DNA of 64,000 bases, taken from Thermoplasmata archaeon (GTDB taxonomy: Archaea; Thermoplasmatota; Thermoplasmata; Lutacidiplasmatales; UBA184). The stretch covers positions 24,583 through 88,582 of the forward strand of contig JAKAVQ010000010.1 of NCBI GenBank assembly GCA_021817245.1, read 5' to 3'. Under the pieces are notes generated by a model. It had not been told where the DNA came from and did no database searches. It saw only the letters and a list, made by a program, of their open reading frames with translations. Below are positions 1 to 64,000 of the stretch, in pieces. The translations under genes and the position numbers were made by a program. The stretch's first letter is position 1, and each line of letters starts with the position of its first letter.

Positions 1-1366
1 ACGCGACCCATCGGGACGCACCGAGCGCTTCGGCTCCCTCGCGGACCGACGGAGAGAGACCGGTGAGCGGGATCTCGATGCTCTGGAGCGCGAACGGGAG
101 CGCGAGGATCGACTGGCTGACGATCACCAGGATCCACACGTTCGGCGCCCCTCCGAGCAAGGGCCGCCAGAACTCGGCGAGCGCGACCGCGAGCACGACC
201 GGCGAGAGCAGAAGGGGGACGAACAGCACGAGGCCGAGCGCGCCCGCCCGCGCGGGACGCCCCTGGACCGCGTACCCGAGCACGATCCCGAGGAGGAGGG
301 CGACGACCGCGGCCCCCGTGGCGAAGAGGAGCGTGTTCGCGACCAGCCCGACCGCACTGACCCCGAGGCGCGCCGTCGTCGCGTCCGAGAAGAGGGCGAC
401 CCAGGCGCTCGCGGGTCCCCGGCTCCCGATCGGCGCGAGCGTGCGGTCGAGGACGGCCGCGAGGAGGACCACGACGCTCCCGAGGACGAGCGCGGTCTCG
501 GCCGCGAGGGCGACGCCGACGACCGACCGCCCGGGGACGGAGCGCCGGCGCGGCCGGGCCCGGCCCGAGGCGCCGCGAAGGCGCCCGAGCAGCGCGAGGT
601 AGGCGACCGTCGGAAGGAGGAAAAGCCCGACCATCGCGAGCGCGAGCGCGCCGGCGGCGGTCGGCTCGAGCGTGAGGGACGCGAGCGACCAGATCCGGGC
701 CTCGACCGTGTAGCATCGGGGACCGCACAGGAGCAGGGGCGGCGCGAACGACAGCGACGAGAACAGGAACGTGAGCAGCCCTCCCGCGGCCGCGCCGACC
801 CAGGTCGGGGCCGCCCATACGTCGACGTACGCGCGCCCCGGCGAACCGCCGAGCGAGGCGACTGTCTCCTCGAGGTCGCGCGGAGCGCTCTCGCCACCGG
901 TCGAGGTGAAGAGGACGACGATCGGGACGTTGAAGGCGAGGTTCGCGACGACGATCGCGGGAAGGCCGGAACCGAACGTCCCGAACCACGGCACGGCCGA
1001 CGAGAGCACCCCGTCCGCGCCGAACAGGTCGAGGACGCCGAAGACGACGATCAGGCTCGGGAGGAGGAACGGGACCAGGAGCAGCGAGCGCAGGATGTCC
1101 CGCCCGGGAAAGGCGTATCGGCCGAAGAAGACCCCGGCGGGGTACCCGAGCGCGACCGCGAGCAGCGCCGACAGGCCCCCCTGCTCGAGGGAGTTCTCGA
1201 TCGACGCGACGTTGAGGGGGCTCGAAACGATGGCGACGATCCCGCCGAGACCCCCGGCCGCCGCGGCGGTGCTCGCGAACAGGACGACCGCCGGCACGAG
1301 GGCGAACAGGACGACGAACGCGAGCGCCGGCGAGAGCGCGAGCATGTCGCGCCCGGAGATCCTCAT
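1..1366 (-). CDS. thiP: Thiamine ABC transporter permease (ThiP-like), partial
   Basis: Integral-membrane permease of an ABC importer, cut by the window edge after about 455 residues; it is absent from the ORF track because no stop lies in the window. My translation of the minus strand gives many hydrophobic segments starting at [17 protein letters not shown] and two permease halves. The second half reaches an EAA-type loop (GAEALGASRWV) at the very edge, which in this family contacts the ATPase. Two fused permease domains of about 530 residues are usual for ThiP. The start ATG overlaps the stop of the upstream binding-protein gene (ATGA), so the two are co-translated. The thiamine assignment rests mainly on the TPP riboswitch ahead of the operon; an iron-type permease of the same fold would look similar. 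Confidence 0.85.
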   Translation of the reverse strand, partial: MRISGRDMLALSPALAFVVLFALVPAVVLFASTAAAAGGLGGIVAIVSSPLNVASIENSLEQGGLSALLAVALGYPAGVFFGRYAFPGRDILRSLLLVPFLLPSLIVVFGVLDLFGADGVLSSAVPWFGTFGSGLPAIVVANLAFNVPIVVLFTSTGGESAPRDLEETVASLGGSPGRAYVDVWAAPTWVGAAAGGLLTFLFSSLSFAPPLLLCGPRCYTVEARIWSLASLTLEPTAAGALALAMVGLFLLPTVAYLALLGRLRGASGRARPRRRSVPGRSVVGVALAAETALVLGSVVVLLAAVLDRTLAPIGSRGPASAWVALFSDATTARLGVSAVGLVANTLLFATGAAVVALLLGIVLGYAVQGRPARAGALGLVLFVPLLLSPVVLAVALAEFWRPLLGGAPNVWILVIVSQSILALPFALQSIEIPLTGLSPSVREGAEALGASRWVA

Positions 1367-2529
1367 GGCGGCAGGAGCTGGTTCGCGAGCTGCTCGTACG
1401 TCGCGACCCAACCCGGAAGGGAACCGGCGACCGCGTCCGGCGTCGTTAGGGCGTTCAGCGGAACGATCGTGGACGGCGGCACCGCGGCGCCGAAGACGGC
1501 CGGCAGAGGGATCGTCGCGTTCGCGGGGTATTCCCACTCGTTCGTCGGGATCTGGGCCTGGACGGCCCCGCTCAGGAACCACTGCTCGAACTCCTGGTCG
1601 AGGGTCAGGTGGCGGGAGCCGGCCACGATCCCGATCCCGTAGACCGTCCGCCAGCCGTACGCGGTGCCGTTCCACCAGCTCACGGTCGAGTTGAACTGAC
1701 CGGCCTGCCCGTAGAAGGCGGCGTAGGCGGGGTCGGTCGAGTAGCTCACGACCATCCGGGGGTTCCCCGGGGGTGTCGAGAACTGGCCGAACGCGGTGCC
1801 CCAATCGGGCGCCGGCTTGTAGGCGAGGTGTGGGAGCATGCTCGTCCAGAACGACGTCCAGTTCTCGTGGAGGACCTGGAGGTAGTATTCCACTTCCCAG
1901 ACGAGGAACTCCTCGCCCGTGATGTCCGTGGTCGGGTCCTCGTAAAGGAACTGGGCCGCCCAGCTGGCGTTCGTCGCCAGCTCGGGGAAGCTCGCGGTGG
2001 CGACCGCGCCCCGGGTCGCCGCGTAGAACGACGCGTTGTAGTCGATCGCCAAGTATCCCCACTCGTACGGGACCGCTCCGAAGGCGGGGCTCAGCTCGCT
2101 CGCGAGCGCCGGCGACACGTTGGCGAGCTCGGGAGGGGCGTACGGGACGAGGAGATGGTGGGCCTCCGCCTGGGGGGCGGTGATCTCGTCGAGCCCGATC
2201 ACGAGGTCCGCCGCGGGGGCGTTCGCCTGCTGGAGGAGCGTGTTCACCAGCGTTCCGCTCGGGTACTCCACGTCGATGCGCACGTGGTGGGCGCTCTCGA
2301 ACGGCGCGAAGACGCTCTCGAACGCCGGCGTCCCGGCGCCCCCGAAAAGACTGGGGTAGGTGTAGACGACGAGCGTGGGTTCGCCGAGCACCGAGTTCAC
2401 GTAGAGCGCAATGCCGACGCCGGCCAGGACGACAACGACCGCCACGGCCGTGGTGGTCACCACGCGGCCGAGCCTCCCGGGCGCTCGCAGGCGTCGTGGC
2501 GGAGCCGGAGCGACGGGGGGTCCGGTCAT
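1363..2529 (-). CDS. thiB: Thiamine ABC transporter substrate-binding protein
   Basis: Extracytoplasmic solute receptor of 388 residues that would deliver thiamine or a phosphate ester to the ThiP permease. A membrane anchor lies at about residues 24-46 ([17 protein letters not shown]), followed by a binding domain beginning [13 protein letters not shown], the usual opening of the ThiB/TbpA family (VxTYDSF type). Later segments such as [15 protein letters not shown] and [13 protein letters not shown] also fit that family. Tyrosines and tryptophans are frequent, as in thiamine-binding pockets. The gene is first in the operon, sits directly behind a TPP riboswitch and overlaps the permease gene by four bases. 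The ATPase subunit must lie beyond the window or elsewhere. Confidence 0.9.
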
Positions 2530-2561
2530 CCTCGACCGCGACCGGTCGAGAGTCCTCTCAA
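2530..2561 (-). promoter_or_regulatory. Expression platform of the thiB riboswitch
   Basis: Read on the minus strand, a GAGAG-GA-CTCTC hairpin is followed by a perfect 7-bp hairpin CTCGACC/GGTCGAG that ends against the thiB start codon. The last CTC of the first hairpin is the first CTC of the second, so both cannot form at once. The distal hairpin would bury the bases just before the AUG. No U-run follows, so control of translation initiation is more likely than termination. The regulatory direction is inference. Confidence 0.6.
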
Positions 2562-2567
2562 GGGCGG

Positions 2568-2672
2568 CATCGCAATCCCTTCGCGGGCATTATCCCGTGC
2601 AGGTTCGTGGGGTCGACGGGACGCTGTCCCGTCCTCTCAGCCGGTGCCCAGCTCCCCCTGCGGGACCTCGGA
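2568..2672 (-). promoter_or_regulatory. TPP riboswitch (THI element)
   Basis: The minus strand carries the invariant pieces of the thiamine pyrophosphate aptamer in order. A GGGG of P2 is followed by a GCTGG/CCGGC hairpin and CTGAGA. Next comes a perfect GACGGGAC/GTCCCGTC side hairpin, then ACCCC closing P2. Finally there is GAACCTG, a CGGG-ATAATG-CCCG hairpin and GCGAAGGGA. CTGAGA and the GGATAAT...GCGAAGGGA block are the diagnostic pyrimidine- and pyrophosphate-binding elements. The aptamer ends about 40 bases before thiB, which fixes the likely substrate of that transporter. TPP riboswitches are known from Thermoplasma-type archaea, so this is also a mild taxonomic hint. Confidence 0.93.
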
Positions 2673-2723
2673 CGACCCGCCGGGAATTAAGGTTTGAGGC
2701 GGGCGCGGACGCGGGCCCACCGT

Positions 2724-2730
2724 CTTATAG
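2724..2730 (+). promoter_or_regulatory. TATA box of pdxS
   Basis: CTTATAG stands out in GC-rich DNA and ends 32 bases before the pdxS ATG. This supports the ATG at 2762 rather than the longer open frame in the ORF track. Confidence 0.6.
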
Positions 2731-2761
2731 ACCTCCGCGATTTTCCGGTTTGGACTTCTCA

Positions 2762-3709
2762 ATGGCCGACCTGATGGGAAAGCTCCGGTTCGGGACCGAG
2801 CTCGTGAAGCGCGGGTTCGCCCGCATGCAGCAGGGGGGCGTGATCATGGACGTCACGAACGCCGACCAGGCCGGGATCGCGGAGGAGGCCGGCGCTGTCG
2901 CCGTGATGGCGCTCGAGCGCGTCCCTTCCGATATCCGGGCGATGGGCGGCGTGGCCCGGATGGCCGACCCCCAGAAGATTCGCGAGATCCGGGAGCGGGT
3001 CTCGATACCGGTGATGGCGAAGTGCCGCATCGGCCACACCGCCGAAGCGCAGATCCTTCAGGCCCTCGCGGTCGACATGATCGACGAGTCCGAGGTGCTG
3101 ACGCCGGCCGACCCGTTCCAGCACGTCGACAAGAAGCCGTTCAAGGTCCCATTCGTCTGCGGCGCCCGCAACCTCGGCGAGGCGTTGCGGCGGATCGACG
3201 AAGGGGCCGCGATGATCCGGACGAAGGGCGAGGCGGGCACCGGCAACGTCGTCGAGGCGGTGCGGCACATCCGCCAGATGAACTACGACATCCGCGAGGT
3301 CCTCGGTCTGAGCAAGAAGGACGTCGCCGCGTGGGCGAAGAAGGAGCGGGTCTCCGAGGCGACCGTCCTCGAGGTCCGCGAGCTGAAGCGCCTGCCCGTC
3401 GTCAATTTCGCGGCGGGCGGGATCGCGACACCGGCCGACGCGGCGCTCTGTCGGGAGCTCGGGGTCGACGGCGTGTTCGTCGGCAGCGGGATCTTCAAGT
3501 CGCAGCATCCGATGAAGGTCGCCCGGGCGATCGTCGAGGCCTCGTTGCATTACGACGACCCCGACGTGCTCGCGCGAGTCTCGACCGGTCTCGGCGAGGC
3601 GATGCGCGGCCTCGACGTGGCGACCCTGCCCGCCGAGCAGCTGCTCCAAGGCCGGGAGTCGGAGCCGCTCGACTCGGGCGCGCGACGGCATCCCCCGACC
3701 GCGGCGTGA
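2762..3709 (+). CDS. pdxS: Pyridoxal 5'-phosphate synthase subunit PdxS
   Basis: Cytosolic TIM-barrel subunit of the DXP-independent vitamin B6 pathway; it joins ribose 5-phosphate, glyceraldehyde 3-phosphate and ammonia into PLP. The product has 315 residues, slightly over the usual 290-300. Family blocks are plain: [19 protein letters not shown] near the N terminus, [14 protein letters not shown] with the first catalytic lysine, [18 protein letters not shown] with the second, and [15 protein letters not shown] near the phosphate site. The ORF track extends the frame upstream through the promoter, but homology begins at [11 protein letters not shown]. The ammonia-supplying glutaminase PdxT is not next to it. 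No operon partner is evident; the next gene is 64 bases away. Confidence 0.97.
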
Positions 3710-3773
3710 CCCCTCGGACCCGACCGTGCCGTCCGCCGATGAGCTGAAACCCGAGGGACGATAGTCCTCGACC

Positions 3774-4907
3774 GTGCGGATCGTCCAGGTCTCCCCGTTC
3801 TTCCACCCTCACGCCGGCGGGGTGGAGTCGCACGTCCGAGGGCTGGCCGGTGAATTCACCCGCGAGGGCCACGACGTCACCGTCGTGACGTCCCGCTACG
3901 ACCGGCACCTTCCCGCGGAGGAGTCGTTCGAGGGGTACCGGATCCGGCGGTCGAGGACGCTCGGGATCGCGCTCAACACTCCGATCGATGTCGGCACGGG
4001 CCGACTCCTTCGGTCCCTCCCGGCGGACATCGTCCACCTCCACTATCCTCCGCCGCTCACGTCGTACTTCGCCACCCGTGCGCTCGCGGCGACGCGGGTC
4101 CCGATCTGCCTCACCTACCACTGCGACCTCTTCCTCGGAGGACTCGGCGGCCGGGCGCTCGCCGCCCTCTACCAGCGGGCGTTCCTGCCGCCGACCCTGC
4201 GCCGCGTCGACCGGATCGTCGTGCACACCCGCAGTTACGGGGACACGTCCGCCGTGCTGCGCGGGCGCACCCTCTCGGTCATCCCGTCGGTGGTCGACCT
4301 GGCCCGCTTCCGTCCCGGGCTCGACGCGAGCGCGCTCCGTGGCGACCTGAGGCTCGAGGGGAAGCGGGTGCTCGGCTTCACCGGGCGACTCGTTCCCCAC
4401 AAGGGCGTCGACGTGATCCTCGAGGCGCTCTCGCTCCTCCCGAAGGATGTCGTGCTGCTCGTCGTCGGGGCCGGTCCGCGGCTGCCGAGCCTCATCGGCC
4501 ACGCGCGCCGCCTCGGCGTCGAGGGCCGCGTTCGCTTCTGTCCCGCGGTCTCCGACGACGAGCTCCCCCGGTACCTCGCGCTCGCCGACGTCTTCGTCTT
4601 CCCGAGCCAGAACCGGCTCGAGGGGTTCGGCCTCGTCGTCGCCGAAGCGATGGCGGCCGGTCTGCCGGTCGTGATCGCCGACATGCCCGGGGTGCGCGAG
4701 GTCATCGAGCCCGGCACGGAGGGGCTGCTCACCGAACCGCTCCTCGCGCCGGACCTCGCTGAAAAGGTCCGCCGCCTCCTCGACCAGCCCGAACTCGCGC
4801 GGACGATGGGTGCGGCCGGGCGGCGACGGGCGGAGGCCCGCTACGGGCTCGCAACCGTCGCGCGCGAGCTCCTCACTCTTTACGAAGACCTGCGCGCAAC
4901 TGGTTGA
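3774..4907 (+). CDS. Glycosyltransferase family 4 (GT-B fold)
   Basis: Retaining glycosyltransferase of 377 residues that would transfer a sugar from a nucleotide donor to a lipid, glycan or other acceptor at the inner face of the membrane. The N-terminal acceptor half opens VSPFFHPHAGGVESHVRGLA, with the glycine-rich loop typical of GT4. The C-terminal donor half contains GFTGRLVPHKGVDVILEAL and the EGFGLVVAEAMAAGLPVV block, whose acidic residues bind the nucleotide sugar. Translation starts at GTG, since the frame has no earlier plausible start. Its 3' end overlaps the convergent pyrF gene by 35 bases. Donor and acceptor cannot be read from the sequence. Confidence 0.9.
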   Translation: MRIVQVSPFFHPHAGGVESHVRGLAGEFTREGHDVTVVTSRYDRHLPAEESFEGYRIRRSRTLGIALNTPIDVGTGRLLRSLPADIVHLHYPPPLTSYFATRALAATRVPICLTYHCDLFLGGLGGRALAALYQRAFLPPTLRRVDRIVVHTRSYGDTSAVLRGRTLSVIPSVVDLARFRPGLDASALRGDLRLEGKRVLGFTGRLVPHKGVDVILEALSLLPKDVVLLVVGAGPRLPSLIGHARRLGVEGRVRFCPAVSDDELPRYLALADVFVFPSQNRLEGFGLVVAEAMAAGLPVVIADMPGVREVIEPGTEGLLTEPLLAPDLAEKVRRLLDQPELARTMGAAGRRRAEARYGLATVARELLTLYEDLRATG

Positions 4908-5715
4908 TCTGGACCTTGAGGCGCTCGGCCTCCGCGCCGGCCGCGCGCTTCCAGTCGGCACCCGAGGAGGCGTAGAGGATGCTGCGCGAGGCGTTGACGA
5001 CCAGCGCGCGACCCCGCGCATCGACGCCTTCCCGCACGGCGGTCGAGAGCGAGCCTCCCTGGGCCCCGACGCCGGGGACGAGGATCGGGATCCCGTTGCC
5101 GAGCGCGGCGCGCGCGTGGCGGAACGCGTCCGAGAACGTCGCCCCGATGACCACCCCGAGGTTCCCGTGCGCGTGGGCGAGCCGTCGGACCTCGCCCACG
5201 ACCGCAAGCCAGAGCGGCCCGCGGGGCGTGGGGATCTCCTGGAAGTCGAGCGCGCCCGGGTTCGACGAGTGGGCGACCACGAACGCACCGTGCGCGCTGT
5301 CGTCCAGGAACGGCTGGAGCGTTTCCCAGCCGAGCCAGGGAGTGAGCGTCACCGCGTCGAACCCCAGCGCCCGGAACGCCCCGTCGCGGTGCATGCGCAT
5401 CACGTTCGGGATGTCGTTCGCCTTGAGGTCGAGGATTCGTAGGCGGGTCGGCCCGATCTTCTTCGGCAGCGACGCGAGGACCTCGATCCCCTTCGGGCCG
5501 TACTGGAGGTAAGCGCCGAGCTGCATCTTGTACGCAGCGGCGTGCGGGTACGTCGCCTGGAGGACCCCGCCGAGGAACCGCTCGAGCTGGGCTCGCGGCG
5601 CGAGCCGCTTGAGCGCCTTCGGCATCATCGCGGGGTCGGGGTCGAGCCCGACGCAGACGAGGGAGTTCCGGGCGGCGAGGATCCGGTCGACCTTTTGGTT
5701 GAACCTGAGCGCCAA
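4873..5715 (-). CDS. pyrF: Orotidine 5'-phosphate decarboxylase, type 2
   Basis: Last step of UMP synthesis: decarboxylation of orotidine 5'-phosphate. The product has 280 residues and belongs to the longer type-2 PyrF group. The N terminus reads NSLVCVGLDPDP, the family signature. DLKANDI at about residues 96-102 supplies the D-x-K-x-x-D catalytic array, and VPGVGAQGGS near residue 220 forms the phosphate loop. The ORF track starts at a TTG at 5742. I prefer the TTG at 5715 because homology begins there and a T-rich TATA-like element lies about 27 bases upstream on the minus strand. No ATG is available near the N terminus, so the start stays uncertain by nine codons. Confidence 0.9.
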   Translation of the reverse strand: MALRFNQKVDRILAARNSLVCVGLDPDPAMMPKALKRLAPRAQLERFLGGVLQATYPHAAAYKMQLGAYLQYGPKGIEVLASLPKKIGPTRLRILDLKANDIPNVMRMHRDGAFRALGFDAVTLTPWLGWETLQPFLDDSAHGAFVVAHSSNPGALDFQEIPTPRGPLWLAVVGEVRRLAHAHGNLGVVIGATFSDAFRHARAALGNGIPILVPGVGAQGGSLSTAVREGVDARGRALVVNASRSILYASSGADWKRAAGAEAERLKVQINQLRAGLRKE

Positions 5716-5864
5716 GTCGCTCGGGCATCGTGCGCGGGGCAAAAGGCTTGCCGCCGCACGGCCTCGGGGCCGGGGCGCGCGGGGCCGGCCCGCCGTTCAT
5801 CGCCCGCGGGGGCCGCGGCAGCTTTATCGGTACCCGCCGTTCCTCGCGCTCGGTCCCGCGCGCG

Positions 5865-7031
5865 ATGGCTCCCGCCGAACCTTCCACGGCCCCTCCCGAG
5901 GTGCGACTGCGCGACCTCCGTGCCGAGACCTCTCCGGTCGAGCTGGTCGCCCGCGTCGTCTCGTTCGAACGACGGGAGATCACCCGCCAGTCCGACGGGA
6001 GCCGCCGGCCCCTCCTCTCGGGCCTCCTGAGCGACGGCAGCGCCACGGTCCGGTTCACCTGGTGGGACCCGCCCAAGGAGGGTATCGAGAGAGGCACCGT
6101 ATTGAGGGCGGTCGGCGCCGAGGTCCGAGAGTTCCGCGGCAAGCCCGAGGTATCGTTCACCTGGCGGACCCGGGTCGGCCCGGCGAGCCCGGCCGAACTG
6201 CCGCGGATCGCAGCGGAGGACCTGCCCCGGAGGTCCGTTCGGGAGCTCGCCCCGCCCGACGAAGGGTTCCGGGTCGAGGTGCGCGTCGTCCGGGTCGCGC
6301 CTCGGTCGGTCACCGTCGGGGAGGAACGCCGCGTCGTCCACGACGGGCTCGTGGCCGACCGGACCGGTGCGATCGCGCTCTCCGCGTGGAGCGACTTCGG
6401 ACTGCGGCCGGGAGAGGCCGTCGACATCCTCGGGGCGTACGTACGGACCTTCCGCAACCGGCCCCAGCTCGTCCTCGACGAACGGTCGACGGTCCTCCGC
6501 GTCGACGGCCGGGACCTTCCCGAGCCCGCCACCTTCCTCGCGTCGGCCCCCCGCACGATCGCCCGCGTGGAAGACGAAGGCGGGGGCGAGGCGGTGGCGG
6601 TCGAGGGGATTGTCGTGGGACTACTGCCCCCGAGCGGGCTTGTCTACCGGTGCCCGACGTGCCACCGGTCGGTCAAGAACGGCCTCTGCCGGGTCCACGG
6701 CACCGTGGACGGCCAGGCCGACCTGAGGGCCCGGATCGTCCTCGACGACGGGACGGGCGCCCTGACCGTGAACGCCGGGCGCGCCGACACCGAACGACTT
6801 TCGGGGATGACGCTCGAAGAGGCGCAGCGCCGTCTGCGCGAGCAACCCGACCCGACGCTCCTCGAGGAGCGGATCTTCGAGCACCTGTTCGGCCGCCGCC
6901 TGCGCGTCCGCGGCCTCGGCACGAAGGACGACTTCGGCGTTACCATCACCCCCGAGTCGATCGAGACGGTCGAGCTCGACCTTTCCTCCACGGCCGACGA
7001 GCTCTCCGCCCGCCTCGGGGGGAACCGATAG
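5865..7031 (+). CDS. rpa: Replication protein A, zinc-finger subunit
   Basis: Single-stranded DNA-binding protein of 388 residues used in replication, repair and recombination. Three OB-fold regions can be followed at about residues 15-105, 120-205 and 230-380. The third carries a zinc finger, CPTCHRSVKNGLCRVHG, near residue 255, as in euryarchaeal RPA. The ORF track extends 45 codons upstream. The ATG at 5865 is preferred because a TTTAT element lies about 35 bases before it and the upstream codons are low-complexity. The stop overlaps by one base the GTG start of the next gene, an RPA-associated protein, so the two form an operon. Confidence 0.9.
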   Translation: MAPAEPSTAPPEVRLRDLRAETSPVELVARVVSFERREITRQSDGSRRPLLSGLLSDGSATVRFTWWDPPKEGIERGTVLRAVGAEVREFRGKPEVSFTWRTRVGPASPAELPRIAAEDLPRRSVRELAPPDEGFRVEVRVVRVAPRSVTVGEERRVVHDGLVADRTGAIALSAWSDFGLRPGEAVDILGAYVRTFRNRPQLVLDERSTVLRVDGRDLPEPATFLASAPRTIARVEDEGGGEAVAVEGIVVGLLPPSGLVYRCPTCHRSVKNGLCRVHGTVDGQADLRARIVLDDGTGALTVNAGRADTERLSGMTLEEAQRRLREQPDPTLLEERIFEHLFGRRLRVRGLGTKDDFGVTITPESIETVELDLSSTADELSARLGGNR

Positions 7032-7951
7032 TGGCGTTGCGCGAACTGGCCTGGCGCGTGACGACCCGCGAGCTCGAGGGCTCGCTCGAGGAGGAGCCAG
7101 GCGAAGGAGAGCGCGCGGCGTCGTATCTTGTGAGCCCGTTCGGTGCGCGGATGAACCGCGTCCTCGTCGCGGGCACGCTTTCGCCGGCCGAGCCGATCGG
7201 TCGGGACGCTTCGCAGCCGTTCTGGCGCGCGCGCCTGAACGACCCGACGGGCGCGGTGGCCGTCACCGCAGGGTCGTTCCAGCCCCGGGCGATGGCCGCC
7301 CTTCGCTCCTCGACCGCCCCGCGACCCGCGGTCGTGGTCGGCAAGGTCCACCTCTACCGGGGCCGGGACGGGGTCGGGTACGTCTCCGTGCGGGCGGAGG
7401 CGGTCCGTTTCGTCGGCGAAACGGACGAACGAGGGGTCCTCGCCGACGTCGTCCGCCAGACCCTCGACCGGCTCGACCTCGTCGACCGCCTCGCCGCCGA
7501 GCCCGACCTCTCCGACGAGACGCTCGCCGCCGAAGGCGTGCCGCGGGTCTGGGCCCGGGCGGCGCGCATCGCCCTTCGCCGCTACCCGAACGTCGACCGG
7601 CCCGGCTTCCGCGACGAGCTGCGCACGGCGATCCGTCGGGTCGCCGGCGACTCCGGGCCGATCGCCGCGCCGGAACCCCTTCCGCCGACCGTGACCGTCA
7701 CGCGCACCCCACCTCCTCGAGCTCCGCCCCCCGCGCCTACCGCCGCCGAGCGCGACGAGGAGGCGGTCTTCCTCGACCTGCTCGACGAGATCGCCGACGT
7801 CGCGGTCGACGGCTACGCCGACCTCAAAGAGCTCCTCGCCCGGGTCGGGGCCCGGGGAATCGCGGCGGTCCGTGCCGAGGCAATCCTCAATCGGCTCGAA
7901 GAGGAGGGCGTCCTCGAGGAGCCGATCGTCGGGAAGCTTCGCCGGGCCTGA
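7031..7951 (+). CDS. RPA-associated protein (COG3390-like)
   Basis: Partner of archaeal RPA, encoded directly behind it in many Euryarchaeota. The protein has 306 residues. The N-terminal OB fold (RMNRVLVAGTLSPAEPIG to VVGKVHLYRGRDGVGYVSVRAEAVRFV) is followed by a helical region and a proline-rich linker at about residues 225-245. The C terminus looks like a winged helix (LLDEIADVAVDGYADLKELLARVGARG). The GTG start overlaps the rpa stop as TAGTG, so translation is probably coupled. The protein most likely forms a complex with the RPA subunit on single-stranded DNA; this comes from family knowledge and synteny. Confidence 0.85.
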   Translation: MALRELAWRVTTRELEGSLEEEPGEGERAASYLVSPFGARMNRVLVAGTLSPAEPIGRDASQPFWRARLNDPTGAVAVTAGSFQPRAMAALRSSTAPRPAVVVGKVHLYRGRDGVGYVSVRAEAVRFVGETDERGVLADVVRQTLDRLDLVDRLAAEPDLSDETLAAEGVPRVWARAARIALRRYPNVDRPGFRDELRTAIRRVAGDSGPIAAPEPLPPTVTVTRTPPPRAPPPAPTAAERDEEAVFLDLLDEIADVAVDGYADLKELLARVGARGIAAVRAEAILNRLEEEGVLEEPIVGKLRRA

Positions 7952-7972
7952 CCGACCCCTTGCCCGGACGAG

Positions 7973-7981
7973 GATTTATAT
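7973..7981 (+). promoter_or_regulatory. TATA box of the FKBP gene
   Basis: GATTTATAT lies in the 135-base gap after the RPA pair. The FKBP ATG follows 105 bases later, so this gene would have an unusually long leader of about 80 bases for this genome. Confidence 0.5.
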
Positions 7982-8086
7982 CGCCCCCCGGCTCGGGGCT
8001 CGGGGGAATGAGGAACACCTGTCTCTCCGAACTCGTGACGAGACCAGCGACACGCTGACCCCCAACCCGACCGCACGGTAAGACCC

Positions 8087-9007
8087 ATGGCGAACCCGAA
8101 CCGGCCGTCCCTCCTTCTCCCCATCGTCCTGGTCGTCGTGGTGCTGGTCGCCGCGGGCGTGGGTACCGTGCTCCTCTACGAGCACAACAACGTGCGGCCC
8201 ACGGCCCCCATCCGCGTCGTGCAGGTCGGGGACAACGTCACCGTGAACTACATCGGCTACTTCGGGAGCGGACCCCAGGCGGGCCGGGTCTTCGACACCT
8301 CGATCTACTCGGTCGCGACGAACAACCTGACGTGGCCCAAGTCGCTCGAGTTCTCCTACCGCGGGAGCGCCGCCGCGTACTCCCCGCTCCCCGTACACGT
8401 CGGGCCGTCCGCGCCCCCGGGCGGATATGCGGTCGGCGGTCTCACGTTCTCGAGCGTCGTCCCGGGGTTCTGGCAGGGGCTCCTCGGCCTGCCGGTCAAC
8501 ACGAGCCAGACCGTCCCCGTGCCGCCGGACCTCGGCTACGGGCCGGGGAACCCGGCGTGCCTCGTCCTCCGACCGCTGACGACCACCGTGCCGGTGACGG
8601 TGAACGTTCCGCCGGCGAACTTCACGAAGAGCTACCCGGGCACGAACGCGACCCCGGGGGTCGAGTTCGTCGACCCGACGTATGGGTGGAACGACCTTAT
8701 CCTCTCCGCGAACGCCTCCGCGGTGGTCGTCGAGAACCTTCCATCGGTCGGCTGGACCGTGCCCGGTACCGGCTGGCCCGTCGTGGTGACGAACGTCACG
8801 ACGACGACGATCACGGTCACGAACCGACTCGCGCTCTCCGACCAGGGTCTCGTCCTGGGCCAAGGCACCGCCCCGAGCGGCTGCTCCCAGTCGAAGTACA
8901 TCGTCTCCGCCGTGGACCCCGCGGAAGGGACGTACACCCAGGACTTCAACCCCGAGGTCGACGGCCAGACGCTCGTCTTCGTCGTCAGCGTCTACGAGTT
9001 CTACTAG
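8087..9007 (+). CDS. Membrane-anchored FKBP-type peptidyl-prolyl isomerase
   Basis: Predicted extracytoplasmic prolyl isomerase and chaperone of 306 residues. An N-terminal hydrophobic anchor (about residues 9-30) is followed by an FKBP domain. GDNVTVNYIGYFGSG and GRVFDTSIYS form the first half, and VVPGFWQGLLGLPVN...VPPDLGYGPGN the second, matching the family's iPGfe.aLlGM and vppe.aYG blocks. A long Thr/Asn/Val-rich C-terminal part resembles the insert-in-flap domain of archaeal long FKBPs but is much enlarged. Many NxT/NxS sequons suit a glycosylated surface protein. The convergent coiled-coil gene begins 18 bases further on. Confidence 0.82.
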   Translation: MANPNRPSLLLPIVLVVVVLVAAGVGTVLLYEHNNVRPTAPIRVVQVGDNVTVNYIGYFGSGPQAGRVFDTSIYSVATNNLTWPKSLEFSYRGSAAAYSPLPVHVGPSAPPGGYAVGGLTFSSVVPGFWQGLLGLPVNTSQTVPVPPDLGYGPGNPACLVLRPLTTTVPVTVNVPPANFTKSYPGTNATPGVEFVDPTYGWNDLILSANASAVVVENLPSVGWTVPGTGWPVVVTNVTTTTITVTNRLALSDQGLVLGQGTAPSGCSQSKYIVSAVDPAEGTYTQDFNPEVDGQTLVFVVSVYEFY

Positions 9008-9025
9008 GCCAGGACCGGCCCCGGC

Positions 9026-9931
9026 TCACGACGAGCCGCCGAGCGTGACCTTCCCGCGCTTCATCAGCTCGGCGAGCTGGGCCTCGGCGGCCGTGTCGAG
9101 GAGGTCCGCGTTCGGACCGCGGTGCCGCGTGAACTCGCGGAGCGTCTTGCGGCTCTCCTCGCGCCGGGCCCTCGCGGCCCCGACGAGGCGCCGGCCCTCC
9201 CGCTCGAGATCGGCGATCTCGCGGCCGAGCGCGTCGACCCGCGCCATGAGCTCGGCCCGCTCGCGTCCCTTCGCACGCATCTCGGCGACGAGCGCTCCCG
9301 CGCCCTCGAGCGTCTCGCGGATCTCGTCCATCCGCCGGTCGCGCGCCGTCCGGGCCTCGGCCATCGCGGCTCCGAGCGCGTCGACCTCCGCCCGGGCGGC
9401 CGCGACCGCGGCCTCGGCCTCCCGGCGCAGGCGTTCGTGCTCGGAGACGAGGCCGGCTCGGGCCTCGGCGACCTTGAGTTCCTGCGCCCGCTGGCGGAGG
9501 CGGGCGATCAGGGCGTTCTCCTCGTCGATCGGCACCGCGCGGGTCTGCTGGAGGAGTTCGAGCTGCGCGATCTCGCGCTTCAGATTCTCGGGGCGGACCC
9601 GTTCCCCCGGGTCGAACGTGAGCCGCAGCTCGCGCAAGTGGATCAGCGCCTCGTCGACCTTCGTCCGGGCGCGGTCGCGCTGCCCCTTGAGCTCGGCGGC
9701 CTTCCGGCCGAGCTCGCCGTGCTCCCGGTACAGCTTCTCGACCAGGTCCTGGGGGACCTGGCGACGGTCGTAGAGCGCCCGCTGTTCGGCGCCGAGCCGT
9801 TGGATCTCCGCGATCAGCGGCTGGCGCTGCCGGTGCAGGGCATCGAGGCGGGCATCGAGCGCGCGCAAACGGTTGCGGTCTTCCCGCTCGTCCCGCTCTT
9901 CCTGGTCGCTGAGGAACGGCCGGGGGGGCAC
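9026..9931 (-). CDS. Archaeal coiled-coil protein (COG1340-like)
   Basis: Long alpha-helical protein of 301 residues, almost entirely heptad-rich and charged (for example LDALHRQRQPLIAEIQRLGAE). A loop near residues 105-125 (LTFDPGERVRPENLKREI) breaks the coiled coil, as in the conserved archaeal COG1340 proteins. The molecular role of that family is not established; it is often listed near phosphoserine-phosphatase-like annotations without evidence. The C-terminal tail (AEAQLAELMKRGKVTLGG) is the conserved end of the family. No membrane segment or signal peptide is present. Confidence 0.75.
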   Translation of the reverse strand: MPPRPFLSDQEERDEREDRNRLRALDARLDALHRQRQPLIAEIQRLGAEQRALYDRRQVPQDLVEKLYREHGELGRKAAELKGQRDRARTKVDEALIHLRELRLTFDPGERVRPENLKREIAQLELLQQTRAVPIDEENALIARLRQRAQELKVAEARAGLVSEHERLRREAEAAVAAARAEVDALGAAMAEARTARDRRMDEIRETLEGAGALVAEMRAKGRERAELMARVDALGREIADLEREGRRLVGAARARREESRKTLREFTRHRGPNADLLDTAAEAQLAELMKRGKVTLGGSS

Positions 9932-9990
9932 GCCGGTGCGAAGGCGCCTGTCCCCACAAAAGGCCTTCTAGCGGACCGCAGACTCGACCC

Positions 9991-10635
9991 TTACGGCCTG
10001 CGGTCGCAGACGAACCAGAGGCGGGCGCCCCTCTCGTAGTGACGGGCGACGCGTACGAACCCCGCCCGGGTCAGGGTGTCGAGGGTGCGGGCCCGGAAGT
10101 AGCGGAACGGGGTGCGGTGGGGCCCTCCCCTCCAGACGCCGGGCGCGACCTCACGGCTGACGAGGGTCCTCGGATCCGTCGACGCCCGGACCGCGAACAG
10201 GTGGAGGCCCCCGGGGCGGAGCACCCGACGGACCTCCGCGAGCAACCGCGCCAGCTCCCGGTCCGGCAGCATCATGTAGAGCGCGTGGGCGCAGACGACG
10301 TCGAACGATCCCGACCGCCGCCGCTCGAGGGCGGCCCGCGCCTCCGCGAGCTCGAACGTGAGGTTCGACGGTGCGGGCGCGATCGCCCGAGCCCTCGCGA
10401 TCGCGGGAGCCGCATGGTCGACGGCGTGCACTCGGAACCCGGCGTCGGCGAGGTAGCGCGCGTCGCGGCCGGGGCCGCAGCCGAGCTCGAGGATCCGCGC
10501 CCCCGGGCCCAACTTTCGGATCCTTGGGCCGATCCATCGTGCGAACCGGGACGGACGTCCCTCGAAGAGACCGGGAGTCCTCCGGTACATCGCCTCGGAC
10601 GCCCGGCGACGGGCGGCCCGGGAGGGCCACCTCAC
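9991..10635 (-). CDS. Class I SAM-dependent methyltransferase
   Basis: Predicted methyltransferase of 214 residues. Motif I is GARILELGCGPGRDARYLA, followed by an acidic end of strand 2 (VHAVDHA) and the post-motif region FDVVCAHALYMMLPDRELARLL. The ORF track starts 40 codons earlier, inside larB. The GTG at 10635 is preferred because it overlaps the larB stop as GTGA, the coupling seen repeatedly in this window. The substrate is unknown; the small size and the motif-I spacing fit a Methyltransf_11/25-type enzyme acting on a small molecule. Confidence 0.8.
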   Translation of the reverse strand: MRWPSRAARRRASEAMYRRTPGLFEGRPSRFARWIGPRIRKLGPGARILELGCGPGRDARYLADAGFRVHAVDHAAPAIARARAIAPAPSNLTFELAEARAALERRRSGSFDVVCAHALYMMLPDRELARLLAEVRRVLRPGGLHLFAVRASTDPRTLVSREVAPGVWRGGPHRTPFRYFRARTLDTLTRAGFVRVARHYERGARLWFVCDRRP

Positions 10636-11375
10636 GACCGAACGCGTCGTGGACGCCCCCGCGTCCGCCGGGCGGGACGTCCGACGAAATGGTGCGCGGC
10701 GAAAAGGGCCGCCGGCACCGCCGCATCGATGTTCACGACCCCGATCGGGGCGCACGACTGCAGCATCGCGAGGAGCGCCGCCTCACCGGAACCGCCGCGT
10801 CCGTAGCCGACCGAGGTCGGCACCCCGACCACCGGCGACCGGACGAGCCCGCTCACGACCGTGGGCAGCGCGCCCTCCCGGCCCGCGAAGACGAGGTAGA
10901 TCGTGGGACGGTGGCGCTCGAGCTCGTCGAGGGCGCGGAGGAGCCGGTGCAGTCCGGCGACCCCCACGTCGTACGCCCGAACCACCCGGACGCCGAGCTC
11001 GACGAGCACCGCGCGGGCCTCCTCGGCGAGCGCGACGTCGCTCGTGCCGGCCGCAACGATCGCTGCGGTGCCGCCGAGGGGAGCCGACCCGAGGGGGCCC
11101 CGAAGCCGAACCAGGCGGCCCCCCGCGAGCTCGCGGACCGGGAGGCCCGCCCCGCGCGCGCGCGCGAGGACCCTCCGCTGCTCAGCGGTAGGGCGAGAGA
11201 CGAGCGCGCCGTGGCCGCCGTCCGAGAGCGCCCGCAGGATCCCGAGGAGGTGCTCGGGGCTCTTGCCTTCCGCGAGGACCACTTCGGGAAGGCCGACACG
11301 TCGCGCGCGGTCCCGGTCGAGCCTGGCGTACGCGCGAACCCTCAACTCCCGCCCGCGAGCGCGACGCACCGTCAT
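10632..11375 (-). CDS. larB: LarB-like pyridinium-3,5-biscarboxylate mononucleotide synthase
   Basis: AIR-carboxylase-fold enzyme of 247 residues. LarB carboxylates and hydrolyses nicotinate adenine dinucleotide in making the nickel-pincer cofactor of lactate racemase. Seen here are LPEVVLAEGKSPEHLLGILRAL, the glycine-rich GTAAIVAAGTSDVALAEEA and VFAGREGALPTVVSGLV. The C-terminal block VPTSVGYGRGGSGEAALLAMLQSCAPIGVVNID is the family hallmark. Start: the ATG at 11375 lies 27 bases from a TATA box, so the 22 extra codons of the ORF track are dropped. larC and larE are not nearby, so either they lie elsewhere or this copy has another role. Confidence 0.85.
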   Translation of the reverse strand: MTVRRARGRELRVRAYARLDRDRARRVGLPEVVLAEGKSPEHLLGILRALSDGGHGALVSRPTAEQRRVLARARGAGLPVRELAGGRLVRLRGPLGSAPLGGTAAIVAAGTSDVALAEEARAVLVELGVRVVRAYDVGVAGLHRLLRALDELERHRPTIYLVFAGREGALPTVVSGLVRSPVVGVPTSVGYGRGGSGEAALLAMLQSCAPIGVVNIDAAVPAALFAAHHFVGRPARRTRGRPRRVRS

Positions 11376-11401
11376 CGACGGACCCGCACGCACCCAAGCG
11401 T

Positions 11402-11408
11402 GATATAG
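11402..11408. promoter_or_regulatory. Shared TATA box between larB and the acyl-CoA dehydrogenase gene
   Basis: GATATAG reads CTATATC on the other strand and is the only AT-rich element in the 64-base divergent spacer. It lies 27 bases before the larB ATG and 32 bases before the acyl-CoA dehydrogenase ATG, the right distance for both. Confidence 0.6.
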
Positions 11409-11439
11409 CGGATGCCGGTGGCACGCCGACCCCCGGTAC

Positions 11440-12588
11440 ATGCCCGATTTCTCCCTGACCCCGGAGGAGGAAAGCCTGCGGGACCTCGCCCGGAAGTTCG
11501 CCCGCGGCGAGATGGCGCCGGTCGCGGCCGAATGCGACCGGTCCGGACGGTTCCCCGAGGAGGTCTACCGCAAGGCGCACGGGCTGGGGCTGATGAACCT
11601 CAACGTCCCGACCGAGTACGGGGGCAGCGGCCTCGGCGTCTTCGCCCAGTGCCTCATCGTCGAGGAGCTCGCGTACGCCTGTGGCGGCATGACCACCTCG
11701 ATCATCGCGAACTGCCTCGCGCTCGAGCCGATCCTCCTCGGAGGCACGGCCGAGCAGAAGACCCGGATCCTGACGCCGTTCTGCGCCGACTACCGGTTCG
11801 CCGCGTTCTGCCTGACCGAGCCGAGCGGTGGGAGCGACGCCGGAGCGCTGCGGACGGTCGCCCGGCGGGACGGAGAGTCGTACGTCCTCGACGGGGAGAA
11901 GTGCTTCATCACGAACGGCCCCCACGCCGAGCTCTACACGGTCTTCGCGACCGTCGACCCGAGCCTCCGCCACCGGGGGATCACGGCGTTCGTCGTCCCC
12001 CGCGCGACCGAGGGCGTGCTCCCGGGAAAGGACGAAGAGAAGATGGGCCACCGCGCCTCCTCGACCGGCACGATCCGCTTCGAGAAGGTCCGGGTCCCGG
12101 CGACCCAGCGCCTCGGTGGGGAAGGCGAGGGGTTCGCGCTCGCGATGCGCACCCTCGACCAGACCCGGACGCCGATCGGGGCCCTCGCGACGGGGATCGC
12201 CCAGGCGGCGCTCGACCACGCGGCGCGCTACGCGACCAAGCGCTACACCTTCGGCAAGCCGATCGCCGAGCACCAGGCGATCCAGATCAAGCTCGCGAAC
12301 ATGGCCCAGGCGATCCGCGCCGCCCGCCTGCTCACCTGGCACGCGGCGTGGACGATCGACCGCGGCGCGCGCGGCACGCTCGAGTCGTCGATCGCGAAGT
12401 GCTTCGCCTCCGACGCCGCGCTCCACGTTGCGGACGAGGCGATCCAGACGTTCGGCGGGTACGGGTACATGAAGGACTATCCCGTCGAGAAGCTCCTGCG
12501 CGACGCGAAGCTCACCCAGATCTACGAAGGCGCGAACGAGATCCAGCGGACCGTGATCGCCCGCGAGCTCCTCAAGTCGTACGACTGA
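11440..12588 (+). CDS. Acyl-CoA dehydrogenase
   Basis: FAD enzyme of 382 residues catalysing the first oxidation of an acyl-CoA, passing electrons to the ETF encoded next to it. The family order is intact: N-terminal helices, [17 protein letters not shown] (FAD and substrate), GEKCFITNG, the middle beta domain, and [22 protein letters not shown]. The C-terminal [34 protein letters not shown] holds the catalytic glutamate of the short/medium-chain type in YEGANEIQ. The first of three same-strand genes: ETF beta starts 12 bases after its stop. Chain-length preference cannot be told. Confidence 0.95.
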
Positions 12589-12600
12589 AGGGGGCGCTTC

Positions 12601-13383
12601 GTGGAGATCGTCGTCTGCGTCAAGCCGGTCCCCGAGAGTGAGACGCGCCTGAGGGTCTCGGCGGACGGGACTTCGCTCGACCCCGAGGCGGTGAAGTTCG
12701 TCCTCGCGGGGTACGACGAGTCGGCGGTCGAGCAGGCGCTCCTCCTCAAGGAGTCGCTCCCCGGTTCGAAGGTCCACGCCGTGTCGTTCGGGCCGGCGCC
12801 GCGCACCGAGGAGGTCCTGCGGGCCGCGATCGCGCTCGGCTGCGACCAGGCGACCTGGGTCGAGGCCCCTCCCGGGCCGGCCCCGGACCCGGTCGCGACC
12901 GGGAGGGCGCTCGCGCGGCCGATCTTCGCGATGCCGCACGACCTCGTCCTCTGCGGGAAGCAGGCCGGCGACGACGAGGCCGGTCTCGTCGCGGCCGTGC
13001 TCGGCGAACTTCTTGGCGTGCCGGACGTGGGGTTCGTGGTCGACCTTCGGTTCGACGTGCCGAGCGGCCGGCTCCGGTTCCGACGGGCGACCGAGGGTGG
13101 CCTCGAGCTCTGGGAGGCCCCGACCCCGTGCGTGATCGGCCTCCAGCAGGCGTGGAACGACCCGCGCACGGCGAAGCTCCCCGCGATCCTCAAGTCCCGG
13201 CGGGTGGCGATCGCGAAGGTCCCGTACGCCCCCGAGGATTCCTCGGCGCCCCGGAGCGTGGCCGAGAAGTTCGAACTTCCCCCGCCGCGGACGGGCGCCG
13301 CGATGATCGAGTACAAGACCCCGGCCGAGGCCGCGGCGAAGCTCGTCCGGGTACTGCGCGAGGAGGCGAAGGTCTTCCCGTGA
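12601..13383 (+). CDS. etfB: Electron transfer flavoprotein, beta subunit
   Basis: AMP-binding beta subunit of 260 residues of the soluble electron carrier that collects electrons from acyl-CoA dehydrogenases. It begins [19 protein letters not shown], the standard opening. It continues with [44 protein letters not shown] and the diagnostic [32 protein letters not shown]. The C-terminal arm that wraps around the alpha subunit is present. The GTG start is 12 bases after the dehydrogenase stop, and its own stop overlaps the alpha-subunit start by four bases. Confidence 0.95.
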
Positions 13384-14366
13384 CGCCCACGGTCCTCGTG
13401 GTCGGCGAGTCGAGCGGCGGCCGCCTCGCCGGCGCCTCGCTCGAGGCGGCCGGCACCGCGCGCCGCCTCGCGGCGGGCGACGGGGAGGTCGTCGGCTTCC
13501 TCGCGGGCGCCGGAACCGGCGCGGCGGCCGCCGAGTTCGCCCGTTACGGCGTCGGACGGGTCCGGGTCGTCGACGACGCGCGGTTCGACGCCGCTCCCGC
13601 GGCGGCGACCGCCCACGCCGCGGCCGCCGCCGCGGACGCGGTCGGGGCGAAGTGGGTGGTCCTCGCCGGCACGACGTTCGGACGAGACCTCCTCGGCCGT
13701 CTCGCGACGCGCTGGAACGCCGCCGCCGCGAGCGGGGTGACCGAGGTCGCGGGAGACGCCGAAGGGCTCACGGTGCGGCGGCCGGTCTTCGGGGGCCGGG
13801 CCACCGAGACCCGACGCCTCGTGGGCGACCGCGCCGCGGTGGCGCTGCGGCCGCACGCGTTCCCTTCCCCGGCCGAGGTGCCGGTCGCGCTCGCGATCGA
13901 GGCGGTCGGGGCCCCGGATATCCCCGCCGCCCTTTTCGGACCGAAGCGCACCGCGGTCGAGACCGCGGGGGCGGGGTCGGGGCCGGGCCTCGCGGACGCG
14001 GCGATCGTCGTCTCGGGAGGGCGCGGCCTCCGGGCGCCCGAGAACTTCCGCCTGATCGACGAGCTCGCCGCCTCGCTCGGGGCGGCGGTCGGCGCCTCCC
14101 GGGCGGTCACCGACGCCGGATGGCGGCCCGCGTCGCTCCAGGTCGGCCAGACCGGGCGTGCCGTCTCCCCGCAGCTCTACATCGCGGTCGGGATCTCGGG
14201 CGCGATCCAGCACCTCGTCGGGATGGTGAGCTCGCGCGTGATCGTCGCGATCAACTCGGACGCGTCCGCCCCGATCTTCAAGGTCGCCGACTACGGGATC
14301 GCGGGGGACCTCTTCGAGATCGTGCCGGCGCTCACGGCCGAGGTCCGACGGGTCCGCGGGATCTAG
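13380..14366 (+). CDS. etfA: Electron transfer flavoprotein, alpha subunit
   Basis: FAD-binding alpha subunit of 328 residues. The ORF track shows it only inside a longer frame. Its GTG start overlaps the etfB stop (GTGA) and the product opens [14 protein letters not shown]. The C-terminal FAD domain is unmistakable: [39 protein letters not shown], then [29 protein letters not shown] and [15 protein letters not shown]. No ferredoxin-type iron-sulfur insert is present. It converges on the FixC-like gene, its likely electron acceptor, 14 bases away. Confidence 0.95.
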
Positions 14367-14380
14367 ACGAGGGGGCGTCC

Positions 14381-15682
14381 CTAGACGCTCCGGACCACGT
14401 CCGACCCGTCCTTGAGGAGGCGGAAGAGGGAGATCCCGGACTCCTTCTGCACCTCCCGGAGGAGGTGGCGGAGCGGACGCTTCGGACCGCCGGTCTCCGA
14501 CATCATGGAGTGGAAGAGCGCGGTCGCGAACTTCGGGTACGCCGTGTAGATCCGGGGATTCCACTTCACGTCGTCCATCCGCTCGAAGTCGCGGAAGTCG
14601 GGGAGCACTCCGCTCGCCTCCAGGCGGCGGTCGTACTCCGCAAGACGCGCGGCGGACGGATCGTTCGCGGCCTTCGCGGCGAGCGCCGTTTCGGCCGCGG
14701 CGAGGCCGGTGCGGACCGCGTAGTTCATTCCCTGGATCACGAGCCCGTTCGAGAAGACGAACCCGGCGGCGTCCCCCGCGACCATCCAACCGTCACCGTG
14801 GAACGCCGCCGGACGGCTGGCCCACCCCGAGCTGATCAGCTTCGCCCCGTACTCGACGAGCTCGGCTCCGCGCAGGGTCCGCGCGATCGCCGGGTGGAGC
14901 TTGAACTGTTCGATCATCTCCGTCGAGTAGGTGTTCCGTCCGAAGAGCGACCGGAGGTTGATGATCAGCCCGAGCGAGATCGTGTCCCGGTTCGTGTAGA
15001 GGAATCCCCCCGCCATGACGCCGGGCGCGAAGATCCCGGTGACCCACTCCTCGGCGTGTCCCTCGCCCGGGCCGAGCTGGAACCGTTCCTCGATGACCGA
15101 CGCGTCGAGCCGATAGACCTCCTTGACGCCGAGCTCGGTCGCCGTTCCCGAGAGGCGTGGGTTCGGCCGGATCGGGGTGCCGAGGGTGACCCGGGAGTTG
15201 GTCCCGTCCGCCACGATCGTGACGGGCGCCTTCATGGTCTCGCCGCCCTGGACCACGCCGCGCACGCGCGTCCCCTCCCAGTTCAACCGGTCGACCGGTA
15301 CGGAGGTGACGACGGTCGCCCCCGCCTCCTCCGCCTTCCGGGCCAGCCAAGCGTCCGTGCGCGCGCGCAGGACGGAGTGGGCGACGAACGGCTCGCGTCG
15401 CCACCCCCCGTCCTCGTAGTCGAAGGCGAGGGAACGCTCGGGGGTCATGAGGCCGAAGCGCTTGCGCACGATGTGCCGCTCGACGGGCATATCGTGCCAC
15501 CACCCCGGGACGATCGCGTCGAGGTCGTGGCCCCAGAGGACGCCCCCCGAGAGGTTCTTCGCCCCCGCTTCCGCGCCGCGTTCGAGGAGGAGGACGTTCG
15601 CCCCACCCTGGGCGAGGCGGATCGCCGCAGAGCTGCCGGCGAGGCCGGCACCGACGACGATCGCGTCGAACTCGTCCGCCAT
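14381..15682 (-). CDS. fixC: FixC-like electron transfer flavoprotein-quinone oxidoreductase
   Basis: FAD-dependent dehydrogenase of 433 residues of the FixC/geranylgeranyl-reductase family, expected to take electrons from the neighbouring ETF and reduce a membrane quinone. The N-terminal Rossmann motif is AIVVGAGLAGSSAAIRLAQGGANVLLLERG, followed by KNLSGGVLWGHDLD. The second FAD block is GDGWMVAGDAAGFVFSNGLVIQGMNYAVRTGLAAAE. The C terminus lacks the ferredoxin domain found in one-piece ETF-QO, and no small FixX ferredoxin gene is adjacent. A TATA element (GTTAAAT on the minus strand) lies about 30 bases upstream of the ATG. Confidence 0.92.
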   Translation of the reverse strand: MADEFDAIVVGAGLAGSSAAIRLAQGGANVLLLERGAEAGAKNLSGGVLWGHDLDAIVPGWWHDMPVERHIVRKRFGLMTPERSLAFDYEDGGWRREPFVAHSVLRARTDAWLARKAEEAGATVVTSVPVDRLNWEGTRVRGVVQGGETMKAPVTIVADGTNSRVTLGTPIRPNPRLSGTATELGVKEVYRLDASVIEERFQLGPGEGHAEEWVTGIFAPGVMAGGFLYTNRDTISLGLIINLRSLFGRNTYSTEMIEQFKLHPAIARTLRGAELVEYGAKLISSGWASRPAAFHGDGWMVAGDAAGFVFSNGLVIQGMNYAVRTGLAAAETALAAKAANDPSAARLAEYDRRLEASGVLPDFRDFERMDDVKWNPRIYTAYPKFATALFHSMMSETGGPKRPLRHLLREVQKESGISLFRLLKDGSDVVRSV

Positions 15683-15756
15683 GGGGAGTGCTCACGCACT
15701 CGGCCCGGCGCATTTAACGGTGCGCGGACCGGGCGCCCGTTCGGACGCCCCGTCCG

Positions 15757-16371
15757 TCAGCGGGGAGGTGGGTTGTTCCACACGACCGGACCCCGGGCGC
15801 TCTGGAGGTCGACCGTCGCGTTCTCGATGCGCTTCTGGAACGTGAACGGCTTCGGCACGCCCTTCCAGTCCTCGTTGCCCAGGTGCTGGCCGCCTTCCGA
15901 GCTGACGCGGACCGTCCCGTAGCCAAGGAGCCGCCGGCCGGCCGTCTGGTGGACGTCCACCCCGCGGACCTGGAGGATGGGGATCTCGTCGAATTCGCGG
16001 CCGAGGATCCCGCGTTGGACGATCACCCGGCGACTCGTGACCGCGTAGACGGTCGAGATCCACCGGAGATAGCGGACCAGGATCCAGAGGAGGCCGATCA
16101 GCGCGAGGAGACCGAAGAGGTACTCGATGTAGCGCGGGGCCGTCCCGAGTCGGGAGAGGGCGTCCGAGTAGGCCGCGATCTGTCCGAACCAGCCGTGGAT
16201 CTTGGCGGCCGTCAGATAGGTGAGCGCTCCGAAGAGGAGGGTGAAGACGACCGGCCCGGGGAAGTAGAACAGACCCGTCGCGCGGGTCTCGTCGAGCAGA
16301 ACCTCCTGGTCGGCGAGGTACGTCGCCTTGAGGAGCCGCGGCATCGACCGAGGGGAGGCGGGGGTGGCCAT
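15757..16371 (-). CDS. PH-domain (bPH2/DUF304-type) membrane protein
   Basis: Protein of 204 residues with two hydrophobic segments at about residues 40-60 and 85-105, followed by a cytosolic bacterial-type PH domain (YAVTSRRVIVQRGILGREFDEIPILQVRGVDVHQTAGRRLLGYGTVRVSSEG). The block RG.lgr...ei.l..i..v.v.q...grllgyG.v.v.s is characteristic of DUF304. The biochemical role of such proteins is unknown; they are thought to be membrane-associated scaffolds. The ATG at 16371 is chosen over the ORF-track ATG six codons earlier because it lies 26 bases from a TATA element. It is divergent from the amidohydrolase gene. Confidence 0.8.
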   Translation of the reverse strand: MATPASPRSMPRLLKATYLADQEVLLDETRATGLFYFPGPVVFTLLFGALTYLTAAKIHGWFGQIAAYSDALSRLGTAPRYIEYLFGLLALIGLLWILVRYLRWISTVYAVTSRRVIVQRGILGREFDEIPILQVRGVDVHQTAGRRLLGYGTVRVSSEGGQHLGNEDWKGVPKPFTFQKRIENATVDLQSARGPVVWNNPPPR

Positions 16372-16396
16372 CGAGCGTTGTACGGGCATCGCTCGG

Positions 16397-16442
16397 TCAT
16401 AAGCCCTCGGCCCGAGCGGTCGCGGAGCTCCCCCCTTATAAT
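16397..16442. promoter_or_regulatory. Back-to-back promoters of the PH-domain and amidohydrolase genes
   Basis: TCATAAG (16397-16403, minus strand CTTATGA) sits 26 bases before the PH-domain ATG. TTATAAT (16436-16442) sits 22 bases before the amidohydrolase GTG. Both distances fit leaderless transcripts. Confidence 0.55.
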
Positions 16443-16463
16443 CCCCCTCCGTACGGGACGACC

Positions 16464-17315
16464 GTGGGGGTCACGGACTGCCACGTGCACATCAACCCGA
16501 TCGCCGAGATGCGCCCGGACGCGCTCGGACTGCTCGCCGGCGTCGACCCCGCGAACGCCCGCCTCCTCGGCGATCCGACGGCGTTCCTCGAGTACCTCGA
16601 TACGTGCGGGGTCGAACGTGCAGTGCTCGTGAACTACGTGGCTCCCGAGGTGATCGGGTACACGGAGGCGACGAACCGGTTCGTCGGGGAGTACGTCCGG
16701 GCCGACCCCGACCGCCTGATCGCGTGCGGAGGGATCCGTCCCGATCACCCGGACCCGGAACGCGAGGTCGACCGGCTCGTGAGCGAGTTCGGGATCCGGG
16801 CGATCAAGCTCCACCCTCCGCATCAGCTGTTCCGTCCGAACGCGTACGTGGACGACCCGCGTTCGACCCTGCGAGCGCTCTACGCGGCGGCCGAGCGGCG
16901 GCGACTCCCCGTGATCTTCCATACCGGCACGTCGGTCTTCCCCCGGGCCCGCAACCGGTACTCGGACCCGCTCTACGTCGAGGACGTCGCCCTCGATTTC
17001 CCCGACCTCACGATCGTCCTCGCTCACGGGGGCCGGCCGATATGGATGGAGACGGCCGTCTTTCTCGCCCGGCGGTTTCCGAACGTCTGGCTCGAACTCT
17101 CGGGTGTACCGCCGAACCGTCTCCTCGAGTACTTTCCCCAGCTTGCGCGGATCGCCGCGAAGACGCTCTTCGGGACCGACTGGCCGGGCCCCGGCGTTCG
17201 CGACCTCGGGGCGAACCTGCGCGCGTTCCGGGCCCTCCCGCTCGCGGAGGAGGCCGCCCGCCGTATCCTCGAGGAGAACCCGCTCGTCGTCTTTCCCCGC
17301 CGGGCGCCCTCTTGA
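16464..17315 (+). CDS. Amidohydrolase family 2 metal-dependent hydrolase
   Basis: TIM-barrel metallohydrolase of 283 residues. Metal and catalytic residues are visible in order: DCHVHINP at the N terminus, AIKLHPPHQLF, VIFHTGTS, IVLAHGGRP and FGTDWPGPG. This HxH...H...H...D pattern is that of amidohydrolase_2, which includes decarboxylases of aromatic acids and lactonases. The substrate is unknown. The GTG start is 22 bases from a TATAAT-like element. The gene is followed by aIF1A, which has its own TATA element. Confidence 0.85.
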   Translation: MGVTDCHVHINPIAEMRPDALGLLAGVDPANARLLGDPTAFLEYLDTCGVERAVLVNYVAPEVIGYTEATNRFVGEYVRADPDRLIACGGIRPDHPDPEREVDRLVSEFGIRAIKLHPPHQLFRPNAYVDDPRSTLRALYAAAERRRLPVIFHTGTSVFPRARNRYSDPLYVEDVALDFPDLTIVLAHGGRPIWMETAVFLARRFPNVWLELSGVPPNRLLEYFPQLARIAAKTLFGTDWPGPGVRDLGANLRAFRALPLAEEAARRILEENPLVVFPRRAPS

Positions 17316-17340
17316 AATAGTCGGCACCGCTCGGCCGGCC

Positions 17341-17769
17341 GTGCCCGACACTCCCGACCCCCCCGCCGAGACGTCGACCCCTCCGGCCGGCGAGCGAGAG
17401 GTCGCGAGCGTCGAGGTCGTGGAGGGCGGCGAGGAGCTCGGGCGGCTTCCGTTGCCGCGGCGCAACCGGGGGGAAGTCTTCGGGATCGCGAACCAGCTCC
17501 TCGGCGCGGCCCGGATCCGCGTCATGTGCGAGGACAACGTCTCGCGGATGGGACGGATCACCGGGAAGATGAAGAAGAAGATGTGGATCCGCGAGGGGGA
17601 CCTGCTCATCCTCCGGCCCTGGGGATTCCAGGAAGGGAAGGCCGATATCCTCTTCCGCTACAGCCGGACGCAGGCGCAGTACCTCGCCCGCCGCAGCCTT
17701 TTGCCGGCGTCGGTCAATGTTTTCGGAGGCTCCGAGGCCCCGGCGCCCGCCGGCGCCTCCGCCGCGTAG
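17341..17769 (+). CDS. eif1A: Translation initiation factor aIF1A
   Basis: S1/OB-fold initiation factor that binds the A site of the small ribosomal subunit. The product has 142 residues from a GTG at 17341; the ORF track begins 79 codons earlier inside the amidohydrolase gene. The core is typical: LPRRNRGEVFGIANQLLGAARIRVMCEDN, RMGRITGKMKKKMWIREGDLLIL and KADILFRYSRTQAQYL. An acidic, proline-rich N-terminal extension of about 35 residues and an alanine-rich tail make it longer than the usual 100-115 residues. TTGAAATAG at 17312-17320 is a suitable TATA box. Confidence 0.95.
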   Translation: MPDTPDPPAETSTPPAGEREVASVEVVEGGEELGRLPLPRRNRGEVFGIANQLLGAARIRVMCEDNVSRMGRITGKMKKKMWIREGDLLILRPWGFQEGKADILFRYSRTQAQYLARRSLLPASVNVFGGSEAPAPAGASAA

Positions 17770-17780
17770 CCTCGGTACCG

Positions 17781-19283
17781 ATGTGGGCCGCCTCGCGCCG
17801 CGCGCTCTCCTCGGTGGAGATGGCCGTCATCGAGGAGAACGCGGTCGCGCTCGGCGTCACGATCGATGCCCTGATGGAGAGCGCCGGTCGCGCCGTCGCC
17901 GAGGAGGTCGTGCGCCACCTTCCGCCGCCTCCGGCCCGGGTCGCGGTCGTCGCCGGCTCGGGCAACAACGGTGGGGACGGGACGTGCGCCACGTTCTACC
18001 TCCAGCAGTGGGGGTACTCGCCCGAGGTGTGGCTCGTTCACCCTCCCTCGGAGATCCGCTCGCGCGCCGCGCGCCGATGCTTCGACCGGATCGAACACCG
18101 CTGTCCCGTGCACGTCCGCGTCCCGCGGCCGGAGGAGCTCGCGACCATGCCGCTCGTGGTTGACGCCCTCCTCGGCACGGGCCAGTCCGACCGGATGCGG
18201 TCTCCCGTCCGGGAAGCCGTCGAGGCGATCCGATCGAGCCGGGCCCCCGTCCTCTCGGTCGACCTCCCGACGGGCGTCGCCGACCCCGAGGGACTGCGGC
18301 CGTCGTGGACCGTGACGTTCACCACCGTGAAGGAGGAGATCGCGCGCGGGAACGCGGGGCAGGTCGCCGTCCGGGAGATCGGGATCCCGCCCGACGCTTG
18401 GCGGCGGACCGGTCCGGGCGAGTTCCTCCTTTTCCGCGTGCCGAGCGGCACGTCCGACCGGGGCCGGACGGGCCGTCTGATCGTGGTGGGAGGGGGCCCG
18501 TACGCGGGCGCACCGGCCCTCGCCGGCCTCGCGGCGCTGCGCTCGGGGGCGGAGCGGGCGACGATCGTCGCTCCCCACGGCGCGAGCGAGTCGGTCCAAT
18601 CGTTCAGCCCGAACCTCGTCGTCCGGGCGGTCGGCCTCGGACGCTTTCGCCCGAACGACGTTCCCGAGATCCTCGAGTTCGTGCGCGCGGCACCCCCCCG
18701 GGCGCTCGCGGTCGGCATGGGGGCGGGGGCGCATCCCGAGACGATCGAGGCGCTCCGCACGTTACTGCGGGAGCTCGTGGGAACCGTCCCGCTCGTCGTG
18801 GACGCCGACGCGCTCGCCGCGCTTCCCACGTCGCAGGAGATCGCCGAGCGGCCGGCGTCGGCCGGCGTCGTCGCGACGCCCAACACGGGCGAGTTCGAGC
18901 GGGTCCTCGGCGGCGTCGCCACCGGCCCGCAGGAGCGGACGAGCGCCGACGTCGCCCGCATCGCGTCGGAGCGCCGGCTCACGTTGCTCGTCAAGGGGCC
19001 GTCGGACCTGGGCTCGGATGGGGAGAGCTCGTTCGAGAATGCGCACCACCACGCGGCGATGACGGTCGCCGGGGCGGGCGACGTGCTCGCCGGGGTGGTC
19101 GCGAGCCTGCTCGCCCAGGGACTCTCCCCGTTGCACGCCGCCCGCCTCGGCACGTACTGGACCGGCGAGGCCGGTCAGCGCGCGGCCGCACGCCGGGGGT
19201 TCGGGCTGCTCGCGACGGACGTCCTCGACGAACTGCCGGGGGCCTTGGTCGCGGGGCTCGAGCGGGTCCACCGCGCCGCGTAG
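17781..19283 (+). CDS. nnr: Bifunctional NAD(P)HX epimerase / ADP-dependent dehydratase
   Basis: Repair enzyme of 500 residues for damaged NAD(P)H hydrates. The N-terminal YjeF_N epimerase domain (about residues 1-215) has GSGNNGGDGTCATFYLQQWGY and VVDALLGTGQ. The C-terminal YjeF_C dehydratase domain has GRLIVVGGGPYAGAPALAGLAALRSGAERATIVAP, LVVDADALAALP, ATPNTGEFERVLG, TLLVKGPSD and the nucleotide motif VAGAGDVLAGVVASLLAQG. The fused arrangement is usual in archaea. The ATG is 11 bases after the aIF1A stop, so the two are likely co-transcribed. Confidence 0.96.
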   Translation: MWAASRRALSSVEMAVIEENAVALGVTIDALMESAGRAVAEEVVRHLPPPPARVAVVAGSGNNGGDGTCATFYLQQWGYSPEVWLVHPPSEIRSRAARRCFDRIEHRCPVHVRVPRPEELATMPLVVDALLGTGQSDRMRSPVREAVEAIRSSRAPVLSVDLPTGVADPEGLRPSWTVTFTTVKEEIARGNAGQVAVREIGIPPDAWRRTGPGEFLLFRVPSGTSDRGRTGRLIVVGGGPYAGAPALAGLAALRSGAERATIVAPHGASESVQSFSPNLVVRAVGLGRFRPNDVPEILEFVRAAPPRALAVGMGAGAHPETIEALRTLLRELVGTVPLVVDADALAALPTSQEIAERPASAGVVATPNTGEFERVLGGVATGPQERTSADVARIASERRLTLLVKGPSDLGSDGESSFENAHHHAAMTVAGAGDVLAGVVASLLAQGLSPLHAARLGTYWTGEAGQRAAARRGFGLLATDVLDELPGALVAGLERVHRAA

Positions 19284-19704
19284 AACCGGGCCGCGCGCTC
19301 GGAAGGCGTCCGGCCCCCGGACCTCTCGGTCGAGGGGGTCGATGGGTGCGTCCGCCCGGGCTCGCGAGCGGAACGGGGACGGCCGGGGGCCCGACCAATG
19401 CCGGTCGGCGCGTGCCGACGCTCCGGTTCCGACTCGCCCGGGAGAGACCGCGGGGCACGTGCGCCGGGGCTCCTTCGAAACCGGGGACTCCGAGCGTGGC
19501 CGGTCGGCGAGGACGGTCTGCGGCGCATTCGCCCCGTTCTTCGTGGTCGTCCGAAGGCTCGGAGACGGGGCATCGCGCCACGTACGCGTCGGCCGGAACC
19601 GGCCCCTCGGGCCAGCCCCGTTCGCCCGCGAACGCCCCCGCGCAGGATGCGAGGGCGCCGACCGCGCGCGAGGAACGGACGCGCCCAGCCGGGGGATTCC
19701 ACGT
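19284..19704. other. 421-base region without a recognised gene
   Basis: Long open frames exist on both strands but their translations are arginine/proline/glycine-rich, as expected for shadow frames in GC-rich DNA, and none resembles a family. No TATA-like element and no tRNA T-arm pattern is visible. It lies between the convergent nnr and bud32 genes, so it is not needed as a promoter region. Confidence 0.5.
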
Positions 19705-20358
19705 CTAGGCGTAGCGGACGCGGCCGCGGATCGCCTTCGCCCGCGCTCGGACGGCCGACTCGCCGCGAGGATTCCCTTCGGCGTACCCCTCATGGAACGA
19801 TCGGACGAGCTGGTCGGCGTTCGAGTGAAGCGCACGGAGGTCCTCCTCGACCAGATGGAGGTCGATCCCGAGCTCCTCGACGCCCGGGTTGCGCGAGCCC
19901 ATCGACAGGTCGAGGAAGGCGGGCGGCTGGAGGGGGCCGTTCGGGAACAGAACGTTCGAGCTCGTGAGGTCACCGTGGGCGATCGACCCGGCGTGCAGTC
20001 GTCCCAGCGCGAGGCCGAATCCGCGGACGGCCGCGACCACGGAGGAAGCCGGGATCGCGGGGTCCTCGAGGAGCTGGCGGAGCGTCGGTCCCGGCAGCTC
20101 CTCGAGAATCAACCGGTGGCGAGGGAGGTCGATGTCGTAGACGATCGGGGTCCGCACGCCGAGGCGACGCGCGTCGACGAGGAGACGCGCCTCGGTACGG
20201 GTCCGCTCGCGCCTCAGCCGCTCGTCGAGCGCCTTCGGACGGTACGATTTGAGGTCGCGCTCCTTGAGGAGGGCCGGGAACCCCCACCAGTCGACCCGAC
20301 GGATCGTGGCTTCCGCGCCGCGAGAGAGCGGCCGCTCGGCGGCGGGGGGGTCGTCCAT
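19705..20358 (-). CDS. bud32: KEOPS complex kinase/ATPase Bud32
   Basis: Small atypical protein kinase of 217 residues that works with Kae1 in t6A tRNA modification. The catalytic lysine is in ALLKERDLKSYRP. IRRERT-type text (LRRERTRTEARLLVDARRLGVRTP) is the family's helix C. The catalytic loop is SIAHGDLTSSNVLF and the metal site FLDLSMGS replaces DFG. The C-terminal RGRVRYA corresponds to the basic tail needed in Bud32. It is a stand-alone kinase, not the Kae1-Bud32 fusion of many Euryarchaeota; Kae1 is not in the window. The agmatinase gene ends six bases upstream of its start. Confidence 0.93.
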   Translation of the reverse strand: MDDPPAAERPLSRGAEATIRRVDWWGFPALLKERDLKSYRPKALDERLRRERTRTEARLLVDARRLGVRTPIVYDIDLPRHRLILEELPGPTLRQLLEDPAIPASSVVAAVRGFGLALGRLHAGSIAHGDLTSSNVLFPNGPLQPPAFLDLSMGSRNPGVEELGIDLHLVEEDLRALHSNADQLVRSFHEGYAEGNPRGESAVRARAKAIRGRVRYA

Positions 20359-20364
20359 CGGACC

Positions 20365-21240
20365 CTAGCGGCCCTTCCGGGCCTGAAGGATGCGGGCGAT
20401 CGCCTCGCGCGCGAGGCGAGCCGCGAGCGCGCTCGTGTTGCCGTTGTCGTAGTGCGGGCTCACTTCCATGATGTCGAGTCCCGCGAGCCGGGGGGCCGCT
20501 TGGTCGATGACATACTTCACGTCGCGGGGGGTGAGGCCGAACGGCTCGGGGGTGCCGGTACCCCCCGCGTAGGCAGGGTCGATCGCGTCGATGTCGAGCG
20601 AGATGTAGATCCGCTCCGTCTTCAGCATGTTCAACGCTCGCTGGACGGACGCCGAGATCCCCTCCTTCGCGATCTCGTGGGCGGTAACGATGGACATCCC
20701 GATCGACCGGTTGTCGTCGACCTCCTCGTGCGACACCGACCGGACCCCGAGGACGACGATGTTGCGCGCGCCGACCTTCTCGAGGATCCGGCGGGAGGAG
20801 CAGGCGTGGCTGCGCGCGTCGCCGAGGTAGCTCGCGCGGAAGTCCATGTGCGCGTCCAGGTAGAGGACCCCCAGGCTCGGCGCGCCGTCCGGATACGCCT
20901 CGACGACCGGCGGAGAGCACGCGTGGTCCCCGCCGAGGACGATCGGAACCTTCTTCGCCGCGTAGATCGGACGGATCTCCTCGCGCAGCGCCCCGACCAT
21001 ATCGGCCGCGCTGCCGAACTCCTCGGTGTTTCCGAGGTCGTGGATCGGGGCGTCCGAGAGGTCGATGCCGGTCTCGAGGTCGTAGGACTCGAAGTTCCAC
21101 GAGTGTGTCCGGATCGAATCCGGACCGAAGCGGGCGCCCGGCCGGAACGATGTCGTGCGGTCGAACGGGACCCCCACGATGACGAACTCGGCGTCCTCGA
21201 AAGAGGCCCGGGCGTCGGCGAACGTCGTCGGCCGCTGCAC
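20365..21240 (-). CDS. speB: Agmatinase / ureohydrolase
   Basis: Binuclear manganese enzyme of 291 residues that hydrolyses agmatine to putrescine and urea. Metal ligands are seen in VLGGDHACSPP, LYLDAHMDFRASY and ISLDIDAIDPAYAGGTGTPEPFGLT; the last is the ureohydrolase signature. VGVPFDRTTSFRPGARFGPDSIR at the N terminus is typical of archaeal SpeB. A TATA element (CTTATAG on the minus strand, 21259-21265) lies about 20-25 bases upstream. Arginase-like alternatives such as guanidinobutyrase cannot be ruled out. bud32 follows at once, suggesting joint transcription. Confidence 0.93.
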   Translation of the reverse strand: MQRPTTFADARASFEDAEFVIVGVPFDRTTSFRPGARFGPDSIRTHSWNFESYDLETGIDLSDAPIHDLGNTEEFGSAADMVGALREEIRPIYAAKKVPIVLGGDHACSPPVVEAYPDGAPSLGVLYLDAHMDFRASYLGDARSHACSSRRILEKVGARNIVVLGVRSVSHEEVDDNRSIGMSIVTAHEIAKEGISASVQRALNMLKTERIYISLDIDAIDPAYAGGTGTPEPFGLTPRDVKYVIDQAAPRLAGLDIMEVSPHYDNGNTSALAARLAREAIARILQARKGR

Positions 21241-21289
21241 GACGGGGCGACAACCGTGCCCTATAAGAATCGGCGCCTGGCCGGCGAGG

Positions 21290-22477
21290 CTACGGCGGGC
21301 CGTTCGCGGCCGCCGGCGGTCGGTGGAGGCGACCCCGAACGGTCGGCCCGCCGTAGACGAGCTGAAGGGCGACCAACGAGACCACGGTCACCCCGATCGC
21401 CATCGCGAGGAGCCCGGGGTACCCGCCGAACTCGATCGCGACCGCGCCGACGAGCGGTCCGAGGCTCCAGAGCGAGGAGTTGACGAGGGCGAAGACGCCC
21501 AGGTACTCCGCCCGGCGGTCGGCCGGAGCTATCCGGGCGACCCAAGCGCTCATCGCCGGGTTGAGCCAAGAGATCCCCGCGCTGCGAACCGCCTGGGCGG
21601 GAACGACCTCCTCCCACGTCGTCGCGGCCAGGAAGATCCCATACGCGGCGAGGCTCAGGACCGTCCCGTACCAGATCCCGCGGATCTCGCCGAAACGGTC
21701 GACCAGCCGCCCGAGGGGGAGCGAAATGACGGCGGCGGTCAGCAGACCTCCGACGGCGACCAGGCTCACCTCGAAGCTGTTCGCGCCGAGGCCTGCGGCG
21801 AGGAAACCGTAGAACGTCGCCACCGCTCCGCTCCCGATCGAGCGGACCGACACCACGAGCGAGAACGACACGACGGGCTTGAGCTCGCTCAACGGGCGGC
21901 TCCGCGCGCGGGGGCGCTCGAGGCGGACGTCGGGGACGAGGAAGACCACCACGAGGAGCGTCCCGACCATGATCGCGACGACGAACGGGAAGAGCGCCTC
22001 GAGGCCGAACGCGAGCGTGACGACGCCGGCGACCAGAAACCCCGCGACCCCACCCGCGTTCGACGTGGCGTTGAGGAGCCCGTACCCTTCGCCGCGTTCC
22101 TGGGTTCGGGTGAGGTCCGCGACGTACGCGGTGTAGGCCGGTCCCCCGATCGCGAGGAGGACGACGGCGGTGATGAAGAGCCCGCCGGCGAAGAGATACC
22201 CCGGAGCGAACGTGATCGCGAGGAAGACGGGGAGCGCGGCCGCCTCGCCGACCAGGAGGAACGGTCGCCGGCGACCCCACCGGTCGGAAAGGCGGCCGAC
22301 CCAGGGGCCGATCAGGCTCGCGGGCAGCCAGCCGAGGGTGAGGATCGTCAGCGCGATCGGGAGGGTCGCCCCTTTCACCTCGACAAGGTACAGCGGCAGG
22401 AAGACGAGGAACAGGCCTCCGCGGTTGCTCGCGAGGAGCGAGTAGAGCGAGAGCGACAGGAGCTGGCGCGAAACCAT
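21290..22477 (-). CDS. Major facilitator superfamily transporter
   Basis: Twelve-helix secondary carrier of 395 residues. Between helices 2 and 3 it has the MFS signature LIGPWVGRLSDRWGRRRPFLLVGE, and the repeated form ISLPLGRLVDRFGEIRGI occurs at the start of the second half. The protein is hydrophobic throughout, with a short central loop (RLERPRARSRPLSELKP). Substrate and direction of transport cannot be read. The start ATG is followed by QLLSLSLYSLLASNRGGLFLVFLPLYL. It lies between convergent or divergent neighbours and is not in an obvious operon. Confidence 0.88.
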   Translation of the reverse strand: MVSRQLLSLSLYSLLASNRGGLFLVFLPLYLVEVKGATLPIALTILTLGWLPASLIGPWVGRLSDRWGRRRPFLLVGEAAALPVFLAITFAPGYLFAGGLFITAVVLLAIGGPAYTAYVADLTRTQERGEGYGLLNATSNAGGVAGFLVAGVVTLAFGLEALFPFVVAIMVGTLLVVVFLVPDVRLERPRARSRPLSELKPVVSFSLVVSVRSIGSGAVATFYGFLAAGLGANSFEVSLVAVGGLLTAAVISLPLGRLVDRFGEIRGIWYGTVLSLAAYGIFLAATTWEEVVPAQAVRSAGISWLNPAMSAWVARIAPADRRAEYLGVFALVNSSLWSLGPLVGAVAIEFGGYPGLLAMAIGVTVVSLVALQLVYGGPTVRGRLHRPPAAANGPP

Positions 22478-22655
22478 GCGCGCGCGAGAAGGGCCGGCTA
22501 CTTACGTCCAAGCGCCTCCGCACCGCCGGGACCTTCACAGACCCGAGGGGAGCGGTCGGGGATCCGACGAGGGTGAGGTCGCGCCGGTTCCGCCCCGAGA
22601 AAGGGCGGGGCGGGGGACGCATTAAGAGGGGGTATCCGCCTCTCCCCGACGGGAG

Positions 22656-23447
22656 ATGTCGATGGCCGAGGGAGAGAAGGTCGGACGCCGGAGCGAAGGG
22701 GGCGGCGTCGAGATCCTGGTGATGAAGAACCCGCCGGTGAACGCGCTGAGCACCGCGCTCCTCGCCGACCTCCGCCGCGAGGTCGAGGCGCTCGGAGCGG
22801 ACGCGGAAGTACGGGCGGTGATCCTCACGGGCGACGGCCAGTACTTCAGCGCCGGGGCCGACCTCAAGGAGATGGCCACGATGGACCTCGCGAACGCCCC
22901 GGCGGTCGTCCGCCGCGGCCACGAGCTCTTCGGTCAGATCGCGGGCCTCCCGGTCCCGGTGATTGCCGCGGTCAACGGCCTCGCGCTCGGCGGCGGCCTC
23001 GAGCTCGCGCTCGCCTGCGACCTCCGGGTCGCGGGCGAGTCGGCCAAGCTGGGGGCTCCCGAGGTCAACTACGGACTCATGCCGGCGTACGGCGGCACCC
23101 AGCGGCTGCCGCGGCTCGTCGGGGTCTCGAAGGCGAAGGAGCTCATCTTCACCGGGGCGATGATCTCGGCGGCGGAAGCGCTCAAGATCGGCCTCGTCAA
23201 CAAGACCGTCCCGGCGGGCCAAGAGTTGCGCGCCGCTCGCGACCTCGCGCACACGATCGCCGAGCGCGCCCCCAAGGCCGTCCGGGCGGCCAAGCGATCG
23301 ATCTCGGAGGGGATCCAGCTCCCGCTCGCCGAAGGGATCGAGGGGGAGGCGCGCCTCTTCGAGACCGAAGTGCTCCCGAGCCAGGACCTCGCCGAGGGTA
23401 TCGTCGCCTTCGCCGAGCGCCGCCCGCCCAAGTTCCGGGGGGAGTGA
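22656..23447 (+). CDS. Enoyl-CoA hydratase/isomerase
   Basis: Crotonase-fold enzyme of 263 residues, hydrating 2-enoyl-CoA in beta-oxidation. The oxyanion holes are formed by GQYFSAGADLKEMA and AVNGLALGGGLELALACDLRVAG. The second of the two usual catalytic glutamates lies in APEVNYGLMPAYGGTQRLPRL, which reads N-Y-G-L-M-P. VNKTVPAGQELRAA and AFAERRPPKFRG complete the family pattern. The stop overlaps the start of the second acyl-CoA dehydrogenase (GTGA). A CATTAAGAG element about 30 bases upstream is a possible TATA box. Confidence 0.94.
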   Translation: MSMAEGEKVGRRSEGGGVEILVMKNPPVNALSTALLADLRREVEALGADAEVRAVILTGDGQYFSAGADLKEMATMDLANAPAVVRRGHELFGQIAGLPVPVIAAVNGLALGGGLELALACDLRVAGESAKLGAPEVNYGLMPAYGGTQRLPRLVGVSKAKELIFTGAMISAAEALKIGLVNKTVPAGQELRAARDLAHTIAERAPKAVRAAKRSISEGIQLPLAEGIEGEARLFETEVLPSQDLAEGIVAFAERRPPKFRGE

Positions 23448-24643
23448 CCGTGGCGATCGAGTTCTCGTTCACCGCCGACCAGGAGGCCTTCCGCGACGCG
23501 GTGCGCGCGTTCCTCGCGAAGGAGGTCGCCCCGGTCGTGGCCGAGATGGACGAAACGGAGGAGTTCCCGACCGCGACCGTGCGCCGGATGCAGGAGGAAG
23601 GATATTTCGGCGTCCCGATCCCCGAGGAGTACGGCGGGCTCGGCCTCGGGAAGGTCGGCTACTGCCTCTTCCTCGAAGAGCTCGGGAAGGTCGACGCCTC
23701 CCACGGCACGATCGTCGGGGCGCACACGTCCCTCGGCACGACGCCGCTCCTCTCGTACGGGACCGAGGAGCAAAAGCAGCGTTGGCTCGTTCCCGCGGCG
23801 AAGGGCGAGAAGCTGCTCGCCTTCAGCCTGACCGAGCCCGGATCGGGCAGCGACTCCGGGGCGGTCCACACGGTCGCGGAAAAGCACGGCGACGGCTTCT
23901 CGATCACCGGCAACAAGATCTACGTGTCGAACGGTCGCGAAGCCGACACGGTCGTGCTGATGGCCGCGAACAACGTCTCGCTCGGCCCGAACGGCGGCGT
24001 GACGGCGTTCCTCGTCGACACGGACCTCCCCGGCTTCAAGGTCGGACGGTGCGAGAAGAAGATGGGCCTCCACGGCACGTCGACGGCGGAGCTGATCCTC
24101 GACCACGTCGAGGTCGGCCCGGACCGCGTCCTCGGCGAGGTCGGCAAAGGGTTCCACGTCGCGATGACCGCGCTCGACGTCGGCCGGGTCTCGCTCGGTG
24201 CCGCGTCGCTCGGTGGCATGCAGGCCGCTACCCAGCAGGCGGTCGACTTCTCGAAGAATCGCACCCAGTTCGGTCTTCCCATCAGCGAGTACGAGGCGAT
24301 CCAGTTCAAGATCGCCGACATGGCGATGCGGATCTCGGCGCTCCGCTACCTCGTGTACCACGCCGCCGCGCGCCAGGACCGGATGGGCCCCGACCCGAAG
24401 TCGTGGAGCCGGCTCGAGCGGTACGACAAGACCCGAGAGGCGGCGACCGTGAAGTGCCTCGCGTCGGAGTGGGCGAGCGAGGTGATCGACGAGGCGCTCC
24501 AGATCCACGGCGGGCTCGGTTACATCCGCGGGACGCCGATCGAGCGGGCGTACCGCGACGCCCGCATCAGCGAGATCTTCGAGGGGACCAACGAGATCCA
24601 GCGCCTCGTCGTCTCGCGCGACGTCCTCGGCCGGGGGCTCTAG
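23444..24643 (+). CDS. Acyl-CoA dehydrogenase (second copy)
   Basis: FAD-dependent dehydrogenase of 399 residues. Signature blocks are LLAFSLTEPGSGSDSGAVHTVAE, ITGNKIYVSNG, KKMGLHGTSTAELILDHVEVG and NRTQFGLPISEYEAIQFKIADMA. The C-terminal LGYIRGTPIERAYRDARISEIFEGTNEIQRLVVSRDVLG has the catalytic glutamate position in FEGTNEIQ. GTG at 23444 overlaps the hydratase stop; a second GTG two codons later is an equal alternative. It differs clearly from the copy at 11440, so the two probably handle different acyl chains and share the one ETF. Confidence 0.94.
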   Translation: MTVAIEFSFTADQEAFRDAVRAFLAKEVAPVVAEMDETEEFPTATVRRMQEEGYFGVPIPEEYGGLGLGKVGYCLFLEELGKVDASHGTIVGAHTSLGTTPLLSYGTEEQKQRWLVPAAKGEKLLAFSLTEPGSGSDSGAVHTVAEKHGDGFSITGNKIYVSNGREADTVVLMAANNVSLGPNGGVTAFLVDTDLPGFKVGRCEKKMGLHGTSTAELILDHVEVGPDRVLGEVGKGFHVAMTALDVGRVSLGAASLGGMQAATQQAVDFSKNRTQFGLPISEYEAIQFKIADMAMRISALRYLVYHAAARQDRMGPDPKSWSRLERYDKTREAATVKCLASEWASEVIDEALQIHGGLGYIRGTPIERAYRDARISEIFEGTNEIQRLVVSRDVLGRGL

Positions 24644-24834
24644 GCTCCCGGGACCCCTCCCGTCCTTCCGCCGACGCGGGAGCGGCGCGCTCGCCGTCGT
24701 CCGGGATTCGGCGGCGGACGAGAGCCCACGGGGGACCCGGTTACCGCCGGGGCGAGGGCAGGAGATCGGGGCCCCGCCCGCGGAACGGGCCAAGAACGCG
24801 AGATGGGCCGAGCGGGCCGTCCCCGGGAGCCGGG

Positions 24835-26583
24835 TCACGCGCCGGTCCGGCGCGGCGGAGGGCGAGCCTCCGGTCGCTGCGCCTCGGAAGGACTCGACGG
24901 GTTCGAGGTCGGTTCGCGCAGCACCCGGCGCAGGACCTTCTGCACGCCGCTGCGCGGCAGACTGTCCCGGAACTCGACCGTCCGCGGCGCCTTATAGTGA
25001 GCGATCCGCTCGCGCACGAACGCGATCAGCTCCTCCGCCGTGACGGCCGCGCCGGGCTTCCGCACGACGAACGCTTTGACGACCTCGCCGTGCTCCTCGT
25101 CGGGGACCCCGATCGCGGCGGCGTCGGCCACCGCCGGGTGCTGGAAGAGGACCTCCTCGACCTCGCGCGGGTAGACCTTGAGGCCCGAGACGTTGATCAT
25201 GTCCTTCTTGCGGTCGACGATGTACGCGTAGCCGTCCGCGTCGATCCGGGCGATATCGCCGGTGAGGAACCACCCGTCCTCGAGCACCGCGGCGGTCTCT
25301 TCGGGCTGGTGGTAGTAACCCAGCATCACCTGCGGCCCCCGGACGCTGAGCTCGCCGACCTCGTCGGGCCCGAGCACCCGGTGGGGGTCCTCCGGGTCGA
25401 CGATCCGCTCCTCCGTGTTCGGCAGCGGCAGTCCGATCGACCCGGCCCGACGCTCGCCGGCGACCGGGTTCACGTGCGTCGCCGGCGAAGTCTCGGAGAG
25501 CCCGTACCCCTCGACCAGGCTCGCCCCGGTCAGCGCCTCGAACCGCCGCGCGACCTCGAGGGGCAGCGGGGCCGACCCGCTGAGGCAGAACTTGATCGAG
25601 TGGATCCGGAAGCTGGCGACGTCCGGCTGCTGGTTGAACGCCTGGTAGAGCGCGGGGACGCCGGGGAACTGCGTCGGGCGGTACCGGTCGATCAGCCGGA
25701 GAAGTTCCCGGATCTCGGGCCGGGTCTGGATGACGACGGTCGCCCCGTCGGCGAGGCCCATCAGCATCCCGACCGTGAGGCCGTAGATGTGGAAGAACGG
25801 GATCGCGGCGACGAGGGTCTCGGACCCCGAGATCCGGGTCGTGTTCCACGTGTTCGCCTGCGTTACGTTGGCGACGAGGTTGCGGTGGCTCAGCATCGCC
25901 GCTTTCGGTCGGCCGGTCGTTCCTCCCGTGTACTGGAGGACGGCCACGGTGGTCGAGGGAGCGGCCCGGTAGAGGGGAGGGGCTCCCGGCGTCCGGAGGG
26001 CCGCCCTCAGCGGACGGATCGACGGACCCTCCGGGAAGGCGGTCGGCATCCGCTGCCGGCGGAGCACGCGATTGACGAACGGGCGGGCGTACCAGGGATA
26101 GAGGTCGCGCAACCGGCCGACGTACGCGACCGGCACCTCGTGCTCCGAGCGCACCTTCGCCAGGTTCGGGTAGAGGATCTCGAGCGTCACGATCGCCTTC
26201 GGCTCGGAGTCGCGGAGGAGCCGCACAAGGTCCTGCCCGATGTAGAGGGGGCTCACCTGGACCGCGATCGCGCCGAGCCTGAGGATCCCGAAGAGCGCGA
26301 TGGGGTAGGCGGGGCAGTTCGGCAAGTAGATCGCGACGCGGTCCCCCGGGCCGATCCCGTCCCGAGCGAGCGCCGCCGCGAACCCTTCGCTCTCCCGCCA
26401 GAAGCGACGGTAGGTCCAGGTGGCTCCGTAGTAGACGAGCGCCGTCCGGTCGCCCCACTTCTCAGCGCTCTCGGCGACGAGCTCGGTGAGCATGCGGTCC
26501 GGGATCTCGATCCGCGGAGGCACTCCGGCCGGGTAGCGCCGGACCCACACCGGTGGCACTTCCGGGGTCGGCGAGCTGGCCAT
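24835..26583 (-). CDS. Long-chain acyl-CoA ligase (AMP-forming)
   Basis: Adenylate-forming enzyme of 582 residues that activates fatty acids with ATP and CoA. Motifs in order: YTGGTTGRPKAAMLSHRNLVAN (AMP/P-loop), IPFFHIYGLTVGML, VEGYGLSETSPATHVNP, DGWFLTGDIARIDADGYAYIVDRKKDMI and the catalytic lysine region near the C terminus (LPRSGVQKVLRRVL). The final lysine context is QKVLRR rather than GKILRR, but the lysine itself is kept. Gene order with the thiolase and DUF35 genes on the same strand suggests one fatty-acid oxidation operon. Confidence 0.92.
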   Translation of the reverse strand: MASSPTPEVPPVWVRRYPAGVPPRIEIPDRMLTELVAESAEKWGDRTALVYYGATWTYRRFWRESEGFAAALARDGIGPGDRVAIYLPNCPAYPIALFGILRLGAIAVQVSPLYIGQDLVRLLRDSEPKAIVTLEILYPNLAKVRSEHEVPVAYVGRLRDLYPWYARPFVNRVLRRQRMPTAFPEGPSIRPLRAALRTPGAPPLYRAAPSTTVAVLQYTGGTTGRPKAAMLSHRNLVANVTQANTWNTTRISGSETLVAAIPFFHIYGLTVGMLMGLADGATVVIQTRPEIRELLRLIDRYRPTQFPGVPALYQAFNQQPDVASFRIHSIKFCLSGSAPLPLEVARRFEALTGASLVEGYGLSETSPATHVNPVAGERRAGSIGLPLPNTEERIVDPEDPHRVLGPDEVGELSVRGPQVMLGYYHQPEETAAVLEDGWFLTGDIARIDADGYAYIVDRKKDMINVSGLKVYPREVEEVLFQHPAVADAAAIGVPDEEHGEVVKAFVVRKPGAAVTAEELIAFVRERIAHYKAPRTVEFRDSLPRSGVQKVLRRVLREPTSNPSSPSEAQRPEARPPPRRTGA

Positions 26584-26589
26584 CCGTTC

Positions 26590-27000
26590 CTACCCCGTCG
26601 CGGTCGGCCCGGGGTCCTTGGCGAATTGCACGCCCGGCTTATAACTCGGTACGAACCGGACGCGCTCGCCGATCGACAGGTCCGCCTCGCGCCGCACGGC
26701 CGGCATCCATCCGGTGACGCGGCCGCCGCCGTCGAGCTCGACGACGACGTAGGCGTACGGCGCATCGTTGAGAAACTCGTCGCCCGGCACGCTGAGAACG
26801 GTGAACGCGGCGACCTTCCCGGTCGGTGCGAGCTCGGTCTCGACGAGGTCGGCCGCCCCGCACCGGGAGCACGCGAGCCCCCAGGTCGCGGTGACGAGCC
26901 CGCACGCCGGGCAGCGGAACCCCCTCAGCTTCCCCGCGTCCTCGTAGGCGTGGACGAACTCGTCGATCGTGTGCGGCGCGGACGGTAGCGGTTCGGACAT
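26590..27000 (-). CDS. Zn-ribbon OB-fold protein (DUF35), thiolase partner
   Basis: Small partner protein of 136 residues. A rubredoxin-like zinc ribbon (FRCPACGLVTATWGLACSRCGAADL) is followed by an OB fold (GKVAAFTVLSVPGDEFLNDAPYAYVVVELDGGGRVTGWMP). DUF35 proteins form a channel that shuttles CoA intermediates between a thiolase and a second enzyme, as shown for the archaeal HMG-CoA synthase complex. It lies between the acyl-CoA ligase (six bases) and the thiolase (18 bases), so pairing with this thiolase is very likely. Confidence 0.92.
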   Translation of the reverse strand: MSEPLPSAPHTIDEFVHAYEDAGKLRGFRCPACGLVTATWGLACSRCGAADLVETELAPTGKVAAFTVLSVPGDEFLNDAPYAYVVVELDGGGRVTGWMPAVRREADLSIGERVRFVPSYKPGVQFAKDPGPTATG

Positions 27001-27018
27001 GGTGGATCCCCCCTCGGT

Positions 27019-28173
27019 CTAACGGCGGGCGAAGATGTGGACGGAGCACGAGCCGCCCGTTGCGCCGACGTTGTGGGCGAGGGCGGTCTCGGTCTTCGGC
27101 ACCTCTCGGCCCTTCGCGAGGCCGTTCACCTGCTCGAAGATCTCCACGACCTGGCTCGCCCCAGTCGCGCTCACCGGATGGCCCTTCGCTTTGAGACCAC
27201 CGGACGAGTTCACCGGGAGCGAGCCGTCCCGGGTGGTCGTCCCTTCTTGGGCGGCCGACGCCGCCGAACCCTTCGGGAAGAACCCGAGGTCCTCCAGCGC
27301 GAGCACCTCGGCGATCGTGAAACAATCGTGGACCTCGAGGAAGTCGATGTCCTTCGGCTCCATCTTGGCCTGACGGAACGCTTTCGCGGCCGCGGTCCGG
27401 GTCGCCGGGAGGCCCAGAAGGTCGGGTCGGTCCTGCATGTCGGTGACCGAGCCCGAGCGCGCGCTCGCCCGAACGACCAACGGCTCGGTCACGGGCGACT
27501 TCATCACGTCCTTCGCGGCCACGACGACCGCCGCGGCGCCGTCGGAGAACGGGCAGCAGTCGTAGAGGCGCAGGGGGGTCGCGATCATCGGCGAGGCGAG
27601 GTACGTGGCCATCGAGATCTCCTTCTGGAAGTGGGCGTGGGGGTTCCGGGCCGCGTTCGCGTGGTTCTTCACCGCGATTGCGCCGAACATCTCGTCCTTG
27701 GTCGGGAACGCCTGGCGGTACGCGCTCGCGAGGGTCGCATACAGGCCGGGGAACGTCGCACCGTTCTTCGTTTCGAACGCGTAGTCCGCGGCGATCGCGA
27801 AGTAGCTCGTCGCCGACAGCGTGTCCATGTGCGAGAGCTTCTCGGCGCCGACGACGAGCGCGGCGTCGATGAACCCACCCGCGACCTGGACGAACGCCTC
27901 GTGGAGCGCAGCGCTCGACGAGGAGCACGCCGATTCAAGCGTGACGGACGGGACGTCGGGGATCCCGAGGCCGTTGTTGATGAGCGGGCCGACGTGCGCC
28001 TGGTGCTCGGAGATCCCGAACGCGTTCGCGACGAACGTGTAGCCGATGTCCTTCGGTGCGAGCCCGGCCTGACGGATCGCCTGCAGGGAGACCCGGGTGG
28101 CCGCCTCGCGGCCGGTCTCGCTCATCTTCCCGAAGCGATTCGAGGCCGCCCCCACCACCCACGTCTCGCGCAT
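27019..28173 (-). CDS. Thiolase (SCP-x/acetyl-CoA C-acyltransferase type)
   Basis: Condensing/cleaving enzyme of 384 residues of the archaeal SCP2-thiolase group. The nucleophile lies in VTLESACSSSSAALHEAFVQVAGG. The C-terminal catalytic histidine and loop are in DFLEVHDCFTIAEVLALEDLG and NSSGGLKAKGHPVSATGASQ, and the last block HNVGATGGSCSVHIF has the second cysteine. Such thiolases always occur with a DUF35 gene, as here. It could serve beta-oxidation (neighbouring ligase, hydratase, dehydrogenase) or acetoacetyl-CoA formation for the mevalonate pathway. A GTTAAAC TATA element lies about 30 bases upstream. Confidence 0.94.
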   Translation of the reverse strand: MRETWVVGAASNRFGKMSETGREAATRVSLQAIRQAGLAPKDIGYTFVANAFGISEHQAHVGPLINNGLGIPDVPSVTLESACSSSSAALHEAFVQVAGGFIDAALVVGAEKLSHMDTLSATSYFAIAADYAFETKNGATFPGLYATLASAYRQAFPTKDEMFGAIAVKNHANAARNPHAHFQKEISMATYLASPMIATPLRLYDCCPFSDGAAAVVVAAKDVMKSPVTEPLVVRASARSGSVTDMQDRPDLLGLPATRTAAAKAFRQAKMEPKDIDFLEVHDCFTIAEVLALEDLGFFPKGSAASAAQEGTTTRDGSLPVNSSGGLKAKGHPVSATGASQVVEIFEQVNGLAKGREVPKTETALAHNVGATGGSCSVHIFARR

Positions 28174-28215
28174 GGTGCTCCGGTGCGACCTAGGACTGGG
28201 GCGGGTTTAACGCTG

Positions 28216-28536
28216 CTACCTCCGACCCGGGTCCGGAACGCTCCCCGAGGGGAGTCGCGCGTCCGGGGGGGAGGCGGGGAGGTCGAGGAGCCCGCGAAGT
28301 CGGGCGAACGAGTGCTCGGCGAGCGCGAGGTCCGGGGTCTTGAACAGAAGCCGTCCGCTCTGGCCGATCGTCACGTCGACCTCGAGGGCCGCGATCAACA
28401 TTACCCGCGCGTCCACGAACTCGACGCCGGCCGCCGTGAGTCTTCGCCGAGCTTCGGAAAGGTCGAGCGGTCGCGGTGGGTCGGGAACTGCTTCGAACCC
28501 ACCGCGGTTCGAGCAGAGGGTAAGCGTGCGGTACAC
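28216..28536 (-). CDS. Conserved-looking small protein of unknown function
   Basis: I do not recognise the family. The likely product has 106 residues from a GTG at 28536; the ORF-track ATG adds 19 low-complexity residues. It reads like a real alpha/beta domain: YRTLTLCSNRGGFEAVP, a helix LSEARRRLTAAGVEFVDARVML, then a strand pair DVTIGQSGRLLFKTPDLALAE and the helix HSFARLRGLLDL. The GRLLFKT..LA pattern resembles small archaeal proteins with a ferredoxin-like fold, but that is only an impression. It lies upstream of the thiolase operon on the same strand. Confidence 0.55.
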   Translation of the reverse strand: MYRTLTLCSNRGGFEAVPDPPRPLDLSEARRRLTAAGVEFVDARVMLIAALEVDVTIGQSGRLLFKTPDLALAEHSFARLRGLLDLPASPPDARLPSGSVPDPGRR

Positions 28537-28731
28537 GGGTCGATCCCTTCCGCTCGAGGCACCTCGGGCTCTTGGGGGTTGTCGTCCCCTCATCGGCGCG
28601 AGTCGGTACGATCGGCGAGGGTCCGCGACCCCGATACAGCCCGCCCGAGTTCCGCCGGCCGAACGGGACGCTACCCCGACCGCGGGTCGGCGAGAGCCGG
28701 GAAGGAGTTCGGGCCGGGACCGTCGGAGCGC

Positions 28732-29346
28732 TCAGCGGGCCATCGGGGCACCACACTTCGCACAGAACATGGCGCCCGGCGCGTTCGGCGAACCGCACGA
28801 CGAGCAGAACTTCTGGCCCGGCGTCGCCGGCGCCGCACCCGTCACCGCCGCCGGGGGGGCGACCGGGGCACCCGCGTAGGCAGCGCCGCCCGACATCTGG
28901 TTTCGTTGCCAGCTGATCAGCGGGTCGAACTTCAGGTAGGCGATGAGCAGGAGGATGCCGAGGAGGATCCCGCCGATGATGAACCCGAGGATCATCCACA
29001 CCAGGGTCTTCGACTTGGCGGACTCGTACTGGTGCTGGTTGACGAGTCCCTCGATCTCCTTCATCTTGAGGTAGATGATGACGTCGACCACCCCCCAGAT
29101 CACGACGAAGAACGGGAAGATGAGCAGGCCTCCGAGAGCCCCGCCGCAGTAGAGCCCGACCGTGGAGGTACACGCCGCGTACGCGGCGTAGACCACGGCC
29201 ACGTACGCGATCCCGCCGATGAACAGGAGGATCCCGAAGATGACCGCGAGGATCCGCACGATGTGGAGCATCGAGCGGACCGACTGAGCTTCGGGTGGTT
29301 CCATACCGGCGGGTGCCGGGGCACCGGCGTACGGTTGATATCCCAT
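28732..29346 (-). CDS. Membrane protein with C-terminal zinc ribbon
   Basis: Protein of 204 residues with four hydrophobic segments (about residues 25-50, 60-85, 100-125 and 130-155). A low-complexity Ala/Pro linker follows, then a double-CxxC zinc ribbon at the very C terminus (FCSSCGSPNAPGAMFCAKCGAPM). The ATG at 29346 starts MGYQPYAGAP; the ORF track adds 23 codons. Zinc-ribbon membrane proteins of this layout are common in Thermoplasmata-like archaea; their function is unknown. A GATATC element directly before the start is too close to be its TATA box. Confidence 0.75.
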   Translation of the reverse strand: MGYQPYAGAPAPAGMEPPEAQSVRSMLHIVRILAVIFGILLFIGGIAYVAVVYAAYAACTSTVGLYCGGALGGLLIFPFFVVIWGVVDVIIYLKMKEIEGLVNQHQYESAKSKTLVWMILGFIIGGILLGILLLIAYLKFDPLISWQRNQMSGGAAYAGAPVAPPAAVTGAAPATPGQKFCSSCGSPNAPGAMFCAKCGAPMAR

Positions 29347-29523
29347 GTTACTGCGCTCTCCGCCGAGAGGGAACATGACCCTGTTGATAGACCCTTCGTT
29401 CGCTGCAGGAATCATCCGCCTCGGCGCGGCCCCGGCGTCCGACCGCTCCGGGGCGATCGGAGCGCGTTGGGAACCCTCGGCCGGGACCGCACGGTCCGGA
29501 AAGGGCGGCGCCCCTCTCCGGGC

Positions 29524-30150
29524 TCAGAGCTGGACCGCCCGACGCACGCAGTCGTCGATGATCCCGTCGACGTCGACCTTCTCCTCTTCGCGGAGAATCT
29601 GCAGCAGGTTCGAACGAGTCGCCGGCCGGTCGGGGACCGCCTGGCAACAGACCCCCGGGCGCGTCGAGATCCCGTAGGTGCCGATCTCCTTCGCCACGCG
29701 CTCGATCTCGTGCTTGTCGAACCCGATAAGCGGGCGGACGATCGGCAGGCGTACGGCGGCGGTCGCCTGGCGCATGTTCGAGAGGGTCTGGGACGCGACC
29801 TGGCCGAGCGCCTCCCCGGTCGCGAGGAACGTGCCGTTCTCCCGCTCGGCGATCCGCTCGGCCGAGCGCCACATGAAGCGTCGACACAGCACGCACCCCA
29901 CGTGCCGCTCGGTGTTCCGCATCAGGGTCACTTGAGTCGAGCCGTGCGGGACCACGTACAGCGGGATCGGCTGGCGGTAGCGCTCCCGCAGGACGGTGAG
30001 GTGATCGACGACTTTCTCAAGGGGGGTGTCGTCGGTGAACGGTCGGTTGTCCATGTGGACGGCGAACAACTCGTGGCCCTGCCGAAGGAGGTAGTGGAGT
30101 GCGACGGGAGAGTCGATCCCGCCGCTCATCAGCATCACTCCCCGCGCCAT
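29524..30150 (-). CDS. Short ThiI-like PP-loop sulfurtransferase
   Basis: ATP-pyrophosphatase of 208 residues corresponding to the catalytic domain of ThiI, which makes 4-thiouridine in tRNA or supplies sulfur for thiamine. The PP-loop is MLMSGGIDSPVALHYLL. HVGCVLCRRFMWRSAERIAERE and LATGEALGQVASQTLSNM are the ThiI adenylation and catalytic-cysteine blocks. The usual N-terminal NFLD and THUMP tRNA-binding domains and the rhodanese domain are absent, so tRNA recognition must come from another protein. The ATG is 25 bases from a CTTAATA element on the minus strand. Confidence 0.88.
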   Translation of the reverse strand: MARGVMLMSGGIDSPVALHYLLRQGHELFAVHMDNRPFTDDTPLEKVVDHLTVLRERYRQPIPLYVVPHGSTQVTLMRNTERHVGCVLCRRFMWRSAERIAERENGTFLATGEALGQVASQTLSNMRQATAAVRLPIVRPLIGFDKHEIERVAKEIGTYGISTRPGVCCQAVPDRPATRSNLLQILREEEKVDVDGIIDDCVRRAVQL

Positions 30151-30396
30151 CAGGGGGGACGGAGCCGGCGGCCGGTATTAAGGTGTGTCTTCCGCCCTCC
30201 CCCGCGCCCCCGGAGCGGTCGGGTCGCGGGCGCCAGGCCTCCCCGTTGTCCCGCGCGCCGGGGCGGCGTCCGATACACCCCGCGCAGCACCTGCGAGCGT
30301 GCCTCCGCCCGGATCGGTCCGGGACCGGGGTCGCGAGCGCGACGCCCGCGAGATGTGCCGGACCCAAGGTAAATACCCGCGCGCGTCGTCCGGACG

Positions 30397-31206
30397 ATGG
30401 CCGAGGAAGCCGCTCCGCCGGTCGATCTCTTTGCCCGCGACGAAGGCCACGGTCCCACGGTCGTTCTGTTGCACGGCATCGGCTCGAACCACACGGTCTG
30501 GAACGGCGTCCTGCCGCTCCTCGTCCCGGAGTTCCGCGTGGTCGCCCCCGACCTGCGCGGGCACGGACGCACCTCCGCTCCGCCCGGTTCGAGCTACACG
30601 TTCTCCGAGCTTGCCGAGGATGTCCGTCGGCTCCTCGAGGGCCGCAAGATCGATGCCGCCCACCTGGTCGGATTGAGCGGGGGCGCTCTCCTCGCGCTCC
30701 GCATCGCGCTCGACCGGCCCGAGCGACTGCGCAGCCTCACGATGGTGAGCGGGGCCGCGTACACGGATGCCCACACCCGCTCGGTCTCCCAGCGGTGGAC
30801 CGAAACGTACGCGAAGGAGGGCCGCGACCCGTTCGCACTTCGCCTGCTCAAGGACCTCTATTACCCCGACTGGATCGAGGCGCACCTCGACTTCGCCGAC
30901 CAGCTGCGCGCCCAGGTGAAGCGCCAGGACTTCGGGCCGGCGGTCCGCTGGGCCCGCTCCATGGAGACGTTTGACGAGCGTCCGAGGATCGCCTCCCTCC
31001 GGTTGCCGACGCTGATCGTCCAGGCGATGGACGACGACGTGGTCGATGCCTCCCATGGTCGCATCCTGCGCCAGTCGATCGCCGGCGCGAAGATCCGGAT
31101 CCTCGCCGAGACCGGCCACATGGTCCCCGTCGAGCGTCCGAAAGAGACCGCGGAGGCGATCGCCGCGTTCGTCCGTCAGGTGGAGTCCCCGTCCACTCCC
31201 GGTTAG
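30397..31206 (+). CDS. Alpha/beta hydrolase
   Basis: Cytosolic hydrolase of 269 residues with the complete alpha/beta-hydrolase pattern. The oxyanion loop is VVLLHGIGSNHTVWNGVLP, and VVAPDLRGHGRTSAP follows. The nucleophile elbow is HLVGLSGGALLALRIAL with serine in GLSGG. The catalytic acid is in IVQAMDDDVVDA and the histidine in ETGHMVPVERP. The G-x-S-G-G elbow and overall size match the 3-oxoadipate enol-lactonase/esterase branch; the substrate is unknown. GTAAATAC about 25 bases before the ATG is a good TATA box for a leaderless message. Confidence 0.9.
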   Translation: MAEEAAPPVDLFARDEGHGPTVVLLHGIGSNHTVWNGVLPLLVPEFRVVAPDLRGHGRTSAPPGSSYTFSELAEDVRRLLEGRKIDAAHLVGLSGGALLALRIALDRPERLRSLTMVSGAAYTDAHTRSVSQRWTETYAKEGRDPFALRLLKDLYYPDWIEAHLDFADQLRAQVKRQDFGPAVRWARSMETFDERPRIASLRLPTLIVQAMDDDVVDASHGRILRQSIAGAKIRILAETGHMVPVERPKETAEAIAAFVRQVESPSTPG

Positions 31207-31260
31207 CTAACGGGCGGCCGGCCGCCCGGTTTATCTGTCGGTCGGAGTATTCGTCCGTCG

Positions 31261-31434
31261 ATGGCCGAGGACCCGGCGACGTCCCTCGAGGCCCGGCTGG
31301 AAGCCCTGGACCGTGAGCTCCGGGAGCTGCGGGCGCGGGTCCTCGCGCTCGAGCGACTGATGGGCAGCGGCGGGGAACACCCGTCGGACCAGACCACCGT
31401 GCGGCAGAAGGTCGCCTACGACTGGCAGGCGTGA
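31261..31434 (+). CDS. 57-residue coiled-coil protein
   Basis: Too short for the ORF track. The ATG at 31261 opens MAEDPATSLEARLEALD, the middle is a heptad-like helix rich in Leu, Arg and Glu, and the tail is VRQKVAYDWQA. It sits 24 bases after a GTTTATC TATA box, and its stop overlaps the GTG start of the Nudix gene as GTGA. Such coupling is hard to explain unless the frame is translated. Function unknown; a small homo-oligomer or adaptor is possible. Confidence 0.75.
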   Translation: MAEDPATSLEARLEALDRELRELRARVLALERLMGSGGEHPSDQTTVRQKVAYDWQA

Positions 31435-32075
31435 ACGTGGCCGACCCGTTGCACCTCGAGCCCGGGGCCGCACCACGGGAACTGGACGCCCTGCTCGACC
31501 GCTTTCCCGCCGTTCGGCCCCCGGCCTCGATCGCCGGTGCGGCGGTCACGATCGTGCTCCGGGACGACCGCAATGAGGTCGAGACGTTGCTCATCGAGCG
31601 CGCGTCGAACCCCCGGGACCCTGCGTCGGGGCACGTCGCGTTCCCCGGCGGAGGTGTCGAGGAGAGCGACCGTTCGCTCGCTACGACCGCCCTCCGCGAG
31701 CTCGAAGAGGAGGTCGGTCTGGGGCCGGACGACCTCGCGGGGCCACCGCGGTTCGTGGGCACGCTCTACGCGGCCCGGTTCCGCCTCGAGGTCGGAGTCT
31801 TCGCGGCGCGCCTCGGATCCGGCGCGCGTCCCCCGACCGCCCGGAGCCCGGACGAGGTCGCCCAAGTCTTCTGGCTCCCTCGGTCGGCGCTCGCCTCTAC
31901 GCGCGAGGTCCCCCGGGAGACCGGGCTCGGGCCGGCCACCGTCCGAGCGACCGTTTTCGACGGCCACGTCCTCTGGGGGTTCACCCGCCGCGTCCTGCGC
32001 CGGTTCTTCGAGCTTCCGGCGGAGGAAGAGTGGATCGGGTCCGGGCTCGACGGTTACCGGTCCGGCCTGTCGTAA
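31431..32075 (+). CDS. Nudix hydrolase, CoA-pyrophosphatase type
   Basis: Hydrolase of 214 residues cleaving a nucleoside diphosphate derivative. The segment GHVAFPGGGVEESDRSLATTALRELEEEVGL is the Nudix box in the NUDT7/8-NudL form: HVAFPGG followed by an acidic residue before the TALRE helix. That form hydrolyses CoA and acyl-CoA to phosphopantetheine derivatives, which suits a genome region rich in acyl-CoA metabolism. GTG start, coupled to the small coiled-coil gene. TBP follows from its own promoter. Confidence 0.88.
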   Translation: MNVADPLHLEPGAAPRELDALLDRFPAVRPPASIAGAAVTIVLRDDRNEVETLLIERASNPRDPASGHVAFPGGGVEESDRSLATTALRELEEEVGLGPDDLAGPPRFVGTLYAARFRLEVGVFAARLGSGARPPTARSPDEVAQVFWLPRSALASTREVPRETGLGPATVRATVFDGHVLWGFTRRVLRRFFELPAEEEWIGSGLDGYRSGLS

Positions 32076-32149
32076 TCGCAAGCCTTCGACGGCGGTCGCC
32101 GCCCCGTTCGGCTTCGGGGCCGGAGGGCGCGCGGACGGTCGCACGATGG

Positions 32150-32170
32150 TTTAAATACCTCCTTAAATAG
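32150..32170 (+). promoter_or_regulatory. Tandem TATA boxes of the tbp gene
   Basis: TTTAAATAC (32150-32158) and CTTAAATAG (32162-32170) are two near-identical TATA elements 12 bases apart. They are the most AT-rich spot in the surrounding kilobases. The second ends 20 bases before the TTG start. Two sites for TBP ahead of the gene for TBP allow feedback, but that is inference. Confidence 0.6.
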
Positions 32171-32190
32171 TTCGGCGGCGAGGGATTACC

Positions 32191-32739
32191 TTGGTCAAGA
32201 TCCGCATCGAGAACGTCGTCGCGTCGACCTCGCTCGGGGATGAACTCGACCTCCAGTCGATCGCGCTCGGCCTCGACGGGGCCGAGTACGAGCCCGAGCA
32301 GTTCCCGGGGCTCATCTACCGACTCAAGCAGCCGAAGACCGCGATCCTCCTCTTCCGGTCGGGCAAGGTCGTCTGCACCGGCGCGAAGAGCATGCACGAG
32401 GTCGAGGAATCGATCCGCACGGTCGCCGGCCAGATCAAGAAGGGCGGCCAGAAGATCAACATGCACCCGAAGATCGAGGTGCAGAACATCGTCGCGAGCT
32501 CGGACCTCGAGAGCGAGATCAACCTCAATGCGATCGCGGTCACTCTGGGACTCGACCGGGTCGAATACGAGCCCGAGCAGTTCCCCGGCCTCGTCTGCCG
32601 TATCGACGAGCCCCGGGTCGTGGTCCTCCTCTTCGGGAGCGGCAAGCTCGTATGCACGGGCGCGCGCAAGCCGTCCGACGTCGAGGTCGCGGTCAAGAAG
32701 ATCACGAAGGAGCTCCAGGGCGCGGGCCTCCTTCGCTAG
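32191..32739 (+). CDS. tbp: TATA-binding protein
   Basis: General transcription factor of 182 residues that bends TATA-box DNA and recruits TFB. The two direct repeats of the saddle are evident: IRIENVVASTSLGDELDLQSIALGL...EYEPEQFPGLIYRL, and IEVQNIVASSDLESEINLNAIAVTLGL...EYEPEQFPGLVCRI. Each is followed by a strand pair ending in K-V-V-C-T-G-A-K or K-L-V-C-T-G-A-R. The start is TTG; no ATG or GTG lies before the first repeat. Closely followed by a TatD-like gene 22 bases downstream. Confidence 0.97.
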   Translation: MVKIRIENVVASTSLGDELDLQSIALGLDGAEYEPEQFPGLIYRLKQPKTAILLFRSGKVVCTGAKSMHEVEESIRTVAGQIKKGGQKINMHPKIEVQNIVASSDLESEINLNAIAVTLGLDRVEYEPEQFPGLVCRIDEPRVVVLLFGSGKLVCTGARKPSDVEVAVKKITKELQGAGLLR

Positions 32740-32761
32740 CGCGCGTCCGCGAGCTCGCGGC

Positions 32762-33637
32762 GTGGCGCTTCCTCCCGGCCTGCCGGTCGTCGACCACCAC
32801 TGCCACCTGTCGCCGTCCGGAGAAGGGGTCGAGGCGGCCCGCCGGTTCCGCGCGGCGGGAGGGACCCACCTCTTCCTCGCGACCCAGAACTACTCCGGGA
32901 AGGTTCCGAGGTCCCTCGGGGAGTACCGGGACCAGTTCGAGACCACCGAGGCGCTGGCGCGGCGCGTGGCCGAGGGCGCCCGGGTGGTCGTGTATCCCGT
33001 CGTCGCCCCGTACCCGGTCGACCTCGTCGGCGCGGCGGAGTCGCTCGGCATCGGTCCGGCCCTCGAGCTCCACCGCTCGGCGATCGACCTCGCCGGCGAG
33101 TGGGTGCGCGAGCGTCGCGCCGTGGCGCTCGGCGAGGTCGGCCGGCCGCACTTCGCGGTGCCGCCCGATATTGCCGACGCGGCGACGCAGGCGTTCCGCC
33201 ACGCCCTCGAGGTCGCGCGGGAGTCCCACTGCCCGGTCGTCGTGCACTCCGCCGACCTCGACGCCGGCGGCTACCTCGATCTCGCCACGGCGGCCGCGAG
33301 GGCCGGCGTCGACGCGCGACGGGTGGTGAAGCATTATGCACGCCACCGCATCGCGCCCGCCGAGCGGGCCTCCGTGACGCCTTCGTTCCTGGCGCGCCGC
33401 GACCTCGTCCGAGAAGTTCTCCACGACCCGGCCCCCTGGTTCCTCGAGACCGACTTCCTCGACGATCCGAGCCGCCCGGGCGCCGTCCTCGACCTGGCGA
33501 CCGTCCCGCGACGCGCGAACCAGATCGCGTCGAGCGTGCCGGGCGATATCGACCGTCTCTACGTGCCGTTCGTCGAGGCCGTCGAGCAGGTCTACGGCTT
33601 CCGGCCCGAGGCCCCGGCTCGAGAGGGGAGCCCGTGA
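32762..33637 (+). CDS. TatD/COG1099-type metal-dependent hydrolase
   Basis: TIM-barrel metallohydrolase of 291 residues. Metal-binding residues appear as VVDHHCHLSPSG, VALGEVGRPHF, PVVVHSADLDAGG and, near the C terminus, WFLETDFLDDPSRPG. This matches archaeal COG1099 proteins, relatives of TatD DNases; whether the substrate is DNA is untested. The ORF track shows it inside a longer frame. The GTG at 32762 begins VALPPGLPVVDHH and fits the family start. Its stop overlaps the GTG of the thymidylate kinase gene, so the two are coupled. Confidence 0.85.
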   Translation: MALPPGLPVVDHHCHLSPSGEGVEAARRFRAAGGTHLFLATQNYSGKVPRSLGEYRDQFETTEALARRVAEGARVVVYPVVAPYPVDLVGAAESLGIGPALELHRSAIDLAGEWVRERRAVALGEVGRPHFAVPPDIADAATQAFRHALEVARESHCPVVVHSADLDAGGYLDLATAAARAGVDARRVVKHYARHRIAPAERASVTPSFLARRDLVREVLHDPAPWFLETDFLDDPSRPGAVLDLATVPRRANQIASSVPGDIDRLYVPFVEAVEQVYGFRPEAPAREGSP

Positions 33638-34272
33638 GCGCGCGCCGGCGGAGCCCCGGACTCCTTGTCGCCATCGAGGGGGTCGACGGGACCGGCAAGT
33701 CGACGCTCGTGAACGCTCTGGCCCGAGCCTTGCGCCGGCGGGGATGGTCGGTGGCCACCCGCCGCGAACCCGCCGACTCGAACCTGGGCGCGCTCGCCCA
33801 ACGCGTCGGCCGGGACGATCCGTGGAGCGGGGCGGTCTACTTTACCCTCGACCGGCACCTCGCCCGGCCCTCGCTCGAGCACGACCTCGCCCGTCACGAC
33901 CTCGTTCTGAGCGACCGCTCGTTCTACTCGACCCTCGCCTACCAGGGGAGCGAACTGTCCGTGCCGCAGCGACGCCGCCTCGCCGCGCTCCAGAGGTCGG
34001 CGACGTGCGCGCCCGACCGTGTGATCCTTCTCGACCTCGCCGCGTCCGCGGCCCTCGAGCGCGTCCGGGGACGTCGGCGGGTCCGTGGCCCGCTCGAGGA
34101 GCTCCGGACCCTCGAGCGCGTTGCCCGAGCGTACCGGGCGCTCGCCCGGACGCATCACTGGATCGTGCTCGACGCCCGCGCCCCCGCCTCCGGTCTCGTT
34201 CGCGAAGCGCTCGGCCGGCTCGAGCTCCCGCCGTCGTCGCGGGGCCGGGGTCGACGTCGGCCGCGAGCGTGA
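33634..34272 (+). CDS. tmk: Thymidylate kinase
   Basis: Phosphorylates dTMP to dTDP. The product has 212 residues from a GTG overlapping the upstream stop. The P-loop is IAIEGVDGTGKSTLVNALARAL in essence (LLVAIEGVDGTGKST). The dTMP site is represented by RREPADSNLG, and the DRS motif occurs in LVLSDRSFYSTLAYQGSEL where many enzymes have DRY/DRW. RVRGRRRVRG supplies the arginine-rich LID. The acidic and arginine pattern fits an archaeal TMK. The arginine-rich C-terminal tail (RGRGRRRPRA) is unusual. Confidence 0.9.
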   Translation: MSARRRSPGLLVAIEGVDGTGKSTLVNALARALRRRGWSVATRREPADSNLGALAQRVGRDDPWSGAVYFTLDRHLARPSLEHDLARHDLVLSDRSFYSTLAYQGSELSVPQRRRLAALQRSATCAPDRVILLDLAASAALERVRGRRRVRGPLEELRTLERVARAYRALARTHHWIVLDARAPASGLVREALGRLELPPSSRGRGRRRPRA

Positions 34273-34312
34273 TATGGGCCATCGGGGTCCCGCCGTGCGT
34301 CCGGAGGGCCCC

Positions 34313-35461
34313 GTGAACCGCATCCTCGTCAAGGAAGAGACGCTCGACGCGTCGTACCTTCCGGGCCGGCTCGTTCGACGCGAGAAGGAGCTCGACCTCA
34401 CGTCGCGACGCTTTCGCGAGGCGCTCGGGAAGGGGCTCCCGTACCACCTCCTCCTGACGGGAGGCGTCGGGAGCGGCAAGACCGCGCTCGCCCGACGCCT
34501 CGGCCAGGACCTCGAGCGCGGCGGCCGCCTCGGCGGGTTCCCGGTGAAGACGGCGTACGTGAACTGCTGGCGGCGCGCCAGCGACCGGACGGTGATGCTC
34601 GACCTTTTGCGGAGCGTTCACGTCTCACTTCCCGACCGGGGGTACAGCTTGAGCGAGATGCTCGACGTCTTCGAGCAGGGGATCCGCCGAAACCCCCAGC
34701 ACCTCGTCATCGAGCTCGACGAGGCGTCGAGCCTGGTCCGCCAGGAGACAAAGCTCGTCTACCTTCTCTCTCGGGCGCAGGAGGTCGGGCTCGGCTCGAT
34801 CTCGCTTCTCCTGATCGCGGTCGAAGACCTGTTTCCGTTCCTCGACCCCGCGAGCCGGTCGAGCTTTGGCGTAACGCACCGGCTGTCGCTCGCCCCGTAC
34901 GACCGGGCGGCGCTCGCGGAGATCCTCGCCTCGCGCGCCGAGCTCGCCTTGCGACCGGGCAGCTTCGACCGTGACGTCCTCGACCAGATCGCTCGGATCG
35001 CCGAGGCGAACGGCGACGCTCGCTTCGCGCTCGAGCTCCTCGCGGGCGCCGCGCACGCGGCGGAGGACGACGGGGACAACGCGATCGCGTCCGAGCACGT
35101 GCGGCGCGCCAAAGGCTCGCTCCTGCCGACCGTTTCCGAAACGCAGCTCGACTCGCTCTCGACGAACGAACTCGGCGTCCTCCTTTCGCTCTCCCGCACG
35201 CTGAAGGGCCGGGGCAGCTCGACCACGAGCCAGAAACTGAGGGCGAACCACACGACGCTCCTCGAGGAGCTCCGGGCTCCGGCGATGAGCCGCACGACCT
35301 TCTGGAGGACGCTCAAGGAGCTCGAGCGGGACGGCCTCGTCTCGCTCGAAGCGGGTGAAACCGGGGAGTCGAGCAAGGTCGCCATGGACGAGCTGCCGGC
35401 GAGCTACCTCACGACCCTGCTCGAGGAGCGCCTGGGACGAGGCCGGGCGAGTAAACGCTAA
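34313..35461 (+). CDS. Orc1/Cdc6-family AAA+ ATPase
   Basis: Origin-recognition/helicase-loading type ATPase of about 382 residues. The N terminus LVKEETLDASYLPGRLVRREKELD parallels the Orc1/Cdc6 opening. Walker A is LLTGGVGSGKTALARR and Walker B is HLVIELDEASSL. Sensor 1 lies in SISLLLIAVEDLFPFLDPASRSSFG, and sensor 2 in NGDARFALELL. A C-terminal winged helix includes MSRTTFWRTLKELERDGLV. GTG at 34313 is chosen by homology; ATG at 34274 is possible. Archaea often carry several paralogues, so this need not be the main initiator. I saw no origin-box repeats beside it. Confidence 0.85.
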   Translation: MNRILVKEETLDASYLPGRLVRREKELDLTSRRFREALGKGLPYHLLLTGGVGSGKTALARRLGQDLERGGRLGGFPVKTAYVNCWRRASDRTVMLDLLRSVHVSLPDRGYSLSEMLDVFEQGIRRNPQHLVIELDEASSLVRQETKLVYLLSRAQEVGLGSISLLLIAVEDLFPFLDPASRSSFGVTHRLSLAPYDRAALAEILASRAELALRPGSFDRDVLDQIARIAEANGDARFALELLAGAAHAAEDDGDNAIASEHVRRAKGSLLPTVSETQLDSLSTNELGVLLSLSRTLKGRGSSTTSQKLRANHTTLLEELRAPAMSRTTFWRTLKELERDGLVSLEAGETGESSKVAMDELPASYLTTLLEERLGRGRASKR

Positions 35462-35485
35462 ACCGCCGACCCCCGTCCGCCGGGC

Positions 35486-36394
35486 GTGGCGACTTCGGTG
35501 GCTCCCGCCGGGGAGCTCGAACGGCTCCCGCCGTGGATACGCGTCCGCCCGCCCCGGGGGGCCGCGTATCCCGAGGTGCGGGGCCTGCTCGACGAGCTTG
35601 CGCTGGGGACCGTCTGCCGGGAGGCGCGGTGCCCGAATCTCCCCGAATGCTGGTCCGCGGGCGCGGCGACCCTTATGCTCCTCGGAACGGACTGCACGCG
35701 TCGCTGCGGGTTCTGCGCCGTTTCGACCCGCTGGCCGAAGGGCGTGGTGGACGGGACCGAACCCGCCCGGGTCGCCGAGGCCGTACGACGCTGGGGCCTG
35801 CGGTACGTGGTCCTCACCCAGGTGTGCCGGGACGACCTCGAGGACGGCGGCGCGGGGCTCCTCGCCGAGACGGTCCGGCGGATCCGCGTCGCGTCCCCCG
35901 GGACGCGGGTGGAGCTTCTGATCGGCGACCTCGGTGGACGCCCGGAGCCGCTCGAGACCCTCTGGTCGAGCCCGCCGGACGTCCTCGCGCACAACCTCGA
36001 GACCACGCGCGAGCTCTCGGGCCGCGTCCGCGACCGGCGCGCGGGGTACGACCGGTCGCTCGGCGTGCTCGCGGCGGCCCGTCGCACCGGCCCCTCGCAC
36101 TTGGTCGTCAAGAGCTCGGTCATGCTCGGACTCGGCGAGACCGAAGAGGGGCTGCGCGCCGCCTTCGAGGACCTGCGGCGCGCCGGCGTCGACCTCCTCA
36201 CGCTCGGCCAGTACTTGCGGCCCGGGCCCGGCCACGTTCCGGTCGCCCGGTACGTACCTCCCGAGGAGTTCGAACGGTGGAAGGCGGCCGCGCTCGCCCT
36301 CGGCTTCGAGGGCGTCGAGGCGGGACCCCTCGTGCGGAGCTCCTACCGGGCCGAGGAGCTCTACCGTCGGGCGCGAGTCGCCCGGGGAGGCTAG
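35486..36394 (+). CDS. lipA: Lipoyl synthase
   Basis: Radical-SAM enzyme of 302 residues inserting two sulfurs into octanoyl groups on lipoyl domains. Both clusters are intact: the auxiliary cluster CREARCPNLPECW and the SAM cluster CTRRCGFCAV. VLAHNLETTREL, GLGETEEGL, TLGQYLRPGPGHVPVARYVPPEEF and the conserved terminal RSSY (VRSSYRAEEL) complete the family. The usual VLTSVxRDDLxDGGA reads VLTQVCRDDLEDGGA, a small variation. No lipB/lplA or lipoyl-dependent dehydrogenase is in the window. The GTG start follows the Orc1/Cdc6 stop by 24 bases. Confidence 0.95.
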   Translation: MATSVAPAGELERLPPWIRVRPPRGAAYPEVRGLLDELALGTVCREARCPNLPECWSAGAATLMLLGTDCTRRCGFCAVSTRWPKGVVDGTEPARVAEAVRRWGLRYVVLTQVCRDDLEDGGAGLLAETVRRIRVASPGTRVELLIGDLGGRPEPLETLWSSPPDVLAHNLETTRELSGRVRDRRAGYDRSLGVLAAARRTGPSHLVVKSSVMLGLGETEEGLRAAFEDLRRAGVDLLTLGQYLRPGPGHVPVARYVPPEEFERWKAAALALGFEGVEAGPLVRSSYRAEELYRRARVARGG

Positions 36395-36397
36395 CCC

Positions 36398-36763
36398 GTG
36401 GCGAAGAAGGTCCGGCGCAAGCTCGAGGAGGAAGAGGCCGCCGCGTTCGAGTTCCCGGTGTTCGACGAGGTCGCCTTCGTCTCGAAGGAGTTCGAGCTGA
36501 TGGGCGCCTACCTCGTGGCGGTCGCGATCGCGGTCCTCCTCGGGGTCTTCGCGTGGGCGGCGACGGTCGCCGCGGGGCTCTCCTGGTTCCCGTTCCCGAT
36601 CGGGATCGCGGTCATCGCGCTCAGCCCGTACCTCATCCGCCGCCTGCGCACGAGCGCCCTCACCTACACGAAGGGCGACTGGGCCGGGCTCATCATGCTC
36701 GAGTTCTTCGGATTCCTCGCGCTCTGGTTCGTGCTCCTCGACATCTCGCCGCACGCGATCTAG
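36398..36763 (+). CDS. Small archaeal membrane protein
   Basis: Protein of 121 residues with a charged N terminus (MAKKVRRKLEEEEAAAFEFPVFDEVAFVSKEFELMG) and three hydrophobic segments at about residues 38-58, 60-80 and 95-117. Between the second and third lies a short basic loop (IRRLRTSALTYTKGDW). I do not recognise a family with a known function. The GTG start is three bases after the lipA stop, so it is translated from the same message. It ends in a four-base convergent overlap with the CCA enzyme gene. Confidence 0.75.
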   Translation: MAKKVRRKLEEEEAAAFEFPVFDEVAFVSKEFELMGAYLVAVAIAVLLGVFAWAATVAAGLSWFPFPIGIAVIALSPYLIRRLRTSALTYTKGDWAGLIMLEFFGFLALWFVLLDISPHAI

Positions 36764-38178
36764 CGCGGCGGAAGCCAGGGAAGCCGCTTGTCGAACAGTT
36801 CGCCGAGCGCCTCGGCGAGCGACGGGAGGTCCTCCGTGTCGCCGAGCGCGCGCACTTCGATGCGGGAGGGGTCGCGCGGCGTCAGGTCCTTTCCGAGCGC
36901 GAGACGCGGACGCGCGGCCTCCACTACCGACTCGACCGAGCGCTCCTTGCGCGCGGTCTCGACGCCGAAGCTCCCGTCCTCGCGCACGTACGGCCCCTGA
37001 AGCACCCGCGCTCCGGCTCCGGCCCACTTCGCGAGGAAGTCGCCGGCGCGGTCGATCCCCGGCGGCGGGCCGGACCGCAGCTGCACGGCCGGGCGGTCGG
37101 CGTGCGCCACCTCGAGGACCACGTGGACGCGCTCGGCGTCGAGCGCGGTCGTCACACCGAGTACGACGAACTCCGCCCGCGCGAGCGTCTCCGCGACCGC
37201 TCGCGCCGCCTTGCGGACCTGCGGGTAGAGGGTGTCGTCCACGACCTCGGCCGGACGGGGCAGCGACACGACCGTGACGTGGGTGCCGCGCTCGGCGAGG
37301 TGGCGAAGGGCCTCGGCGCGCGAATGCATCGACGGCCGGCGGACGTCGAACCACGACTCCGCGGGGCGGTCGAGGTACGCGGCTGCCGCCGCGATGACGA
37401 GCCCCAGGTTGCGGCGCGAGAGGGCGGTCGCGACGTTGCGGTTCGGGTCGACCGGATCGGCGAGGACGAGCGCGACGTCCTCCGGGAGGCGAGGGGGCTC
37501 GCGGCCGGGCTCCGCGAGCCGGACGGGGACCGGCCAGTGGCGAGCCGCGGCGAGCAGCCGACGCAACGACCCGAACCGGAGCACGAGCAGCTCCACGAGG
37601 TATCCCGAGAACCCCTCGGTCCGAGCCTCGGAACCGTAGACGCCGAGGTGGTCGAGGAACCGCTTCGTGAGGCGGACCTCCCGGACGACCTCGGGGGTCT
37701 CCCGCGCGGCGAGCCACGCTTGGTGGAACGGGGTCCGGTCGACGGCCGAGAGCGGACGGGACGGGTCGGTGACGGCGAACCCGGGCACGGCATCGACCCG
37801 GAACCCTTCGAACGTCCCGCGCAGGTACGGGTGCTCGGCGTACCGCGTCTCGGGGTCGGCGAGCACCGCTCGTCCGAGGGCGAGGCCCTCCTCGCGCAGC
37901 CGCTCCCGCGGAAGGTCGGACGGGAACAGGAGGAAGAGGTCGACGTCGAGCCGGTCGGCCAGGAACGTACCGCGCGCGGCACTCCCCGCCACGAGCGCGC
38001 GAACGAGCGGACTCGAACGCGCCCTCGCCGCCTCCTCGACTCGCCGGACGAGCTCGGTCCGAACCTCGGCGACCCGTTCGAGGAGCGCGGGCGACGGCGC
38101 GAGCCGCCTCGCCGCGGCCGCTTCCACGCGGTCTGCCTCGGCCGCCGTGTCGACGGACGGGTCCGCCCGGGACGTCAT
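36760..38178 (-). CDS. cca: CCA-adding tRNA nucleotidyltransferase (class I, archaeal)
   Basis: Adds or repairs the 3' CCA of tRNAs; needed here because none of the four tRNA genes in the window encodes a full CCA. The product has 472 residues. The nucleotidyltransferase motif is LVAGSAARGTFLADRLDVDLFLLFP (GSxxRGT...DxD). The third acid lies in RVDAVPGFAV. VRLTKRFLDHLGVYGSEARTEGFSGYLVELLVLRFG is the class-I archaeal block. The ORF track starts 44 codons upstream; the ATG at 38178 (MTSRADPSV) matches the usual size. Confidence 0.95.
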   Translation of the reverse strand: MTSRADPSVDTAAEADRVEAAAARRLAPSPALLERVAEVRTELVRRVEEAARARSSPLVRALVAGSAARGTFLADRLDVDLFLLFPSDLPRERLREEGLALGRAVLADPETRYAEHPYLRGTFEGFRVDAVPGFAVTDPSRPLSAVDRTPFHQAWLAARETPEVVREVRLTKRFLDHLGVYGSEARTEGFSGYLVELLVLRFGSLRRLLAAARHWPVPVRLAEPGREPPRLPEDVALVLADPVDPNRNVATALSRRNLGLVIAAAAAYLDRPAESWFDVRRPSMHSRAEALRHLAERGTHVTVVSLPRPAEVVDDTLYPQVRKAARAVAETLARAEFVVLGVTTALDAERVHVVLEVAHADRPAVQLRSGPPPGIDRAGDFLAKWAGAGARVLQGPYVREDGSFGVETARKERSVESVVEAARPRLALGKDLTPRDPSRIEVRALGDTEDLPSLAEALGELFDKRLPWLPPR

Positions 38179-38284
38179 CGATACGGGCCGGACGGTTCGA
38201 AAGAGATGAACCTTCGCGTCGAACCCGTGGGCGGCCCGGGCACTGTTATCGGGGTCGGCGCCGTCTCGGCGGTCGGAGGCCACG

Positions 38285-39349
38285 ATGGTCGGGGTCGGGC
38301 ATCCGGCCACTCTCTACGAACCGCTCGGGGGCGGTAAGGTCCGGTGCACTGCGTGTGCCCGGTACTGCACGATCCCGAGCGGCTCGCACGGGTTCTGCTT
38401 CGTCCGCAAGAACGTGAACGGGCGGCTCGTCCTCCTGAGCTACGGGAGGGCCTCCGCGGTCCAGGTCGACCCGATCGAGAAGAAGCCGCTAGCGCACTTC
38501 CGCCCGGGCGCCCGGGTCTACTCGATCGGCACCGTCGGCTGCAACTGGCGCTGCCAGTACTGCCAGAACGCCGAGATCTCCCAGGAGCGGGAGGTGGTCG
38601 GCCGGCCGCTCTCTCCTTCGGCCGCGGTCCGGGGCGCACTCGGGTACGGATGCGAGGGCGTCACGTTCACGTACAACGAGCCGACGATCTTCGCCGAGTA
38701 CGCGCTCGACGTGATGCGCGAAGCGTGCGCGGCCGGACTGTTCTCGACCTTCGTGACGAACGGCTACATGACGCCCGAGGCGGTCGAGGCGCTCGGGCCT
38801 CACCTGGACGCGGTGAGCGTCGACTTCAAGGGGAGCGGGGAAGCCGGGTTCCTGCGCAAGTACATCGCCGCGAAAGGCCCCGAGCCGATCTTCGATTCTG
38901 CCGTCGGGCTGAAGAGACGGGGGGTCCACGTGGAGGTCACCGACCTGATCGTCCCCGATGTCGGGGACTCGGTCGCGGCGACGCGAACGCTCGCGCGCTT
39001 CGTCGTCGACGAGCTCGGCGCGTCCACGCCGTTCCATCTCCTCAGGTTCCACCCCGACTACAAGATGATGGGGTTTCCGTCGACACCGGTCGCGACCCTC
39101 GAGAGACTGCACGCGGTGGCGGCGGGAGAGGGGCTCGAGTACGTCTACCTCGGGAACGTCTGGGGGCACCCGCTCGAGCACACGTACTGCCCGAAGTGCG
39201 GCGACATCGCGGTCGAGCGCTACGGCTTCACGATCCGTTCGTGGAACCTCGACGCGGAGAACCGCTGCCGCCTCTGCGGTCACCGCCTACCGTTCGTCGG
39301 GCGCTTGTCCGAGCGGTACGAGCCGACGTTCGCGACCCCTGTGGCCTAG
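38285..39349 (+). CDS. amrS: AmmeMemoRadiSam system radical SAM enzyme
   Basis: Radical-SAM protein of 354 residues. The SAM cluster is GCNWRCQYCQNAEISQ. The N terminus has a CxxC..C pattern (CTACARYCTIPSGSHGFC) and the C terminus a zinc-ribbon-like CPKCGD...CRLCGH. VDPIEKKPLAHFRPG and VTFTYNEPTIFAEYALDVM are hallmarks of the AmrS family, which co-occurs with Memo- and AMMECR1-like proteins; those are not in the window. The reaction is not known with certainty. CTGTTATCG about 35 bases before the ATG is a possible TATA element. The 3' end overlaps the convergent methyltransferase gene. Confidence 0.92.
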   Translation: MVGVGHPATLYEPLGGGKVRCTACARYCTIPSGSHGFCFVRKNVNGRLVLLSYGRASAVQVDPIEKKPLAHFRPGARVYSIGTVGCNWRCQYCQNAEISQEREVVGRPLSPSAAVRGALGYGCEGVTFTYNEPTIFAEYALDVMREACAAGLFSTFVTNGYMTPEAVEALGPHLDAVSVDFKGSGEAGFLRKYIAAKGPEPIFDSAVGLKRRGVHVEVTDLIVPDVGDSVAATRTLARFVVDELGASTPFHLLRFHPDYKMMGFPSTPVATLERLHAVAAGEGLEYVYLGNVWGHPLEHTYCPKCGDIAVERYGFTIRSWNLDAENRCRLCGHRLPFVGRLSERYEPTFATPVA

Positions 39350-40157
39350 CCTCGTCGGTCCGGGTCCGGCGCGATGGGGGCCGGCGGACGACCGCCTCGA
39401 CGACGAGGTGAAGCGGTATCTCCGCGATGAGCGGTCCCTGCGGGCTGTTCGCGACGAGCTCGGGAGCGGGCGTCGGCTCCTCGATCCTCGCGATCGCGAG
39501 CCCCGCGTCCCGCAGGATCCGAGAGTAGGTCGAGAGGGTCCGGTGGTAGCTGCGCGTGTACCCGACTTCGGACGGGGAGATCGGCCACGGTACGCGGACC
39601 GAGCGCTCGTCGCGATAGAGCCGGACCTTCCGCCAGATCTGGTCGCGAAAGACCCCGTCCCCCTGCCGCGACCGCTCCACGATCCAGGCGGACCGGTCGT
39701 CGAGGTCGAAGCACGGGTGGGCCACGGAGAAGACGAACCGTCCTACGGCGTCGAGGACCCGCGCCACCTCTCGAACCGCGCCCGCCGCGTCCTCGATATC
39801 GAGGAGCGCCATGTTCGCCACGACGAGGTCGAACGACCGGTCCGCGATCCCCGAGAGGCGGCTCGCGTCCCGTCGGAGGAATCGGGCGCCTGTCCGCGAG
39901 GCCGCTTCCCGTCGTCGGGCGTGAGCCAGCGACCGGGACGAGAGGTCGACCCCCAGGGCGACCGCCGCGCCCTCGCGCGCCCAGCGTCGCGTCAGGTAGC
40001 CGTTCCCGCACGCGAGGTCGAGCACACGGAGCCCCCGCACGGGCCCGACGACGTCGAGCAGGGTCGGGTCGATGAGCGCTCGATGCCAGAGGTCGCCGTC
40101 CTCCCCCATCCGCTCGTCGCGCCACCGCGCCATCGCGTCCCAACCTTCGCGCGTCAT
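39228..40157 (-). CDS. Class I SAM-dependent methyltransferase
   Basis: Methyltransferase of 309 residues. Motif I is LRVLDLACGNGYLTRRWAREG, followed by GVDLSSRSLAHARRRE, FDLVVANMALLDIEDAAGAVREVARVL and GRFVFSVAHPCFD. The Methyltransf_11-type core is complete by about residue 235. The last 40 residues (after HLVVEAVV) are Arg/Thr/Ser-rich and lie antisense to the amrS 3' end. That 122-base overlap suggests read-through past a lost stop, or a very recent extension. The ATG at 40157 (MTREGWDAMARWRDERMG) is a better start than the track's 40277. Confidence 0.82.
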   Translation of the reverse strand: MTREGWDAMARWRDERMGEDGDLWHRALIDPTLLDVVGPVRGLRVLDLACGNGYLTRRWAREGAAVALGVDLSSRSLAHARRREAASRTGARFLRRDASRLSGIADRSFDLVVANMALLDIEDAAGAVREVARVLDAVGRFVFSVAHPCFDLDDRSAWIVERSRQGDGVFRDQIWRKVRLYRDERSVRVPWPISPSEVGYTRSYHRTLSTYSRILRDAGLAIARIEEPTPAPELVANSPQGPLIAEIPLHLVVEAVVRRPPSRRTRTDEARPQGSRTSARTARTSARRTVGGDRRGGSGSPRRGSTNGS

Positions 40158-40277
40158 CGCTGCCGCCGAACGGGCGGGCCCCAAAGTCGTTTCGCCGCCC
40201 CGTTCGGCGAAACCGTTTGCCCTCCCTTCACCTTCATAGTCCCCGGCGGCTCGGTCCGACGGTCGTCCGGAGCGCAC

Positions 40278-41018
40278 GTGACCCAGCGTTCACTTTCAAA
40301 GCCCTCCCGTTCCCCGCGGCCGGTCCGAGCTCCGGCACCTCCCCTCATCGAGGTCGAGGTCGACCTCGACCGTTCGGACGACCGCCTCCGGACGCTGCTC
40401 GTCGGGCACGGCGTCCGCTCGCGCCTCACGGCGTGCCGCCCCCTCGGCTCGGGCCGCAAGGCGCGCCTCGTGCGCTGGGTCGACCTCGAGGCTCCTCCGG
40501 TCGACCTCGATCGATTGGTCGAGGCGCTCGAAGCCTCGGCCGACCCCCACTCGGTGTCGGTCTCCACCGACGGGAGCGACCGGGCCATGCTGCGGCTCGC
40601 GCAGGCCCTACCGGAGTTCTGCGCGGCGGTCTTCACATCGGGGGGCGCGTGCGTGACCTGCCCGATGCTCCACGGCGCGGACGGGGACGGCTCGACCCGG
40701 GCCCGGGTCCTCGTGCCCCGGAACGGCGAAGCGAGCCGGTTCGCCCGCGAGCTCGCCCGCCGCCGCCTCGGACCGGCCTCGATCCAGCGCACGGGGCCGT
40801 ACCGGCCGCGGGCGAAGCTGACCGCCCGACAGGAGGCGGCGCTCCGCGCAGCGTTCGAGCTCGGGTTCTTCGCCTATCCCCGGCGCTCGGATCTCTCCGC
40901 GGTCGCCCGCCGGCTCGGCGTCGGCCGCTCGGCTACTCTCGAGCTCCTGCGCCGGGCAATATCCGAGCTCGCGGCCCGTCGGTACGACTCGCCGGATCCC
41001 ACGCGGGACCGGCTTTAG
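40278..41018 (+). CDS. Bat-type HTH transcription regulator (HTH_10)
   Basis: DNA-binding protein of 246 residues. The C-terminal helix-turn-helix LTARQEAALRAAFELGFFAYPRRSDLSAVARRLGVGRSATLELLRRA is the HTH_10 domain of bacterio-opsin-activator-like regulators. The N-terminal 170 residues (VEVDLDRSDDRLRTLLVGHGVRS onward) correspond to the effector half of small Bat homologues. CVTCPML in that half could bind metal or sense redox. The GTG at 40278 is chosen; the ORF track is longer. Its stop overlaps the convergent chorismate mutase by four bases. Targets unknown. Confidence 0.82.
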   Translation: MTQRSLSKPSRSPRPVRAPAPPLIEVEVDLDRSDDRLRTLLVGHGVRSRLTACRPLGSGRKARLVRWVDLEAPPVDLDRLVEALEASADPHSVSVSTDGSDRAMLRLAQALPEFCAAVFTSGGACVTCPMLHGADGDGSTRARVLVPRNGEASRFARELARRRLGPASIQRTGPYRPRAKLTARQEAALRAAFELGFFAYPRRSDLSAVARRLGVGRSATLELLRRAISELAARRYDSPDPTRDRL

Positions 41019-41404
41019 GCGCCGAGGACGGACGCCCGCATCGGAGCGGTCTCCGCCGGAGTCTCGGACGGGAGCCCGGGCGCGCGAGGGGCGGAGGCGC
41101 GGGATGGGGGAAGCGACAGGGTCGCCCGGGCGGCGCCGGATTTCGCGCTCTCCATCAGCTCCCGGAAGAGACGGTCGACCAACTCGGGGGGCACGCCGGA
41201 TTCGAGGGCCCACCGGCGCGCCCGGTCGACCACCCGGCGCTCCTGGGCCGTGTCGCTGACGTCGCCCCCCAAGCTCGTGCGGGTCCGGATGGCGCGTTGG
41301 GCGACCCTCAGGCGCGTCGCGACGAGCCGGATCAGGAGGTGGTCCAACCGGGCGATCTCCTCGCGCAGCTCGTCGAGGGACGGGGGGTACGCGGCCGAAG
41401 GCAT
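41015..41404 (-). CDS. Chorismate mutase (AroQ type)
   Basis: Helical enzyme of 129 residues converting chorismate to prephenate. It appears in the ORF track only as the tail of a long shadow frame; ATG at 41404 gives MPSAAYPPSLDELREEIARLDHLLIRLVATRLRVAQRAI. The AroQ pattern is kept: LREEI.RLD, a conserved arginine in ATRLRVAQR, and DTAQERRVVDRAR corresponding to the D-x-x-R-E block. The family lysine in helix 1 is replaced by arginine. The 35-residue Pro/Ala/Ser tail is extra. Other aromatic-pathway genes are not nearby. Confidence 0.82.
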   Translation of the reverse strand: MPSAAYPPSLDELREEIARLDHLLIRLVATRLRVAQRAIRTRTSLGGDVSDTAQERRVVDRARRWALESGVPPELVDRLFRELMESAKSGAARATLSLPPSRASAPRAPGLPSETPAETAPMRASVLGA

Positions 41405-41494
41405 TGCGGAGAAAGGTAGGGTCCGGCACGGAAGTCTCCTCACCCGCACCGGTGCGGGAGGAGGCTCTTGTTTGGCCTCCGTTGATAGCGGAAG

Positions 41495-42685
41495 ATGGAA
41501 CTTGTCCTCGCCTCGAACTTCGACGACCGCCTCGTGCGGGACACCGCCGACCTCCCGATCGCTGCGTTCTTCGGCGGCTATCCGATCCAGCTGACCGGCG
41601 CGGGGCGACCTCCCCGGATCCTCCCCGCGATCGGTCCCGAGCGGTTCCGGGAGCACGTGGCGGCGATCCACCGTCACGGTCGCGACTTCTACGCCACGCT
41701 CAACAGCAACGACCTCGGACTGCACGAGTACCGACCCGGCTACATCGATGCGTTCCTCTCCGAGGTCGGCCACCTCCTCGACCTCGGCGTCGACGGACTC
41801 GTCATCGCGCTCCCGGCGCTTATCGAGGCCGTCCGCACGGCGTGGCCCGACGTGCCGATCTCCGTCTCGACGTTCGCGCGCATCCGGACGGTGACCCAGG
41901 CCGAGTACTTCCTCAAGCTCGGCGCTCGCACGATCATCCTCGAAGAGGCGAACCGGGACTTCAAGCTCATCCGCGGCCTCGTGCGCCTCGGGGCCGAGGT
42001 CGAGATCCTCGTGAACCAGACCTGCCTCCCCTCGTGTCCGTACCGCGGCCACCACCTGAACACGAGCTCGCTCGCGTCGCAGCCCGGCGCCGCCTGTCCG
42101 GCGTTCGAGTACCCGATCCTCGAGTGTGGGGTGGAGTACGTCCGCGACCCGGCGAAGATCATTTCGGGGATCTTCGTCCGGCCCGAGGACCTCGAGGTCT
42201 ACGAGGAGGCCGGCGTCACCCGCTTCAAGGTCTCGGGGCGCAACCGGACCACCGACTGGCTCGTCCGCGCCGCGCGCGGCTACGCCGCGCGGTCCTACCC
42301 CGGCAACCTCGCCGAGATCCTAAGTCTCGTCCAGGTGAAGGGGCCCCGGATGATCTTGTCGCGCGTCGCGGAGAGCTCGGGCGACCCCACCGCGGAGAAG
42401 ATGGTCGCTGCGTTCGCGCCGTTCGAGGCCGTGACGATCGACAACAGCCGGTTCCCCAACGGGTTCCTGCGTCATATCGCGGCGGTGGACTGCGAGCACA
42501 CGACGTGCACGGCGTGCGGCTACTGTCGCGGCGTCGCCGAGAAGGTGCTCCGAGTCGGGGGTCGCGCGCTGGCAGAGTACGAGCCGCCTCAGGAGCTCCC
42601 GGCTCCCGTCCGGTTACTTCCCGGGCTCGGAACGGACGAGCCGACGGGAGCGCGCCCGTCGATCGTACCGGTCTCTCCGGCGTAA
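41495..42685 (+). CDS. Peptidase U32 family protein
   Basis: Protein of 396 residues of the U32 collagenase-like family, whose studied members act in tRNA or rRNA hydroxylation and in prenyl-quinone hydroxylation rather than proteolysis. The TIM-barrel half shows FYATLNSNDLG, VDGLVIALPALIEAV, ISVSTFARIRTV and ARTIILEEANRDFKLIRGL. Cysteines able to hold an Fe-S cluster lie in NQTCLPSCPYRGHH, CPAFEYPILEC and DCEHTTCTACGYCRG. GVTRFKVSGRNR is also typical. The last 40 residues are a Pro-rich tail. TTGATAG at 41482-41488 is too near the ATG for a firm promoter call. Confidence 0.85.
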   Translation: MELVLASNFDDRLVRDTADLPIAAFFGGYPIQLTGAGRPPRILPAIGPERFREHVAAIHRHGRDFYATLNSNDLGLHEYRPGYIDAFLSEVGHLLDLGVDGLVIALPALIEAVRTAWPDVPISVSTFARIRTVTQAEYFLKLGARTIILEEANRDFKLIRGLVRLGAEVEILVNQTCLPSCPYRGHHLNTSSLASQPGAACPAFEYPILECGVEYVRDPAKIISGIFVRPEDLEVYEEAGVTRFKVSGRNRTTDWLVRAARGYAARSYPGNLAEILSLVQVKGPRMILSRVAESSGDPTAEKMVAAFAPFEAVTIDNSRFPNGFLRHIAAVDCEHTTCTACGYCRGVAEKVLRVGGRALAEYEPPQELPAPVRLLPGLGTDEPTGARPSIVPVSPA

Positions 42686-42927
42686 CGACCGCGCCGGCCC
42701 GCGCTCGACCCCCGCGCCGACGGACGCCGTGGGCCTCTCGCCTCTACCTCGGGCCGGTCGGGTCGCCGTACGGGACCCGGTCCGGGCCGCAGCGACGCCG
42801 CGCCCGAATCCCGCTGGCCGGGTCGACAAGGGGGGTCGGGGATCCGGGTGCGCGGCGAGGCGACCGGGTTCTGCCTCGCCGTTCCTCGATCGTCCCCCGG
42901 CTCCCCTGCGATCTCCCGACGGGGACC

Positions 42928-44349
42928 TCACGCTTCCCGGGGTCTCGCGGGGCCGGTCGATAGGCCCCACCACGAGGTGACCAGGAACGATATCCCGATC
43001 AGAATGAGCCCGACGGCCGCGAGGTACCCCCCGGCGGGTAGGCCGGTCGAGACATAGACCAGCACGCCCGCGAAAGTGACGAGGGTGCCGGCGATCGCGG
43101 TCCAGCCGATCCGCACCGGCTGACGTCCGGCCAGCAAGCGCTCCGCGAGGAGAATCACGAGCACGACCAGCATCGTGAGATAGAACGCGACGAACAGTCG
43201 GATCCAGGCCTGGGGCGGGGTGCCGATCGCCGTTCCGTTCGCCGGTTCGGTGACGGCCGTGAGGACGGTGAACACGACGAGCATCAGGAGCGGCAGCGCC
43301 CGCAGCGGCAGGCCCGCCCGATCCTTCCATTTCTGCACGCGGCCGCTGCCGATCACGAGGGCCGAGAGGAGGAGCAGACCGCCGAGCACCAGGAACACGA
43401 AGTTGCTCGCGTCGTTCAGCGCCAGGAAGCTCGGCACGCCCGGTATCGCCAAGATCTGGGGCGGCAGGTTGCCCGGCCAGTTCGAGAATCCGATGAGGAG
43501 CGCCATTCCGGTCTGAATCACAAGGTCGATGCACACGAGCGCGAAGCCGACCTGGGCCATCATCTTCGTTCCCCCGTCCAGCCGATAGTAACCGAATCGG
43601 ACGGCCGCGAGCGCCATGATCCCCGCCGGAACCGCCGTGATCATGAGATACGAGTGCGCGCCGATGAGGCTCGCCGCCCAGTCGTCGAGCGACAGGCCCA
43701 TCTCTTGGGAGGCGTATTGGCCGAGCAGGGTCGGATTGTCTCCGAACCCCAAGATCGTGCCGGCGAGGTGCCCCATCAGTGCCGCGACCAGCATGACGGC
43801 TCCGGTCAGCGCGGCGGTGATGAACGGAAAGGTCCGGCTCCGCGGCGCGCCGTCCCGCCAGACCGAGAGCATCCCCCACAGGAAGAGGATCACGATCTCG
43901 TCGAGCGCGAGGAACGCCGTGACTTGGACCCACAGGCCCGCGTTCGTCCAAGGGGCCGAGGTGTTGAACACGGCGCCTATTGGAGAGAGGACCCCGGCGA
44001 TGAGGACTCCCGCCAGGATGCCTCGCCGAACGTGGACGGACGGGAGCTCGAAGAAATCGCACGCCACCAGGGCGGCGAGCCCGACGAGCCCGGTGTTGAG
44101 GCCATGGAGATACATCACGACCCAATAGTAGTGCGGCGACCCGGCGCCGAGGTCCCAATTCGACGCCGCGCCGGAGCCGGTGAACGGGTTGTTCACTAAG
44201 AGGCTCCCGGCGAAGAAGATCGTCACCCAGAAGATCAGGAAGAACGCCAGCCGCCGCGGCGTCAGCCACCGCATCCGGGGGAACAGCGCTCCTTCGGGCT
44301 CGTCGAGGAATCGGGTCGAACTCGCGGTCGTCGTTGCTCCTTCTCCCAT
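42928..44349 (-). CDS. Polytopic membrane protein with intramembrane histidines
   Basis: Protein of 473 residues with about 12 hydrophobic segments. I do not recognise a family with confidence. Histidines occur inside or at the edge of predicted helices: YYWVVMYLHGLNTGLVGL, LVAALMGHLAGTILGFG and SLIGAHSYLMITAVPAGIMAL. The last two recall the haem-ligand helices of haem-copper oxidase or NO-reductase subunit I, but the HxH and HH copper motifs are missing. A b-haem-binding membrane protein is a possible reading. The ATG at 44349 (MGEGATTTASS) is preferred over 44379. It borders the accessory segment. Confidence 0.7.
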   Translation of the reverse strand: MGEGATTTASSTRFLDEPEGALFPRMRWLTPRRLAFFLIFWVTIFFAGSLLVNNPFTGSGAASNWDLGAGSPHYYWVVMYLHGLNTGLVGLAALVACDFFELPSVHVRRGILAGVLIAGVLSPIGAVFNTSAPWTNAGLWVQVTAFLALDEIVILFLWGMLSVWRDGAPRSRTFPFITAALTGAVMLVAALMGHLAGTILGFGDNPTLLGQYASQEMGLSLDDWAASLIGAHSYLMITAVPAGIMALAAVRFGYYRLDGGTKMMAQVGFALVCIDLVIQTGMALLIGFSNWPGNLPPQILAIPGVPSFLALNDASNFVFLVLGGLLLLSALVIGSGRVQKWKDRAGLPLRALPLLMLVVFTVLTAVTEPANGTAIGTPPQAWIRLFVAFYLTMLVVLVILLAERLLAGRQPVRIGWTAIAGTLVTFAGVLVYVSTGLPAGGYLAAVGLILIGISFLVTSWWGLSTGPARPREA

Positions 44350-44957
44350 CGTTCGGTTTCTCCGTTCATCCGTCGGCAAACCGGTGTCCCGCGCGGAGGC
44401 GCCGAAGGACTCCGCACCGGCCGCCGGCCGGGGAGACTCGGAACACGGACCGCGGGGAGTGGGGCACGGACACGCGCGCAGCGGACGGGACCGTGCGCCC
44501 TCCGATCCGATTCAGCGGGAGTTTCGCCACCGCGGATGACTCCGAGCCTGGCCGAGAAGGTCGCCGTAGGACGGCATCATAAGTCTTACGTCGAAGCCGA
44601 TTGACGCATTCGAATCGATCTTCTTCGCCCGGGTCGCGCATCGTTCGAGCGTCTACGAGAGCACGCGCTCGGCCGGCTGCCGGGGCGTGGACTTGCCCGT
44701 CAAGCATCGGTTCCGGGAGGAGCGAAGACCCCGGGGGGTCCTCCGAAAAGCCCCCCGTCGACCTCGGGAACTCGGTCCGCGTCGTGCCTACCGCGCGGCG
44801 GGGAGGGCCTTTCGGTCGTTCTTGAGCGTCCCACCGCGCCCCACGTGCTCGCCGTACGCGACGCAAGGGCGCCTTGGTCGGCCGGACGAGGTCTCGGCCC
44901 TGGCGCCGTTCTCCTAAAGAACGCCTCGAGCTACTAGTGTGAGGAGAGGGAACTCTC
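44350..44957. other. 608-base region without a recognised gene
   Basis: Open frames here are short, Arg/Ser/Pro-rich and unlike known proteins. An isolated AT-rich patch (CATCATAAGTCTTACG, about 44576-44591) could be a promoter remnant, and CTCCTAAAG near 44911 may serve the VOC gene. GC content falls from left to right, so the junction between core and accessory DNA probably lies inside this stretch. Confidence 0.5.
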
Positions 44958-45407
44958 ATGCCCGTGCGTTTCCAAGTTGTGATCGATTGCCACGACCCCC
45001 GTCGTCTCGTTCGGTTCTGGAGCTCCGCGATTCGGTACCGACCCGAGCCACCTCCGCCGGGTTTCGGGGGGTGGCGGGAGTATTGGAGGAGCACCGGGGT
45101 CCCGGAGGAAGAGATCCGGGATGTGACGAGTCCGGAGTCGATCGATGACCCGAAAGGAGAGGGACCGCGGATCTGGTTCCATGCGGTCCCCGAGGCGAAG
45201 ACTTGCAAGAATCGCCTCCACCTCGACATTCGAGCGAGCGGGAGTCGCGACCTTCCTCGGACGACGCGAAAGGACCAGGTGGAGGCCGAAGTTGGCCGAC
45301 TCGTGGCTCTCGGGGCGATTCGCCTCGAGACGCTCTCCGAGGAGGGCGAAGACCACTACGCCGTCGCCATGGCCGACCCGGAAGGCAACGAGTTCGACGT
45401 CAACTGA
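44958..45407 (+). CDS. VOC-superfamily (glyoxalase-like) protein
   Basis: Protein of 149 residues with the two beta-alpha-beta-beta-beta modules of the vicinal-oxygen-chelate fold. FQVVIDCHDPRRLVRFWSSAIRYRPE opens module 1 and CKNRLHLDIRASG, near residue 82, opens module 2. It ends HYAVAMADPEGNEFDVN, the standard acidic-ligand strand. This is the Glyoxalase_6 form, common in Actinobacteria, which suggests transfer into this accessory segment. The substrate is unknown. A GAGAGGGAACTCTC inverted repeat lies 10-15 bases before the ATG. Confidence 0.85.
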   Translation: MPVRFQVVIDCHDPRRLVRFWSSAIRYRPEPPPPGFGGWREYWRSTGVPEEEIRDVTSPESIDDPKGEGPRIWFHAVPEAKTCKNRLHLDIRASGSRDLPRTTRKDQVEAEVGRLVALGAIRLETLSEEGEDHYAVAMADPEGNEFDVN

Positions 45408-45543
45408 TACGCGACCGGCGAGGGCGGTCGACCCACCCGCATCTTGAGTCGGAAGTCCCTTGCGCCCGGAAGGGGTGCTTCTCCCCCGGAGTTCCGGTCC
45501 CCACTCCTCCGTGGGAACTTCGAGGATGCAGCGAACCGGCGGC

Positions 45544-45559
45544 TGTCGGGGCCAGGATT
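45544..45559 (+). repeat. Direct repeat of the tRNA-Leu(CAA) 3' end (att-like)
   Basis: TGTCGGGGCCAGGATT matches TGCCGGGGCCAGGATT at 47637-47652 in 15 of 16 positions, in the same orientation. The second copy begins exactly at the tRNA discriminator base. The pair encloses 2.1 kb with the toxin-antitoxin genes, as expected for attachment sites left by an integrated element. Confidence 0.65.
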
Positions 45560-45638
45560 GGTCGCTATGATTTCGAATCCCGGACAGTTCATGGTGGCCC
45601 CCCCGTCCACGCCGCTCCGGCAACCCCGACGAACAGAA

Positions 45639-45647
45639 CTTATATCT
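45639..45647 (+). promoter_or_regulatory. TATA box of the toxin-antitoxin operon
   Basis: CTTATATCT ends 27 bases before the antitoxin ATG. It also argues against the much longer antitoxin frame given by the ORF track. Confidence 0.65.
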
Positions 45648-45674
45648 CGACATTACAATGAGTTACTCGAAGAT

Positions 45675-45911
45675 ATGCCCAAGGCTGTCGTCGAGCTCTC
45701 GGAACATGCCAACCGAATCGTCAACGTCGTTAAGGCGCGAGATGGTCTGAAAGGGAAGTCGGAAGCGATTGAAAGTATCGTGGTTGCCTATGAGGAGAAG
45801 ATCCTCGAGCCTTCATTGAAACCGGAATTCGTGGAACAGATTCAGCGGATCCGCTCGGGTAGTTTTCGAAAGGTTCGTTCTTTGGATGAAGTTCTGAGGG
45901 ACCCCCGGTGA
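45675..45911 (+). CDS. DUF2683-type antitoxin
   Basis: Small protein of 78 residues, the likely antidote of the RelE/ParE-type toxin encoded next. It opens MPKAVVELSEHANRIVNVVKARDGLKGKSEAIESIVVAYEEKILEP, the archaeal DUF2683 pattern with a ribbon-helix-helix-like DNA-binding start. It ends LKPEFVEQIQRIRSG followed by a toxin-wrapping tail. The ORF track adds 77 spurious codons; the TATA box at 45639 places the start here. Its stop overlaps the toxin GTG (GTGA). Codon use is visibly less GC-biased than in core genes. Confidence 0.88.
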   Translation: MPKAVVELSEHANRIVNVVKARDGLKGKSEAIESIVVAYEEKILEPSLKPEFVEQIQRIRSGSFRKVRSLDEVLRDPR

Positions 45912-46177
45912 ACTGGAGGCTCGAGGTCTCGCCCGAGTTCGAGCAGGACTACCGAAAGCTCTGCTCACGGAACGCGGGGTTCAAGCGCGCCATCGACGTG
46001 AAGGTACGCCAGATCCTGCAGAACCCACTCCACTACAAGCCCTTGCATGCGCCCCTCGACGGGGTCCGTCGTGTCCATGTTGGCGGATCGTTCGTCCTTC
46101 TGTTCGAGCCTCTCCTCGCGAGACAGACCGTGCGGTTGCTCCGTCTCGCTCATCATGACGAGGCCTACGGAATCTGA
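45908..46177 (+). CDS. RelE/ParE-family toxin
   Basis: Protein of 89 residues in the RelE fold; relatives cleave mRNA on the ribosome or block gyrase. LEVSPEFEQDYRKLCSRNAGFKRAIDVKVRQILQNPLHYKPLHAPLDGVRRVHVGGSFVLLFE shows the typical order: strand, two helices, the P.....pL.g..r.hvg.yRl.y sheet. The C-terminal VRLLRLAHHDEAYGI ends in the HdevY motif of the RelE family. GTG start coupled to the antitoxin. Which activity it has cannot be told. Confidence 0.9.
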   Translation: MNWRLEVSPEFEQDYRKLCSRNAGFKRAIDVKVRQILQNPLHYKPLHAPLDGVRRVHVGGSFVLLFEPLLARQTVRLLRLAHHDEAYGI

Positions 46178-46290
46178 AGCACGGAGGTCCGTTGCCAACA
46201 CTCGAGCGGTGTGCTCCAACTCCTGGCTCTCGGGCTCAAGTCGTTGGGCCGAACTTCGTCCCTTCCGTGGAGAGCGACCCTCGCGCCGGT

Positions 46291-46782
46291 TCAGTCTGGC
46301 TTCCGTGTGATGACCACGTCCATCGCCTTCCGATGGGGAACGCCGCCTCCGTGGGAAACCGACTCCACCTGCCCCGAGTCCAAGGTCTGCCAATCCCAGT
46401 TATCGCTCAGCCGCTCTCCCGAGCGGAAGGGAGACGCGATTGGATTCATCGAGTAGGGTGGGATGTAGGGCTTCGGTACGTCGGCGTTCATGGCATTGCT
46501 TCCTCCCGGCGCGGTGTTCGCTTTGAAGTGTTCCGATCGGCTCGCCCGAATTCGACGAGGGAGGTCAGTCAGGGCACCCGAGCAAAACACCACGTCCACT
46601 CGATGACTCAGTCGGTAGGTCCGAATGTCCCCGACTTGAAATCGAACGTCGACCCCGAGCCGAGACGCTCGGTGCTCCGCCTTTCGGACTCCGACACTCG
46701 AGATATCCACGCCCAAGACGCGGTAGCCTCGCCGGGCAAAGTAGATCGAGTCTCGGCCCTCGCCCGCACCAGGGTCGACCAA
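46291..46782 (-). CDS. TehB-like methyltransferase, start codon apparently lost
   Basis: SAM-dependent methyltransferase fragment. From the TTG at 46782 it reads LVDPGAGEGRDSIYFARRGYRVLGVDISSVGVRKAE (motif I and the strand-2 acid), then VRFQVGDIRTYRLSHRVDVVFCSG, a tract with WDWQTLDSG, and a C-terminal strand MDVVITRKPD. The frame stays open for 46 more codons upstream and encodes a convincing N terminus (PIYDERYARPGRYWGSKPTRLA), yet it contains no ATG, GTG or TTG before an in-frame TAG at 46921. So either CTG is used, or the true start was lost and the gene is decaying. It lies within the accessory segment and is likely acquired. Confidence 0.65.
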   Translation of the reverse strand: MVDPGAGEGRDSIYFARRGYRVLGVDISSVGVRKAEHRASRLGVDVRFQVGDIRTYRLSHRVDVVFCSGALTDLPRRIRASRSEHFKANTAPGGSNAMNADVPKPYIPPYSMNPIASPFRSGERLSDNWDWQTLDSGQVESVSHGGGVPHRKAMDVVITRKPD

Positions 46783-47114
46783 CGTACGGGACGAGGGCGG
46801 GAGGGAGCGGGCTAGGCGAACGACATCGCGTGCCAGTCTGGTGGGCTTGCTTCCCCAGTACCGACCGGGCCGAGCGTAACGCTCATCGTAGATCGGCTCG
46901 CTCAGCGCTAGCGCCCCTCCCTACCCTCGGTGTAACTGCCTCGACCTGACGAGAGAGGCCGCCGCCGCATAGGAATTCGGTGGGATCGAGCCGGGGTGGC
47001 GACCTTAGCTTCATCTACTGACCACGAGCATGTGGCTCGGGCTGCCTGGTCGTCATGGAGGAAGTGCGGAAGTCTCCCCGCACGCCTGAGATCGAGGTTC
47101 GATCCGAGAGAGCC

Positions 47115-47492
47115 ATGAGCGGCGCAAAGGACGTCGACACGTACATTGATGGCGCCCCGAATGAGGTCCGGCCGAGACTCCGGCAGGTGAGAAGGGCAAT
47201 CCGCCAGTCCGCCCCCGATGCCGTCGAGAGCATCAGCTACGGAATGCCCTTTTACAGTTTCAAAGGAGAGACGGGATTCGGGGCCCGACTTTGCTACTTC
47301 GGGCTCCTGAAGAAGAAAATCGTCTTCTACACTCGCCCGGTCTTCCTCGAGGAGCACGCAGACGAGGTAAAGAGGTACCAGTCCGCTAAGTCAGCCCTAC
47401 ACTTCGCACTGGACAAGCCGATTCCGGTTCGGTTGATCGAGAAGATCGTGAGTACCGGGACACGGCTGCACGACGTCGGGGAGAGGAACTGA
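47115..47492 (+). CDS. DUF1801 (YdhG-like) protein
   Basis: Protein of 125 residues from the ATG at 47115 (MSGAKDVDTYIDGAP); the ORF track adds 20 residues. The pattern VDTYIDGAPNEVRPRLRQVRRAIRQSAPDAVESISYGMPFYSFKG is the DUF1801 core with the conserved E.I.yGmP.y motif. It continues with strands LCYFGLLKKKIVFYTRP and a helix ending FALDKPIPVRLIEKIV. Bacterial relatives are frataxin-like in fold (YdhG/YdeI); the role is not settled. It is within the accessory segment. Confidence 0.85.
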   Translation: MSGAKDVDTYIDGAPNEVRPRLRQVRRAIRQSAPDAVESISYGMPFYSFKGETGFGARLCYFGLLKKKIVFYTRPVFLEEHADEVKRYQSAKSALHFALDKPIPVRLIEKIVSTGTRLHDVGERN

Positions 47493-47636
47493 GCGCGCCT
47501 GAAACCAGGACTTCGAAGACGTACCAGGGTCCCCTGGATCGCGATTGGCCGGGATAAGGGCGGGGGTTCCGGTCACGTAGACGTCGTGGTCCGCGAACAG
47601 CGGTTCCCCCTCCAGGAGTCGATGCGCAGCCTCAGG
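47493..47636 (-). pseudogene. Possible coding remnant abutting tRNA-Leu
   Basis: Between the DUF1801 stop and the tRNA the minus strand has an open stretch reading EAAHRLLEGEPLFADHDVYVTGTPALIPANRDP. Its composition looks protein-like rather than like a shadow frame, but it has no start and runs out of the tRNA gene. It may be the tail of a gene truncated when DNA entered at the tRNA end. I do not recognise the family. Confidence 0.3.
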
Positions 47637-47652
47637 TGCCGGGGCCAGGATT
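47637..47652 (+). repeat. tRNA-Leu 3'-end copy of the att-like repeat
   Basis: TGCCGGGGCCAGGATT covers the tRNA-Leu discriminator base, the acceptor 3' strand and most of the T-arm 3' side. It is the intact partner of 45544-45559. Confidence 0.65.
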
Positions 47653-47719
47653 CGAACCTGGGAACTCCTGCGAGAGCAGATCTTGAGTCTGCCGCCTTTG
47701 GCCGCTCGGCCACCCCGGC
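47637..47719 (-). tRNA. tRNA-Leu (CAA)
   Basis: Complete class II tRNA of 83 bases on the minus strand. The acceptor stem GCCGGGG/CCCCGGC is perfect with discriminator A. The anticodon arm GCAGA-CTCAAGA-TCTGC places CAA at 34-36. A long variable arm is present, and the T arm is CCAGG-TTCGAAT-CCTGG. CCA is not encoded in full and there is no intron. Its 3' end faces the accessory segment and is repeated at 45544. CTTAATT at 47746-47752 (AATTAAG on the minus strand) is a suitable TATA box. Confidence 0.97.
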
Positions 47720-47746
47720 GCGCGATCGCCATGGAACGGGACCGCC

Positions 47747-48205
47747 TTAATTCGTTTCGTCGGCCTCCTCGTCGGAGACTTCCTCGTCCTCTTCCGCCCC
47801 GGGGATCGGCTCCGATAGGGCGCCCTCGTCCCGGGGGGCTTGGCCCGGGGCCGTCGTGCTGGGAGCGGCGGAGCCGGGCCGCACGTCGCGCGTCCGGGTC
47901 CGACGCGCTCGGCCGCAGACGAGACACGTCCGTACCCGGCGGCCGGAGCGCAGTCGAGTGCGCACGCTCCGTCCCTCGGCCCAGAACGAGGAGCACCCGC
48001 GACAGTAGAGCTCGCGGTACTCGGCGAGCAGCCGCACGTTGTAGCGCATTCCAATCCGCCGCGCCAGCCGGACGTACCGATCCGCGAGCTCGCCGTGACC
48101 GTTGGCGGATTCCCGCTCGGCGAGCGCGAAGAGGTCCGAGATGCGCCCCCGGGCGATCCGGACCATCGCCGCCGTCCGCCGACCCCGGCGGCCCCCCGAC
48201 CTCAT
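47747..48205 (-). CDS. rnp4: RNase P protein component 4 (Rpr2/Rpp21)
   Basis: Protein subunit of archaeal RNase P, which removes tRNA 5' leaders. The product has 152 residues. The N-terminal helices are RISDLFALAERESANGHGELADRYVRLARRIGMRYNVRLL. The zinc ribbon is ELYCRGCSSFWAEG...VRTCLVCGRARRTRTR with the four cysteines in place. An acidic tail (GAEEDEEVSDEEADETN) follows. The ORF track is far too long; ATG at 48205 overlaps the stop of the upstream zinc-ribbon gene (ATGA). It lies next to tRNA-Leu, though on independent transcripts. Confidence 0.93.
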   Translation of the reverse strand: MRSGGRRGRRTAAMVRIARGRISDLFALAERESANGHGELADRYVRLARRIGMRYNVRLLAEYRELYCRGCSSFWAEGRSVRTRLRSGRRVRTCLVCGRARRTRTRDVRPGSAAPSTTAPGQAPRDEGALSEPIPGAEEDEEVSDEEADETN

Positions 48206-48552
48206 GCCTGCGGCTGCTGGCATACCGGACAATATACGGCGGCTTGCGAGATCGGCGTTCGACACTTCACGCAGTACTTCGCACTCGGCGGCGGCGCGAT
48301 GGGTCCCACGGCGCCCGGCACGGCGGCGAGCGGGGCCGCGTACGGCGCCGGAAGCGGGGGGACGCGATAGGGCGAAGGGGGGGGACGGAAGGCCGGAGGG
48401 GCGGCGCCGTGCGGCATCGCCCCCGCGGGTACCGATGCGATGGGCGAGGGCGGCGTGGGACCGGCGCCCTCCTGGGGAAGGGTGTAGCCGCATTTGGTGC
48501 AGAAGAGGGCTCCGTCGGGGCCGATCTCCCCGCAGTGAAGACAGACGGGCAC
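48202..48552 (-). CDS. Double zinc-ribbon protein with proline-rich linker
   Basis: Protein of 116 residues with one zinc ribbon at each end: CLHCGEIGPDGALFCTKCGYTLP at the N terminus and YCVKCRTPISQAAVYCPVCQQ at the C terminus. About 60 Pro/Ala-rich residues join them. No catalytic domain is present, so it is likely an adaptor or nucleic-acid-binding protein; I do not know a defined family. The GTG at 48552 lies 22 bases from a GATATAC element (minus strand), which excludes the longer start in the ORF track. Coupled to rnp4. Confidence 0.75.
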   Translation of the reverse strand: MPVCLHCGEIGPDGALFCTKCGYTLPQEGAGPTPPSPIASVPAGAMPHGAAPPAFRPPPSPYRVPPLPAPYAAPLAAVPGAVGPIAPPPSAKYCVKCRTPISQAAVYCPVCQQPQA

Positions 48553-48563
48553 GCCGGGGGCAA

Positions 48564-48580
48564 GATTAATGGCGTATATC
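48564..48580. promoter_or_regulatory. Interleaved divergent promoters
   Basis: AGATTAAT (48563-48570) is about 27 bases before the rightward GTG at 48597. GTATATC (48574-48580, minus strand GATATAC) is 22 bases before the leftward GTG at 48552. Each TATA box lies on the far side of the other, so the two preinitiation complexes would overlap and could exclude each other. Confidence 0.5.
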
Positions 48581-48596
48581 ACCGTCAGGTACCACG

Positions 48597-49418
48597 GTGA
48601 GATACCGGTCGGTCGCACTCGTAACCCGAGACCCTCGGCTGTACCACGAGCTCGCGGGGTTCCTGCGGGAGAGGCGATGGCCGGTGACGAGCCTGTTTCC
48701 GGGCGACCGCATCCCGGACCACGTGACCGCGGTGCTCACGTCCCCCGAGGAGGCCGGGCGCATCTCCCACCGCAACGTCATCGCGGTTTCGGAGGGCGGG
48801 GATCGTCGGGTGCTCGGCGCGGCGGTCGCGCACGCCCTCGGCATGGCGGACCCGGGGGACTCGTTGATCGTCGGGATCGACCCGGGTCCGCGCCCCGGCT
48901 ACGCGATCTTCGCCGGCCCGGTGGTGCTCGACCAGGGCGTGCTCGAGTCGCCCGAGGCCACGGGGGCCTTCTCCGTCCAGCTTCGGCACCGGTTCCCATC
49001 TCGGCATCTTCTGTTCCGAGTTGGCACGGGCGATCCTCCGGCCCGGAACCGGATCGTGAACAGCCTCCTCGAGCATCATCGCGCCGTCGAGCTCGTCGAC
49101 GAACAGGGCACTACGCCCCGCGGCCACCGCCGCCCGCGGGACCCTGAGGCCGCTCGTACCATCGCGCGCAGCCGGGGCCACCCCGTCCGCGAGCGCCTGG
49201 AACTCACGACCACTCCGGGTGAGATCGCGAACCTCCAGCGCCTCAGCCGCGAGGGGAGCGACGGTCGGGTGACGATCTCCCGTGCGTCGGCCCACCGGGT
49301 CCTGCTCGGCGAGCTCACTCTCGCCGAGGCCCTTGACCAGGCGATGGCCCCCCGGGCGGCCCCTCCGGCGGCGCCCCGGCCGGCCGCCCGACGATCCCCC
49401 GCCCGCGAACCCATATAA
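48597..49418 (+). CDS. Archaeal protein with RuvC/RNase H-like domain
   Basis: Protein of 273 residues. The first 85 residues look like a small alpha/beta (receiver-like) domain. Then a RuvC/RNase H-fold begins at SLIVGIDPGPRPGYAIFAGPVVLDQGVL, with the first catalytic aspartate in GIDPG. A second acid lies at the end of strand 4 (VELVDEQGTTP) and a third in the helix RDPEAARTIARSRG, matching the D-E-D layout of RuvC/YqgF nucleases. The last 40 residues are Ala/Pro-rich. The precise family is unknown to me. Neighbours are RNase P protein 4 and GluRS, so a nucleic-acid role is plausible. Confidence 0.7.
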   Translation: MRYRSVALVTRDPRLYHELAGFLRERRWPVTSLFPGDRIPDHVTAVLTSPEEAGRISHRNVIAVSEGGDRRVLGAAVAHALGMADPGDSLIVGIDPGPRPGYAIFAGPVVLDQGVLESPEATGAFSVQLRHRFPSRHLLFRVGTGDPPARNRIVNSLLEHHRAVELVDEQGTTPRGHRRPRDPEAARTIARSRGHPVRERLELTTTPGEIANLQRLSREGSDGRVTISRASAHRVLLGELTLAEALDQAMAPRAAPPAAPRPAARRSPAREPI

Positions 49419-49420
49419 TC
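49412..49420 (+). promoter_or_regulatory. TATA box of gltX
   Basis: CATATAATC overlaps the last codons of the RuvC-like gene and ends 22 bases before the gltX ATG. Confidence 0.6.
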
Positions 49421-49442
49421 ACGGGGAAGTCGCCCCGTCGAC

Positions 49443-51173
49443 ATGGTGCTCTCGCCCGAGGTCGAGCAGCGGGCCCGACGGGTCGTGCTCGAGAACGCGG
49501 TCGCCCACGCCGGCGAGGCGCAGTCCGGCCCGGTCGTCGCGCGGCTTCTCGCGACCGACCCGACCCTCCGTCCCCACGCGGCCGACCTCCGCTCGCTCGT
49601 GTCGGGGATCGTCGCCGAGCTGAGGGGGGTACCGACGCCCGAGCTCGAGGACCGCCTCGCCACCCTCGGCGGTCCGGAGCCCGAGCGTCCCAAGGTCGAG
49701 AGGTCAGAGTCCGCCGGCTTCCCGGAGCTTCCGGGCGCCACGCGCGGGGGGGTCGTTCTGCGCCTCGCGCCGTTCCCGAGCGGCGCCCTCCACATTGGCA
49801 ACGGGCGGATGCTCTTCCTGAACGAATACTACCGAACGCGCTACGACGCGAAGCTCCTGCTCGTCTTCGACGACACCATCGGCACGGAGGAGAAGCGGGT
49901 AGAGACCGAGTTCTTCCACCTGATCCGCGGCGACCTCGAGCTCGCCGGACTCCGGCCCGACGCGACGTACTACAAGTCGGACCGGATCCCCTTCCACTAC
50001 CCGTGGGCGCGACGGGTCATCGAAAGAGGCGGCGCCTACGTCTGCCGTTGCCCGGTCGAAACGCTCCGCGAGAACCGCGCACGGGGAGTGGCGTGCCCGG
50101 AACGCGCGCAGACCGTCTCCGAGAGCCTCGAGGAGTGGGATCGGATGCTGGGCGGGACGTATGCGCCCGGAGAGGCGGTGCTGCGATTGCGGACCGACCT
50201 CGCCGACCCGGACCCCGCCTTCCGGGACCGGGTCCTCTTCCGGATCAGCGACCTCGACCACCCGCGCGTCGGGCGCAAGTACCGTGTCTGGCCGCTCCTC
50301 GAGTTCTCGTGGGCGGTCGACGACATCGAACTCGGGGTCACGCACGTGGTGCGTGGCAAGGACCTCGTGATGGAGGACCGGATGCAGCGGTACATCTGGG
50401 ACCTCCTCGGGATCCGGGGCCCGTCGTTCCTGCACTGGGGCCTCCTGAGGGTCCGCGAGGCGAAGGTCTCGAAGAGCAAGTCGTATCGGGAGGTCCGGTC
50501 GGGCGCGTACGACGGTTGGTCGGATCCGCGAACGTGGTCGCTGCGCTCCCTCGACCGCCGCGGGATCTCGATGGACGCGCTGCGCGACTTCACGCTGTCG
50601 TTCGGGCTCTCCCTTGCGGACATCGAGGTGCCGGCGGAGACGCTCTACGCCGAGAACCGCAAGCGGATCGACGCCTCGACCGTCCGCCGTACGTTCGTCC
50701 CCGACCCGGTACGCGTCGAGGTGGACGGCTACCCGTTCGACCTCTCCGAGGTCTCGCTCGCGAACCACCCCGACCGGCCCGAGCTCGGCCGCCGCACCGT
50801 CCGCGCCGGGCCCGCGTTCTACCTCCCGCACCGGGACCTCGTCGAGCTCGCGGGGACCGAGCTCCGGCTCAAGGAGCTCATCAACATCCGCCTCCCCGAA
50901 ACGATCGCACCCCCTGGCGGGACCGTGCGCGCGACGTTCGCGAGCCGGGAGAACCGACGCCTCCCGCGCCTTCAGTGGATCGGGGCTACGGATGCGGTCG
51001 AGGTGGACGTCTTCGGGACCGATGGGGAACATCGGCGCGGCCTCGGCGAAGGGGCGTTGCGGGACGCCCGACCGCGGGAGATCTTCCAGTTCGAGAGGTA
51101 CGGGTTCGTCCGGGTCGACCGGGACGTGGCCCCGGGCGAGACCCCGCTGCGGGTCGTCTACGGACACCCGTAG
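49443..51173 (+). CDS. gltX: Glutamyl-tRNA synthetase, archaeal type
   Basis: Class I synthetase of 576 residues charging tRNA-Glu and, in archaea, usually tRNA-Gln for later amidation. An N-terminal archaeal helical domain (about 1-95) precedes the catalytic domain. The HIGH-type motif reads LAPFPSGALHIGNGRMLFLNEYY, with asparagine as its fourth residue. DDTIGTEEKRVETEF and WAVDDIELGVTHVVRGKDLVMEDRMQRYIWD are family blocks. The KMSKS-type loop is AKVSKSKSYREV. The C-terminal half is the all-beta anticodon-binding domain of the GlnRS-like subgroup. No GatCAB genes are in the window. Confidence 0.96.
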   Translation: MVLSPEVEQRARRVVLENAVAHAGEAQSGPVVARLLATDPTLRPHAADLRSLVSGIVAELRGVPTPELEDRLATLGGPEPERPKVERSESAGFPELPGATRGGVVLRLAPFPSGALHIGNGRMLFLNEYYRTRYDAKLLLVFDDTIGTEEKRVETEFFHLIRGDLELAGLRPDATYYKSDRIPFHYPWARRVIERGGAYVCRCPVETLRENRARGVACPERAQTVSESLEEWDRMLGGTYAPGEAVLRLRTDLADPDPAFRDRVLFRISDLDHPRVGRKYRVWPLLEFSWAVDDIELGVTHVVRGKDLVMEDRMQRYIWDLLGIRGPSFLHWGLLRVREAKVSKSKSYREVRSGAYDGWSDPRTWSLRSLDRRGISMDALRDFTLSFGLSLADIEVPAETLYAENRKRIDASTVRRTFVPDPVRVEVDGYPFDLSEVSLANHPDRPELGRRTVRAGPAFYLPHRDLVELAGTELRLKELINIRLPETIAPPGGTVRATFASRENRRLPRLQWIGATDAVEVDVFGTDGEHRRGLGEGALRDARPREIFQFERYGFVRVDRDVAPGETPLRVVYGHP

Positions 51174-51252
51174 CCCGGAGAGGACGCCGGGGCGCTGCCG
51201 TGGGCCGACCGAACGGGGACTTTTGTAGGTCCGGCGCGTCGCCGGCCCCACC

Positions 51253-51642
51253 ATGAAGTTCCTGCACACCTCGATCACGGTCCGCAACATGGAGGAGAGC
51301 CTCTCGTTCTACACGAAGGTCCTCGGGCTCGAGTTCGAACGGCGGCGCGCGATCCCCGAGAACCGCGCGGAGATCGCGTTCGTCCGGGACCCGGCGAGCG
51401 GGGCGAGGGTCGAGCTCACCCACTGGGACGGCAAGGAGACGTTCGACGCCGGCGAGCAGCTCGACCATCTCGCGTTCGAGGTCGCCGACCTCGACGCGGT
51501 ACTCCGGGAGGTCCGGGACCAGGGCGTGCGGGTCGCCAAGGAGCCGTACCGCCTGTCGGGCGGCTCGTCCCGGATCGCGTTCATCCTCGACCCGAACGAC
51601 GTCTGGATCGAGCTGATCGAGCCGCGACCGGCCCCCGGCTGA
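51253..51642 (+). CDS. Lactoylglutathione lyase-like VOC protein
   Basis: Glyoxalase-I-fold protein of 129 residues. MKFLHTSITVRNMEESLSFYTKVLGLEFERRRAIP opens module 1 with the metal histidine. EIAFVRDPASGARVELTHWDG follows, then EQLDHLAFEVADLDAVLREV with the second histidine. The final strands FILDPNDVWIELIEPR carry the acidic ligand. In archaea lacking glutathione such proteins may act on another thiol adduct or on methylmalonyl-type substrates. TTTTGTAGG at 51222-51230 is a possible promoter element. The MFS gene follows 10 bases later. Confidence 0.9.
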   Translation: MKFLHTSITVRNMEESLSFYTKVLGLEFERRRAIPENRAEIAFVRDPASGARVELTHWDGKETFDAGEQLDHLAFEVADLDAVLREVRDQGVRVAKEPYRLSGGSSRIAFILDPNDVWIELIEPRPAPG

Positions 51643-51652
51643 CGGCACGACC

Positions 51653-52903
51653 GTGGCGGAGACGGCGCCCGACCGGTCCGCGCGCGAGCACCGGCGGGCG
51701 CTGCTCGCCGTCTTCTCGTCGACCTACTTCGTCCGCTTCGCGTTCGGGATCACCGTCGCCGTCTTCGCGAGCTACATCCAGGGGCAAACGGCGGGGATCG
51801 GCCAGGGCGAGGTCGGGGTCGTCGGGTTCGTGAGCGCGATGGCGCCGGTCGGCGAGCTCTCGACCGTGCTCGTCTCGGGCCTGGCGGCCGACCGCTACGG
51901 ACGGTTCCCCGTCCTCTTCGCCGGTATCGGCGCGTCCGCCCTCATATTCGCCCTGAAGGCGACGAGCCGTTCGCCGGTCGTGCTCGGCGGGCTCAACCTC
52001 CTCTTCGGGATCGCGAGCGGCGCCATCCTCGCGGCGAGCCTCGCACTGGTCGCCGACTGGTCCCGAAGCGACGAGCGCGGGTTCGAGATGGGGCGGTTCG
52101 ACGCGATGAACCTCTTCGGCTGGGTCTCGGGGTTCGCGTTCGGCTTCGCGGCGCTCGGGCTCCTCCCGAACGCGCGCCTCAACGTCGTCTTCGGGGTCGG
52201 CGCGGCGATGCTCGCGGGGGGTCTACTTCTCGCGTACCGGCTCGTCCGGGGCCTTCCCTCGCGTCCGCGGACCGCCACGTTCGACCTTTCGGAAGTGCTC
52301 CGCCACGCGTTCCGGCGCAGCGTTCTGCTCGTGATCCTGCCGTGGCTCGTGATCTACATGCTGATCGGTACGGCGCTCGTCTTCCTCGGTTCGGCGGCGA
52401 GCGGGCTCGGGATCTCCCCGACGTACCTCGCGCTCGCCATCGGCCTGGGCGGCGCGGTCCTCGTCGTCACGCAGCCGTACTTCGGTCGTCTGTCCGACCG
52501 CACCGGCCGCATGCGTCTCATGATGGTCGGCACCGTCGGGTTCGTCGCGCTGATGGGGTTCGCCTCGCTCGCGGTCGCCTACGGCGCCCGCCCGGTGATC
52601 CTTGGCGGGATCGCCGCGAGCGTGCTGCCGGCGCTCGCCTACGGCCCGGCCGCCCTCGCCGCGCTCGCCGACCTCGCTGCGGAGATGAGCCGGGCGACGA
52701 CGATGGCGATCTACTCCCTGACGATCTCGGCGGGGATGGTGGTCGGGCTCGTCCTCTCGACCTCGCTGTTTGCCGTGCTCGGCACCGGGGGCCTCTACCT
52801 CTTCTTCGGGGTGATCGCGGGGGGGCTCGTCGGGCTCACGGTCGCCCGGTACCGGGACGAGGAGGCCCTCCTGAGCGAGGGGCTCACGACTCGGGCTCGA
52901 TGA
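51653..52903 (+). CDS. Major facilitator superfamily transporter
   Basis: Twelve-helix carrier of 416 residues. The first half has the signature in VSGLAADRYGRFPVLFAG between helices 2 and 3, and the second half repeats it in TQPYFGRLSDRTGRMRLMMVG. A short cytosolic loop with FDLSEVLRHAFRRS separates the halves. GTG start, 10 bases after the VOC gene, so the pair may share a message, perhaps detoxification and export. Its 3' end overlaps the convergent cation carrier by 20 bases. Confidence 0.9.
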   Translation: MAETAPDRSAREHRRALLAVFSSTYFVRFAFGITVAVFASYIQGQTAGIGQGEVGVVGFVSAMAPVGELSTVLVSGLAADRYGRFPVLFAGIGASALIFALKATSRSPVVLGGLNLLFGIASGAILAASLALVADWSRSDERGFEMGRFDAMNLFGWVSGFAFGFAALGLLPNARLNVVFGVGAAMLAGGLLLAYRLVRGLPSRPRTATFDLSEVLRHAFRRSVLLVILPWLVIYMLIGTALVFLGSAASGLGISPTYLALAIGLGGAVLVVTQPYFGRLSDRTGRMRLMMVGTVGFVALMGFASLAVAYGARPVILGGIAASVLPALAYGPAALAALADLAAEMSRATTMAIYSLTISAGMVVGLVLSTSLFAVLGTGGLYLFFGVIAGGLVGLTVARYRDEEALLSEGLTTRAR

Positions 52904-53768
52904 CGATGTGCCGCAGGACCGGGTGCGTCTGCTTGAGCGCGAGCGTGACGCGGTCGATGGTGTTCTCGATCTGGTCCGTCGTGAGCCCGTCCTGGAAGTT
53001 GATCCTCAGGGCCAGAAGCGCGTCGTCCGGGCCTAGGAGCATCGACTGGAGACCGCGGACCCGGCGGACGTGCGGGTCGCGCTCGACCTCGGCGAGAAGC
53101 GAGCGGGCGACCCGGGGATCGAGCGCCCGGCCGATGAGGTATTCCCGGCTCTCCGCGGTGAGGATGAACCCGGTCGCGATGAGGAGGAACCCTTCGAGCG
53201 CCCCCGTGAACCCGTCGACGCCGAAGTCCCCCGTGCGGTACACGACGAGGAGTCCGACGAACGCCACGACGCACCCGGCGATCGTCACGAGGTCCTGGAA
53301 GAAGATCGACTTGAGCCCCTGGTTCGCCGATTCGAGGAGCGCCCGGAGCGTCTGACGTCCGATCCGCAGCTCCCGCAGCGTGACCGCGATGCTGCCCACG
53401 CTCGCCGCGAGCGTGGCCCCGACGACGACCAGCGAGACCCCGATGTGGGTCACCCGGTCGGGAACGAGGTACTGTTCGACGCCGACGACCAGCGCGAGGA
53501 GGCCCGCGATCGTGAACGTCACGAGGATGGAAACGAACGCCCAGAAGAACCGCTCCTTCCCTCGGCCGAACGGGTACTGGTAGTCGGCGGGACGGAGCGA
53601 GGCGTGGAGGCCCCAGAGGAGGAGCCCGCTGCCGATGAGGTCCGTGATGGTGTAGATCGCCTGAGCCAGGACCGCCCGGCTGCCGGACTCGAGTGCGACC
53701 ACGAGGTTGACGGCGAACAGCGCCGCGTTCAACAGCAGGGTTGCGACGATAACGACCTGAGGGCGCAT
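52884..53768 (-). CDS. Cation diffusion facilitator (ZnT9-like)
   Basis: Divalent-cation carrier of 294 residues, with six predicted helices and a C-terminal ferredoxin-like cytosolic domain ([35 protein letters not shown]). In the usual CDF metal site, helices 2 and 5 each give H/D-x-x-x-D. Here helix 2 reads [13 protein letters not shown] and helix 5 [13 protein letters not shown], keeping the aspartates but not the histidines. This is closer to the SLC30A9/ZnT9 branch, so metal specificity may differ. The ATG at 53768 ([12 protein letters not shown]) is 45 bases from a CTTTATCC element; the ORF-track start is too early. Confidence 0.85.
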
Positions 53769-53896
53769 CCGCGTCCGACGGGGGAGCCGGTGACGTTCGC
53801 TACGCTTCCCCGAAGGATAAAGGGGCATGGCGCACCGTCGGGGCCCGCGGCGCACGCGGTCGGGACCAACCGTTAAATCGCGAGACCCTGTTCTCG

Positions 53897-54886
53897 ATGC
53901 GAGGTTTCCCGATGAGCGAGTCGAGCCACGGGACCCCGGCCTCGTCGGGGCCCGGGGAAGCGAAGGCGGCCCCAAGCGACCGGTCCCCGCGTCCCTCGCT
54001 CCGGCGTCTCGGCCTCTCGCCGGGCAAGACGACCCGTCTCAAGCGACTGCTGTACGACCACGGTCCCGGCGGGGGGACGATGCTGGTCCTGCCGATCGAC
54101 CAGGGGCTCGAGCACGGACCGGTCGACTTCTTTGCGAACCCCGATGCGCTCTCGCCCACGTACCAGTACGACCTCGCCCGGGAAGGGAACTTCAGCGCGA
54201 TCGCCCTCCACATCGGGCTCGCGGAGAAGTACTTCCACGAGTACGCGGGCGACGTTCCGCTGATCCTGAAGCTCAACGGGAAGACCGGTATCCCGTCGGA
54301 CGCGCAGGCGTTCAGCCCGCTCACGGGAACGGTCGAGGACGCGGTGCGCCTGGGAGCGGACGCCGTTGGCTACACGATCTACGTCGGCTCGCCCGCGCAG
54401 GATCGGGACTTTCTGCAGTTCGTCGGGGTCCGGCGCGACGCCGAGCGGCTCGGCATGCCCGTGATCGTATGGGCGTACCCCCGCGGGGAGGCGGTCTCGA
54501 AGCGCGGCGGCAAGGAGAGCCTCTACGCGGTCGACTACGCGGCGCGCGTCGCGCTCGAGCTCGGGGCCGACGTCGTCAAGGTGAACTACCCGGTCCCGTC
54601 CGAGAAGGATGCCGAGAGCCCTCCGCCCTACAACACGCTCCGACCCTCCCCCGACGGGGCGTTCCGCAAGGTCGTCGAGAGCGCGGGCCGCTGCCTTGTC
54701 CTCGTCTCGGGCGGAGAGAAGGTGGGCGACGCCGAGCTCCTGCGCAAGGTCCGCTCGTCGATGGACGCGGGCGCGACCGGGATCATCTTCGGCCGCAACC
54801 TCTGGCAACGTCCGAAGGCCGAGGCGCTCCGCCTGACCCGGGAGCTCCATGCGATCTTCCGGGAATACGCCGAACCGTTCGCCTAG
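53897..54886 (+). CDS. fba: Class I fructose-bisphosphate aldolase (DhnA type)
   Basis: Archaeal-type class I aldolase of 329 residues for glycolysis or gluconeogenesis. [24 protein letters not shown] is the family's first block. [43 protein letters not shown] and the Schiff-base lysine in [10 protein letters not shown] follow. [37 protein letters not shown] is the phosphate-binding end. An extra 40-residue N-terminal Ser/Pro-rich stretch precedes the barrel; a second in-frame ATG five codons on may be the true start. GTTAAATC at 53872-53879 is the TATA box. Confidence 0.95.
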
Positions 54887-55415
54887 GCCCCCGATCCGCC
54901 GGCTCGTGGTCGTCCTCGGCGACGACGACCCGAGGGCCTGCACCGGTCGCCGGATGTTGCGTCGCGGTCTCGCGCAACCGTCCTCCCGACGCGACCCGGG
55001 GGCGAGACCGATCGTGCTCGACCCGTTCGCCGCCGAGCCGCTCTCCCGGAAGGACCGGGCGACCGCCGAAACGCACGGGATCCTCGTCGTCGACGGATCC
55101 TGGAACCGCCTCTCGGTCCGTGGCCGTTTCGACCTTCCGGCCCCCGGGGGGATCCCCCGGGGCCCGCACCGTCGGCTTCCGATGCTCGTGGCCGCGAACC
55201 CCCAGCATTACGGCCGACTGGGGGAGCTCAACAGCGTAGAGGCCCTCGGGGCGGCGCTTTACCTCGTCGGCCGGCCCGACGAGGCGGCGACCCTCCTCTC
55301 CGAGTTCGCCGGGGGCGACGCGTTCCTTGAGATCAACCGCGGTCGGTTCGCGGTCTATGCGCGCGCTCCCTCGCCGGACGGGATCCGACGAGCCGAGCAA
55401 CGGCTTTTCCGCTGA
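54849..55415 (+). CDS. tsr3: rRNA aminocarboxypropyltransferase Tsr3
   Basis: SPOUT-fold enzyme of up to 188 residues that transfers the aminocarboxypropyl group of SAM to a modified uridine of small-subunit r[26 protein letters not shown] corresponds to the family opening with [16 protein letters not shown] and [32 protein letters not shown] are the SAM-binding knot (AANPVNYG.p..Ls..EA). The ATG start overlaps the aldolase gene by 38 bases; GTG at 54906 is a shorter alternative. The spacing suggests co-transcription with fba. Confidence 0.92.
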
Positions 55416-55554
55416 ACGCTTCCGCCTTCGGGGCGACGGGTGCGCCGCGGGTCCTGGCAATCTCCGTTCGCTCCGTCGGCGACGGACCGCACCCCACCCG
55501 GGGCTCGAGCACGGGTCGACGTCCGCCCGCGGCCCGGACGCGCACGGGCCGCCG

Positions 55555-56454
55555 CTAGTCGTCGAACGACCGGCCCTCGGTCGATAGGTGCTCGACCTCG
55601 AGGTCGCGGATCGAGAGGAGGGGATGTCCCAGGGGCACCCGTGCGACGATCACGCCCCCGAACCGCTCGTAGATACGGGTCGTCTGCAGCGTGAGGCAAC
55701 GGTCCCCGTAGAGGCTTCGGCCGGTGACATCCGGGTCGTGGCCGCGCAGGAAGACGGTGAGGTTCGTCGCCCGAAGGAACGTGTCGAGGTCGGCGGCCCC
55801 CCACGGGGCCGACCCGCCTCGCCGACTGCGGGAAGCGTCGCACTCGGCCCAGACGACCTCCGCGAGGAGATCGTCGGAAGCCGACTCGAACGAGGAGGCC
55901 CAGTCGGGGGCCGCCAGCGCGCGGGGGAACCCCGCGTGGGCGAAGTACGCTCCGTTCGCGCTGGTCGCGGCGATCGGCCCGCGCTCCAGCAAGGCGAGGA
56001 GCCGGTCGTACCGGTCGGCCTCGGGGCCCCAGAGCTCGTCGACCTCGTCCGGCAACGTCTGGGGGTACGCCGCGATCCGCCGGACCGTCTCATGGTTCCC
56101 CTGGAGCAGAACGACCCGGCTCGGGTCGTGGGCCGCCCACTGCAGAAGGAAGAGCGCGTTCGCCACGGAGCCTCCTGGGCAATCCGTGGGCGACCGATCG
56201 ACGTAGTCCCCGAGTCCGATCAGGAACCGACCCTCTCCGCCCGCGCCGAACCGGTTCACGACCTCCGCGGTCGACCGCCAGTCTCCGTGGGTGTCGCCGA
56301 AGACGACCGCCTCGCGGTCCGGCCCGCCGGCGATGCGGGCGAGCGGTGGATGGACCGGCACGGCCCTCTCGAGGTCGTCGAGGAGCCGGTCGGCCCCCGA
56401 CGGGGAGAGCCCGAGGATCTCGGGCGGAGAGAGGAGGTCGGCCGTCTTCCCCAT
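55555..56454 (-). CDS. PPP-family serine/threonine protein phosphatase
   Basis: Metallophosphatase of 299 residues with the full PPP signature. GDTHGDWRS binds metal, GLGDYVDRSPTDCPGG follows, LLQGNHETVRR carries the catalytic histidine-asparagine pair, and YFAHAGFPRAL and FLRGHDPDV complete the site. The order GDxHG-GDxVDRG-GNHE-HGG-RGH is that of PP1/PP2A-like enzymes; here HAGF replaces HGG. It starts 36 bases after the tRNA-Leu(UAG) gene on the same strand and could even be on the tRNA transcript. Substrates unknown. Confidence 0.93.
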   Translation of the reverse strand: MGKTADLLSPPEILGLSPSGADRLLDDLERAVPVHPPLARIAGGPDREAVVFGDTHGDWRSTAEVVNRFGAGGEGRFLIGLGDYVDRSPTDCPGGSVANALFLLQWAAHDPSRVVLLQGNHETVRRIAAYPQTLPDEVDELWGPEADRYDRLLALLERGPIAATSANGAYFAHAGFPRALAAPDWASSFESASDDLLAEVVWAECDASRSRRGGSAPWGAADLDTFLRATNLTVFLRGHDPDVTGRSLYGDRCLTLQTTRIYERFGGVIVARVPLGHPLLSIRDLEVEHLSTEGRSFDD

Positions 56455-56504
56455 AGCGTGCCGTCCGGCGCCGGCCTAAGGTCGGCGGAATGCGGGGGGC
56501 CGGA

Positions 56505-56539
56505 ATCCCCGGCCGCCGGTCCACGGAACCGGTCGGCCC
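56505..56539 (-). other. T-loop intron (59/60) of tRNA-Leu (UAG)
   Basis: Insert of 35 bases in the T loop. With bulges AAG and ATT cut after their second base, the exons join as TTCAAA + T, a normal T loop. The T stem is the outer helix and GGCCG/CGGCC the inner helix. The central helix (TTCA/GGGG) is weak with one A-G mismatch, so the motif is relaxed. Confidence 0.75.
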
Positions 56540-56587
56540 TTTGAACCGGCGCATGCCCTAGGCAACAGGGTCCTAAGCCCTGCCTCG

Positions 56588-56611
56588 TAGGCCCCGCCGT
56601 CCTTCGACGGT
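56588..56611 (-). other. D-arm intron (21/22) of tRNA-Leu (UAG)
   Basis: Insert of 24 bases. The bulge-helix-bulge is strict: outer CTC/GAG, central GGCC/GGCC, bulges AAA and TAC, inner CCG/CGG. Cutting after the second bulge base joins CCAA to CGAG and restores a 13-base D loop ending GGCCAAC. Confidence 0.82.
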
Positions 56612-56662
56612 TTGGCCGAGCTGGAGCACCCCCGCACAGGAAGTTCGAAACCGTGGAGAGAG

Positions 56663-56769
56663 TAGCCCCGGCAGGAGTCTCGGCCGGCGGAGTTAGGAGC
56701 GTCCGCGGCGTTCGAACCTGCGTCGCGAGATCCAGAGTCTCGCATGATTGGCCACTACACCACGGGGCT
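56663..56769 (-). tRNA. tRNA-Gln (CUG) with a T-loop intron
   Basis: Gene of 107 bases in two exons: 56769-56711 and 56676-56663. Spliced, it gives a standard 73-base tRNA: acceptor AGCCCCG/CGGGGCT with discriminator A, anticodon arm CGAGA-CTCTGGA-TCTCG (anticodon CUG), and T arm GCAGG-TTCGAAT-CCTGC. Without the intron the T stem cannot close, which would hide the gene from simple scans. No CCA is encoded. First gene of a two-tRNA unit. Confidence 0.92.
56677..56710 (-). other. T-loop intron (59/60) of tRNA-Gln (CUG)
   Basis: Insert of 34 bases with a full bulge-helix-bulge. The T stem GCAGG/CCTGC is the outer helix, TTCG/CGAG the four-pair central helix, AAC and ACT the three-base bulges, and GCCG/CGGC the inner helix. 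Cutting after the second base of each bulge gives TTCGAA + T. Confidence 0.87.
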
Positions 56770-56792
56770 ACACGGAAGCCAGCGTCGGGCCG

Positions 56793-56802
56793 TTGATAAA
56801 CG
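56793..56802 (-). promoter_or_regulatory. TATA box of the tRNA-Gln/tRNA-Leu unit
   Basis: TTGATAAACG reads CGTTTATCAA on the minus strand and ends 23 bases before the 5' end of tRNA-Gln. No second TATA element separates the two tRNA genes. Confidence 0.6.
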
Positions 56803-57137
56803 TTGCCGCGCGGAGGCTCGCGCTCGTGTCCGGGACGGGGGAGGAAGAGCTGCCGGAGGGAACACCAGTTCTGCCTTCCCATGGGTTTGGGTAGGAAACA
56901 GATACTCGCTTGCCCCGGGCGGCGAGGAGTCCCCACAGCTCCGCTCGGCCGGGCGCACCGATCCCGGACCGTTCTACCGGCCCCAAACCGCACTCACGAG
57001 ACGCTCTCGAATCGACCGATGCTCGATCGTCGCCGGGCCAGTTGACCGGCTCGCCATCGTGGAGTTGGGCCCGAGTTCGACCCAACGGCACAAATACGCC
57101 GGGAGAGTCCCACGGCGGTCCATGCCACGGAGGTTGC
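56803..57137. other. 335-base region between the tRNA unit and the ABC permease
   Basis: No gene is recognised. The stretch 56840-56945 has several short inverted repeats (for example GCTGCC/GGCAGA-like and CCTTCCC/GGGTAGG-like pairs) and a local AT-rich patch, unlike ordinary spacer in this genome. CACAAATACG at 57088-57097 is the likely permease promoter, and GGAGG at 57130-57134 could be a ribosome-binding site. Confidence 0.45.
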
Positions 57138-58967
57138 ATGGCGAAGGACGAAGGGACCCGGCCGGTCGTTCCCGCCCACTTGCCCAACTGCTCGCGGGGG
57201 TCGGCCCTCGCCGGCCGGCCGGGTCCCCCGGCGGGTTGTCGTAAGCTTCTCCGCTGGCCGTCGGCCCGCTGGGCGGCCGGGATCTACGTCGCGGTTCCGC
57301 TGATCTTTGGCGGGAGCCTCGCCGCCACCACGGGCCTTTCGCTCGGCGGGCTCGCGGGGTACCTTCCCCAAGCGAGCCTCGACACCGCCTACTCGTTCTT
57401 GCGCATGCTCGCCGCTTACGCGCTGTCGCTCGGGTTCTCGCTGGCGTACGGGTACTACGCCGCCACTCATCGTAGCGGGGAGCGGGTCATGATCCCGATC
57501 CTCGACATCCTCCAATCGGTCCCGATCCTCGGGTTTTTCCCGTTCGCCCTACTATTTTTTGCGGACGCAACCCCAGGGAGTTGGATCGGACCGAATTTCG
57601 CCTCGGTCTTCCTGATCTTCACGTCGATGGCCTGGAACATGGTCTTTGGCGTCTACGAGTCGCTCAAAACGCTCCCGGCCGACCTCAAGGAGGCGGCGGA
57701 CACGTTCGGGCTCGGGGGTTCGCTGCGGTTCCGGCGGGTGCTCTTTCCCGCGACCGTAAACCGACTCGTCTACAACTCGGTTCTCTCGTGGACCGCGGGA
57801 TGGTTCTTCCTGGTCGAGGCCGAGATCTTTTCGACCGGCCGTTCCCCTCTTCCCGGTATCGGCAGCTATCTCTCCCTGGCCGCGAGCCAGCACCACGGGG
57901 AGGAGTTCCTCGCCGGTCTCGTCGTGCTGGTGACCTTGATCGCCTTCCTCGACTTCGCAGTATGGCGTCCGCTCGGCCATTGGGCCGAACGGTTCCGCTA
58001 CGACCAGGCGCCGGCCGGAGAGGGCGGCGAACTGACCCCGACCCGCGACACCTCCGGGAGGTTCCGGCGCGCGGCTTCGTACGTGACGCGGGGGGTCCGT
58101 ACGGGGGTGACGCGAATCCGCACCCCGCTCGTCCAACTGGCGGCCATCGGCGGCCGGTCGGGCCGTCGGCCGAGCGAGCGCCGGCGATCCCTCACCTATT
58201 ACGCCACCCTCGGCGCGATCCTCGTGGTCGGTTGGCTGTTGCTCATCGCGATCGTCGTGGGGGTCTTTGATGCCCTGACGGGGCCGATCAGCGGACCGGT
58301 CCGCCACTTGATCTTCGAGGTCCCGACCGCGATGGGCGTCTCGGTCGTTCGGGTCGTCGTCGCCTACCTGCTCTGCCTCGCGATCGCCCTCCCGCTCGCC
58401 ATCCAGTTCGCCCGCAGTCGCCGCGCGAGCCGGTTGGGCCTGCCCGTGATCGAGGTTGTCGCCTCGTTCCCGGCGACCGCGCTCTTCCCGGTGATCGTCT
58501 TCGAGCTGATCCCGTACCTGTCGGCCGAAGGCGCCGCCGTGCTGATGCTGATGACCGGGATGATGTGGTATCTCTTCTTCAACGTCCTCTCGGGGATTCG
58601 GTCCCTCCCGCCGGACCTCGAGGAAGCGGCCCGGTCGTACGGGCTCACGGGACGCCGGTTCCTTCGACGGGTCCTCTTGCCGGGCATCTTCCCCGCCCTC
58701 GTGACCGGGTCGATCACGGCGTTCGGCGGGGGTTGGAACACCCTCATCGTGGCGGAGTACCTCAGTGTTGGGGGTGGAGGGACCGGCCAGTCGCTGAGCG
58801 TGCTCGGGATCGGCCAGCTGATCGACATCGCGACCGAACTCGGACAACCGGGCAACCCCCTCATGGCGGTGGCCCTGCTCACGCTCGTCGCGACCGTGAT
58901 CGCCATCAACGAGCTCATATGGAAGCCGCTCTACCGCCGGGCGGTCACGCAGTATCGGTACGACTGA
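57138..58967 (+). CDS. ABC-type anion transporter, duplicated permease
   Basis: Membrane protein of 609 residues made of two fused permease domains (COG4986-like). Domain 1 spans about residues 35-290 and domain 2 about 350-605. Each carries an EAA loop: LKEAADTFGLGGSLRFRRVLFPA and LEEAARSYGLTGRRFLRRVLLPGIFPALVTG. Around 60 basic residues link them. Relatives sit with nitrate/sulfonate/taurine-type ATPases but have no dedicated binding protein, and their substrate is not settled. The ATG at 57138 follows GGAGG and a TATA element; the ORF track is 76 codons longer. The ATPase gene follows. Confidence 0.9.
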   Translation: MAKDEGTRPVVPAHLPNCSRGSALAGRPGPPAGCRKLLRWPSARWAAGIYVAVPLIFGGSLAATTGLSLGGLAGYLPQASLDTAYSFLRMLAAYALSLGFSLAYGYYAATHRSGERVMIPILDILQSVPILGFFPFALLFFADATPGSWIGPNFASVFLIFTSMAWNMVFGVYESLKTLPADLKEAADTFGLGGSLRFRRVLFPATVNRLVYNSVLSWTAGWFFLVEAEIFSTGRSPLPGIGSYLSLAASQHHGEEFLAGLVVLVTLIAFLDFAVWRPLGHWAERFRYDQAPAGEGGELTPTRDTSGRFRRAASYVTRGVRTGVTRIRTPLVQLAAIGGRSGRRPSERRRSLTYYATLGAILVVGWLLLIAIVVGVFDALTGPISGPVRHLIFEVPTAMGVSVVRVVVAYLLCLAIALPLAIQFARSRRASRLGLPVIEVVASFPATALFPVIVFELIPYLSAEGAAVLMLMTGMMWYLFFNVLSGIRSLPPDLEEAARSYGLTGRRFLRRVLLPGIFPALVTGSITAFGGGWNTLIVAEYLSVGGGGTGQSLSVLGIGQLIDIATELGQPGNPLMAVALLTLVATVIAINELIWKPLYRRAVTQYRYD

Positions 58968-59000
58968 CGGTGGGCCGGACGCGGTCGGAGGGACGTAGCG

Positions 59001-59816
59001 ATGTCGCTCATCCGCATCGAGCACGTCGACAAGAGCTACGCGTCGCGTCACGGCACGATCTCGATCATGCAGGACGTCTCCTTCACCGTCAAGGACTCCG
59101 ACTTCCTCGCGATCGTCGGTCCCTCGGGATGCGGGAAGTCGACCCTGCTGCGCCTCATCCAGGGCCTCGACCGACCGAGCGCGGGCCGGATCTACTTCCA
59201 GGATCGTCCGGTCGACCGGGTCTGCAAGAAGATGGCCATGGTCTTCCAGAGCTTTGCCCTCTACCCATGGCTCACCGTGTCGCAGAACGTCGCCTTTGGC
59301 CTCGAAGCGCTCGGCTGGCCGGAGGAACGGATCGGGCCCCAGGTCGAACGGTACGTCTCCGTGACCGGGCTCGACGGCTTCCAGGAGGCGTTTCCCCGAG
59401 AGCTCTCGGGTGGAATGCGCCAGCGGGTCGGGCTCGCCCGCGCGCTCGCGGTGGAGCCGGCGGTCCTCCTGATGGACGAACCGTTCAGCGCGCTCGACCC
59501 GCTCACGGCGGAGAACCTGCGCGAGGAGGTCCTCCAGCTTTGGAGGGACCCTCAGCTTCCCCCGGACGCGGTCCTTCTCGTGAGCCACAACATCGAAGAG
59601 GCGATCGAGCTCGCCGATCGCGTGATCGTGCTCTCCCGACGTCCCGGCCACATCCTCGCCGAAGTTGAGGTGACCCTCCCGAGGCCCCGGGACCGGAAAT
59701 CGGCGGCGTTCTACGAGCTCACCGATCGTGTCTACTCCTTGATCACCGCCGGGGGGCAGAGCCTCGCGACCGCGCCCGCCCCGGAGGGCGCCGGACGCTC
59801 CGGAGAAGCCTTATAG
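59001..59816 (+). CDS. ABC transporter ATPase (nitrate/sulfonate/taurine type)
   Basis: ATPase of 271 residues driving the duplicated permease. Walker A is VGPSGCGKSTLLRLIQG, the Q-loop lies in AMVFQSFALYPWLTVSQNVAFGLEALG, the signature is ELSGGMRQRVGLARALAVEPAVLLMDEPFSALDPLTAENLREE with Walker B, and the H-loop is LLVSHNIEEAIELADRVIVLSRRPG. The Q-loop text and RPG.I motif match SsuB/NrtD-type ATPases. It ends soon after the nucleotide domain, and the C-terminal domain often fused to this ATPase is instead encoded by the next gene. Confidence 0.94.
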   Translation: MSLIRIEHVDKSYASRHGTISIMQDVSFTVKDSDFLAIVGPSGCGKSTLLRLIQGLDRPSAGRIYFQDRPVDRVCKKMAMVFQSFALYPWLTVSQNVAFGLEALGWPEERIGPQVERYVSVTGLDGFQEAFPRELSGGMRQRVGLARALAVEPAVLLMDEPFSALDPLTAENLREEVLQLWRDPQLPPDAVLLVSHNIEEAIELADRVIVLSRRPGHILAEVEVTLPRPRDRKSAAFYELTDRVYSLITAGGQSLATAPAPEGAGRSGEAL

Positions 59817-60479
59817 ATGGCTCCGGCCGTAAGGATGTCCCCCGAACGATCCGTGCCGACCACCTACCCAAAGTGCAACCCCACCGAGATGCTGGGCCTC
59901 TTGGTCCTGCTGAACTCCCACAAGGGCTCGGAGGACGTAGCGCTCCTCGCCGATGACCTCGACCTTGAGATCGACGAGATCCTCCCCTCGCTCGAGTACG
60001 CGGAGGTCCTCCAGCTCGTGAAGGTGACGGAGGGCCGGGCGACGTTCACCGACCTCGGAAAGCGCCTCGTCCAGGGAACGATCCGCGACCGCAAGGGGAT
60101 CATTCGGGAGCAGCTGCGCCGCACCACGCTCTTCCGGACGCTCCTTCGCGCGCTCGACAACTCCCCCGACCATTGCTTGTCGGACGAGCAGCTCGGCCAG
60201 ATCGTCTCGTTCACCACGGCCCCGGCCGACGAGGCCGTGCAGAACATCGTGAACTGGGGCCGGTACGCCGACCTCTTCCGATACGACGCGGGGCAGCACC
60301 GCTTGGTGGCGGTCCTTACCCCGGCGTCCGGCCGCACGGGCGGCAATCGTCCCCCTCCCACGGGGGGCCCGACGTCCCGCGGCGGGGGCCCGGTGACCGA
60401 GCCCCGGTCCGCGCGGGGTCGCCCCGCGTCCGAAACGACCGAGCCCCCGCCCAGCGGGGTCGTTCCGGTCCTCGCGTAG
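59817..60479 (+). CDS. AAA-associated domain protein, split from the ABC ATPase
   Basis: Protein of 220 residues whose first 165 match the AAA-associated C-terminal domain of nitrate/sulfonate-type ABC ATPases. PTEMLGLLVLLNSHKGSEDVALLADDLDLEIDEILPSLEYAEVLQLVKVTEGRATFTDLGKRLV reads as a winged helix, then IIREQLRRTTLFRTLLRAL and LSDEQLGQIVSFTTAPADEAVQNIVNWGRYADLFRYD. In many genomes it is the tail of the ATPase. Here its ATG directly follows the ATPase TAG (TAGATG), so it is a separate but coupled polypeptide. A disordered Gly/Pro-rich tail ends the protein. It may regulate the transporter. Confidence 0.9.
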   Translation: MAPAVRMSPERSVPTTYPKCNPTEMLGLLVLLNSHKGSEDVALLADDLDLEIDEILPSLEYAEVLQLVKVTEGRATFTDLGKRLVQGTIRDRKGIIREQLRRTTLFRTLLRALDNSPDHCLSDEQLGQIVSFTTAPADEAVQNIVNWGRYADLFRYDAGQHRLVAVLTPASGRTGGNRPPPTGGPTSRGGGPVTEPRSARGRPASETTEPPPSGVVPVLA

Positions 60480-60572
60480 CGGGCCCGAGGTAGCCTCGCC
60501 GCCACCTACGGACGGGTGCGTCCCTTGGACGTTTAAACGCCCGGAGGGTCCTTGCTCCCCGAGGGACGACAC

Positions 60573-61133
60573 GTGAGCGAGCTCAAGATTCTCGGGGTGC
60601 CCGGTAGCCTGCGAAAGAACGCCTACAGCCTTGGCCTCCTCCGGGCGGCGGTCGAGGTCGCCCCAAAGGACGTGACGATCGAGATCGCGGACATCCGCGG
60701 ATTCCCGGTGTTCAACCAGGACGAGGAGGAGCCCGTCCCGGAGCCGGTGAGGGTGCTCCGGCAAAAGGCCCGCGTCGCCGACGCGATCCTCTTCTCGATC
60801 AACGAGCACAACTACGGACTCTCCGCCGCGGAGAAGAACGTGCTCGACTGGGGCTCGCGGCCGTACGTCGAGAACGTGTGGAACGGCAAACCCGCCGGCA
60901 TCATGAGCGCGAGCATTGGGATGCTCGGCGGGGCGCGGGCCCAGTACGAGCTGCGCCAGTCGATGGTGTTCCTGAACATGTTCCCGATCAACCGCCCCGA
61001 AGTGATCGTCCCGTTCGCTGCACAGAAGTACGACGAGAACGGCCACCTCACGGACGCGACGGTCCGCAAGTTCATCGCCGACCACCTCGCGGAGCTCGCG
61101 CGGTTCGCTCGGGTCCTCCAGCACGCGCACTAG
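60573..61133 (+). CDS. NADPH-dependent FMN reductase family protein
   Basis: Flavodoxin-fold oxidoreductase of 186 residues. ILGVPGSLRKNAYSLGLLRAA binds the FMN phosphate, and ADAILFSINEHNYGLSAAEKNVLDWGSR corresponds to the PEYN.s.pg.lKnaiDw.sr block. GKPAGIMSASIGMLGGARAQYELRQSM is the third family motif. It probably reduces FMN, quinones or azo/nitro compounds with NAD(P)H. The GTG at 60573 is preferred; the ORF-track TTG is seven codons earlier. GTTTAAAC at 60530-60537 is a palindromic TATA-type element. Confidence 0.9.
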   Translation: MSELKILGVPGSLRKNAYSLGLLRAAVEVAPKDVTIEIADIRGFPVFNQDEEEPVPEPVRVLRQKARVADAILFSINEHNYGLSAAEKNVLDWGSRPYVENVWNGKPAGIMSASIGMLGGARAQYELRQSMVFLNMFPINRPEVIVPFAAQKYDENGHLTDATVRKFIADHLAELARFARVLQHAH

Positions 61134-61176
61134 GCGCCGAACGATGGGGCCCTCGGAGCGCCGGACATCTCAAAGC

Positions 61177-61184
61177 CCTTAAAC
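61177..61184 (+). promoter_or_regulatory. TATA box of tRNA-Ala
   Basis: CCTTAAAC ends 25 bases before the tRNA 5' end, in otherwise GC-rich sequence. Confidence 0.6.
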
Positions 61185-61209
61185 GGGCCGGAACCTCCCC
61201 CGCCCGCGT

Positions 61210-61281
61210 GGGCACGTAGATCAGCGGAAGATCGCTGCTTTCGCAAAGCAGAGGTCGGGGGTTCAAATCCCCCCGTGTCCA
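61210..61281 (+). tRNA. tRNA-Ala (CGC)
   Basis: Complete tRNA of 72 bases without an intron. The acceptor is GGGCACG/CGTGTCC (one G-U pair) with discriminator A. The D arm is GATC/GATC. The anticodon arm CTGCT-TTCGCAA-AGCAG gives CGC, and the T arm is GGGGG-TTCAAAT-CCCCC. CCA is not encoded. Its 3' end faces the second accessory zone of the window. Confidence 0.97.
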
Positions 61282-61511
61282 CTTCCGCCATTGCGCCACG
61301 GCGTGCGGGGGAGGACCACAGAATCTCCGAGAACGGCACGTCGTTCAGCGGCCCTGGGGATGCGGCGAGCTTGCGGGCTTGACTCCCGAGTTCCAGCAGC
61401 TGGAACCCCAATATCTGCCTCGGCACGGGCGGTCAGTCAAAATGGCCTTCGAACGAGGCCGGTCCGACAAAAAGGCATTACTTCTCATAGAGGTGATGGT
61501 GCTCTCGAATC

Positions 61512-62108
61512 ATGACTGCCACAGACTCACGCACCCACCGCCTGCTGCGCGTACGGTTGCCAATCCGAACGAAGAGAATGATGCTCCGACTGCCGGGACT
61601 GGCGGATGTTCCCGACCTGGAGCGGATGTTCCGTAACCCCCTGACAGCCCGAGCCGCCGGCGCCCCCCTTCATTCGAGTGCCGAGAGGAGGGACCCGGCA
61701 GTGATGGTCCGCCGGACCCGCCGGGAGTTCAGGGCAGACACCCACCTCTCGCTGTCGGTGATCCTGAACTCGACTTCCGAGTGCATCGGCAGAGTCGGAC
61801 TGAGGGGGCTCGACTGGAAATGGAAGAAGGTCGAGAGCCTATCCTACTGGCTCGATCCTCGCTACTGGAGTCAAGGATTGACAACAGAGGCCTCCTGGAT
61901 TCTGTGTAAGCTCGCCTTTGACCGGCTGGACATGCGCCGGATTGGTTCTCAAGCGCTCGATGGGAACCCGGCTTCTCAGGCCGTGCTTCGGCGACTCGGT
62001 TTCGTCGAGGAAGGGCGGGAGCGAGAAGCGGTCTGCGTGAAGGGACGCTGTATGGATATGGTTTGGTTCGGCCTCTTCGCGAGGGAGCTTCGCCCACTCG
62101 GAGACTGA
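61512..62108 (+). CDS. GNAT acetyltransferase (RimJ/RimL type)
   Basis: N-acetyltransferase of 198 residues. RLPIRTKRMMLRLPGLADVPDLERMF is the RimJ-type opening. SLSVILNSTSECIGRVGLRGLDWKWKKVESLSYWLDPRYWSQGLTTEASWILCKLAF contains the acetyl-CoA site (the usual YWl.p.ywG.G..tEA, here YWSQG instead of YWGKG). RRIGSQALDGNPASQAVLRRLGFVEEGREREA is the final block. It may modify a ribosomal protein or a small molecule or antibiotic. Lower GC and its place after tRNA-Ala suggest acquisition. Confidence 0.87.
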   Translation: MTATDSRTHRLLRVRLPIRTKRMMLRLPGLADVPDLERMFRNPLTARAAGAPLHSSAERRDPAVMVRRTRREFRADTHLSLSVILNSTSECIGRVGLRGLDWKWKKVESLSYWLDPRYWSQGLTTEASWILCKLAFDRLDMRRIGSQALDGNPASQAVLRRLGFVEEGREREAVCVKGRCMDMVWFGLFARELRPLGD

Positions 62109-62122
62109 GTCGCCTCCATGCG

Positions 62123-62464
62123 TCATCGGATAAGCCCGGCTTGATGTGAGCCGTCCCTTCTGCGGAACTGCCGGTACGCTTCGATCCATTCGATTCCGGG
62201 AGGTCGCTCCAACAGCTCGACATCCTGGAGCCGTACTCGGTACTTTCGGCCGTCCCGTTCGCAGACGGCCATCACATCGAGTCCGACACTGTCCTCGACC
62301 TTCAGCACGGACACCCTCTCCCCGATGACCCTCCCGGCGAGGGGGAATCGAACATGCTCTTCGATGGCGTATCCGAGGCCCATGGCGACGTCCTCCTCGG
62401 TGTCACAGTCCTGCTCGGCGATAGAATCTATCAATCGTTCGAGCTTCGGGTCGTTCCGGGGCAT
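62123..62464 (-). CDS. CcbP-like small protein
   Basis: Acidic protein of 113 residues. AIEEHVRFPLAGRVIGERVSVLKVEDSVGLDVMAV followed by GRKYRVRLQDVELLERPPGIEWIEAYRQF resembles CcbP-type calcium-binding proteins (FPF.A.v...... and V.L.dLe.). The N terminus (LERLIDSIAEQDCDTEEDVAMGLGYAI) is negatively charged. The match is by eye. The ATG lies only five bases from the putative left end of the insertion sequence, so its native promoter has been displaced. Confidence 0.65.
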   Translation of the reverse strand: MPRNDPKLERLIDSIAEQDCDTEEDVAMGLGYAIEEHVRFPLAGRVIGERVSVLKVEDSVGLDVMAVCERDGRKYRVRLQDVELLERPPGIEWIEAYRQFRRRDGSHQAGLIR

Positions 62465-62468
62465 CGGT

Positions 62469-62478
62469 GCCTTCGTGC
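62469..62478 (+). repeat. Putative left inverted repeat of the IS element
   Basis: GCCTTCGTGC pairs as an inverted repeat with CCCTTCATGC (reverse complement of 63869-63878), 8 of 10 matching. It lies 42 bases before the transposase start. Confidence 0.45.
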
Positions 62479-62519
62479 AGAGGTCCGTAGATTCATACGT
62501 GGCGTCATGAACCTCACGG

Positions 62520-63860
62520 GTGCCCGCGACTCTCCGACCCCGTCGAGATGCCCTCCCGCCGACCCTGCTTCAAGACACGCTCCTCGAGCTCTACCCCTCC
62601 GAGGTTCTGATCCGCCTCGCTGAGGAGAGCGGCTTCGTCCGCCGCTACCTCAAGCTCGACCCCGTGGCGTTCTTCTGGGCCGTCACGCTGGAGGCCGGGG
62701 TCTACCTCCAGCGCTCCCTCGACCAGTTGCGCCATGTCTACAACCAGAAGGCCGCCCGGCCGATTCACAGCTACGCGAGCTTCTACGACCGCTTCACCCC
62801 GGAACTCGTGGAGTTCCTCCACCTCTGTGTCGCCCACGGGCTCTCCCAGCTGAAGGCGGCCCCCGGGAACCAGCTCAGCCCGAAGCTTGCTGCCTTCGAG
62901 GACGTGCTGATCCAGGACTCCTCGATCGTACGGCTCTCGGCGTCGTTGATGACCCACTTCCCGGCCGCCCGGGCGAGCCAACCGACGGCGGGCGCCAAGA
63001 TCGCCACGCTCGTCAGTGTGAGAGCGAACGGACCGAAGCGGGTGGAGCTGATGCCGGAGAGCGTCAGCGAGCGGGATACGCTGAAGCCGGGCCCATGGGT
63101 CAAAGGATCGATCCTCCTCTTCGATCTCGGGTTCTACAAGCACCAGGCGTTCGCCCGGATCGCCGAGAACGGAGGGTCCTATCTCACCCGTCTACAGACC
63201 CAGGTCGATCCGACCATCGTCCGATCGCTCCGGGTCCACCGGGGCCGAGCGATCGATCTCGAAGGGAAGTCATGGAAGGACGTTCTCCCGAGCCTCAAGC
63301 GCGAGGTGCCCGACACCGAGGTGGAGATCGCCTTCGCGCGGAGGGCCTATGGCGGCCACCGTCGAGGGGACTCGCTCTCTGCTCGCCTCGTGGCGGTGTG
63401 GGACGAGGAAATCCGAAAGTACCACACTTACCTCAAAAACCTCGGGCCGGAGGTGTTGAGCGCCGAGGAAGTGGCGGAGCTCTACGGGTGCCGGTGGGAG
63501 ATCGAGCTGGTATTCAAGGAACTGAAGAGTCAGTATGCGCTCGACCGGGTGAACACTACGAATAGATCGGTGGCGGAGGCGTTGATCCGGGCCTTCCTAC
63601 TGACGTTGGTCATCAGCCGGCGCCTGCACAGTGAGATCCGTCGGCGACTCCCCGAGAAGGTGAGAGTACGGTATCCACCGATGGGCTGGGGGATTGACTT
63701 CCGAGAGCAGTCCGGGAAGATCCTCGAGCTTCTCCTGATGCGCCTCCGTAAGAAGCGCGTGGACCCGGAACCGCTGCTCGACTTGGCGAGAACGCTGATG
63801 GCCCGTGCGTTAGATCCGAGCGCCGGCCGAGAGAGATTCAGGGCGGAATGGTGGGGTTAA
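62520..63860 (+). CDS. IS4-family DDE transposase
   Basis: Transposase of 446 residues, apparently full length. The DDE triad is visible: FEDVLIQDSSIVRLSASL (first D), ILLFDLGFYKHQAFARIAENG (second D), and LYGCRWEIELVFKELKSQYALDRV with the Y-(2)-R-(3)-E-(6)-K signature of IS4 elements. The region AYGGHRRGDSLSARLVAVWDEE is the insert domain typical of the ISH8/IS4 archaeal-bacterial branch. The C terminus (RRLPEKVRVRYPPMGWGIDFREQSGKIL) is intact. GTG start. Nothing suggests inactivation. Confidence 0.93.
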   Translation: MPATLRPRRDALPPTLLQDTLLELYPSEVLIRLAEESGFVRRYLKLDPVAFFWAVTLEAGVYLQRSLDQLRHVYNQKAARPIHSYASFYDRFTPELVEFLHLCVAHGLSQLKAAPGNQLSPKLAAFEDVLIQDSSIVRLSASLMTHFPAARASQPTAGAKIATLVSVRANGPKRVELMPESVSERDTLKPGPWVKGSILLFDLGFYKHQAFARIAENGGSYLTRLQTQVDPTIVRSLRVHRGRAIDLEGKSWKDVLPSLKREVPDTEVEIAFARRAYGGHRRGDSLSARLVAVWDEEIRKYHTYLKNLGPEVLSAEEVAELYGCRWEIELVFKELKSQYALDRVNTTNRSVAEALIRAFLLTLVISRRLHSEIRRRLPEKVRVRYPPMGWGIDFREQSGKILELLLMRLRKKRVDPEPLLDLARTLMARALDPSAGRERFRAEWWG

Positions 63861-63868
63861 GCGATAAC

Positions 63869-63878
63869 GCATGAAGGG
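63869..63878 (-). repeat. Putative right inverted repeat of the IS element
   Basis: GCATGAAGGG, reverse complement CCCTTCATGC, lies eight bases after the transposase stop and directly before the interrupted ABC ATPase frame. Confidence 0.45.
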
Positions 63879-63880
63879 AT

Positions 63881-64000
63881 CTCTATCTGCTCGACGAGCC
63901 CACCGCCAACCTGGATCCCAAGATCGCGGCCGAAATCCGGGACCTCATTCTCACGCTGAGCAAGGACCGGGTGGTGCTCTACTCGTCGCACAACCTGTTC
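63881..64000 (+). pseudogene. ABC transporter ATPase, 5'-truncated by the IS
   Basis: The frame reads LYLLDEPTANLDPKIAAEI, then a helix and VVLYSSHNLF up to the window edge: Walker B, D-loop and H-loop of an ABC ATPase. Walker A and the signature motif are missing because the IS element ends two bases before this stretch. Without a P-loop the product cannot hydrolyse ATP. DEPTANLDP suggests a multidrug or gliding-type export ATPase. Confidence 0.8.

Follow-up and report, generated by a model that had tools for sequence, protein, structure and literature searches.

In TPP aptamers with an internal ribosome-binding site, translation is attenuated directly (Barrick and Breaker 2007, PMC2258182), and the B12 riboswitch of Mycobacterium tuberculosis ppe2 acts through a coupled upstream open reading frame (uORF), uPPE2, for which termination-reinitiation has been shown (Kipkorir et al. 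2024, PMC11260477). Stop/start overlaps can also link consecutive genes: in H. volcanii and E. coli, strict coupling was seen for 13 of 14 overlapping gene pairs tested (Huber et al. 2019, PMC6728339). In the open-licence full-text literature we found neither a described expression platform of an archaeal riboswitch nor an archaeal riboswitch with a uORF relay, subscription papers lying outside the scope of this search.

Here we present a comparative analysis, based mostly on metagenome-assembled genomes, of a 64,000-nucleotide stretch of DNA (the window) from a Thermoplasmata archaeon of the order Ca. Lutacidiplasmatales, in which an uncultured soil archaeon appears to place an RNA sensor of vitamin B1, with predicted TPP binding, before its thiamine-import genes. 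The locus has the aptamer architecture, the conserved core and the location before thiamine transport genes of the THI element (RF00059), and differs from it in a closing helix P1 that appears not to be maintained and in a start codon that follows the aptamer at a constant distance and opens a uORF, not the gene. As in ppe2, the riboswitch is directly followed by a short ORF whose stop overlaps the gene start (AUGA); the ligand and the domain of life differ, and the ppe2 evidence is experimental in one species, whereas ours is comparative across an order. The aptamer of M. tuberculosis metE contains a translated short ORF (PMC11260477), resembling a second frame that opens here in aptamer loop L5. 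Attenuation by an internal ribosome-binding site (PMC2258182) shares with our locus a purine-rich 3′ aptamer strand beside a start codon. This likeness is clear in families f31, f19 and f27, where a genuine Shine-Dalgarno (SD) sequence lies inside the aptamer beside the start of the gene; the aptamer of the window has no SD of this kind, its order having a weak one and a start codon belonging to the uORF. The overlap of consecutive ORFs is that of the archaeal coupled pairs (PMC6728339), but the upstream partner is a 14-codon leader under a riboswitch.

The aptamer and its genomic setting

2558–2668, minus strand: TPP riboswitch aptamer (Rfam span, RF00059 above gathering score; core GGGGAGC to AGGGA at 2657–2575)
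2683–2695, minus strand: BRE/TATA-like promoter element AAACCTTAATTCC, at the A+T peak of relatives
1363–2529, minus strand: thiB, thiamine ABC transporter substrate-binding protein, 388 aa (TIGR01254, phmmer)
1–1366, minus strand: membrane protein in thiP position, assigned from sequence and position, running off the window

The Rfam covariance model RF00059 matched positions 2668–2558 of the minus strand over model positions 1–105, scoring 61.5 bits where the gathering score is 54.3, and this was the single match in a genome-wide search. In the alignment, the conserved TPP core (CUGAGA, GAACC, L5 UAAUGCC and AGGGA) was entirely present, and it is near-invariant in relatives. On these sequence grounds we regard the minus-strand element as a real archaeal TPP riboswitch aptamer, as a preliminary description made from the letters alone had proposed. 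Its accompanying remark that riboswitches are uncommon in archaea fails for this lineage, in which 97 of the 106 genomes searched in the order have one RF00059 aptamer each, and 193 of 400 sampled genomes of the class Thermoplasmata have a match.

The description also placed thiB downstream, and this assignment holds: the product scored 110.1 bits against the TIGR01254 cut-off of 93.4, and its best PDB match by phmmer was 2qry, a thiamine-binding periplasmic protein. The membrane protein that follows starts with an ATGA overlapping the thiB stop and had no family match of its own; an ABC ATPase ORF in thiQ position comes next, outside the window (L102:4372-5340 has PF00005 and TOBE_2). Control of these genes by the aptamer is predicted from their position behind it.

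Relatives display an A+T peak at −33 to −28 (and −37/−36) from GGGGAGC, within GC-rich surroundings. From the typical archaeal TATA spacing, the predicted transcription start is some 5 nt upstream of the aptamer GGGGAGC and helix P2, so that P1 can have few base pairs. In the window, 4 bp of P1 are possible (CGCA/UGCG), and native 5′ and 3′ strands paired no better than cross-genome combinations (p=0.45); P1 was thus rejected as a switching helix.

On the opposite side of the promoter, a divergent pdxS (PF01680, PLP synthase) occupies 2762–3709 of the plus strand. Its transcript is probably leaderless, because a TATA-like CTTATAGA lies about 30 nt before the ATG, and would have the intergenic region in common with the thiB promoter.

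Pairings between the aptamer and the thiB start

2531–2550, minus strand: distal hairpin CTCGACCGGTCGCGGTCGAG, abutting the thiB start codon and lying inside the uORF (pairing scan and cross-genome test)
2548–2559, minus strand: proximal hairpin GAGAGGACTCTC, not conserved (−1.8 kcal/mol)
2541–2552, minus strand: common arm CUCUCGACCGGU, either 5′ arm and loop of the distal hairpin or partner of the aptamer core (scan, shuffles and register test)
2634–2645, minus strand: aptamer core strand ACCGGCUGAGAG, complementary to the common arm (duplex −19.2 kcal/mol)

The preliminary description had pointed to two hairpins that have a CTC in common and would exclude each other, the distal one against the start codon. 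Both are present, with the CTC at 2550–2548, and 1 nt separates the distal hairpin from the thiB ATG at 2529; in 90 of 94 loci, with thiB starts assigned by position, it lies 0–3 nt from the thiB start. At −13.8 kcal/mol, as opposed to only −1.8 kcal/mol for the proximal 12-mer, the distal hairpin also came out as the strongest pairing when 786 segment pairs were scanned without bias for native against cross-genome combinations (z −8.7), where aptamer helix P3, the positive control, reached −8.2. It exceeded cross-genome pairings with p=0.0005, in permutation tests that are inflated by relatedness and accompanied by mononucleotide shuffles. Within the order, the comparison of sequences indicates that this hairpin is conserved and co-varies, and it corresponds to the start-region hairpin of a sequestor/antisequestor platform.

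The proximal element fared differently in the same comparison of relatives. Local hairpins occurred at its place about as often in relatives (34%) as in shuffles (29%), the test against cross-genome pairings gave p=0.0075 or 0.55 depending on how the place was delimited, and the nearest relative (97% ThiB identity) reads GACAGGACTCTC there, without a fold. Exclusion involving the CTC stands from the earlier claim, but the proximal hairpin was dropped as the switching partner, since it is at chance level in the order and the nearest relative has lost it.

As judged from sequence, the aptamer core is a better rival for the common arm in the window's genus, but not clearly in sister genera. The arm, CUCUCGACCGGU in the window and CUCUCCGCCGG in its genus-typical form, is complementary to the core strand ACCGGCUGAGAG, which contains the TPP-recognition motif, so that the folded aptamer together with the distal hairpin competes with core-arm pairing. 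In the 786-pair scan, the pairing of the aptamer arm CACCGG with the hairpin loop was the next (third) independent signal (z −5.4). Across 73 genomes of the genus, the core-arm duplex had a mean z of −2.48 against shuffled arms, in a model that is partly post hoc, as pairings for further testing were chosen after results had been seen. Its positions were paired in 71.5% of cases in register and in 34–51% when slid. Two loci of relatives (L049 and L061) changed both sides (AUCGG with CGAU), keeping the duplex while nearly losing the hairpin. The rival folds of the window differ by 0.4 kcal/mol, so that a ligand could tip the balance. Pairing that is mutually exclusive with the aptamer is found in the window's genus, but was not seen in sister genera g4–g7 (mean z 0.3 to −0.85), and part of the complementarity may be a consequence of a purine-rich core and a purine-rich 3′ arm of the hairpin.

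Three loci of genus g2 (L039, L078 and L081) have a hairpin that still abuts thiB and no uORF; in two of them (L039 and L078), the 5′ arm of the hairpin is complementary to the aptamer strand AGGGAA. This pairing of the hairpin arm with the 3′ aptamer strand, good by eye in g2, had no native excess in uORF-bearing loci (p=1.0) and was discarded.

Reading frames of the leader

2526–2570, minus strand: conserved uORF of 14 codons, start at fixed +5 spacing, stop TGA overlapping the thiB ATG (ATGA)
2558–2590, minus strand: mini-ORF from the AUG of aptamer loop L5, with a conserved stop (TGA, 2560–2558) overlapping the uORF start

Of 98 loci, 93 have a start codon (ATG in 87, GTG in 6) exactly 5 nt downstream of the aptamer GGGA. 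In 92 of these 93 it opens a uORF of 12–21 codons, usually of 13–15, that closes at or beside the thiB start. The base following the thiB start codon depends on this frame, being A in 68 of 75 loci where it makes the uORF stop (ATGA) and G in all 16 others. On the ThiB tree, the uORF frame changed at least 4–6 times and the association was never reversed in independent pairs; with about 4–6 independent switches, a strict sign test on this tree fell short of significance. Conservation of the uORF peptide (LSAG) is not claimed, since the same codons form the hairpin arm. The uORF is preceded by AAGGGA, a weak SD-like sequence of −4.7 to −6.0 kcal/mol compared with −10.6 kcal/mol in families f19 and f31. 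The anti-SD, taken from relatives, is canonical (GGAUCACCUCCU); a 16S search of the window's own genome found nothing. Overall, a uORF ending at the start of the transporter gene suggests that ribosomes are relayed into thiB.

The second frame is opened by the AUG of L5 in 82 of 95 loci, and by another in-frame start codon upstream in the remaining ones. The distance between its stop and the uORF AUG is at most 16 nt in 92 of 93 loci, with +10 the position in 75, and the stop is TAG, TGA or TAA in 42, 35 and 16 cases. About 30 changes of stop identity are needed on the ThiB tree, and neighbouring positions are near random. An RNA-structural cause was ruled out, as the three stops interchange and TGG never occurs at the site. 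A stop kept through so many changes of identity points to ribosomes reading the leader, and we consider it the strongest such sign. The same nesting is found in family f19, where the L5-frame stop overlaps the uORF start as ATGA in six loci. The usual TPP consensus GCGUAGGGA, as in loci of family f25, would carry an in-frame UAG that is lost in this order (GCGAAGGGA/GCGCAGGGA).

The L5 frame may either feed the uORF or rapidly end stray initiation. Conservation of a stop in this frame would suggest ribosome entry into the ligand-binding domain itself. A full three-step relay, in which ribosomes would start at the AUG of L5, the ligand-docking loop, in an empty aptamer, stop at most 16 nt from the uORF AUG, restart on the uORF, stop where thiB starts and restart again on thiB, is a speculative extension that we hold to be doubtful; if true, translation of the aptamer would compete with TPP binding.

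A putative OFF switch, its rivals and other outputs in the class

We favour, with moderate confidence, a TPP-sensing translational OFF switch that would act on thiB through the coupled uORF. In this model, the transcript would begin at the 5′ edge of the aptamer, which would fill the 5′ UTR. Without TPP, the arm CUCUCGACCGGU would pair with the core ACCGGCUGAGAG and open the aptamer, leaving the uORF AUG 5 nt behind it accessible and keeping the thiB hairpin apart; ribosomes would then translate the 14 codons, traverse the hairpin region, terminate at the UGA that overlaps the start codon of thiB and reinitiate at this codon. In the presence of TPP, the folded aptamer would hold the purine-rich strand and the region beside the uORF AUG, and the freed arm would close the hairpin against the thiB start, so that both ribosome entries would fall. 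The aptamer, the spacing of the uORF start, the uORF stop at thiB, the conservation of the hairpin, the core-arm complementarity (in the genus) and the L5-frame stop come from sequence comparison, to which the model adds, as inferred components, the transcription start, uORF translation, reinitiation, OFF polarity and TPP binding. It predicts that thiB depends on uORF translation. By analogy, the uORFs of the Thermoplasmatales-like family f19, with overlapping stop and start behind the same aptamer, count in its favour. Against it count the weak SD-like AAGGGA, the sister genera g4–g7 without core-arm complementarity, the uORF missing from g2, a P1 unsupported as a conserved helix and a frame/base association derived from few switches.

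Ordinary sequestering would need only part of these features: in the presence of TPP, the distal hairpin would be free to block the start of thiB, and in its absence the core would hold the arm, thiB being initiated directly and the uORF being irrelevant or untranslated. Apart from pairings within the aptamer, the hairpin and the core-arm complementarity indeed have the best support, and genus g2 has a hairpin before thiB and no uORF. We nevertheless judge this reading unlikely, as it accounts neither for an RTG at exactly +5 with exchange of ATG and GTG, nor for the termination of the uORF at the beginning of thiB in nearly all loci, nor for the way in which the base behind the thiB start codon depends on the frame, nor for the conserved stop in the other frame; moreover, the GGAGG-like hairpin arm sits 0–2 nt from the AUG, a distance too short for it to serve as an ordinary SD.

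Direct occlusion, in which the folded aptamer would bury the ribosome-binding site of the +5 start and the hairpin would be a passive barrier making thiB uORF-dependent, relies on a recognised mechanism, a ribosome-binding site inside a TPP aptamer (PMC2258182), and agrees with the apparent lack of P1 conservation. The aptamer strand of families f31, f27 and part of f19 has the sequence GGAGGGA, which is a real SD (strong in f19 and f31, at −10.6 kcal/mol), and the main gene (ThiB or an MFS transporter) starts directly 3–7 nt behind it. In the window's order, however, this SD is degraded to AAGGGA or CAGGGA and the core-arm complementarity would stay unexplained, which makes the explanation quite unlikely there.

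A transcriptional variant, in which uORF translation would shield the nascent RNA from FttA-dependent termination and the riboswitch would set read-through into thiB, draws on the attribution of archaeal polarity to FttA (PMC12548453) and on the idea that a translated leader could shield the RNA, but the stop/start overlap leaves no untranslated gap to shield, and we consider it very improbable. Scarcely credible, finally, is the switch formed by the two neighbouring hairpins with the common CTC, as first envisaged: an extended proximal hairpin (UUGAGA GGAC UCUCGA) does belong to the minimum-energy fold of the window's downstream region, but the conservation results above go against it and it has no link to the aptamer.

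Beyond the order, the survey of the class, which leaves out most f25 loci as unrecognised by the search pattern, revealed about 22 loci, nearly all in f19, in which a uORF of 12–40 codons terminates between −11 and +3 nt relative to the main start. By eye, the outputs of families f11 and f25 look like SD-sequestering hairpins. Together with the direct starts and the uORF relay, this apparent SD sequestration would bring to at least three the output types on the same aptamer, and the lineage offers about 100 diverged natural variants of one switch in the order, with more in the class.

The SD-containing hairpins seen by eye lie about 30–50 nt behind the aptamer, in L104, L110 and L145–L147 (f11) and in L136, L140 and L141 (f25); f11 also has a GGCAGGA stretch whose complement lies at the beginning of the thiB coding region. 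In other Thermoplasmata (among loci L103–L190), TPP aptamers precede MFS transporters (PF07690), which are candidate transporters of thiamine or its precursors.
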